Source: Alphaproteobacteria bacterium (lineage in GTDB: Bacteria; Pseudomonadota; Alphaproteobacteria; Rickettsiales; SXRF01). From it: a stretch of 40,950 bases of DNA. Each line of letters begins with the position of its first letter. Position 1 is the stretch's first letter. The position numbers and the translations under genes are program-made. Of this stretch, positions 1 to 40,950 are shown piece after piece. Where the stretch lies: contig JABDCD010000007.1 in assembly GCA_013288305.1 (NCBI GenBank), forward strand, positions 1 to 40,950. The letters are read 5' to 3'. The notes beneath the pieces are model-generated. The model was not told where the DNA came from. It did not search any database and saw only the letters and a program-made list of their open reading frames with translations.

Positions 1-382
1 TCTCGGCAGAAGAAGCGGCTTCCAATATGCGCGACAAAGTTTCCGGCGTAACCAGCGGCGCATCGCCATAGAGAATCAGCACGGCGCCGGAATAGTTTTT
101 AAGCGCGGATTCGGCGCAAGCCACGGCATGGCCGGTGCCCTGCTGCTTATCCTGAACGGCGAATTCGCATCCCGCTGCCGCCTGCCGCACGCTGTCCATT
201 CCGGGCGCGATAACGACCACGGTTTTTTCCGGATTCAGAGGCGTGAGGCTTTGCAATACGTGCGCGATCAGCGGCTGCCCGGCTAGCTTATGCATGACCT
301 TGGGCAGCGCCGATTTCATGCGCTCACCCTTGCCCGCCACAAGAACCACCGCCGCGAATTTATGCTTGTACTCGTTTGCCAT
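1..382 (-). CDS. glmU: Bifunctional UDP-GlcNAc pyrophosphorylase / glucosamine-1-phosphate N-acetyltransferase, N-terminal part (truncated by window edge)
   Basis: Reverse-strand translation from ATG at 382: MANEYKHKFAAVVLVAGKGERMKSALPKVMHKLAGQPLIAHVLQSL..., the nucleotidyltransferase signature; runs off the window start. Confidence 0.85.
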   Translation of the reverse strand, partial: MANEYKHKFAAVVLVAGKGERMKSALPKVMHKLAGQPLIAHVLQSLTPLNPEKTVVVIAPGMDSVRQAAAGCEFAVQDKQQGTGHAVACAESALKNYSGAVLILYGDAPLVTPETLSRILEAASSAE

Positions 383-434
383 AGGCTTAGAATCTAGCGT
401 TATTATCATGCGACTGCAAGAAGAGGGTTTGGCG

Positions 435-1641
435 ATGAGTGCGACGGAAGGATTATTGTTTTTGCTCGCCGGAATAATCGGCTTTAGCATTGGCTGGGCG
501 ATATTTTCAGGCCGCCTGGCGCAGGCCAGGAAAACGGCAATACGCCTGGAAGCCAGGAAAGAAGCGCTCGAACAGCAGATGAAAGACCAGCAGGAGCAGC
601 TGCGGCTGGAGTTTAATCACCTTGCCACCGGCATTCTTGAAAAAGTCAGCAGTAAATTTTCCACCCAGTCGGAAGAAAAAATCGGCGGTTTGCTAAACCC
701 GCTGCGCGAGCGCCTCGGCGAATTCCAGAAGCTGGTCGGTGATTCTTTCACGGCGCAGCGCACCGAGCAGAATTCCCTGAAATCGGAAATCGGGAAAAAT
801 CGTCATGCAGGCGGACAGCCTGGCCAAGGCGCTCCGCGGCGATGTCAAGGCGCAGGGCAATTGGGGCGAGGTCATGCTGGAACGAATTCTTGAAGCATCC
901 GGCCTGCAAAAAAATATAGGCTATTTTATTCAAAGTACGGACATGGAATTAACCGGGGTTGCCGGCAATCGATTAAGGCCGGACGTGGTGATAAAACTGC
1001 CAGATAAAAACCATATTATTATAGATTCCAAGGTTTCGCTTGTGGCCTATGATCGCTATTGCAGGGAAACTGATGAGCTCGCCAAAACAGTGCATCTCAA
1101 AGAATTTCTAAAATCGATACGCAATCATGTCAGCGGGCTGGCAGGGAAAAATTATCCGGATATCAAAGAATTGGGTACGCCTGATTTGGTGTTGATGTTC
1201 ATGCCGATCGAGGGTGCTTTCTCGCTGGCCGTACAACACGATCAGGAATTGCATCCTTATGCCTGGGATAAGAGAGTTGCAATTGTTTGTCCCTCAACCC
1301 TTATTATAGCGTTAAAAACCATTGCTTCCATCTGGCGGATAGAAAAACAAAATAAATATGCAGAAGAAATCGCCAAACGGGGCGGCGCGCTATATGACAA
1401 GTTCCATAGTTTTATCGAGCATATGCAAGGTATCGGCGACTCCTTAAAGGGTGCCCAGAGAAGTTACAATGCAGCTTTTCGCAGATTGCACGAAGGCCAG
1501 GGAAATTTGGTTTGGCAGGCTGAAAAATTAAAAGAGCTTGGCGCTAAAACATCTAAATCCTTGCCAAAGGAATTAATGCCGGGCGATGACATATCAGCAG
1601 AAGACGAATTGCCAAAATTGGCCACGGCAGCGGAAGGATAA
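435..1641 (+). pseudogene. rmuC: DNA recombination protein RmuC, split by a frameshift at an A5 run near 795-799
   Basis: N-terminal TM and coiled-coil part in the frame of ORF 243..893 (start ATG 435), RmuC catalytic-like domain (GDVKAQGNWGEVMLERILEASGL..., IIIDSKVSLVAYDRY) in ORF 805..1641. Removing one A joins ...LKSEIGK to IVMQADSLAKALRGDVKAQGNWGE. Confidence 0.8.
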
Positions 1642-2535
1642 TCACCCCTTATACTCCAACCCCAGCGTCCGGTAGCTCTCGATATCGTCGCGCCAGCCGG
1701 GGCGGACTTTGACGAAGAGCGCCAGGTACACGCGCTTGCCGAGCATGGATTCCAGCTCCTTGCGCGCGGCGATGCCGATATTTTTTATCATCGCGCCCTT
1801 GTCGCCGATGACGATTTTTTTCTGCCCCTCGCGCTGGACGACGATGACCTGCGAAATCCTGAGCGATGTCCCCTCTTCTTCCCAGTTTTCCGTTTCGACG
1901 AATGCGGCGTAAGGCAGTTCCTGTTCCAGTTTAAGGAAGATTTTTTCGCGCGTTACTTCAGCGGCGAGCAGGCGCAGCGAAATATCGCTCATCTGGTCTT
2001 CGGGATAAAGAAACGCGCCCTCCGGCATCCTTTCCGCCAGGTATTTTTTGACGTCCCCGACACCGTCGCCTTTTAGCGCTGAAATCATGAAAATCCGGTC
2101 GAACAGTCCGAACGCATCGCAGGCTTTAGCGAGGTCGAACAATTTGGGTTTTTGGATGGTATCGATTTTGTTGAGGGCTAAATATATCCCCCTCTTTTTT
2201 GCCGATTGCAATTTTTCGATCAATTGCCGCGTACTATCTTTTAGTCCATGCTTCGCATCGAGCAGCAACAACACGGCGTCGGCGTCGCCGATGCCGGACC
2301 ATGCCGCCTGCACCATCGCCTTCTCGAAATTCTTCGCCGCATCGAAAATGCCCGGCGTATCGACGAAGATAATCTGCGCGCCGCCCTGTACGCACACACC
2401 GCGGATGTTGAAGCGCGTCGTCTGCACCTTGGGCGTGACGATGGACACTTTCCCGCCGACCAGCTGATTGATGAGCGTCGATTTCCCGGCGTTCGGCTCA
2501 CCGACAATGGCAACGAAGCCGCAGTGCGTTGTCAT
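1642..2535 (-). CDS. era: GTPase Era
   Basis: 297 aa; GEPNAGKSTL P-loop, DTPG, NKID, KH domain IGDKGAMIKNIGIAARKELE. Confidence 0.95.
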   Translation of the reverse strand: MTTHCGFVAIVGEPNAGKSTLINQLVGGKVSIVTPKVQTTRFNIRGVCVQGGAQIIFVDTPGIFDAAKNFEKAMVQAAWSGIGDADAVLLLLDAKHGLKDSTRQLIEKLQSAKKRGIYLALNKIDTIQKPKLFDLAKACDAFGLFDRIFMISALKGDGVGDVKKYLAERMPEGAFLYPEDQMSDISLRLLAAEVTREKIFLKLEQELPYAAFVETENWEEEGTSLRISQVIVVQREGQKKIVIGDKGAMIKNIGIAARKELESMLGKRVYLALFVKVRPGWRDDIESYRTLGLEYKG

Positions 2536-2554
2536 AAGCAGTTAAAAAGAAATG

Positions 2555-3037
2555 TCATGCTATTCTCTTACCTGCTTGCGGCTTGCCAGATAATCCATGG
2601 AAGCCTATATATTTTGCCGGTAGTGTATCCCATGTTTCTTGAGAGATATGATCTAATACCAGGTTTTTAGCCGCTTCCACGCCGCCGTCTTGATACACTG
2701 CCGCTACCAGCGCTTCAAACCAGGTGGCGCGCTCGTGGATGCTATTACGATTCGTCCCTTCTCCATTACACAATCCGAGTTTTCGGGCATATAATGCAAA
2801 TTGCTCATTACTGGTTAGCCAATCCCTTAGGGCACCCCTTTCTTCAAGTGAAGAGTAATTAGGATTACCCAGCAGATATTCACTTACTAAGAATTTTGCG
2901 ACACCATCGCCTACGAAGGCCAATTTACGGCGCATAATGGCGGTACCATACGTTTTTTCGATAAAGGGTTGCGCACGGGAAGGGTTTTTAAAATGGTAGC
3001 CGAGGGCTTGCTCCAAAGATTCAACAGTGCTGTGCAT
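2555..3037 (-). CDS. RNase III-domain paralog, probably catalytically inactive, without dsRBD
   Basis: 160 aa; LAFVGDGVAKFLVSEYLL...WFEALVAAVYQDGGVEAAKN aligns to RNase III motifs (LEFLGDAVLG..., LEDALEALIGAIYLDGG) of the adjacent rnc; lies in the same operon. Confidence 0.75.
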   Translation of the reverse strand: MHSTVESLEQALGYHFKNPSRAQPFIEKTYGTAIMRRKLAFVGDGVAKFLVSEYLLGNPNYSSLEERGALRDWLTSNEQFALYARKLGLCNGEGTNRNSIHERATWFEALVAAVYQDGGVEAAKNLVLDHISQETWDTLPAKYIGFHGLSGKPQAGKRIA

Positions 3038-3040
3038 ACT

Positions 3041-3697
3041 TTACGTTCCTTGCAGTATTTCCAGCAACATCCCCGCCGCCAGTTGTTCGGCGGCGCGCTT
3101 GCCGGCGGCTTTGGCCTGGGCAGGGGGGTGGCCCTGGACGGTGGTTTCGATGGTGAATTCGGGTGCATGTGCCGGACCGGTGCTTTCCACCAAAACATAA
3201 TTCGGCACCGGCAACCCCCTCGCCTGCGCCCATTCCTGCAGCGCGGTTTTGGCATCTTTGGGAGGCGCTTCGGTTTTGCGCGCCATCTCGCTCCAGCGCG
3301 GCATGATGAAGGTTTCCGCCGCTTCCATGCCGCCGTCTAAATATATGGCGCCGATCAGGGCTTCCAGCGCGTCTTCGAGATTGGAGGCGTTGTCGCGCCC
3401 GCCGCCCTGCTCGCTGACGCCGATATGCAGCGCCTCGCCGAGACCGATTTCGCGCGCCACCATGGTCAGCGTCTCGCCGCGCACCAGCGCTGCATGGCGG
3501 CGTGCCAGCTCGCCTTCCTGCTCGGCGGGATAGAGATTATACAACAGCCGCGCCACCACCAGGCCGAGCACGGCGTCGCCTAAAAATTCCAGCCGCTGGT
3601 TGCTCTGGGCGCGCGCGACGCTGGGATGGGTCAACGCCAGTTTCAACAGGGCGTTGTCGCGGAAAGAATAGCCGATGCGGGCAAGCAGCGCGTCCAT
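3041..3697 (-). CDS. rnc: Ribonuclease III
   Basis: 218 aa; NQRLEFLGDAVLGLVVARLLY, NLEDALEALIGAIYLDGG, C-terminal dsRBD. Confidence 0.95.
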   Translation of the reverse strand: MDALLARIGYSFRDNALLKLALTHPSVARAQSNQRLEFLGDAVLGLVVARLLYNLYPAEQEGELARRHAALVRGETLTMVAREIGLGEALHIGVSEQGGGRDNASNLEDALEALIGAIYLDGGMEAAETFIMPRWSEMARKTEAPPKDAKTALQEWAQARGLPVPNYVLVESTGPAHAPEFTIETTVQGHPPAQAKAAGKRAAEQLAAGMLLEILQGT

Positions 3698-4476
3698 TAT
3701 TCAATCACTTTGAAAAACCGGTCAAACCGCATCGCCGTGAACCAGCTGGCCGGATTAGTCCAGGTGAAGCTGCTATCGACCGAAAGGAAAATCATCTCGG
3801 CGCGGCCGACGATGTTTTCTTCCGGCACATAACTGACGCCGCTGGGGAAACGGCTGTCGTAGGAATGGTCGCGGTTATCGCCCATCATGAAATAATAGCC
3901 GGGCGGCACCTGGTAAACCGGCGTATCATCGGCCGTGTGCGTGGCATCGACGTGCTGCACGTCATGCGGCTCCTTGAGGATGCTAATCACCTTGCCCCCG
4001 GGCAGTGTTTCGGCAAAGCGCGGAATGACGTTGATGTGGCTCAGGTCTTCGTCGTCGGCAAACGTGCCCAGCGGTTGCCTGGCCAGCGGCACGTCATTGA
4101 TATAAACGATGCCGTCTTTCAGCTGGATGCGATCGCCGGGCAGGCCGATGACGCGCTTGATGAAATCGACGCGCGGGCTGCCGGGCGGTCGGAATACCAC
4201 TACGTCGCCGCGGGCGGGCTTGCTGAGTTCGAGGACGCGCCCATGAAACAGCGGCAGGCCGAGCGGGAAGGAGTATCGGCTGTAACCGTAAGAATATTTG
4301 GAGACAAATAAATAATCCCCCACCAGCAGCGTGCTTTTCATCGAACCGGAAGGGATATGGAACGGCTCAAAGACGAAACTGCGGAACCCAACGGCCAGCA
4401 GGAAGGCGACCAGTATGGTGCGGATGGTATCATCCCAGGGATGTTTCCTTTTTATTTCAATCGGTTGCTCTATCAT
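3697..4476 (-). CDS. lepB: Signal peptidase I
   Basis: IPSGSMKSTLLVGDYLFVSKYSYG, RGDVVVFRPP, FIKRVIGLPGDRI, MMGDNRDHSYDSR; TAATG overlap with rnc start. Start chosen at MIEQP; ORF open to 4527. Confidence 0.93.
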   Translation of the reverse strand: MIEQPIEIKRKHPWDDTIRTILVAFLLAVGFRSFVFEPFHIPSGSMKSTLLVGDYLFVSKYSYGYSRYSFPLGLPLFHGRVLELSKPARGDVVVFRPPGSPRVDFIKRVIGLPGDRIQLKDGIVYINDVPLARQPLGTFADDEDLSHINVIPRFAETLPGGKVISILKEPHDVQHVDATHTADDTPVYQVPPGYYFMMGDNRDHSYDSRFPSGVSYVPEENIVGRAEMIFLSVDSSFTWTNPASWFTAMRFDRFFKVIE

Positions 4477-4561
4477 TGGCCTATGGAGGGTTAGGGGGTG
4501 AGATTTAAAACGCAGGTAATTAAACATTTTTTAGCCAACTCGGCTATAGAATAGTAGCCGT

Positions 4562-5158
4562 ATGATGCAAAATACCACCTATTCTAATTCCAAGGGTCTG
4601 CCGTTTCCTCCCCTCGAGCCTTTCGGGGAGTTGGAGAAGCGTTACCTGTCGCTGCCGCTGGCCAGCCGGGGCGCTTCCGTGCTGAAAGACGCCGACCCGG
4701 CGCTGCAGGCGGCGGAACGGATTTTGCAGTTTCTGGCCGACCATCCGCGCATCAAGCAAACCTTCGCGCAGATACGGCAAAACCACCTTCTCACCGGTAA
4801 AATGCGCGCATCGGAGGCAAAAAACCTGCTGATGGAGGGCGAAGACTTCATCGAAGTCACCCGCCATAAGCTTGCCGCCTGGCGCAAGACCATGCAGCGC
4901 CTCGCCGACGGCGAAGGCATCGTCAACATACAGAATAAGGAGTATATCGCCGGCGACGCCCCCCTGGCCCTGGCGATAGCCGGCAGCGCCGGCATCGGCA
5001 ACTATCTGTCGATCATCCAGCTGGTACTGGCCGAATTGATAAAAAACGACGCCGGTAATGCCGCCCATTACCAATCGGCCGTAGCCGAAATCCGCCGCTG
5101 CGCCACCGTGCTCGGGGATTGCGAGTATGCCTCCTGCCTCCATACGATTATCCATTAG
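4562..5158 (+). CDS. Hypothetical protein
   Basis: 198 aa ORF with no strong overlapping alternative; function not recognised. Confidence 0.6.
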   Translation: MMQNTTYSNSKGLPFPPLEPFGELEKRYLSLPLASRGASVLKDADPALQAAERILQFLADHPRIKQTFAQIRQNHLLTGKMRASEAKNLLMEGEDFIEVTRHKLAAWRKTMQRLADGEGIVNIQNKEYIAGDAPLALAIAGSAGIGNYLSIIQLVLAELIKNDAGNAAHYQSAVAEIRRCATVLGDCEYASCLHTIIH

Positions 5159-5164
5159 AAGGCA

Positions 5165-5995
5165 TTACCACCAGTTGGCGTCGGCATACTCCCTGAAATA
5201 GGGCGGGAAAAAGTCTTTTCCGACCGGCACCACCTGGTTTTCCCTGGCGAATAAATCCTGCCCGGTTTCGATGCATTTCGCAATGTAGGCGCTGTCCTTG
5301 AATTCCTCTTTGTTAAACTCCTGGTGGGAAAAGGACTCGATCTTGTTTTTTATGCCGTCGGCATCCTTGAAATAACTCAAATGCCATCCGCCATGATTAA
5401 TGAAGCCGAGGGAGTTTCTTAAGGAGCGTAAGGCCTGCGCGCCCTGGGTTTGCAAGGCCTGGACATGGGTGAGGATCGTGCCTTTCCAAAAGAAAATCTG
5501 CGGCGTGGCCGGGTCGGTGATGACGACGTCGCGGACAAAACGCAGGTTATAATAAAACATGAACTGCCCGAATGAAACCGGGGCCGTCCGGCCGGCGTTA
5601 TTATGCAATGCCCATTCTAACGCGTCGCGTGCGGGGATTTCGTCGACATCGCTGACCAGCACCAGGGCGTCGGGCGGAAAATGGCGGCAAGCCTCGCCGA
5701 TGGCGTCCCTTTGCTGGTGCTCTATCTGCCAGCTGGGCGCGGTTTCATCATATTCGGTCGGCTTTTTGCTGAAATCCAGCCCCTCGATACTGGCCTTCAT
5801 TTTGTGAATGACCAGTTTTTTGCGGTAGGGGTCGAACTGGCCGTCCAGATCGTCGCTGTAATAGGGTTTGGGCTTGCCGCTAAACGTATGGTCGCACTCG
5901 ACAAGAATAAACTTATCCACCAGCGGCGACAGCATCTTGAGCCGGAAAAGCAGCATTTCCGTCTCATTGAACCATGTAAAAGCGTCAATCAGCAT
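5165..5995 (-). CDS. Glycosyltransferase family 17-like protein (beta-1,4-N-acetylglucosaminyltransferase-like)
   Basis: MLIDAFTWFNETEMLLFRLKMLSPLVDKFILVECDHTFSGKPKP..., VSDVDEIP, NHGGWHLSYF typical of GT17. Confidence 0.8.
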   Translation of the reverse strand: MLIDAFTWFNETEMLLFRLKMLSPLVDKFILVECDHTFSGKPKPYYSDDLDGQFDPYRKKLVIHKMKASIEGLDFSKKPTEYDETAPSWQIEHQQRDAIGEACRHFPPDALVLVSDVDEIPARDALEWALHNNAGRTAPVSFGQFMFYYNLRFVRDVVITDPATPQIFFWKGTILTHVQALQTQGAQALRSLRNSLGFINHGGWHLSYFKDADGIKNKIESFSHQEFNKEEFKDSAYIAKCIETGQDLFARENQVVPVGKDFFPPYFREYADANWW

Positions 5996-6146
5996 TTTTC
6001 TTCAAACGTTTGGGCATAGCGCCATTTCTTTTTCGATAATAACTTATTGCCCCTCATCATCAAAGCTTTTGTATCGCAGATGGATTGCCGATACGGACAT
6101 ATTGACAATCTCCCCATTATCTGGTGATTGCTTGCTTTCCGAATAA

Positions 6147-6240
6147 GGAGAGGTGGCCGAGTGGCTGAAGGCGGCGGTTTGCTAAACCGTTATACGACCT
6201 TAAAGTTGTATCGGGGGTTCGAATCCCCCTCTCTCCGCCA
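6147..6240 (+). tRNA. tRNA-Ser (GCT), CCA encoded
   Basis: GGAGAGG acceptor, anticodon loop TTTGCTAAA, long variable arm, GGTTCGAATCC T-arm, ...CTCTCCGCCA. Confidence 0.95.
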
Positions 6241-6272
6241 TTATAAAATGCCCTGTTTAGGGTATTTTATAA
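6241..6272 (+). terminator. Palindrome directly after tRNA-Ser, possible terminator/processing hairpin
   Basis: TTATAAAATGCCCT gttt AGGGTATTTTATAA, near-perfect inverted repeat abutting the CCA end. Confidence 0.55.
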
Positions 6273-6492
6273 TGGCGGAATGAAGGAATTTGATGAGAAC
6301 CCGTGGGTTCGTAAATTTTTCAGCAAGAAAAATTTGACGGCGCACCCTGCGTAGCTTTAGCGAAGCATGGGGAGCAGCCGCTCGACGGCGCGAAGCCAGA
6401 AGGCGAGCGTCAATCCCTCCCCCTCCGCCATTGTTTGAACAAGTAAGTTATTGTCCACAGTTGAATTTTTTAGCTATTTAGGCTAAAAACAA

Positions 6493-7291
6493 GTGATGGG
6501 ATTCGAACGTAAATATTTTAGTTATGCAAGCTCAGTTACTAGCACTGTTCTTACAATTATGGTCTTTATTATGGAATCCTATTCTATTGCCCTCATTGTA
6601 ATCGCGGGCATCATTTTTCTTGCATATAAAAACAAGCAATACAAAAAGGGGGGCATATTACCGCGTAACAAAAAATCCTTATTCGTATGTTAGGCACGAT
6701 AAGGGTAAATATGCTGAATACTTAACCTATCAATCCTTGCGTCATTTTGAAAATGACGGCGGCGGCAGATTTCTATTTAATATTCTAATCCCAAAGGGAA
6801 ATGGCGAAACAACCGAAATTGATGTGCTTTTAATAAGCTCAAAAGGGTTGTTCGTATTTGAGTGCAAAAATTATAGCGGTTGGATTTTTGGCAACGAGGC
6901 GCAAAAGAACTGGACGCAAACATTACCAAAAGGTCGGGGGCGTTGCCACAAAGAGCATTTTTATAATCCGATAATGCAGAATGCGTCGCATATAAAGCAC
7001 CTAAAAAATCTCGTTGGTAAAAACGTGCCTATGCGTTCTGTCATTATTTTCTCGGATAGATGTACGCTTAAAAACATTACAATAAAAAGTAACGATATTA
7101 GCGTTATAAACCACTATAGCATTGCACCTGTTGTTACCCAAATATGCAATCAGATACAAACAACCATTTTTACAGAAACAGAAATAAACGATATTTACAA
7201 CAAGCTTTATCCTTATACGCAGTGTGGTTATGAAATAAAAAGACAACACATAGAGAACCTAAGAAAAAATAGTGGATTAAAGCCTATTTAA
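6493..7291 (+). pseudogene. Membrane-anchored NERD-domain (nuclease-related) protein, apparently frameshifted at A5G6
   Basis: ORF 6493..6693 gives hydrophobic segments; ORF 6620..7291 gives E-I-D-V-L-L-I-S-S-K-G-L-F-V-F-E-C-K-N-Y-S-G-W-I-F-G, the NERD signature. Frames meet at 6643-6653 AAAAAGGGGGG. Confidence 0.65.
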
Positions 7292-7390
7292 ATAAACCTG
7301 ACCTTCGCAGCCGAAACATATAAACCAAATTCATTCGTAATATAACCTCTTGCGTGTCCGAACAGGTTCGCATAGCGTCCACAACGCTCC

Positions 7391-7421
7391 GCCACCCTAC
7401 GCCCTGCGGGCTTCGGGTGGC
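7391..7421. repeat. Nested palindrome GCCACCC-tac-GCCC-tgc-GGGC-ttc-GGGTGGC
   Basis: Two nested perfect stems read directly from the sequence. Confidence 0.7.
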
Positions 7422-7521
7422 AGGCTACCTTTTATCTCCCGAAGCTTTAGCGCAGAAAAATTGGTGAACAAGTAATAGAAATATAAAGTTTTGGGAAACC
7501 GTGTTGGCCGTTGTTTTAGGT

Positions 7522-8211
7522 CTAACCATCGGCATGTTCCCTTATCAATGCTTTTACCGCTGCCGTATCGTGCCAGTGCGGCGCATGGCCGGCGCCCTCG
7601 ATGATGGCCAGTTTCGCCTGCGAAATCGCATCGGCGAAATGCCGTGATTGCTCCGGCGCGACGACCACATCGCGATCGCCATGAATCAGCAGCGTCGGCG
7701 GGAAGCCGGCCAGACGCGCCTCATCGAAACCAAATCCGTCCAGCAGGTCGAGCCAGTGCAGCCAGTTTTTTTCCAGCAGTTTTTTCTTATCCTGACGCTC
7801 CAGCTGCGCACGTACGTACAGATCATTCGTATCCCCCTTATGAATCAGCTCCCACGCTTTGCGCATGGCGCGTTCGGGATTGCGCGAAACATTGTCGCGG
7901 AACTTGTCATACAAATCGCGCTTCATGCCGAGCCGATTTTTGTGCGTTGCAACGAATTGGTAAGGCGTGGCGATCAGCACCAGTTTTTTCGGCCTGAACA
8001 TCCCAGCCGCGACGGCGCGCACCAGCAGTTGCCCGCCCAGCGACCAGCCGATGACCAGTTCATGACCTTTCGCCTGGCCGGCGATATGCGCCAACGCGGT
8101 TTCCACGCTTTGGTAATGCGCATAATCGATGTGCGCTGCGCCCGGCGCAATGGCGGCCAGCGCATCGTGCGGCTGCCCCCAGCCGCTTAGGGTTATGACT
8201 TTCATATCCAT
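7522..8211 (-). CDS. bioH: BioH-like pimeloyl-ACP methyl ester esterase (alpha/beta hydrolase)
   Basis: GWSLGGQLL nucleophile elbow, HGDRDVVVAPEQS, GAGHAPHWH; placed directly downstream of bioF. Confidence 0.75.
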   Translation of the reverse strand: MDMKVITLSGWGQPHDALAAIAPGAAHIDYAHYQSVETALAHIAGQAKGHELVIGWSLGGQLLVRAVAAGMFRPKKLVLIATPYQFVATHKNRLGMKRDLYDKFRDNVSRNPERAMRKAWELIHKGDTNDLYVRAQLERQDKKKLLEKNWLHWLDLLDGFGFDEARLAGFPPTLLIHGDRDVVVAPEQSRHFADAISQAKLAIIEGAGHAPHWHDTAAVKALIREHADG

Positions 8212-8220
8212 CCCTGTATA

Positions 8221-8278
8221 AATCCTGCGAAGCGAGAGCCGGCGCAGGATCCTGTGCAGCCTTACGGCTCACAGGATT
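8221..8278. repeat. Paired-hairpin repeat family A, copy 1
   Basis: AATCCTGCG...CGCAGGAT followed by ATCCTGTG...CACAGGATT. Confidence 0.85.
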
Positions 8279-9390
8279 TGCATTATCTCCTTAACAATAT
8301 TCGCCACCGCTTCAATCTGCGCCGCTTCATGCAACGCTGAAAAGGCAAAGCGCAGACGCGCCGTATGTTCCGGCACTGTCGGCGGGCGGATGGCAGCGAC
8401 CAGAAATCCTTTTTCTTCCAAGAGTGCCGAAGCCGCCAGCACCTTGTCGTTATCCTTAAGTATCACCGGCACGATGGCGCTCTGCGCCGGTTTCATGCCG
8501 AGCAACGCAGTAAAATGCCGCGCATGTTGCAAGGGCTTGGCCAGCAGTTCCGGTTCCTTGGCCATCATTTTCAATGCGGCAATGGAAGCGGCCACCGTTG
8601 CCGGCGGCAACGCCGTCGAATAAATCAGGCTGCGCGCGGCGGTCTTCAAATACTCAACCAGCGTTTTCGATCCGCAGACATAGCCGCCGTAGGAGCCGAC
8701 GGCTTTCGATAAAGTTCCCATTTCAATAATCCCCTCCCCCTTGCGGGTGGAGGGGAATCCATGCGCGTCATCCACCATTAGCCAACTGTCGAATTCCTTC
8801 GCCAATATTTTGAGCGCTTCAAGCGGCGCGCGGTCGCCGTCCATGCTGAATACGGTTTCGGTGAGTATCAGGCAATAATGATGCTCGCCGCGATTGGCCT
8901 CCAGCAACATGCGGCAATGTTCCAGGTTATTATGGGCAAAGCGCATCACCGTCGCGCCGGAAAGCCGCGCCCCATCGTATATGCAGGCATGAATGAATTT
9001 ATCCGCCAGTATCAAATCGCCCGCCCCCACCAGCGCCGGAATGGTGCCGATATTGGCGAGGTAACCGCTACCGAAAATACAGGTCGCTTCCGCTCCCTTA
9101 TACGCCGCCAGTGCTGCTTCCAACTCATCATATAAAGGATAATTGCCCGTCACCAGCCGCGACGCCCCTGCCCCCGCGCCATATTTCTCCAATGCCTCCT
9201 TCGCCGCGGCGATCACCTGCAGATGATGCGTAAGTCCCAGATAATCATTGCAACTGAAGGAAACCAACTCGCGGCCATCGCGCCTGACCTTGACGCCCGC
9301 GCCGCGCCCCGTGGCCTTAAGCGCGCGCTTCTGGCGCTTGGCTTCGAACACCGATAATTTCTGCTGTAATATGTCGTCTAATGCTGGCAT
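8269..9390 (-). CDS. bioF: 8-amino-7-oxononanoate synthase
   Basis: 373 aa; GCGVKVRRDGRELVSFSCNDYLGLTHH-like, VDDAHGF, MGTLSKAVGSYGGY PLP site. Confidence 0.92.
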   Translation of the reverse strand: MPALDDILQQKLSVFEAKRQKRALKATGRGAGVKVRRDGRELVSFSCNDYLGLTHHLQVIAAAKEALEKYGAGAGASRLVTGNYPLYDELEAALAAYKGAEATCIFGSGYLANIGTIPALVGAGDLILADKFIHACIYDGARLSGATVMRFAHNNLEHCRMLLEANRGEHHYCLILTETVFSMDGDRAPLEALKILAKEFDSWLMVDDAHGFPSTRKGEGIIEMGTLSKAVGSYGGYVCGSKTLVEYLKTAARSLIYSTALPPATVAASIAALKMMAKEPELLAKPLQHARHFTALLGMKPAQSAIVPVILKDNDKVLAASALLEEKGFLVAAIRPPTVPEHTARLRFAFSALHEAAQIEAVANIVKEIMQIL

Positions 9391-9436
9391 TTTCCGCGAC
9401 CGTGCATTATGAATGGCTGATGATAAGGATTATAGT

Positions 9437-10432
9437 ATGCAATCTACCATAAGACACGATTGGCGCAAAAGCGAAGTATTGCATTTCTTCGATTTGCCGT
9501 TCAACGATTTGCTGTTTATCGCGCATGGCATCCACCGCCAGCATTTCGATCCCAACGCGGTGCAGATTTCGACGCTGCTGTCGATCAAAACCGGCGGCTG
9601 CGCCGAGGACTGCGCCTATTGCCCGCAGAGCGCCAGTTTCGACACCGGCGTCAAAGCGCAAAAACTGATGAGCAAGGACGACGTGCTGGCCGAAGCGCGC
9701 AAAGCCAAAGCGGCCGGGGCATCGCGCTTCTGCATGGGCGCGGCCTGGCGCTCGCCCAAGGATAAGGACATCGAGAATGTCGCCGAAATGATCGAGGGCG
9801 TCAAAGCGCTGGGGCTGGAAACCTGCGCCACGCTGGGAATGCTCTCGCGCGAACAGGCCGGGCGGCTCAAGGACTCAGGCCTCGATTATTATAACCACAA
9901 TCTCGATACCTCACAGGAATATTACGGCAATATCATCACCACCCGCACCTATCAGGACCGGCTCGATACGCTGTCGCACGTGCGCGAGGCGGGGATGCAC
10001 GTCTGTTGCGGCGGCATCGTCGGCATGGGCGAAAGTCCCGAAGACCGCGCCGAATTGCTGCGCACGCTGGCCAACCTGCCTGAGCATCCCGAAAGCGTGC
10101 CGATCAATTTACTGGTGCAGGTCGAGGGCACGAAGCTGCATGGAATGAAGCCGCTCGACGCATTTGACTTTATCCGCGCTATTGCGGTGGCGCGCATCCT
10201 GATGCCCAAATCCTACGTGCGGCTCTCCGCCGGACGCGAGGAGATGAACGAGCAAACGCAGGCGCTGTGCTTCTTCGCCGGCGCCAACTCGATTTTCTAC
10301 GGCGAAAAACTGCTGACCACACCCAATCCCGAGGCGGATAAGGATAAGGCGATGTTCGGAAGGCTGGGGATCACACCGCTGGAATTGGACACTCATCATG
10401 GTCATGAGTCGTTGGTCATGGGTCATGGGTAA
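9437..10432 (+). CDS. bioB: Biotin synthase
   Basis: [16 protein letters not shown] radical-SAM CxxxCxxC motif, [26 protein letters not shown] open from 9413. Confidence 0.96.
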
Positions 10433-10467
10433 AGCAAAAACGACCCATGACTCATGACCCATGACCC
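10391..10467. repeat. Heptamer-iteron inverted repeat, element H1 (GTCATGG-type)
   Basis: GGTCATGAGTCGTTGGTCATGGGTCATGGGT / ACCCATGACTCATGACCCATGACCC. Confidence 0.85.
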
Positions 10468-11791
10468 TTTTCCAATCCCCTGGTATTCCTCCGGTATCGA
10501 GCACATCTGGCTGCCCTACACCCAGATGAAAACGGCAGCAAAGCCGCTGCCAGTGGTTTCGACGCAAGGCTGCCGCATTAAGCTGGCCGACGGACGCGAA
10601 CTGATCGACGGCATCGCTTCCTGGTGGAGCGCTTGCCACGGTTACAATCATCCGCATATTCTGCAGGCGATAGAAACGCAGCTTCGCGCTATGCCGCACG
10701 TTATGTTCGGCGGGCTGGTGCACGAACCGGCGCTAACGCTCGCCAGGCGGCTCAGCGAAATCGCACCGGAAGGTTTGAACCGCGTATTTTTCGCCGATTC
10801 GGGATCGGTGGCAGTGGAAGTGGCGCTTAAAATCGCGCTGCAATACTGGCGCAATAAAGGAAATTCTAAAAAAGACCGCTTCATCTGCTTCAAAGACGGC
10901 TATCACGGCGACACGCTGGGCGCGATGTCGGTGTCCGACCCGGAAAAATCGCTGCATAAGGCCTTTCGTAACTCAATCATAAAACAATATGTGCTCGACA
11001 TCCCGCATGACGAATACGGTTTCGCCGAATTCGATTCGCTGCTCGCCGGCGTGCATGGCAACGTCGCCGGCCTCATCATCGAGCCGCTGGTACAGGGCGC
11101 GGGCGGGATGCGTTTCCATAGCGCCGACATATTGGGTGAAATTTACCGCATCGCCAAAAAACACAACATCCTCTTCATCGCCGACGAAATCGCCACCGGC
11201 TTTTACCGCACCGGCAATTTATTCGCCTGCAACGAGGCCGGCATCGCACCGGACCTCATGTGCATCGGCAAAGCGTTGACCGGCGGGACGATCACGCTCG
11301 CTGCGACGCTGGCTCGGGAGGATATTTTCGCGGCGTTTTTAAGCGACAATCCTGATGACGCTTTTATGCATGGTCCGACGTTCATGGCGAACCCTTTGGC
11401 CTGCGCGGCGGCGAATGCGGCGCTGGATTTGTTTCAGTTGGCAGTTAGCGGTGGGCAGTCGTCAGTCAAAGAAAATGCCTCAGCAAACTGCAAACTGCAA
11501 ACTGCAAACTGGCCCATGCGTATCGAAGCCATCGAATCCCAACTCGCCAAGGAACTGGAACCCTGCCGCGCACTGCCGGGGGTTATCGACGTGCGCGTGA
11601 AAGGCGCCATCGGGGTGGTGCAGATGGAGCCGTCCATGGACGTGCGGGCGCTCAGGCCGAAATTCGTCGAGCGCGGCGTGTGGGTGCGCCCGTTCAAGGA
11701 TATTATTTACCTGATGCCGCCGCTGGTGATTACGCCGGAGGAATTGGGAGTGTTGACGGAGGCGGTGGTTTCTACCCTGCGGGACGCGTAG
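10454..11791 (+). CDS. bioA: Adenosylmethionine--8-amino-7-oxononanoate transaminase
   Basis: HIWLPYTQMKTA, DGIASWWSACHGYNHP, GYHGDTLGAMSVSD, IADEIATGFYRTG, GKALTGG; carries an internal in-frame repeat insertion. Confidence 0.93.
   Translation: MTHDPFPIPWYSSGIEHIWLPYTQMKTAAKPLPVVSTQGCRIKLADGRELIDGIASWWSACHGYNHPHILQAIETQLRAMPHVMFGGLVHEPALTLARRLSEIAPEGLNRVFFADSGSVAVEVALKIALQYWRNKGNSKKDRFICFKDGYHGDTLGAMSVSDPEKSLHKAFRNSIIKQYVLDIPHDEYGFAEFDSLLAGVHGNVAGLIIEPLVQGAGGMRFHSADILGEIYRIAKKHNILFIADEIATGFYRTGNLFACNEAGIAPDLMCIGKALTGGTITLAATLAREDIFAAFLSDNPDDAFMHGPTFMANPLACAAANAALDLFQLAVSGGQSSVKENASANCKLQTANWPMRIEAIESQLAKELEPCRALPGVIDVRVKGAIGVVQMEPSMDVRALRPKFVERGVWVRPFKDIIYLMPPLVITPEELGVLTEAVVSTLRDA
11435..11513. 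repeat. Heptamer-iteron inverted repeat, element H2 (GCAGTTT/GCAAACT-type) inside bioA
   Basis: CAGTTGGCAGTTAGCGGTGGGCAGTCGTCAGTC / GCAAACTGCAAACTGCAAACTGCAAACTGGC. Confidence 0.85.
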
Positions 11792-11859
11792 CGTCAGCGC
11801 AGGATCTCAACCAAATTAGCAAGAGATCCTGTGCTCCTGCTTGCGCAGGCCACAGGGTT
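11774..11859. repeat. Paired-hairpin repeat family A, copy 2
   Basis: ACCCTGCGGGACGCG...CAGCGCAGGAT and GATCCTGTGC...CCACAGGGTT. Confidence 0.75.
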
Positions 11860-11863
11860 TTAA

Positions 11864-13228
11864 CTACGCCGCTTTTTTCCCGCCTGAAAATTCGTTCAAA
11901 TCTTCGATGATGCGGCGCTTGATGGAATTGCGGTCGCTCGACGAGATACCGTAGCGGATGGCGAGCAGCGCGTAATCCTCATCGGTGAGCGTGACCGGAA
12001 TCTGCACCGATTCCTGATTGGCCACCGGCAATTCGATGATGCGGCGGACGACGTCGGTCAGGCGCATTTCGTCGCGGATGGCGGCGTCGATGATCTTGTT
12101 GGCGACGCGCAGGTCGCACTCGATGGCATCGGAATCGAAGTGATTGGCGGCTCCATTGGTCACGGTTTTTGTCTCCTGTTTGCTGTAAGTTTCGGTTACG
12201 CTTGGCTGCACATACAGCTTCGGCTTGGCATTGAATTCTGCGTTGGCGTTCATATCGTTCCTCATTGGGTTGATGGTTTCAGCAGTGGTTTTGACAGGCG
12301 GTTTTTCAGGTGGGGTCGTCATGGCATTTGTCACGGGAGCTGCCTTCATGGCGGGTTCCGGTTTGGATGGTTCCGGCGTATTGACAACCGGCGGCGGCGT
12401 CAGCTCCTGCAACTTGATCGGCGCGGGCTCTCGCCTTGGCGAAGCCGCCTCCGGCGTAGCCTGGGTGGGCGCCTCGGGTACTTTGGGCGGCTGGCTGATG
12501 ACCGGCGACGCTACCGGCGGAGCGGCGGCGGGCGGCGTGCCCTGCGGCTGGGAGGCCAGCTTGATGTCCGGCCTTGCGGCGTCTTTCGCTGCCGGAACGA
12601 ACGGGTGCGTAATTTCGCCGATGTCGTTCATGCGGCGATACACCGTGGCGTACACCTCGATGCGCCCGTCGCCGTATTTCTCGATTTCGATGGCGTGCTC
12701 GTTGCTTTCGCTGACCAGCAGGAAATATTCGAACTCCTGCGCCTCGGCGGCAGCGGGCAACGTCTTCTTGCGGAAATCACCCTTGAAGATGCGCCCTTTC
12801 AAGCCCTGAATTTCGCGCTTGTAGGAAGCGACGACCCAGCCTTTATATTCTATCGCGTTGTCGTTGCAGGGCAGGCGGCCGGCTTCCGGCCTGGTCATGA
12901 CATTATCGAGATCGAGGCTGGTGAACAGTTTCATGCGGTCACCCGCCGAAATGCGTCGCGAGATCGCCAGGTATTGCTCGCCTTCCGACTCGGCCACGAT
13001 CATCGACACGCCGGGATCTTTCTCCTGCGTCAGGATGAATGAGGTCAACGCCTCGTCGCCGAACTGGTAAGTATTGACGGCGCTGACGGTGAGCCTGCGG
13101 CCGGACAATATCGCCTGCGGAACGAATCCGAAGCCGAGCGTGCTGCCGACCTGCAACAACTCCGGCTGCAGCGGCTCCGGCTGCCCCTTCTTCATCGGTT
13201 TCCAAAAGTCTGTAATCGCTTCTAACAT
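11864..13228 (-). CDS. Hypothetical protein with Pro/Ala-rich central linker
   Basis: Start chosen at MLEAITDFW (ORF open to 13261); globular N-part, Pro-rich linker, conserved-looking C-terminal helical region; function not recognised. Confidence 0.7.
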   Translation of the reverse strand: MLEAITDFWKPMKKGQPEPLQPELLQVGSTLGFGFVPQAILSGRRLTVSAVNTYQFGDEALTSFILTQEKDPGVSMIVAESEGEQYLAISRRISAGDRMKLFTSLDLDNVMTRPEAGRLPCNDNAIEYKGWVVASYKREIQGLKGRIFKGDFRKKTLPAAAEAQEFEYFLLVSESNEHAIEIEKYGDGRIEVYATVYRRMNDIGEITHPFVPAAKDAARPDIKLASQPQGTPPAAAPPVASPVISQPPKVPEAPTQATPEAASPRREPAPIKLQELTPPPVVNTPEPSKPEPAMKAAPVTNAMTTPPEKPPVKTTAETINPMRNDMNANAEFNAKPKLYVQPSVTETYSKQETKTVTNGAANHFDSDAIECDLRVANKIIDAAIRDEMRLTDVVRRIIELPVANQESVQIPVTLTDEDYALLAIRYGISSSDRNSIKRRIIEDLNEFSGGKKAA

Positions 13229-13246
13229 AGTTGCCTCCTTGTTCAC

Positions 13247-13314
13247 ATCCTGTGAGCGCAACGCGCTGCACAGGATCTCGTACAGATCCTGCGCAGGCTT
13301 CGCCTCGCAGGATT
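13247..13314. repeat. Paired-hairpin repeat family A, copy 3
   Basis: ATCCTGTGAGCGCAACGCGCTGCACAGGAT and GATCCTGCGCAGGCTTCGCCTCGCAGGATT. Confidence 0.85.
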
Positions 13315-13318
13315 GATA

Positions 13319-13780
13319 CTACTTCTTCTCCCTCATAATCCTGGCCTTATCCCTCTCCCAGTCGCGCTTTTTGATGGTGGCGCGTTTTTCGTATTGTTTC
13401 TTGCCCGCCGCCAGCCCCAACTTCACTTTCGCCAAGCCGCGGCGGTTAAAATAAAGCGACAGCGGAACCAGCGTTATTCCCTTCGCCTTGAGCCGCCCGA
13501 GCAGTTTATTGATCTGCTTTTTATGCAGCAACAATTTTCTTGGCCGCCGCGGCTCATGGTTGGCGCGGTTGCCATGCCCATATTCGTCGATATGGGCGTT
13601 GATCAGCCAGATCGCCTCTTCCTTGGCGGCGGCATAGGCATCGCCGATGCTGACCCGCCCGGCGCGAAGGCTTTTCACCTCGGTTCCGGTCAGCACGATG
13701 CCCGCCTCGATTTCCTCCTCAATCGTATATTCGTAACGCGCCTTGCGGTTGAACGCTACGGTTTTGGACTCGCCGGACAT
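13319..13780 (-). CDS. smpB: SsrA-binding protein SmpB
   Basis: [69 protein letters not shown]. Confidence 0.96.
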
Positions 13781-13826
13781 GGTAAATATCAGTCCCGTGA
13801 AAAGCTAATAAATATGAAAAGAAACT

Positions 13827-14699
13827 TTATAGCAAGCGCAAATTTTTTAATACTTGCGCGATGCGTTTTTTATGGTCTTCGCCAGGCTCAACCAGCGGCA
13901 GACGTAGATCGGGCTGGCACTTGCCCATCAGCGATGCGGCAAACTTAACCGGCCCCGGGCTGGTTTCGCAAAAAAGAATGCTGTGCAGATCGACCAGTTT
14001 TTCATGCAATGCGAGCGCCCGCGCGTAATCGCCGCTGAGGCAGGCTTCCTGCACCTTGGCGCAGGCTTTGGGCATGATGTTAGACGTGACTGAAATGCAG
14101 CCCACCCCGCCCGATGCGTTGAACGCCACCGCAGTCATGTCCTCGCCCGACAATAATTGCAGCGGCTTTTTCATTCTCGCCCTGAGCGTATAAGGCCGCG
14201 CCAGGTCACCGGTGGCATCCTTGACCCCGGCGATGCGCGGCAGTTCCGCCAGCCGCGCCAGTGTTTCATCGGTGATGTTGACGCCGCTGCGGCCGGGAAT
14301 ATTGTATATAATAATGGGGATTTTCGCCGCATCGTGAATGGCCTTGAAATGGCGGTACAGCCCTTCCTGCGTCGGCCGGTTATAATAAGGAGCCACGATC
14401 AGCGCACCGTCCGCCCCGGCCTGCTTGGCGTGGCGCGTCATCATGATGGCTTCCTCGGTTGAGTTCGAGCCGGTCCCCGCCAGCACCGGCACGCGCCCCT
14501 TCGCCACCGCGATGCACAGATCGATGACGCGGTTATGCTCCTCATGCGACAATGTCGGCGATTCACCGGTCGTCCCGCACGGTACCAGCCCATGCACGCC
14601 CTCGCGTATCTGCCATTCGACAAAAGCCCGGAATGCCTTCTCGTCGACCTTCCCGTTTTTGAACGGGGTGATGAGGGCGGTATAGATGCCTTGGAACAT
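13827..14699 (-). CDS. dapA: 4-hydroxy-tetrahydrodipicolinate synthase
   Basis: MFQGIYTALITPFKNGKVD, VPCGTTGESPTLSHEEH, IIIYNIPGRSGVN, GVKDATGD. Confidence 0.95.
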   Translation of the reverse strand: MFQGIYTALITPFKNGKVDEKAFRAFVEWQIREGVHGLVPCGTTGESPTLSHEEHNRVIDLCIAVAKGRVPVLAGTGSNSTEEAIMMTRHAKQAGADGALIVAPYYNRPTQEGLYRHFKAIHDAAKIPIIIYNIPGRSGVNITDETLARLAELPRIAGVKDATGDLARPYTLRARMKKPLQLLSGEDMTAVAFNASGGVGCISVTSNIMPKACAKVQEACLSGDYARALALHEKLVDLHSILFCETSPGPVKFAASLMGKCQPDLRLPLVEPGEDHKKRIAQVLKNLRLL

Positions 14700-14700
14700 A

Positions 14701-14787
14701 GTTCAGTTATCAGTTGTCAGTTAGCAGTTATCAGTCTACATAACGCTTTTACTACTGTTAACTGTCAACTGACAACTGATAACTGAC
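14701..14787. repeat. Heptamer-iteron inverted repeat, element H3 (CAGTTATCAGTTGT-type)
   Basis: GTTCAGTTATCAGTTGTCAGTTAGCAGTTATCAGTC / ACTGTTAACTGTCAACTGACAACTGATAACTGAC. Confidence 0.9.
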
Positions 14788-14789
14788 TT

Positions 14790-14866
14790 CGGGGAGTAGC
14801 GCAGCCCGGTAGCGCATCTGCTTTGGGAGCAGAGGGTCGGAGGTTCGAATCCTCTCTCCCCGACCA
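14790..14866 (+). tRNA. tRNA-Pro (TGG), CCA encoded
   Basis: CGGGGAG...CTCCCCG ACCA, anticodon loop TTTGGGA, T-arm GGAGGTTCGAATCCTCT. Confidence 0.95.
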
Positions 14867-14968
14867 TCCTTCGTGCTTACGCGCTTCGGATGGCGAAGCC
14901 ATACGGGACGCGTTAGCCCGAAGTATGCGCTGCGAAGCCATAGCGTAAGCGAAGGCGAAAGAGGGTTG

Positions 14969-15001
14969 TATGTATTATGCCCATTATGCCTATTATGCCC
15001 C
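14969..15001. repeat. Short tandem 9-nt iterons (ATTATGCCY x3), single arm
   Basis: TATTATGCCCATTATGCCTATTATGCCCC. Confidence 0.6.
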
Positions 15002-15115
15002 AAGATACTTTATTCTAACCCTTGATCTTGTTTGCATAGGCGTATTCTGTTCTTTAGCGGACTGATAGTCAGAATAATTAACTAATCCTTAACTCATATA
15101 TCCTAATATTAATAG

Positions 15116-18009
15116 ATGCAAAAAATGCATTCAGAAAAAATAGCAAGCAAGCAAGCAAGCAAGCAAGCAAGAACTATGCCTGCCTAGGATTTCCGGCACT
15201 TTCGGCAGGATTCACCCTGCTGGAACTCTCCATCGTACTGGCGATCATCGCCGTCATCACGGCCGGCACCATGTCGATGGGCACATCGATGGTGGAGTCA
15301 GCGAAGAGGGTTTCCACCAACAGCAAGCTCGACGCCATTGAAACCGCCCTGATGGCCTACCGGGTGGGCAGTAACCGCCTGCCCTGTCCCACCGACCCGG
15401 CCCTGACCGACATCGCTGCAAACTCCGCTACCTATGGCTATGAGACAGGCGTGGCCGGGACATGCACCGGCGGCAGCAACGTCAGCGTCGCCGCACCCAA
15501 GCCCTATACCGGCACCCTCGTCGAAGGCGCAGTGCCGGTCAGAACGCTCAACCTCCCCGACGAATACATGTTCGACGGCTGGGGCAGGAAATTCGCCTAT
15601 GCCGTATGGACGCCGATGACGGCGGCGCTATCCTTCGTTAATTACCTCATCACAAATAACTGCGGAGCGATCACCATCAACAACGCAGCGGGTGCTCACC
15701 GGACGGTCGTGGCGGATTACGCGCTCGTCAGCTACGGCCCGGATGGGCATGGCGGTTATCTCAAGGGCGGCGCCGTCAGCACACGAATGAATGCCGGAGT
15801 AACCAATGCCGACGAGTTGACTGATTGCCATTGCACCAGCGCCGCCGCCGCCGGAACCTATGCCGCCACCTACGTGCAAAAAGACTTGTCGCTCGATGGC
15901 AGCGACGCAACGCACCCATTCAGCCACATCGTGCGCTACAAGGAGCGCTGGCAGATGCAGAATGCCTATGACGCGTATGCTCCTACCGGCGGCTCCCTCT
16001 GCACGCTGGGCTTCCGCATCGACGGCACGGCGGCAAACGAACAGATAGGCGACAACCAGTCCCACCTCTATACGATGGACATCAGCGGCGACGGCCAGGA
16101 CGACCTGATGATTGCCAGCAAGAATCTAGCCAGGGCCTATGCCATCTTCGGCAAGGTGGGCAACTGGTCGTCTCCGTTTATCCTCTCCACGGTTACCCCC
16201 AACCCCAACGGCACCAACGGCTTCTATGTTACCAGCAGCACCTGGGGCAATTCACGGTTCAGCTTCGTCGGCGCCAAACAAGCCTGTTCCGGTGGCAACT
16301 GCCAGGCCATAGGAAGCGTGGATCTGGACGGCGACGGCAATAAGGATCTGGTTCTGACCCAGCTGGAAAGCGGCTTCGCGGAGAATAACGTCATCATCTT
16401 CGGCGGGCAGACGGCACCGTGGTCAAACCCGTTCGACGCATCAAGAACCGGACCCTCTGCAACCATCGATGGCACCAAGGCATCCATATTCCAGCATCCC
16501 ACGGCGGGGGGATTCCCGGTGGCGGGCGCGACGACTCTGGTAGGCAAGTTCCATAGCACCAGCTATGCGGATCTGGTGGTGACGATGAACAGCGGCGGTT
16601 TTTTCGTCGGCCACGGCAATACCGCCATTGTCTTCGGAAAGACCCGCCCGTGGTCAACGTATTTCGACACCAGCAGCCTCAACGGCAGCACCACCGGCAT
16701 CAAGCTCTACGATGACGTGTCAACCAGCTGGAGCAGTACCACCATCGCCCTGGGCGATGTCAACGGCGACGGCTACAAGGATTTTATTCAGGGCGACACC
16801 AACAACAACAACGGCAAGGACAACGTCGTTATCATCAATGGCGGCGCCGGCCCGCCCTGGAGCAGCGTGCCGAATATCGATAATTCCGTCATTAAATGCA
16901 CGACGCCGGGCGCCAACAGCAATACACTGACCTTTACCCAGGGCTATACCCCTTCCGCCTCCGATGTCGGAAAATACGTGAGCATCACGGCGGGCACCAA
17001 TCTCAATCAGGGCGTATATCATATCACGGCATGGACTTCCGTTCCCAATGGCGACGCCTCCAACACCTGGACGCTGTCCGGATCGTCCAACTTGACCACC
17101 GCCGGCGGCGCCGGTAGTGCCATTACCGGTACGATGGTGTATCAGTTCAGCGCGCTCAACACTGCCAGCAATCCCACAGGCTGGCGGATCGAAAAACCCA
17201 GCCCGGCCACGGTCACTTATTTCGGTGGTAACGTGAACGTGGGCCATCTTCGCAATAGCACGTATGAGGATGTGTATGTTGCATCGCAGATAGGAGTGGA
17301 GAGCGGTCAGAACGAATGCTATGTTTTCTTCGGCGGCGCCACTCCTAGTCCTGCATCGCCGTGGTCTACCCCATGGACCGCAGTTGCCAACCTGACCGGC
17401 GTCGCCGGCGGCTTCGTCTTTGCTCCGGACGCGTCGCATAAGCCTAGCGGCTCAGTCTTCTTTGCTGACGTCACCGGCGACGGAATCGACGATATACTCT
17501 GGAAGCCCAGCAGCTTGTATCTGATGATTTACTTCGGCAAGGCGGGTGGGTTCGGCGCATCGCAAACAATCTCGGCTGCCGCCTTTGACGGCAACGTCGG
17601 CACGATTATCACCGGCCCGGTGAGCAGCAGCTGGACCGTGGCCGTGGGCGACGTCAACGGCGACGGCATCAACGATATCATTATCGGTATTCCCACCGCC
17701 GGCGCGGCGTTCGGCCGCGCCGGCGCGGGCGAAGTGTTCGTCGTCTTCGGCAAATCCTCGGGCTGGCCCGCTAGCATCGACCTGTCCACGCTCACCGGCG
17801 TCAACGGTGTCGCGATCGAAGGTGCCGTTGCCGGCGACGCGGTAGGAAGTTCCGTGACCACCGCCGACCTGAACGGCGACGGCGTCAAGGACATCGTCGC
17901 CTGCGCGCCCACCGCCAGCTATAACGGCGCCAGCTCCGGCAGCTGCTACGTCGTCTGGGGCCACAAAGGCTCTTGGCCAGCCACAATCGACCTGGGCAAT
18001 TTGAACTGA
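15116..18009 (+). CDS. Type IV pilin-like / pseudopilin N-terminus fused to FG-GAP (VCBS/integrin-alpha-like) repeats; 5' end out of frame in this copy
   Basis: Frame of ORF 15271..18009 extends upstream to GFTLLELSIVLAIIAVITAGT; repeated DxxGDGxxD motifs (DISGDGQDD, DLDGDGNKD, DVNGDGYKD, DVTGDGIDD, DVNGDGIND, DLNGDGVKD). Only upstream ATGs (15116, 15125) are in another frame across the (AGCA)n tract. Confidence 0.75.
15142..15171 (+). repeat. Tetranucleotide microsatellite (AGCA)7.5
   Basis: AGCAAGCAAGCAAGCAAGCAAGCAAGCAAG read directly. Confidence 0.95.
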
Positions 18010-18138
18010 CCGTTATGCCCGGTTTTATGAAAAGCCCTGATGAGGCAACTCACCTTCGTCATAGGGCCATGGATTTGGAGGAACGGGAGAGAGATAAAAA
18101 AAGCAAAAAACAAAGTTTATTTATTATAGGAGGGTTTT

Positions 18139-20418
18139 ATGGCCGCAACACATCGCACCACCAAGCCACAATGGCGCCACGCCGCTCTGGCAACGCTCTT
18201 GTTGGCGCTAGGCAGCCTCCTGCCCGCCGGGCAGCAGGCTTATGCACAAATCGTCGCCACGCCTTATGATAAGATTCCTAATTTCTGCACCGTTCCGACC
18301 GACACCACCGTAAAATCGGGCAACTGGTCAGATCCTACGATATGGTCTACCGGGAAAGTCCCGGGAGCAGGCGACATCGTATCCATCGGCCATGCCGTAA
18401 CCTATGACGTGGCCAGTACCTCCCCCACCGCCGTTGACAGCGTGTGCGTCACCGGCGCGTTGAACTTCCGCCCTGACATCACTACCACCCTCTATGTTAC
18501 CAACCTGCTGGTGATGCCCGCCGGCACATTGCAAGTAGGTACCGCGGCTAACCCCATCGCTGCCAATGTCACCGCCACCATCGTCATCGCCGACACACCC
18601 ATGGACACCGTTAAAGACCCGGCACAATACGGTCACGGTCTGATTGCATTGGGTACCATAACGATGTCCGGCCAACCACTTGCCAATACGTGGATTAAGC
18701 TCGCAGCCAATGCGCACATAGGCGACATCACCTTAACGCTGGCTCAACCCGCCAGCGGCTGGAAGGCTGGCGACACCGTGTACCTGCCTGACAGTTCGAA
18801 TCCGGACGTCAACGGCCAAGTCAATGGCAAACCCTGGACTCCGATGCAGGAAAAAGTGAAGCTGGCCAGTATCTCCGCCGACGGCTTGACGCTGACCTTG
18901 GCCAGCGCGCTGAAGTTTGATCATACAGGCCTTCAAAACCACACCGGCAAGTGGTTTCTGCCGGATGTGGCCAATATGACGCGTAACGTCGCGGTTAAAT
19001 CGTCAAGCGCCACGCAACCCGCCCGTGGCTATGCCATGTTCACCGGCCGGGCCAACGTGAACATCCAGTATGTGAACTTCGGCGGCCTGGGACGGCAGAC
19101 CAATGCCGTGCCCGACGACACGACCTACGACACCAAGGGCAATGTTACGCACGTGGGTACCGACCAGGAAAACCGCAACGCCGTCACTTTGCTGCATCTC
19201 ATCGGGCCGACCACGCCGCAAGCCAACGGCTATCAGTACACTTTCGCCGGCAACGTCGTCACATGCCCGCTCAACCCCATGCCCTTCCGCTGGGGCATCA
19301 ACATGTACGATAGCCATTACGGGCTGATCAAGGACAATGTCGTCGTCAACTGGCAAGGAGCCGGCATCATCGGCGTGACCGGGTCTGAGACCGGCAACGT
19401 CATCGCCCACAACTTCGTCGCCCAAATCTCGGGTGGTCCTGGCCGGGCGGACTTCCGCGTCGCCAACCGGGATTACGGCTTCGAGGGCGGGCCATTCTGG
19501 TTCGGCGGCTTCAACAACTCTGTCAATGACAACGTGGCTACCGACGCTGCCTACGCGGGCTACACCTACTACGGCAGGGGCACGGTCAAGGCGCCGCCTT
19601 TCCAAGGTGCTGACTACTCGCAATACGTAACCGTTCAATCGGGGAGCATCCCGATCCGGCAATTTTCGAATAACGAGGCATACGGCGTCATGGGTTACGC
19701 GTTAACGATCTGGGGGCTCGGCGCCGGCTTCACTTCGGTAGACCCCACTATGGGGCCGAGCATGGTCGATGGCTTCACCGCCTGGGGGCCCAGCGCCTAC
19801 TACGGCTACGAAACGACCAATCTGACGTTTGACCATTTCACCGCCCTGGCCGATGGCACCCTGCAAGGCAACCAGAATAATAGCAATGCCGGGTTGTTTT
19901 TCAGCGATTACCTCACCAACAACTTCACGGTGAACCACGCGGATATCGAAGGGTTCGGGACAGGGTATTATGGCTCCACGTACGCCAGCGGGACCATCAC
20001 CCTGGAGAACTCGTTCTTCCAGAACGTCTATAATATCGTTGTCCAGACGCCCAGTGCTTCGGGATCGAACACGAACAGCGCGAGCATGCCGCCCCGGACT
20101 CTTCTGGCCGTCAACGACACCTTCGCCTCGCTGCCGCATGCGGGTGGCCGCCCGCAGCTCAATATCGTGATGGGGTATCGGGATGGGAGTGGTAACGGTG
20201 GGTTTGGAAACTACATCGTGCCGGACACGGTCTTCGTTACCGACTATAACGGCGTGGCCGGGGACAACTTCCAGGTATTCTACAACGAGCAGGCCCCCGG
20301 TTTCCTCGTTCCGCAAACCAACAGCACGAGAACGATTGGCTCCCCCGAAGCCGGCCTCACCAACGCGCAGAACTGGGCGAAATACGGCATCGCCATCGCC
20401 GGAGCGGTAGCGCCATGA
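18139..20418 (+). CDS. Secreted G8-domain protein with predicted right-handed beta-helix region
   Basis: 759 aa; signal peptide ALATLLLALGSLLPAGQQAYAQ; G8-like SGNWSDPTIWSTGKVPGAGDIVSIGHAVTYD; later NNSVNDNVATDAAYAGYTYYG repeats; AGGAGG ribosome binding site just upstream. Confidence 0.7.
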   Translation: MAATHRTTKPQWRHAALATLLLALGSLLPAGQQAYAQIVATPYDKIPNFCTVPTDTTVKSGNWSDPTIWSTGKVPGAGDIVSIGHAVTYDVASTSPTAVDSVCVTGALNFRPDITTTLYVTNLLVMPAGTLQVGTAANPIAANVTATIVIADTPMDTVKDPAQYGHGLIALGTITMSGQPLANTWIKLAANAHIGDITLTLAQPASGWKAGDTVYLPDSSNPDVNGQVNGKPWTPMQEKVKLASISADGLTLTLASALKFDHTGLQNHTGKWFLPDVANMTRNVAVKSSSATQPARGYAMFTGRANVNIQYVNFGGLGRQTNAVPDDTTYDTKGNVTHVGTDQENRNAVTLLHLIGPTTPQANGYQYTFAGNVVTCPLNPMPFRWGINMYDSHYGLIKDNVVVNWQGAGIIGVTGSETGNVIAHNFVAQISGGPGRADFRVANRDYGFEGGPFWFGGFNNSVNDNVATDAAYAGYTYYGRGTVKAPPFQGADYSQYVTVQSGSIPIRQFSNNEAYGVMGYALTIWGLGAGFTSVDPTMGPSMVDGFTAWGPSAYYGYETTNLTFDHFTALADGTLQGNQNNSNAGLFFSDYLTNNFTVNHADIEGFGTGYYGSTYASGTITLENSFFQNVYNIVVQTPSASGSNTNSASMPPRTLLAVNDTFASLPHAGGRPQLNIVMGYRDGSGNGGFGNYIVPDTVFVTDYNGVAGDNFQVFYNEQAPGFLVPQTNSTRTIGSPEAGLTNAQNWAKYGIAIAGAVAP

Positions 20419-20516
20419 CGATTCCCGATACACCGCTCAGGCCATCCGTCTGGCTCGATGGCGACACGGCTGATGGCCTCTCGTTATGTCGAGGGTGCTA
20501 TCAACGGAAAAGCGCC

Positions 20517-21707
20517 TTATACCGCTTTGGGAGCTAGATGTCGCAGGTTCGAATCCTGTCGCCCCTTCCACGCCTCGGTAAAACTGACAATTTCTTCCTC
20601 CGTCGTCGCCCAGCCACCACTGATGCGGATGGCGCAGGAAGCCAGGGTTTTCGGCACGCCCATCGCGGCCAGCACATGCGATGCCTCGATCCGTCCCGAT
20701 GAGCAGGCCGAACCGGCGCTGACGGCGAATCCCTTGAGGTCGAAATCCATCAACTGCACTTCGTTGCCGACACCCGGCATGGCAACGCAGCTGGTGTTGG
20801 GCAGGCGGGGGGCGGATGCGCCAAAAACAAATGGCAAAGGACAAATGTCAAAATTATCTTTTGTCCTTTGACCTTTGACATTTGACATTTCCTGCTCCGC
20901 TTTATCCAACCACCCCCGCAATCGCCGCATCTGGCTAAAATCGATCTTCTCCACCGCAATAGCGAACCCGGCAATGGCGGCGACGTTTTCCGTGCCGGCG
21001 CGGCGTCCCAACTCCTGCCCGCCGCCGGACAGCAGCGGCGTGAGTGGCAAGTCGCGGCGCACCACCAGCGCGCTAGCTCCCACCGGCCCGCCGCATTTAT
21101 GGCCGCTGATGGTCATCATATCGCAACCCAGCGCACCGAAATCGACCGGGATTTTTCCCAAGCCCTGCACCGCATCGCAATGCAGCAACGCCCCATGTTT
21201 TTTGCACAGGGCGGCAACGTCGCGGATAGGTTGGATCACCCCCGTCTCATTATTGGCCAGCATAACGGAAACCAGCGCCGGCGCGTCACCTTTCAGCATC
21301 GCATCGAGGGCGGAAAGGTCGATGAGGCCGGAGGAGGTGACGGGAACGGTAGACAGTGGACGGTAGATGGTGGACGGTGAAATGCTGTCAACTGTCAACC
21401 GTCCACTGTCCAACGTCTGCCGCAATACCGAGCTATGCTCCACCACGCTCACCATCAGCCGTCTTCCGGCGATGCCGCGCAAAGCCATCGCATTGGCCTC
21501 GGTGCCTGATGCGGTGAAAATGATTTCATTCGGCCAGGCGCTGATGGCGTCGGCGATGGTCTTGCGCGCATTTTCAAGATATTTCTTCGCCTCGCAGCCG
21601 AAGCGATGCACCGACGACGGGTTGAGCGGCATTGCCAATAATTCCTGCATCCGGGCGATGGCTTCCGGGCGGACGGGGGCGGTGGCGTTGTAGTCGAGGT
21701 AGATCAT
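20517..21707 (-). CDS. Cysteine desulfurase (NifS/IscS family)
   Basis: [35 protein letters not shown]-lysine site, GSACSSG; C-terminal tail GRQDSNLRHLAPKAV is antisense tRNA. Confidence 0.92.
   Translation of the reverse strand: MIYLDYNATAPVRPEAIARMQELLAMPLNPSSVHRFGCEAKKYLENARKTIADAISAWPNEIIFTASGTEANAMALRGIAGRRLMVSVVEHSSVLRQTLDSGRLTVDSISPSTIYRPLSTVPVTSSGLIDLSALDAMLKGDAPALVSVMLANNETGVIQPIRDVAALCKKHGALLHCDAVQGLGKIPVDFGALGCDMMTISGHKCGGPVGASALVVRRDLPLTPLLSGGGQELGRRAGTENVAAIAGFAIAVEKIDFSQMRRLRGWLDKAEQEMSNVKGQRTKDNFDICPLPFVFGASAPRLPNTSCVAMPGVGNEVQLMDFDLKGFAVSAGSACSSGRIEASHVLAAMGVPKTLASCAIRISGGWATTEEEIVSFTEAWKGRQDSNLRHLAPKAV
20522..20570 (+). pseudogene. tRNA-Pro 3' remnant (anticodon loop to CCA)
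   Basis: CCGCTTTGGGAGCTAGATGTCGCAGGTTCGAATCCTGTCGCCCCTTCCA is the same length as, and similar to, the 3' 49 nt of tRNA-Pro(TGG) at 14818-14866; no matching 5' half found upstream. Confidence 0.7.
20826..20891. repeat. Heptamer-iteron inverted repeat, element H4 (GGACAAAT/TTTGACAT-type) inside the cysteine desulfurase gene
   Basis: ACAAATGGCAAAGGACAAATGTCAAAA / CTTTTGTCCTTTGACCTTTGACATTTGACATTT. Confidence 0.85.
21346..21417. repeat. Heptamer-iteron inverted repeat, element H5 (GTGGACGGT-type) inside the cysteine desulfurase gene
   Basis: ACGGTAGACAGTGGACGGTAGATGGTGGACGGTG / TGTCAACTGTCAACCGTCCACTGTCCAACGT. Confidence 0.85.
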
Positions 21708-22198
21708 CGGGGATTAGGCATTAGGGATTGGGGATTAGTAAAAAGATTTTCCTTAGTCCCTAATCCCGAATCCCTAATCCCTCCCTTACGAACATCCGCC
21801 AGTGAAATCGAATGCAGGTAATTATAAATCTGCGCGCCGAGGCCTTCCCATAAATCGTGGGTCAGGCAGCGTGCCTTGGTCGCCATGCAGCCGGTGTCGC
21901 TATGACCGGCGCAGCGCGTCATCTTCAGCGATTCGTCGACGGCCTGCACAATGTCGGAAATCCATACTTCCTCCGCCGGGCGCGCCAGCGCATAGCCGCC
22001 GCCCGGGCCGCGCACCGATGTCACCAGTCCGCCCTGCCGCAGCTTGCTGAAAATCTGTTCGAGATAAGGCACGGTGATTTCCTGCGCCTCGGCCAACTCT
22101 TCCAGCTTGACCGGCACACCCGCCTCGCGCCCGGCCAGTTCGACCATGGCCATGACGGCATAACGGGCTTTGGTACCGAGGATCATTTGTTCTCCCAC
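21704..22198 (-). CDS. iscR: Rrf2/IscR-family transcriptional regulator
   Basis: [54 protein letters not shown]; Cys residues [22 protein letters not shown]. Confidence 0.88.
21709..21786. repeat. Heptamer-iteron inverted repeat, element H6 (GGGATTA-type)
   Basis: GGGGATTAGGCATTAGGGATTGGGGATTAG / CCTTAGTCCCTAATCCCGAATCCCTAATCCC. Confidence 0.9.
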
Positions 22199-22887
22199 TT
22201 CTTCGCGCTGTCAGCCAGATCGGCGTTCTCCGCCTCCAGCTCGGTGACGCGCATCCGCAGGTTCGCCACGTCGTTGCGCAGCTTCTCCAGCAAGGCGACT
22301 ACCGGGTCGGCCTCCTCGTCCTTGGGCGTGCCATAGGCTTCGAAGTGATGGTCGGGAGCCGCTTTTTCGACGACGGCGCGCGCCGGAATGCCCACCATCG
22401 TCGTATCGGCCTCGACATCCTTGAACACCACGGCGTTCGACCCGATCCGCGCAAAATCCCCTACCTTGATAGGCCCCAGCAACTGCGCTCCGGCACCGAT
22501 GATGACGTTATTGCCGATCTGCGGATGGCGCAGGCTGCCCTTGGCATCATCGGCAGGCGACGATCCGCCCAGCGTGACGTCGTGATAGATGGTGACATCG
22601 TTGCCGATGGTAGCGGTTTCGCCGATGACGACACCCATGCCGTGGTCGATGAAGAAACGCTGGCCGATGGTGGCGCCGGGATGAATGTCGATGCCGGTGA
22701 TGAATCGGCTTATGGTGGACAACAGCCGCGCCGGGAGCTTCAGGCGGCATTTCCATAACCCATGGGACGCCCGGTGAAAAATCAGGGCGTGGATGCCGGG
22801 ATAGCACAATAAAATCTCGGTGCGCGAGCGGGCGGCCGGGTCGCGGGCGAAGACGGAATCGATGTCGTTGATTATTCTCTTGAACAT
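22183..22887 (-). CDS. cysE: Serine O-acetyltransferase
   Basis: [44 protein letters not shown] hexapeptide repeats. Confidence 0.95.
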
Positions 22888-22946
22888 TGCACTACAAATT
22901 CAATATAACTACGACCTTCTTAAAGATTACTAGGAATCAACGCAAT

Positions 22947-23645
22947 ATGCCAGAGATTATCATCAACGGCTCCGAGGGGCGCATCGAAGCGCGCTACCAC
23001 GCCAGCGAGCATAAGGGTGCGCCGGTGGTGCTGGTGTTGCACCCGCACCCGCTCTACGGCGGCACCATGAATAACAAAATCGTCTACCGGCTCTATCACA
23101 TCTTCGCGCAGAACGGTTTTTCGGTATTGCGCTTCAATTTTCGCGGCGTCGGCAAATCGCAGGGGAAATATGACGACGGCGTCGGCGAGTTGACCGATGC
23201 CGCCACGGCGCTCGACTGGCTGCAGCAGCAGAATCCCGACGCGCCGACCTGCTGGATCAGCGGCTTTTCCTTCGGCGCCTGGATCGCCCTGCAGCTGCTG
23301 ATGCGCCGCCCGGAAATCGAAGGCTTCGTCGCCATCTCGCCGCCGGCCAATCTCTATGATTTTTCCTTCCTCTCGCCCTGCCCCGCCGCCGGGCTGGTCA
23401 CCCAAGGCGACAAGGACGACGTCGTCTCCGAGGAAGCCGTCGCCAAGCTGGCCGACCGGCTGGGCGCGCAGCATAATTCCCGCATCGCCTACCGCCGCAT
23501 CGCCGGAGCAGACCATTATTACCGCGGCGTCGAGGACGACATGGGCACCATCGTCAATGAGTACATCGTTCAGCGTATGCAGGATTTCAAGCAAAAGCGC
23601 AAAGTCCGCCCCGACCGGAAAAGACGGCAACTGCCGCGGGATTAG
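22947..23645 (+). CDS. Alpha/beta hydrolase
   Basis: VLVLHPHPLYGGTMNNKIVYRL, NFRGVGKSQGKYDDG, GFSFGAWIA, TQGDKDDVV. Confidence 0.85.
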   Translation: MPEIIINGSEGRIEARYHASEHKGAPVVLVLHPHPLYGGTMNNKIVYRLYHIFAQNGFSVLRFNFRGVGKSQGKYDDGVGELTDAATALDWLQQQNPDAPTCWISGFSFGAWIALQLLMRRPEIEGFVAISPPANLYDFSFLSPCPAAGLVTQGDKDDVVSEEAVAKLADRLGAQHNSRIAYRRIAGADHYYRGVEDDMGTIVNEYIVQRMQDFKQKRKVRPDRKRRQLPRD

Positions 23646-23666
23646 GGATGCCTGTACAAATCAGCA

Positions 23667-24668
23667 TTGCACGAAATGATTATGAACGACCGAGCAGCCA
23701 TTATCGAAACAGTAGAAAACGGGAAATTACAAAAGAAATTTCCGCAGAAGGTCCTGATCATATCGGATGAGCATCGCGGCGCTAAAATTTCCGATTTCCC
23801 GGCCTATCAAGCCGGCATCCTTACCTTGATGGCCAGCGGGAATTACCATCATGTCGTCCTGCTGGGCGATAATGCCGAATTATTTTACATCAGAAACAAA
23901 CATGTAAAAGTATATGCAGGGCTGCTTGACGTCCTGGCGGGAAAAGGCACGGATCACTGGAAAAAAGAATTCGATAACAAACAGAAGGACCCCTACCACA
24001 AAATTAAAAATGTCATTAAAGGAGAAATGACATTTCTCCAGGAATTTTTAGAACGGTATCCCCATGTTACCATCCACAAGGTTCTTGGAAATCATGAGGA
24101 CGTCAATTCGTTCAGGAATAAGCTGGACGATCTGCAGCGCCTGTATCCCCACCATTTTGAATGGAACGCGGAAGCGATCAGGATAGGAGACGCGCTGTTT
24201 ACACATGCGCACCTGCCGATGAGCGGCAAGTCCGACGCGCAATATGAAAAATCGGATTTAAAAGATGCCAAAAAATTTCATAAATGGACGGATTTTCTTC
24301 ACATGATCGAAAGACCGGGCCACCAGGTTGTTAAATACGCAAGGAACCACGTGACAGCTTCGGATCTCATGGACCAGCAATTAAAAAAATGGGACGGTAA
24401 ACCGGACTTCCACTATCTTCATGAAGGCAAAATCATGCCATTCACCATCGATTGGGTAAAACATGTATTTTTCGGGCATACCCACATCAAGTTCGATAAT
24501 CATGAAAAAGAAGGCATTTTATACCACAATAGCGGTGCGGTGACCGAAATCGCAGTCGAAAACGACGGCCTCGGAATTCTGGAGGCAACCTTACGCGAAG
24601 ACGGGACAATAACGGATGTAGCGCCGGTACAAATTTTTAAAGACAGGCATTTTCACCAAGCGAGATAG
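23667..24668 (+). CDS. Metallophosphoesterase
   Basis: LIISDEHRG, LLGDNAELF, LGNHEDV, THAHLP, FFGHTHI calcineurin-like motifs. Confidence 0.8.
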   Translation: MHEMIMNDRAAIIETVENGKLQKKFPQKVLIISDEHRGAKISDFPAYQAGILTLMASGNYHHVVLLGDNAELFYIRNKHVKVYAGLLDVLAGKGTDHWKKEFDNKQKDPYHKIKNVIKGEMTFLQEFLERYPHVTIHKVLGNHEDVNSFRNKLDDLQRLYPHHFEWNAEAIRIGDALFTHAHLPMSGKSDAQYEKSDLKDAKKFHKWTDFLHMIERPGHQVVKYARNHVTASDLMDQQLKKWDGKPDFHYLHEGKIMPFTIDWVKHVFFGHTHIKFDNHEKEGILYHNSGAVTEIAVENDGLGILEATLREDGTITDVAPVQIFKDRHFHQAR

Positions 24669-24670
24669 CC

Positions 24671-25663
24671 CTACAAATACGGATCGTCCTTCACCAGATA
24701 ATTCTGCACGAAATCCTTGATGCCGGCTTCCAGTGGGGTGAACGGCTCGGTGTAGCCGGCGGCGCGCAGGCGGTCCATTTTTGCCTCGGTGATATACTGG
24801 TAGTTATGTACGAGGCCCTCCGGCATGTCGATGTAATGGATGTTGGGCTTGCGCTCGATGGCGGAGAAGATGGCCTTGGCCATGTCGTTGAAGGTGCGCG
24901 CCTGCCCGGTGCCGAGGTTGAACAGGCCGGACACGCCCGGATGGTCGAGCAGCCATAACATAACCCGCACGGTATCCTTGACGTAAATCACGTCGCGCTT
25001 CTGGCCGCCGTCGGGATATTTCTTGTCGTAGGATTTGAACAGCCGCACCGCCGCGCCCTGGATCGCCTGCGGCGCCATTTTCGCAATGACGCTTTTCTGG
25101 TCGTCCTTGTGGTATTCGTTGGGGCCATAGCTGTTGAAGAATTTCAAGCCTACCCATTGCGGCAGCTTTGCCTCGCCGCGCGCGAAGGCGGTCGCCACGT
25201 GCATGTCGAACAGATGCTTGCTCCAACCGTAGCCGGATAGCGGCTTGAGGTTTTTCATATAGGCGAGGTCGATGCTGTCGTCGAAGCCGTTTTCGCCGCC
25301 GCCATAAGTCGCCGCCGCCGAGGCATAAATCAACCGCGCGCCATGTGCGACGCACCAGCGCCATAATTGCAGCGACAGCGAAAAATTATGCCGGAGTATC
25401 AGGTCGAGATTTTTCTCCACCGTCGAGGAAATCGACCCTAAATGATAAATAACGTCGAGCTGCGGGTGGTTGCCCTCCAGCCAGTCGAACAATTGCTCGG
25501 GCATGATGATCTCGGCGAAAAAATGCTTGCGCAAATTGCGCCATTTGTCGTGATCGCCGAACGTATCGCACACTACTATATGGTGCGTGCCGCGCTCCAG
25601 CAGCGCCGCCACCAGGTTGGAGCCGATAAAGCCCCCGCCGCCGGTCACCAGGATGGTTTTCAT
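24671..25663 (-). CDS. hldD: ADP-L-glycero-D-manno-heptose-6-epimerase
   Basis: ILVTGGGGFIGSNLVAALLERG, GYGWSKHLFD, FFNSYGPNEYHK, DVIYVKD. Confidence 0.88.
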   Translation of the reverse strand: MKTILVTGGGGFIGSNLVAALLERGTHHIVVCDTFGDHDKWRNLRKHFFAEIIMPEQLFDWLEGNHPQLDVIYHLGSISSTVEKNLDLILRHNFSLSLQLWRWCVAHGARLIYASAAATYGGGENGFDDSIDLAYMKNLKPLSGYGWSKHLFDMHVATAFARGEAKLPQWVGLKFFNSYGPNEYHKDDQKSVIAKMAPQAIQGAAVRLFKSYDKKYPDGGQKRDVIYVKDTVRVMLWLLDHPGVSGLFNLGTGQARTFNDMAKAIFSAIERKPNIHYIDMPEGLVHNYQYITEAKMDRLRAAGYTEPFTPLEAGIKDFVQNYLVKDDPYL

Positions 25664-25734
25664 GATGATTTCTCCTCTATATATGATACATTGGCGGCGT
25701 TTAATAAGAGTTAATTTAGGGAAGGTGGAATAAG

Positions 25735-25974
25735 ATGCAGAAAGATAACAAATTTTTCGAGGATATCGCCAGGCTGGCCGGCGGCGCGGCGGGCGGGCTG
25801 CTGGACATGAAGCGCGAGATCGAGGACATGGTCGGCAGGCAGATGGAAAAACTGCTGCAGAAAATGAACCTGGTCACCAAAGAAGAGTTTGACGCCGTGC
25901 AGGGAATGCTGGCTAAGTCACGGGCGGAACAGGAAGAAATAAAGAAACGGCTGGATAAGCTTGAAAAAGAGTAA
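25735..25974 (+). CDS. UbiK-family accessory factor (BMFP domain)
   Basis: 79 aa; LAGGAAGGLLDMKREIEDMVGRQMEKLLQKMNLVTKEEFDAVQGMLAKSRAE. Confidence 0.8.
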   Translation: MQKDNKFFEDIARLAGGAAGGLLDMKREIEDMVGRQMEKLLQKMNLVTKEEFDAVQGMLAKSRAEQEEIKKRLDKLEKE

Positions 25975-26084
25975 CCCGCTATCCCAAAATTGTCACAAAA
26001 CCTTCACTTAACTTTTCTCTGTCGGCGGCTAATGTCCTAAAGCGCACTGAACGCACAGCAAACAAATCATTTAGGAGACAGACA

Positions 26085-26492
26085 ATGACACAGGAACTTG
26101 GAACAATGGTATTAGAAGAAGATAACTCGCCAAAAAATGAAAGACTAGTCAAAGCGCTTGAGGAAAAATTAAGTCCAAAACTATTACAACTATTTGATTC
26201 AGAAGAAAAGAAGGCAGCGTACTTGGATTTGCGTTATATAGTAGCAGGTGAAGTAATAATGGGGGAACGTGCAAAACGCGTTCAAGAAAGAGTCCGTGCA
26301 TTTAATAGCTCGAGCGGTCATTTTGATCGGCTTAATCAACAATATATAGAACAGCTTGCCGAGGACATCGCTTCCGGCACTGGCCTGGATAAACCAGTGG
26401 CACACGCATTTGCTGAATCAGATTTATTTAACATTCGGGCTGCCGTCGCAGAATATTCGCAGGGACGTTCTGGAGGCAAAGGCGCAGTCTAG
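26085..26492 (+). CDS. Hypothetical protein
   Basis: 135 aa, AGGAG upstream, terminator immediately downstream. Confidence 0.65.
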   Translation: MTQELGTMVLEEDNSPKNERLVKALEEKLSPKLLQLFDSEEKKAAYLDLRYIVAGEVIMGERAKRVQERVRAFNSSSGHFDRLNQQYIEQLAEDIASGTGLDKPVAHAFAESDLFNIRAAVAEYSQGRSGGKGAV

Positions 26493-26504
26493 GCTTTAAG
26501 CATT

Positions 26505-26542
26505 AACCCCTTCCGGACGATGGGTCATGGAAGGGGTTTTTT
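26505..26542 (+). terminator. Intrinsic terminator
   Basis: AACCCCTTCC...GGAAGGGGTTTTTT. Confidence 0.85.
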
Positions 26543-26727
26543 GCCAAGATTCCTGCCGAATAAATCCTTAATGTAGCTTATTTGAGGTATATCTAAATAA
26601 CCATTTGATTTTCTTCACTAAAATAAATTCCGTTCACCCTTCCTTAAAGTAATGGCTTTTCACAAAATTCCGTGCAAGGATGCGCGCTCAATCCGAGGCA
26701 AATGGCCGACGATTCCGGCTCCGGATA

Positions 26728-26820
26728 AATCCTGCGGGACGCGTCAGCGTCAGCGCAGGATCATACGAGGAAATTGAATTGAATATGATCCTGCGCAATC
26801 GCTTCGCGCTTCGCAGGATT
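26728..26820. repeat. Paired-hairpin repeat family A, copy 4
   Basis: AATCCTGCGGGACGCGTCAGCGTCAGCGCAGGAT and GATCCTGCGCAATCGCTTCGCGCTTCGCAGGATT. Confidence 0.85.
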
Positions 26821-26839
26821 TAACGAAGGAGAGATCACG

Positions 26840-27349
26840 ATGGCATCGCTGCAGATCAAAACCGATGTGATGATGGATGATAAAAATCCGCTTGATCTCG
26901 CCGAGCTGGTGATCATGGACCGCGACTGGGTGTTCGATCGCCCGGCCGACGGCGAGCTGATCGCCGAAGTCAGCGGCGTGTGGTGCAACTACCGCCTGTG
27001 GTTCACCTGGCAGGAAGATTCCGGCGGGCTGTCGCTGAACTGCGCGCTCGACAGCAAATTACCGAAGCAGTCGCTGCCGCGGGTGCATTCGCTGCTGGCC
27101 ATCGTCAACGAAAAAATGTGGCTCGGGCATTTCGACATCGACTCGGAAGATTTCGCGGTGACGTTCCGCCATTCGCTGCTGCTGCGCGACGGCGCCGGCA
27201 CCACCGCCGAACATCTGCAGGAACTGGTCGACCATGCTATCGAGGAATGCGAACGCTTCTACCCGGCGTTCCAGTCCGTCGTCTGGGGCGGCAAATCCCC
27301 CGCCGAAGCGCTGCAGATTTCGCTGTTCGAGACGATTGCGGAGGCTTAG
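26840..27349 (+). CDS. YbjN-domain protein
   Basis: 169 aa; LDLAELVIMDRDWVFDRPADGELIAEVSG, EKMWLGHFDI, HAIEECERFYPAFQSVVWGG. Confidence 0.75.
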   Translation: MASLQIKTDVMMDDKNPLDLAELVIMDRDWVFDRPADGELIAEVSGVWCNYRLWFTWQEDSGGLSLNCALDSKLPKQSLPRVHSLLAIVNEKMWLGHFDIDSEDFAVTFRHSLLLRDGAGTTAEHLQELVDHAIEECERFYPAFQSVVWGGKSPAEALQISLFETIAEA

Positions 27350-27352
27350 CTT

Positions 27353-27447
27353 CGTCATTGGTCATGAGTCATTAGTCATGGGTTGTGATTGCGCTGACAG
27401 TCATGATATAGATATTACCCATGACCCATGACCATCAACCCATAACC
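27353..27447. repeat. Heptamer-iteron inverted repeat, element H7 (GTCATGG-type)
   Basis: CGTCATTGGTCATGAGTCATTAGTCATGGGTTG / ATTACCCATGACCCATGACCATCAACCCATAACC. Confidence 0.85.
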
Positions 27448-28224
27448 ATTCTTCTCGTAGGCGCAGGTAAAATGGGCGGCGCACTGCTGACACGTTGGAA
27501 GACCCAATTCCCCGATTATCGCTTTGATGTCATCGAACCGAATGCGGAGGGAAAATGGCACAAAAATCTCGCCGCGCTGCCGCAGGATTATCATCCCGAT
27601 ATTATCGTCTTCGCCGTCAAGCCGCAGGAGCTTGAAAAAATCTTGCCTGAATATCGCACCCGCTTCGCCGCCAAGCCATTATATATGTCCATCGCCGCCG
27701 GAAAGGACACGGCGTTTTTCAAAAAAGCGCTGGGCGAACATGCCCATGTCGTCCGCGCCATGCCCAACACCCCGGCGCTGGTCGGCGAGTCGATGAGCGT
27801 TCTCTATGCGGCGGATACGCTGCCCGCCTCCGCCCGTAACCTCGCCACGCAATTGATGCAGGCCGTGGGCAAGGTCGAGTGGCTCACCGATGAATCGCTG
27901 ATGGATGCCGTCACCGCGCTTTCCGGCTCCGGCCCGGCTTATGTATTTTTATTTTTGGATGCGCTAACCAAGGCGGGCGTCGCCGCCGGATTGCCGGAAG
28001 CCATGGCGAAAACGCTCGCCATGCAGACCGTTCATGGCAGCCTGGCGCTGGCCGGACAGAGCGCCGAGGGTTTCGAGCAGCTGCGCAAAAACGTCACCAG
28101 CCCCGGCGGCACCACCGAGGCGGCGCTAAAAATATTGATGAAAGACGGTGCGCTGGAAACGCTGGTGAAAGAGGCGGTATCGGCAGCAGTCCGGCGATCA
28201 ATGGAGATGTCAAATGGCAAATGA
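27421..28224 (+). CDS. proC: Pyrroline-5-carboxylate reductase
   Basis: ILLVGAGKMGGALL, VRAMPNTPALVGESMS, ALSGSGPAYVFLFLDALTKAGVAAGL, SPGGTTEAAL. Confidence 0.94.
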   Translation: MTHDHQPITILLVGAGKMGGALLTRWKTQFPDYRFDVIEPNAEGKWHKNLAALPQDYHPDIIVFAVKPQELEKILPEYRTRFAAKPLYMSIAAGKDTAFFKKALGEHAHVVRAMPNTPALVGESMSVLYAADTLPASARNLATQLMQAVGKVEWLTDESLMDAVTALSGSGPAYVFLFLDALTKAGVAAGLPEAMAKTLAMQTVHGSLALAGQSAEGFEQLRKNVTSPGGTTEAALKILMKDGALETLVKEAVSAAVRRSMEMSNGK

Positions 28225-28267
28225 CAAAGGGCAAATAAATTGACATTTGCACTTTGACATTTGATAA
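28207..28267. repeat. Heptamer-iteron inverted repeat, element H8 (GGCAAAT/ACATTTG-type)
   Basis: ATGTCAAATGGCAAATGACAAAGGGCAAATAA / ATTGACATTTGCACTTTGACATTTGATAAC. Confidence 0.85.
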
Positions 28268-28385
28268 CGGGCGCGAAGCGCCATGTTGCAACGCACAAAA
28301 AGTGCTTGACTCCTGATTTTGTCTCTGCCATGATGCCTCCCGATTTACTTGTTGTGACACTAAACCAACCACCACGGAGAGACTT

Positions 28386-28805
28386 ATGACCGCCAATTAC
28401 AATTTTGCTGAATTTTTCAAAAATTCTTTTGATTTCAACCAGTTGTTTTCAACGCAACGCCGCAATATCGAAGCGTTTTCGGAAGCCAACCAGGTCGTCG
28501 CCGAGGGTGCGCAGGCCATTTCCCGCCGCCAGGCCGAAGTGATCCGCGAGAACGTCGAGGACATGCTGAAGGCGTCGAAAGACATGCTGACCGGCGGCAG
28601 CCCGGAAAACAACATCGCCAAGCAGAGCGAGCTGGCCAAGTCGATTTTCGAGACGACGCTGTCCAACCTGCGCGAAATCACCGAAACCGCCACCAAGTTC
28701 AGCTTCGAAGCCTTCGACGTGCTCAACAAGCGCGCCGCCGAAAGCCTGGAAGAAATCAGCAGCGCCGCCAGCAAGGCGACTGCCAAGAAAAAAGCTTCGG
28801 CTTAA
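28386..28805 (+). CDS. Phasin-family protein
   Basis: 139 aa helical; RRNIEAFSEANQVVAEGAQAISRRQAEVIRENVEDM. Confidence 0.85.
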   Translation: MTANYNFAEFFKNSFDFNQLFSTQRRNIEAFSEANQVVAEGAQAISRRQAEVIRENVEDMLKASKDMLTGGSPENNIAKQSELAKSIFETTLSNLREITETATKFSFEAFDVLNKRAAESLEEISSAASKATAKKKASA

Positions 28806-28810
28806 TACTT

Positions 28811-28905
28811 AGAAGTCGAGAAGACTGGAAGTCGGGAAGTCGAGAAATCGGCTTCCCGATTTTTTGTTTCTCGACTTCTCGCATTCTCGACTTCTCGTCT
28901 TCTAC
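28811..28905. repeat. Heptamer-iteron inverted repeat, element H9 (AGAAGTCG-type) with inner terminator-like hairpin
   Basis: AGAAGTCGAGAAGACTGGAAGTCGGGAAGTCGAGAAAT / TTCTCGACTTCTCGCATTCTCGACTTCTCGTCTTCTAC, with AATCGGcttcCCGATTTTTT in the middle. Confidence 0.85.
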
Positions 28906-30743
28906 TCCCCGTGAAAATATTCGTAAATCACCTTGGCGGTGGATTTACTGATGCCCTCGACTTTTTGAATATCCTCAATCCCGGCGGCGGCGACGGCTTT
29001 GGCCGAACCGAAATGATGCAGTAGCGCTTTTTTGCGCCCCGGCCCGATGAAGGGGATGGCGTCGAGTTCCGATTGATGCATCGTCTTGCTGCGCTTGTCG
29101 CGATGGGCACCGATGGCGAAACGATGCGCCTCGTCGCGCAGCCGTTGCAGAAAATGCAGCACCGGGTCGTTCTCGGGCAACTGGAACGGTTCCTTGCCCG
29201 GCACGAAAAACTGCTCGCGCCCGGCATTGCGATCCGGCCCCTTGGCGATGCCGACGTAACACACGCCCTGCACACCAAGGTCGGCGAACACCTGCGCCGC
29301 CGCGCTCACCTGCCCTGCCCCGCCGTCGATCAGCACCAGGTCGGGCATTTTAACATCGCCGTCCATCTCCTGCAATTTTTTGAATCGCCGTGTCAGCACC
29401 TCGCGCAACATGGCATAGTCGTCGCCGGGCGTCATGTCCTCGCGCTTGATATTGAACTTGCGATACTCATTCTTGATGAACCCTTCCGCCCCGGCGACGA
29501 TCATGGCGCCGACCGGGTGTGTCCCGCTGATATGGCTGTTGTCATAGACCTCGATGCGCTCTAGCACCTCATCGAGGCCGAAGAGTTTTTGCACGCCTTC
29601 CAGCACCGCCGCCTGCGTCGCATGAACCGACAGATGCCGCGCCAATGCCTCATGGGCATTGCGCAACGCCTGCTCCACCGCCTCGCGCTTGTCGCCGCGC
29701 AGCGGATGCACGATGTCGATTTTGTAATCGCTGCTCATCCGCAGCGCTTCTTCGAGCAACGCCGCCTCTTCGAGCATGGCACTGGTCAGGATCAACGCCG
29801 GGGCGGGATGCGACTGGTAATGCTGGCCGATGAAATTGCGGATGATTTCGGCATCGTCCGCCTGCGCCGCGCCCACGGGAAACCAGGTGCGGTTGCCGTA
29901 ATTAATCCCGGCGCGGTAGCTAAACAGCTGGATGCAGCAGACGTTACGCTCGCGCGCCACGGCAATGATGTCGGCATCGCCGAGGGCGACGTGATGCTGC
30001 TGCACTTGCGCCAGCGCGCGGATGCGGTCGCGGATGATGCGCGCTTTTTCGTAATGCATCTTGAGGCTTAAGCTCTGCATGTGGGCAATCAGCGCCTCCT
30101 GAACCTGGCGGCTTTTACCCGAGAGGAACGCCTGCGCCTGCGCCACCAACCCGTCATAATCGTCTTTTTTTATCTTGCCGACGCAGGGCGCAGAACAACG
30201 CTTGATCTGGTATAACATGCACGGCCGCGTGCGGTTTTTGAAAATATTGTCGGAGCATGAGCGCAGCAGGAAGGCTTTTTCGAGTAGCGTGATCGTCTCA
30301 CCCACCGCCCCGGCGGCAACGAACGGCCCGAAATATTTTCCTTTTTTGGTCTTGGCGCCACGATGCTTGGATAGCCGAGAAAATTCATGGTCGCCGGAGA
30401 AAAAAATGAAGGGAAAGGATTTGTCGTCCTTTAGCAAAATATTATAGCGCGGCGAAAATTTTTTGATCAGGTTGGCTTCAAGCAGCAGCGCCTCGGCCTC
30501 CGAGCGCGTCGTTACAATATCCATCGAGGCCGTCTGCGCGATCATGACCTGCATCCGCGCACCCAGCGCCGCGACGTTGACATACGACGAGACGCGGTTC
30601 CTGAGATGCTTCGCCTTGCCGACATACAGCACGTTGCCGCCCGCATCGATCATGCGATAAACGCCCGGCGATCCCGGCAGGCCGTCGCTGTAACGCCTGA
30701 TGATGTTGCGGCCTGCGGCGAGAGATTCCGGTGATTGGTCCAT
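28902..30743 (-). CDS. uvrC: Excinuclease ABC subunit C
   Basis: GIY-YIG domain GSPGVYRMIDAGGNVLYVGKAKHLRNRV, DGGAGQVSAA, C-terminal HhH. Confidence 0.96.
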   Translation of the reverse strand: MDQSPESLAAGRNIIRRYSDGLPGSPGVYRMIDAGGNVLYVGKAKHLRNRVSSYVNVAALGARMQVMIAQTASMDIVTTRSEAEALLLEANLIKKFSPRYNILLKDDKSFPFIFFSGDHEFSRLSKHRGAKTKKGKYFGPFVAAGAVGETITLLEKAFLLRSCSDNIFKNRTRPCMLYQIKRCSAPCVGKIKKDDYDGLVAQAQAFLSGKSRQVQEALIAHMQSLSLKMHYEKARIIRDRIRALAQVQQHHVALGDADIIAVARERNVCCIQLFSYRAGINYGNRTWFPVGAAQADDAEIIRNFIGQHYQSHPAPALILTSAMLEEAALLEEALRMSSDYKIDIVHPLRGDKREAVEQALRNAHEALARHLSVHATQAAVLEGVQKLFGLDEVLERIEVYDNSHISGTHPVGAMIVAGAEGFIKNEYRKFNIKREDMTPGDDYAMLREVLTRRFKKLQEMDGDVKMPDLVLIDGGAGQVSAAAQVFADLGVQGVCYVGIAKGPDRNAGREQFFVPGKEPFQLPENDPVLHFLQRLRDEAHRFAIGAHRDKRSKTMHQSELDAIPFIGPGRKKALLHHFGSAKAVAAAGIEDIQKVEGISKSTAKVIYEYFHGE

Positions 30744-31120
30744 AAGCTCAATGTAATCGTAACGGCAGCATTTTCAACGTTTCAAAAGTAATCCACTAAG
30801 CTTGTGGATAATGCTGTTGGCAACCGCATAAATCCTACATAAAATAGAGGAGAAGCCTAGCGTTGACCCTTATTGCCTAAAAAACAGGCATAAACATAAT
30901 ATATTGATTTATAATAATATTTTATAAGTTATTGATGAGCAAAGGCTTAGCTTTAATGCTTCCTTTATTTCTGCGGCGCCGCTCGGGCGCTACTGTGCAC
31001 AATAACACCGGCAAAACCTCAAAATCATCGCAATGTAGGAAAAAATTTCCTAGAGAAAATTGCTATTGTCTGCGGCACGGTTTATGCTTTCTTCAGCCTC
31101 TCATTATATAAGCTGCCCTC

Positions 31121-32833
31121 ATGCACGCCTCCGCCCCACTGCTTGAAATCGTCATCCTGCTCTGCGCCGCCGTGTTGAGCGTAGCGGTGTGCCGCGTCAT
31201 ACGCTTAAGCCCGGTCATCGGCTACCTGGCGGCGGGCACGGCCATCGGCCCGTTCGGCCTGGGGCTGATCGGCAACGTCGAGGCGACGGCGGGCATCGCC
31301 GGGTTCGGCATCATCTTCCTGCTATTTCTGATCGGGCTGGAGCTTTCCTTTGAACGCCTGCGCGGGATGCGCCATCACGTCTTCGAATTCGGCGGCGCGC
31401 AGGTGCTGGTGACGGCGGGATTGTTCGCGCTGTTTTTCCTAGGCGTGGGCGGACATGCCGACGCCGCCATCGTCATCGGCGGCGGATTGGCGCTGTCCTC
31501 GACCGCCATCGTTTTGCAGGTCATCGCCGAGCAGGGCGAAAAATCGTCGCAGGTCGGGCGGCTGTCGCTGGCCATACTTATCCTGCAGGACCTTGCCGTC
31601 ATCCCGCTACTCGTGTTCGTCTCACTGCTGGGCGAGCAGGGCAAGCCTCTCGCCGCCGCGCTTACCGATGCGTTCTTCAAAGCCAGCCTGTGCCTCACCT
31701 TTATTTTCATCGCCGGGCGATTGCTGCTGCGCCCGTTTTTCCGCTTCATCGCCTCGCTGGAAAACACCGAACTGTTTTCCGCCACCGCCATGTTCGTCGT
31801 CCTCGGCGTGGCGCTTATCACCAGCCTGGCCGGGCTGTCACCAGCGCTGGGCGCCTTCATGGCCGGACTCCTCATCGCCGAAACCGAATTCAAGCCGCAG
31901 GTCGAATCCGACGTGCTGCCCTTCAAGGGATTATTCCTCGGACTCTTCTTCATGACGGTCGGCATGTCGCTCAATATCGACATGCTGCGCGATCGCTTCG
32001 GCAGCATCATCGGCCTGACCGTCGCGCTCATGGCCAGCAAGTCGCTCATCATCATGGCGCTGTGCCGCCTGTTCGGCTTCTCGCTGTCCACCGCCATCCA
32101 CGCCGGTTTCCTGCTGTCGCAGGGCGGCGAGTTCGCCTTCATTTTGTTCGCGCTGGCTGGAACGCAGGGCATTTTCGATCCTTCGCTGCTGCAGGTGTTG
32201 CTGGTGGTGATTACCGTCAGCATGGCGCTGACGCCGCTGGTGGCGCAATTGGGTAAAAAGATCGCGTTCGCGCTCGAAAAATATTCCATCTCGCGCCCGG
32301 AAAACATGATCGAGGAAACGCTGGATTTAAGCCATCACGTCATCATCAGCGGCTACGGCCGCGTCGGCCACACCGTCGGCCGCTTGCTTGAAGTCGAGAA
32401 TATCCCCTACGTCGCCATCGACATGGATTCCTTCCTCGTGGCACGGGAACGCAAAAGCGGCGCGCCGGTCTATTATGGCGACACCGCCCGCGTGCATGTG
32501 CTGAACGCGCTGGGCATTGCCCGCGCCCGCGCCGTCATTATCACCCACAGCGATACACGCGTCGCTCTGCAGACGATCGCCTCCATCCGCGAAATCAACC
32601 GCGACCTGCCCATCGTCGCCCGGGCGAAAAACATCGAAAAAGTGCTGAAGCTCGAAACCGCAGGCGCCAACCTGGCCGTCGCCGAAATGTTCGAGACCAG
32701 CCTGCAGCTGGGCGGCGCGCTACTGAAACTGTTGGGCACTACCGACTATGAAATCAGCCGCATCATCGACGTTTTCCGGGCGGAGGACTATGCGATGACG
32801 CGGGAGAGTGAGAAGGAGCAGGTGGGGGCGTGA
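31121..32833 (+). CDS. Kef-type monovalent cation:proton antiporter (CPA2) with TrkA-N domain
   Basis: GYLAAGTAIGPFGLGLI, multiple TM helices, HHVIISGYGRVGHTVGRLLE Rossmann motif. Confidence 0.88.
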   Translation: MHASAPLLEIVILLCAAVLSVAVCRVIRLSPVIGYLAAGTAIGPFGLGLIGNVEATAGIAGFGIIFLLFLIGLELSFERLRGMRHHVFEFGGAQVLVTAGLFALFFLGVGGHADAAIVIGGGLALSSTAIVLQVIAEQGEKSSQVGRLSLAILILQDLAVIPLLVFVSLLGEQGKPLAAALTDAFFKASLCLTFIFIAGRLLLRPFFRFIASLENTELFSATAMFVVLGVALITSLAGLSPALGAFMAGLLIAETEFKPQVESDVLPFKGLFLGLFFMTVGMSLNIDMLRDRFGSIIGLTVALMASKSLIIMALCRLFGFSLSTAIHAGFLLSQGGEFAFILFALAGTQGIFDPSLLQVLLVVITVSMALTPLVAQLGKKIAFALEKYSISRPENMIEETLDLSHHVIISGYGRVGHTVGRLLEVENIPYVAIDMDSFLVARERKSGAPVYYGDTARVHVLNALGIARARAVIITHSDTRVALQTIASIREINRDLPIVARAKNIEKVLKLETAGANLAVAEMFETSLQLGGALLKLLGTTDYEISRIIDVFRAEDYAMTRESEKEQVGA

Positions 32834-32834
32834 A

Positions 32835-33143
32835 CTAATGAAGATTTTTAGCGCGTTGTTTCGCTCGTGCCGGATGACGGCGCGAATCCATGACACCAAG
32901 TATTTCAATGCTATCCGGAAACACCCGGTATAGCACGACATAGGGAAACCCTTGCAGCACCACCCGGCGCACGGATCCGGTCAGACACCGATACATTTCG
33001 GGGTGCTCGGCGATATGAGCGCATCGCTCTTCTAAATCGAGAATAAAATCATCGCCGAGCCCTGCCCGCTGATCATCGTACCAGCGAACGGCATCTTCGA
33101 CATCGCATTCCGCAATCGGCTGAAATATAACTGGGAGCGTCAC
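32835..33143 (-). CDS. RelE/ParE-family toxin
   Basis: 102 aa; AECDVEDAVRWYDDQRAGLGDDFILDLEERCAHIAEHPEMY...VVLYRV. Confidence 0.8.
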   Translation of the reverse strand: MTLPVIFQPIAECDVEDAVRWYDDQRAGLGDDFILDLEERCAHIAEHPEMYRCLTGSVRRVVLQGFPYVVLYRVFPDSIEILGVMDSRRHPARAKQRAKNLH

Positions 33144-33370
33144 AAACGCTTGCGGGCAAGCAACTTCTGCTTAACCTCTTCCCAAGGTATATGCTTTACC
33201 CTGCCTGCGTCGGATTCCGCAATACGCCGCTCAAGCTCGGCCATTTGCTCAGGGCTAAGCGGCGAAGCCTCCGTCTCCTCGCGGACGCTTTCCCAAATAT
33301 CATGCGCCAGCAGCGTCCGTTCGTCTATGGATAACGCTTTGAAATCAAAATCTTTAATACTTTCCAGCAT
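33140..33370 (-). CDS. Addiction-module antitoxin
   Basis: 76 aa; LSIDERTLLAHDIWESV...AELERRIAESDAG, overlaps the toxin start. Confidence 0.75.
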   Translation of the reverse strand: MLESIKDFDFKALSIDERTLLAHDIWESVREETEASPLSPEQMAELERRIAESDAGRVKHIPWEEVKQKLLARKRL

Positions 33371-33523
33371 AATAACTCCCTATGAATAAATAATACCCGA
33401 AATGGAAAACTATGTAAACTGTCAAAATCATGCGATTCCTTGTTTACTTCCCCCCGAACCCCCGCTATGCTGCGCGCCTTAATCGAAACGGACGGCGGAG
33501 CCAAGCCATGTTTAATTGGCCGG

Positions 33524-33560
33524 ATTCATTTGGAGCGATGCAAATGAAGCCTCTTTTTTT
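33524..33560 (+). promoter_or_regulatory. Terminator-like hairpin in the prs leader
   Basis: ATTCATTTG-gagcgatg-CAAATGAA followed by GCCTCTTTTTTT, ending about 15 nt before the prs ATG. Confidence 0.6.
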
Positions 33561-33575
33561 GTCTGAAGGTTTGCT

Positions 33576-34511
33576 ATGAAACTACTCGCCTGCAACAGCA
33601 ACATTCCTCTCGCCAAAGCGATGGCGGACTATCTCGGCATGAAGCTGACCAACGCCACCGTCAAGCGTTTCGCCGACATGGAAGTGTTCGCCGAAATCCA
33701 TGAGAATGTGCGCGGCGAAGACGTGTTTTTGATCCAGTCCACCTCCTATCCCGCCAACGACCATATCATGGAACTCTTGGTCTGCCTCGATGCGCTGAAA
33801 CGCGCCTCGGCCAAGCGCGTCACCGCCGTGATTCCTTATTTCGGCTATGCGCGGCAGGACCGCAAAGTCGGGCCGCGCACGCCGATTTCGGCCAAGCTGG
33901 TGGCCAACATCATCACCGCCTCGGGCGCCAACCGCGTGTTGACCATCGACCTGCACGCCGGGCAAATCCAGGGATTTTTCGACATCCCGCTCGACCATTT
34001 ATATGCCGCGCCGGTGATCGTGAAAGACATCAAGGAGCATTACAAAAAATCCGACAATATCATGATCGTTTCGCCCGACGTCGGCGGCGTCGTGCGCGCG
34101 CGCGGCCTGGCCAAGCGCCTGAATGCCGACCTCGCCATCGTCGATAAGCGCCGCGAAAAAGCGGGCGCTTCGGAGGTGATGAACATCATCGGCGACGTCG
34201 AGGGGCGCGACTGCATCCTGTTCGACGATCTGGTCGATTCCGCCGGAACCATCTGCAACGCCGCGGCGGCTTTAAAAAAAGCCGGTGCATCGTCCGTCGC
34301 CGCTTATGTCACGCATGGCGTACTCTCCGGCAAGGCCATCGAGCGCGTAGAAAAATCGCTGCTGACGTCGCTGGTCATCACCGACACCATCATGACCACC
34401 GGCGAAGTGAAAAAAGCTAAAAACATCCGCGTCGTCTCCATCGCCCCGCTGCTGGCCGAAGCCGTCAAGCGCATCAGCGACGAGACAAGCGTGTCGAGCT
34501 TGTTTGATTAG
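33576..34511 (+). CDS. prs: Ribose-phosphate pyrophosphokinase
   Basis: [46 protein letters not shown]. Confidence 0.96.
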
Positions 34512-34521
34512 GAAAATAACC

Positions 34522-35028
34522 ATGCAGCCGTTTGATTACCTTCCTGATAACCCTAATGTTACTGTAAGTGGAAAGCCGACCGATGACGGAAAGGCAAAAA
34601 TTACAATATATATTCGTAAGCCTTTGGTGGAAGCGGGTTCTGGATCTGAAACAGAAGATAAACCACATGGCACCGATTTAAAAACGGTGGGGAAGTATTA
34701 TAGCTCCCTTGAAGTTGCGTTGAGTAAGCTCACAGAATCCCCAAGTATAGAGTACGTATTATCGCTGGATTCAAAATTAATGGACGATAATGGCGAAGTC
34801 ATGGAACTAAAAGAATGGTGGCAGCGTTTTCGCAAGGGAGAGAGATTTCCTATGGGTGAGTCGCCTTACATATCAACTTTGTCTGTTGAAGGTAATATGG
34901 AGATTGTCTCCCATGTACTTGGAACATTGCAGATGGAAGGTATGCTTACGCAGGATGATATCATAGGTATCTCAAAAGCAGCCGGATTAGGACCTAATAT
35001 TGAAAAAAGTAACAGACCATTATCATAA
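34522..35028 (+). CDS. Hypothetical protein
   Basis: ORF open from 34504; start chosen at MQPFDYLPDNP. No family recognised. Confidence 0.6.
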   Translation: MQPFDYLPDNPNVTVSGKPTDDGKAKITIYIRKPLVEAGSGSETEDKPHGTDLKTVGKYYSSLEVALSKLTESPSIEYVLSLDSKLMDDNGEVMELKEWWQRFRKGERFPMGESPYISTLSVEGNMEIVSHVLGTLQMEGMLTQDDIIGISKAAGLGPNIEKSNRPLS

Positions 35029-35040
35029 GGAGTAATCATC

Positions 35041-35835
35041 ATGACCACCGCAACCAAAATCAAACCACAAAAACAAACCGGCATCCTGCAAGCCACCGCC
35101 CGCGACGCACACGGCAAAGGCGCCGCGCGCGCGCTCAGGCGTGAGGGCAAAGTCCCCGGCATCCTCTATGGCAAAGGCCAGGCGCCGATGTCCATCGCGC
35201 TGTCACTCAAGGAAGTCGCCATGGAATATGCGCGCGGGCGTTTCCGTTCGCGGCTGATCGATATTACCGTGGACGGCAAAACCGTGAAGGCGTTGCCGAA
35301 AGACCTGCAATTCCACCCGGTGACCGACGTCATCGAGCATGTCGATTTCATCAAAATCGAGCCGGGTATCACCCTGCGCGTTCAAGTGCCGGTCAAATTC
35401 TCCGGGCAGGATAAATCGCCGGGACTGAAGCGCGGCGGCGTGCTCAACGTCGTGCGCCACGAAATCGAATTCATCTGCGCGCCGGAAGCGATTCCCACCC
35501 ATATCGAGGTCAGCATAGCGGGGCTCGACATCGGCGGCAGCGTACACGTCAAGGACGTCACCTTGCCTAAAGACGTCGTCCCTGTCATCAAGCGCAACTT
35601 CACCATCGCCACCGTCGCCGGACGCAAGGCGGAGGAAGAGGAAGTCAAGCCGGTCGCAGCCGCCGACGCCGCAGCCGTTGTTGCCGGTACGCCGGGCGCA
35701 CCGGGCGCTCCCGCTGCACCTGGGGCCGCACCTGCCGCTGGCGCTGCCGCTCCCGGCGCTCCCGCTGCCGACGCCAAAGGCGCCAAGAAAGAAGAAGGCA
35801 AGAAGGACGCCGGGAAGAAGCCTGAGAAAAAATAG
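35041..35835 (+). CDS. rplY: 50S ribosomal protein L25/general stress protein Ctc
   Basis: ARDAHGKGAARALRREGKVPGILYGKG, PKDLQFHPVTDVIEHVDF; low-complexity Ala/Pro/Lys tail. Confidence 0.93.
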   Translation: MTTATKIKPQKQTGILQATARDAHGKGAARALRREGKVPGILYGKGQAPMSIALSLKEVAMEYARGRFRSRLIDITVDGKTVKALPKDLQFHPVTDVIEHVDFIKIEPGITLRVQVPVKFSGQDKSPGLKRGGVLNVVRHEIEFICAPEAIPTHIEVSIAGLDIGGSVHVKDVTLPKDVVPVIKRNFTIATVAGRKAEEEEVKPVAAADAAAVVAGTPGAPGAPAAPGAAPAAGAAAPGAPAADAKGAKKEEGKKDAGKKPEKK

Positions 35836-35846
35836 TGTATAATCAT

Positions 35847-35920
35847 AATCCTGTGCGAGCCAAAGGCGAGGCACAGGATCTTGGTAGATCCTGTGCAGCG
35901 GCAATGCCGCTCGCAGGATT
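35847..35920. repeat. Paired-hairpin repeat family A, copy 5
   Basis: AATCCTGTGCGAGCCAAAGGCGAGGCACAGGAT and GATCCTGTGCAGCGGCAATGCCGCTCGCAGGATT. Confidence 0.85.
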
Positions 35921-35929
35921 AGGAAACCC

Positions 35930-36505
35930 ATGACCCCTTTTTTACTGATAGGCCTCGGCAATCCGGGCTCGGAATATTCCGGCAACCGGCATAATATCGG
36001 CTTCATGGCCGTTGACCGCATCGCCGCCGATTACGGCTTTTCCAAACCGGCGAAAAAATTCGGCGGCAGCATTTGTGAAGGCGTCATCGGCAAGCAGAAA
36101 GTCTACGCCTTCAAGCCGCTGGGCTATATGAACACCTCCGGCGGCCCGGCAGCGGAAGCGGCGCGGTTTTACAAAATCCCGCCGGATCATATCATCGCAA
36201 TTCACGACGAGCTGGACCTGCCGCTGGGCAAACTCCGCGTCAAGCGCGGCGGCGGCAACGGCGGGCATAATGGCCTGAAAAGTTTGGACGCGCATCTGGG
36301 CAAAGACTACCTGCGCATCCGCCTCGGCATCGGGCATCCCGGTGACAAAGATATGGTAACCGATTACGTGCTTTCGGATTTCCGCAAGGCGGAAAAACCG
36401 ATGGTGGAATTGATGATTGGCGAAATCTCGAAGCATATCGGGTTGCTTTTGCAAGGCGATGAGGCGAAGTTTATGAGTAAGATTGCGTTGGCGACGAAGG
36501 AATAA
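35930..36505 (+). CDS. pth: Peptidyl-tRNA hydrolase
   Basis: LLIGLGNPGSEYSGNRHNIGFMAVD, HDELDLPLGKLRVKRGGGNGGHNGLKS. Confidence 0.96.
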   Translation: MTPFLLIGLGNPGSEYSGNRHNIGFMAVDRIAADYGFSKPAKKFGGSICEGVIGKQKVYAFKPLGYMNTSGGPAAEAARFYKIPPDHIIAIHDELDLPLGKLRVKRGGGNGGHNGLKSLDAHLGKDYLRIRLGIGHPGDKDMVTDYVLSDFRKAEKPMVELMIGEISKHIGLLLQGDEAKFMSKIALATKE

Positions 36506-36507
36506 TT

Positions 36508-37599
36508 ATGGGCTTTAAATGCGGCATTGTCGGCCTACCCAACGTCGGGAAATCGACGTTGTTCAACGCGCTGCTGTCCACGCAGCAGGCGGAGGCGGCC
36601 AACTACCCGTTCTGCACCATCGAGCCGAATGTCGGGCGCGTTTCCGTGCCGGATGAACGGCTGGAAAAACTCGCCGCCATCGCCGGGTCGGCGCAGATCA
36701 TCCCGACGCAGCTTGAATTCGTCGACATCGCAGGCCTCGTGCGCGGCGCGAGCAAGGGCGAGGGTTTGGGCAACCAGTTCCTGTCGCACATCCGCGAGGT
36801 CGATGCCATCATTTATGTGCTGCGCTGCTTCGAGGACGGCAACGTCACCCACGTCGAAACCAGCATCGACCCCATGCGCGATGCCGACATCGTCGAAACC
36901 GAATTAGTGTTGGCCGACCTCGAGAGCATCGAAAAGCGCCTGCCCAATTCGCAGAAAAAAGCCAAGGGCGGCGATAAGGAATCGATCGAGCAAATCACCG
37001 TCATGGAGCGCGTGCTCAAAACTTTGAATGAAGGCAAACCGGCGCGGGCGGCCGGAATCGAGCCGAAATCATTACAAGCGCTGCAATTGCTCACCTCCAA
37101 GCCGGTGATGTTCGTCTGCAATGTCGATGAGGCCAGCGCCGCTTCGGGCAATGCGATGTCGGCCAAAATCGAAGAGATGGCGAAGAAGCGCCATGCGCCA
37201 TGCGTCGTTATCTCGGCGCGCATCGAAGCGGAAATCGCCATGCTGCCGACGGCCCAGGATAAGCAGGAATTCCTGTCGTCGCTGGGCTTAAAGGAAACCG
37301 GGCTGGCGCGCATCATCCGCGCCGGTTATTCGCTGCTCGACCTCGTCACCTATTTCACCGTCGGCCCCAAGGAGGCCCGCGCCTGGACCATCGTGCGCGG
37401 CACGCAGGGACCGGCGGCGGCGGGCGTCATCCATACCGACTTCGAGAAAGGCTTCATCCGCGCCGAAACCATCGCCTGCGCCGATTACGTCACGTTGGGC
37501 GGCGAGGCGCGCGCCAAGGAAGCCGGGAAATTCCGGTTGGAAGGCAAGGAATATGTGGTACAGGATGGCGATGTGCTGCATTTCCGATTCAATACATAA
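36508..37599 (+). CDS. ychF: Redox-regulated ATPase YchF
   Basis: MGFKCGIVGLPNVGKSTLFNAL, NYPFCTIEPNVG, C-terminal TGS domain. Confidence 0.96.
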   Translation: MGFKCGIVGLPNVGKSTLFNALLSTQQAEAANYPFCTIEPNVGRVSVPDERLEKLAAIAGSAQIIPTQLEFVDIAGLVRGASKGEGLGNQFLSHIREVDAIIYVLRCFEDGNVTHVETSIDPMRDADIVETELVLADLESIEKRLPNSQKKAKGGDKESIEQITVMERVLKTLNEGKPARAAGIEPKSLQALQLLTSKPVMFVCNVDEASAASGNAMSAKIEEMAKKRHAPCVVISARIEAEIAMLPTAQDKQEFLSSLGLKETGLARIIRAGYSLLDLVTYFTVGPKEARAWTIVRGTQGPAAAGVIHTDFEKGFIRAETIACADYVTLGGEARAKEAGKFRLEGKEYVVQDGDVLHFRFNT

Positions 37600-37605
37600 G
37601 CGCCC

Positions 37606-38472
37606 ATGTTCTTCCGTAGAAAAAAACGCGACCGCGAGCCAATGCCTGACTGGCTGAAATGGGCGCTGCTCGGATTCCTGGGGCTGGCGCTCATCGGCAA
37701 CCTACACAAAGGCGCGCCCGACGCGCCCGGCACCATCCACGAAGCGGTTCATGCCGCCGCCGAAAACCTGAATCCCACCAGGCTGCTCAACCTCGACGAC
37801 TATAAAAACGCCATCTTCCCGCGCTACGGCGCGGCGCTGCGCATCAAGGACATCGCGCCCGGCACGGGAACACCCGCGGTCTGCGGCCAGGAAGTGACCA
37901 TTGCCTACCAGACTTACATGGGTGAGGACAAGCCTGTCGACGGCGGCCAGACGCTTGCCTTCCGCATCGGCGAAGGCAAGGCAGCGCCGGCGCTCGAACA
38001 GGGCGTCGTCGGCATGAAAAAAGGCGGCAAACGCAGCCTGTTTTCGCCGCCTAATATGGCCGGCGGCATCGGGGAAAACATCCCGGCGAACGCACTGATA
38101 CGCTTCGAAGTTGAATTGCTGGACGCCACCCCCGGCCTGCCGGACGCCGCCGCCACGCCCTACCGCATCGCCACCGTCGCCGCTGGAAATGGCGCACCCA
38201 TCCTTTGCGGTGAAGCGGCCACCGTGCGGGTGACACTATGGAGCCTTGACGGCAAAAAACTTTTTTCTACTAAAGACCTGACCTTCACCCCGGGAAAATC
38301 CGAGGTATTCCTGGGGCTGGAGCAGGGCGTCATCGGAATGCCGCGCGGTGAGATGCGCACCCTGGTCGTGCCGCCCGCCTTCCAGAAAACCATGCGCGGC
38401 AACCCGCCCGGCATCAATTTTCCACTACCGAAGAATCAAACTGTGCTTGTGGATGTGGAGAGTTTGCCGTAA
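37606..38472 (+). CDS. Membrane-anchored protein with two FKBP-type PPIase-like domains
   Basis: Basic N-terminus then TM helix; two segments with LEQGVVGMKKGGKRSLFSPP and LEQGVIGMPRGEMRTLVVPP. Confidence 0.75.
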   Translation: MFFRRKKRDREPMPDWLKWALLGFLGLALIGNLHKGAPDAPGTIHEAVHAAAENLNPTRLLNLDDYKNAIFPRYGAALRIKDIAPGTGTPAVCGQEVTIAYQTYMGEDKPVDGGQTLAFRIGEGKAAPALEQGVVGMKKGGKRSLFSPPNMAGGIGENIPANALIRFEVELLDATPGLPDAAATPYRIATVAAGNGAPILCGEAATVRVTLWSLDGKKLFSTKDLTFTPGKSEVFLGLEQGVIGMPRGEMRTLVVPPAFQKTMRGNPPGINFPLPKNQTVLVDVESLP

Positions 38473-39681
<1,209 letters not shown>

Positions 39682-39768
39682 AATTTAACTAATTTGTAAC
39701 AAAACTTTAACATTTATCCAAAATTTAAGTGTTATACTTATCTTACTTAATTATTTGGAGGAAATGTT

Positions 39769-40347
39769 ATGAGCAAGTCGATTAAAACTTTGCAAAAGCA
39801 AGCGGATCAAGCACAGTCAAATCTGGAGAAAGAACTCCACAAAAGCCGTGAAAAGGCAATTACTCCGCAGGTTGAAGCACTGTTAAAGGAATTGACGCAG
39901 AATACAATCCAACAAAATACAAACGGGCTTTTGCATGTAACCAGTTCAGATACCCACTATCAGGATCATGAAAAAACCATGTCTTTTGGGGAATGGTTAC
40001 GCAATACGCTTATCGCCGCAGGCATCCAGTTTGAATATAAATCGAATCAACAAACTAGGCCTGCCGAAACTATCGATAATACCCTAAGCCCTGATTGTGG
40101 ATGGGATTCTTCTCATTATTCACGTATATCAGAGCATACTGAGACCACTCATTATTTTACCATCGATCCGACGCAACCGCATTTTGAAAAACATTTGAAA
40201 GATGCCGTCATTAGCACCCGTTTAGAAGCCAGATTGAGAGAAATTGGTGGCAAAATGAACGATGAAGAAAAAGCCGCCCTTCATACAATTATTGAGAAAC
40301 AGATCAGAGCAGATATGGCAAAAGTAGCCGGAGCAAACCGCACCTGA
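39769..40347 (+). CDS. Hypothetical protein
   Basis: 192 aa, GGAGG ribosome binding site upstream; no family recognised. Confidence 0.65.
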   Translation: MSKSIKTLQKQADQAQSNLEKELHKSREKAITPQVEALLKELTQNTIQQNTNGLLHVTSSDTHYQDHEKTMSFGEWLRNTLIAAGIQFEYKSNQQTRPAETIDNTLSPDCGWDSSHYSRISEHTETTHYFTIDPTQPHFEKHLKDAVISTRLEARLREIGGKMNDEEKAALHTIIEKQIRADMAKVAGANRT

Positions 40348-40950
40348 TCAATGCCCCGCTAAAAACTTCTCCGCCTCCAGCGCCGCCATGCATCCGCTCC
40401 CCGCGGCGGTCACGGCCTGGCGGAAGATCTTGTCCTGCACGTCGCCTGCCGCAAAAACGCCCGCCACATTGGTTTTCGTGCTGCCGGGCGTGGTGACGAT
40501 GTAATTATCGCTGTCCATGGTGATGACACCCTTGAACAATTCCGTATTAGGATTGTGGCCGATGGCGATGAAGGCGCCGTCGGTTTTAAACTCGGTGACC
40601 GCTCCGGTTTTCACGTTTTTGAGGCGCACGCCGGTCAGTGAATTCGGGTTCTCGGTGCCCAAAAAATCCTCTACCACGCTATCCCAGATCACCGACACTT
40701 TCGGATTCTTGAACAACCGCTCCTGCCCGATTTTCTCGGCGCGCAAGGAATCGCGGCGGTGGATGAGCGTGACTTTGCTGGCGAGGTTGGCCAGGTACAG
40801 CGCCTCCTCGACGGCACTATTGCCGCCGCCGAATACGACCACTTCTTTTCCTTTAAAGAAAAATCCGTCGCACGTCGCGCAGGCGGAAATGCCGAATCCC
40901 TGAAATTTCTGCTCGCTGGGAATACCCAGCCAGCGCGCCGATGCGCCGGT
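40348..40950 (-). CDS. trxB: Thioredoxin-disulfide reductase, C-terminal part (truncated by window edge)
   Basis: Reverse translation from the edge: TGASARWLGIPSEQKFQGFGISACATCDGFFFKGKEVVVFGGGNSAVEEALYLA...; CATC redox motif. Confidence 0.92.
   Translation of the reverse strand, partial: TGASARWLGIPSEQKFQGFGISACATCDGFFFKGKEVVVFGGGNSAVEEALYLANLASKVTLIHRRDSLRAEKIGQERLFKNPKVSVIWDSVVEDFLGTENPNSLTGVRLKNVKTGAVTEFKTDGAFIAIGHNPNTELFKGVITMDSDNYIVTTPGSTKTNVAGVFAAGDVQDKIFRQAVTAAGSGCMAALEAEKFLAGH

Follow-up and report, generated by a model that had tools for sequence, protein, structure and literature searches.

Repeat-mediated phase variation is known best from host-adapted members of the Beta-, Gamma- and Epsilonproteobacteria; in the Opa genes of Neisseria, the repeat tract is located in the signal-peptide region. 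The Opa family carries CTTCT pentanucleotide tracts (PMC5953494) and is the closest functional parallel to the locus described here: in both cases, multi-copy surface proteins have their own short repeat near each N-terminus, such that the loci could switch independently, although the Opa proteins are barrels of the outer membrane whose genes all share a single repeat unit, whereas the present proteins are predicted type IV prepilins with several different units. In the contingency loci of Haemophilus influenzae, a tetranucleotide tract, with GCAA among the units, immediately follows the start codon (PMC2651432). The tract analyzed here is likewise positioned just 3′ of a start codon, and GCAA, a cyclic permutation of AGCA, encodes a hydrophilic, positively charged peptide; however, the Haemophilus loci, which belong to an unrelated bacterial class, mostly encode LPS enzymes, iron-uptake proteins and autotransporters rather than pilins. 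Type IV pilus function is under slippage control in Neisseria pilC, a pilus gene with a homopolymeric tract in frame (PMC5953494), but pilC encodes a pilus-associated protein and has a single-base tract, whereas the gene in question here encodes a putative prepilin. Finally, the protein shares with type IV prepilins and pseudopilins (TIGR02532) the GFxxxE cleavage motif, the hydrophobic helix and the presence of a prepilin peptidase in the genome, but differs from them in being fused to about 660 residues of FG-GAP region and in the long leader that it would have when in frame.

The locus is on contig C7 of a draft Rickettsiales genome (G000; 55% complete, 52 contigs), in a stretch of 40,950 nt that was analyzed in its entirety (hereafter, the window), and has a paralog on contig C21 of the same genome. 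In window coordinates, its features are the following:

15116–15187, + strand: short open reading frame read at present from ATG 15116 or 15125, MQKMHSEKIASKQASKQARTMPA*, with stop codon TAG 15185; its ATGCAAAAAATGCAT segment is identical in the C21 paralog.
15142–15171, + strand: (AGCA)7.5 tract found by repeat scan, the presumed slippage switch, encoding SKQA in all frames.
15174–15177, + strand: 4-nt difference from the C21 paralog directly 3′ of the tract, alignable as an extra TGCC (paralog alignment).
15172–15207, + strand: remaining leader, open in the pilin frame (NYACLGFPALSA) and homologous to ACLGFSRLSA of the C21 paralog.
15208–15276, + strand: prepilin cleavage/methylation motif and hydrophobic helix GFTLLELSIVLAIIAVITAGTMS; TIGR02532 over the cut-off, Pfam N_methyl slightly under.
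15208–16026, + strand: pilin domain conserved among paralogs (75% identity to C21; dN 0.19, dS 1.05).
16027–18009, + strand: FG-GAP (integrin-alpha-like) repeat region, strongly diverged between the C7 and C21 paralogs (Pfam FG-GAP 9.6e-23, FG-GAP_3 5.6e-16; dN 0.77, dS 1.43).
18139–20418, + strand: next downstream gene, encoding a G8 domain and CEMIP-type beta-helix protein with an N-terminal hydrophobic stretch.

The AGCA tract is perfect over its 30 nt (100% match). Its 16-nt core, with up to 2 mismatches allowed, is expected 0.05 times in the window but was observed as 5 overlapping matches, a number reached in 0 of 100 shuffles; the tract is no chance feature. As the unit length is not divisible by three, the encoded peptide, SKQA, is identical whichever frame is read. 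The pilin frame is free of stops from TAA 15079 to 18009, contains no ATG, GTG or TTG between this TAA and GFTLLELSIVLAII at 15208, where the GFTLLE prepilin motif is located, and has its earliest ATG at 15271, within the hydrophobic segment. ATG 15116 and ATG 15125 belong to a different frame, which terminates at TAG 15185. Computed frames put either ATG in frame with the prepilin upon gain of one AGCA unit or loss of two; that is, an in-frame canonical start, absent at 7.5 units, arises at +1 or −2 units. The initial annotation, made without database searches, had described the tract, the pilin frame lacking a start before the hydrophobic segment, the two off-frame ATGs and the changes in unit number that would join them to the pilin, and each of these points was borne out, without a single mismatch in the tract, by translation and frame computation. 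Two features expected of a contingency locus are present, namely, a perfect tandem repeat with a unit not divisible by 3 that separates the start codon from the gene body, and a (computed) shift of the gene body into or out of frame with that start codon when the number of units changes.

The annotation of the product as a pilin-like FG-GAP protein was upheld by profile searches, with TIGR02532 matching at 23.6 bits (cut-off 16.3), as expected of a prepilin with a GFxxxE motif followed by a hydrophobic helix, and the FG-GAP repeats (PF01839) at 80.1 bits (cut-off 22.1); Pfam N_methyl, at 19.5 bits, is just below its cut-off of 21.2. Matches to integrin alpha-V were obtained from the PDB, but only weak ones. 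The pilin part has homologs in 31 of 37 relatives and is common in the family and the order, and a prepilin peptidase gene is present in the genome (PF01478 over the cut-off at G000:C18). Together, these matches confirm the predicted product as a prepilin with FG-GAP repeats. An AlphaFold2 model of the mature C7 protein alone had a mean pLDDT of 31 and was discarded.

We consider it highly likely that this is a translational contingency locus and that the AGCA tract acts as its slippage switch, with slippage in a population, translation, surface display and a role in adhesion all being inferred. Under this scenario, translation would initiate at ATG 15116 (or 15125) and pass through the tract, reaching the prepilin only when the unit number, altered by slipped-strand mispairing, is right modulo 3. 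With the present 7.5 units, the product would be a short basic peptide of 23 residues (OFF). Gain of one unit or loss of two would instead yield a prepilin whose long leader, of roughly 30–45 residues, would be cut off by the prepilin peptidase before FTLLE, so that a pilin carrying an integrin-like FG-GAP head would be displayed at the surface (ON). The SKQA repeat peptide, being hydrophilic and basic, would be suited to a prepilin leader, and given that the leader would be removed before assembly, its length and content would be nearly free. A promoter and terminator scan at the start codon yielded nothing above chance, with no sigma-70-like promoter before ATG 15116, and no clear Shine-Dalgarno (SD) sequence was found before this ATG. 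In the 15104–15116 segment of the window, a TAATAT hexamer ends 6 nt 5′ of ATG 15116, and the C21 paralog has TGCTGTAATAAT there; this arrangement would fit a leaderless transcript, with no full sigma-70 match in the promoter scan.

The whole draft genome contains AGCA tracts in only two places, C7 and C21. The C21 leader shares both ATGCAAAAAATGCAT and the (AGCA)7.5 tract with C7, lacks a canonical start in the pilin frame and is also out of frame; computed repair, however, requires loss of one unit or gain of two, as opposed to the gain of one or loss of two in C7, the frame offset differing because of the 4-nt difference directly 3′ of the tract. Between the tract and the prepilin, the C21 leader additionally carries a palindromic insert of 39 nt, a multiple of three, by which the frame is kept. 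From the ratio of the substitution rates (dN/dS about 0.18), the pilin domain is under purifying selection, which argues that C7 and C21 are not dead genes; the FG-GAP parts align poorly. A third property of contingency loci, a gene body that is intact and under selection, is thus met by the open frame and the dN/dS. By itself, the equal length (7.5) of both tracts suggests recent duplication rather than fast change and is evidence against the switch.

Tracts of at least 4 AGCA units were found in 2 of the 344 genomes of the order, namely, G000 and G015, a member of the same family but of another genus, in which about 44 matches to the prepilin query were recovered, a few of them to an element inserted in the query rather than to the pilin. 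Three of the four AGCA tracts of G015 directly follow ATGGCAA in prepilin leaders (on C91, C48 and C29), mostly with an SD-like GGAG before ATGGCA; the fourth runs off a contig end. Read from the same start, the 4-unit copies C91 and C48 are in frame and their 5-unit homolog C29 is out of frame. All three keep the homologous leader VVKRKVK in the pilin frame, and C48 has a further frameshift later, inside the pilin. In sister prepilins, the leader position of AGCA is occupied by an AAAGC, AG, GCGAGGAA or CCCAACTT tract. Among the AAAGC-bearing prepilins of G015, C110 is in frame, and C93 and C1 are out of frame, as are the G015 prepilins with a GCGAGGAA tract on C52 (10.25 copies) and a CCCAACTT tract on C110 (6.4 copies); in G007, a genome assembled in 7 contigs, (AG)13.5 lies between ATGCT and the prepilin, again out of frame. 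At some G015 loci, a further ATG or GTG in frame is located next to the tract or 3′ of it (in C29, METIEWQSK..., plus one in the inserted palindrome), which makes their OFF state less than absolute; in some of these loci, expression at other lengths could begin at a second, differently framed ATG (METIxWQSK) or at the palindrome ATG. The FG-GAP homolog in G001, of the same genus as G000, is in frame and has a leader with only (CG)7 in place of an AGCA tract, which, together with the additional G015 starts and the lack of a sigma-70-like promoter or clear SD at ATG 15116, counts against the switch. Separately, several G015 contig ends (at loci L098, L119, L090, L091, L108, L139 and L229) fall in or near tracts of AG, AGCA, AAAGC or heptamers that adjoin prepilins or start codons, indicating that assembly breaks at these loci.

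The repeat scan covered 350 kb of G015 and 441 kb of G000; in these stretches, every perfect tetranucleotide tract of at least 14 nt (6 in total) and two of the three pentamer tracts are followed by a prepilin motif within 330 nt. For all scanned repeat classes, placement upstream of prepilins was tested against the fraction of bases that lie there (binomial p 2.7e-8 in G015 and 1.1e-3 in G000), with the G015 stretches picked from prepilin-bearing contigs and those of G000 including C21. The comparison of start codons covered 116 prepilin N-termini from 26 genomes, 18 of them with an upstream repeat (in one case, a distant A10 run); a canonical start was lacking in 5 of these 18 but in none of the other 98 (Fisher p 5e-5). 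Between tract and pilin, the pilin frame of 15 loci, which include paralogs and are not fully independent, has 0 stops in 372 codons, whereas the other two frames have 22 and 24 and shuffled sequences a mean of 21, implying that the leaders are maintained as coding sequence in this frame. Where a locus lacks an internal start, a coding leader would make sense only if translation comes through the tract.

The same observations bear on the possibility that the start was lost through a frameshift in the leader and that the gene is a decaying pseudogene. The pilin frame indeed has no canonical start, both copies in G000 are out of frame and the FG-GAP half is strongly diverged; nevertheless, 934 codons remain stop-free, the pilin-domain dN/dS is low, frame loss is confined to repeat-bearing prepilins, and homologs with the same tract are in frame, so that we regard decay as improbable. 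Slightly less credible still is an always-on gene, translated from a non-canonical start in the pilin frame or through a programmed frameshift at a conserved A6 run or at the tract. The A6 run CAAAAAATG is common to both paralogs and the pilin frame extends without a stop back to 15079, as such a mechanism would have it, but C7 and C21 require shifts of opposite sign, which a single programmed shift cannot serve; furthermore, the remaining homologs have normal starts, and the same position is occupied by several different repeat units. An incorrect tract length in the draft, with the true gene in frame, appears the least plausible, for even though G000 is fragmentary and several G015 contigs terminate inside such tracts, 30 nt between distinct flanks are easily covered by ordinary reads, tracts that are out of frame are also present in a second draft and in G007 (7 contigs), and the architecture of the switch stands even if the length is wrong.

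Palindromic elements through which the pilin frame is read were observed between the leader start and the cleavage motif in L009 (C21) and in L090, L091, L110, L121 and L122 of G015. Cleavage of the leader before assembly, leaving its sequence nearly unconstrained, would also account for these inserts. The palindromes resemble the Rickettsia palindromic element RPE1 (TIGR01045) in being palindromic DNA maintained in frame within coding sequence, in this case, prepilin leaders. Their identification as RPE1 was rejected, however, given that TIGR01045 had 0 matches in G000, G007 and G015, compared with 22–62 in four genomes of one order-mate genus; the order-mates g18 and g91 are full of RPE1, and it is on these that the report's inference of Rickettsiales as the order rests. 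In another prepilin, L125 (G000:C5:46312-47268), the nearest in-frame starts are 38–45 codons upstream and a palindromic sequence is positioned directly 5′ of GFTLLE.

The window also contains heptamer hairpins, mostly intergenic, at 10396–10467, 14703–14787, 20827–20890, 21346–21417, 21710–21782, 27354–27447, 28207–28264 and 28812–28903. These consist of 7-bp (once 8-bp) tandem units, with arms that are mutually inverse complements and a unit that differs per site, and have single-strand folding z-scores of −2.6 to −9. Comparable arrays are frequent in G000 and G015. The arrays in the window were considered as further slippage switches and set aside, being hairpin-forming and mostly located at gene ends.

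The layout of a contingency locus with the present copy out of frame, as proposed in the initial annotation, is supported by the out-of-frame paralog with its tract, the 4-unit in-frame and 5-unit out-of-frame homologs, the other units in sister genes, the open leader and purifying selection. Its extension beyond the C7 gene to a set of prepilins is also supported, on comparative grounds and without population data. With somewhat less assurance than for the C7 switch, we favor a genome-wide prepilin repertoire in this family of Rickettsiales-related bacteria, in which many members have their own leader tract (AGCA, AAAGC, AG or octamers), single cells would achieve an Opa-like combinatorial display, and leaders also take up palindromic elements without loss of frame. 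Because prepilin paralogs in G000 and in relatives carry independent tracts, with differing units, at the same leader position, each cell could produce a subset of its own. Probably, individual pilins are flipped on and off via repeat slippage in these uncultured bacteria, although neither length change in a population nor switching has been shown.

A literature search found no paper on slippage-controlled prepilins in Rickettsiales, and no mention of phase variation was found in two surveys of the order. Type IV pili in Rickettsiales have been discussed as attachment devices (PMC10847448). Phase variation concentrated on prepilin leaders in a Rickettsia-related lineage would, according to the literature searched, be the first in the order and would offer a testable route to surface heterogeneity, whether in attachment, escape from phages or grazers, or contact with a host, among bacteria whose relatives are obligately intracellular.
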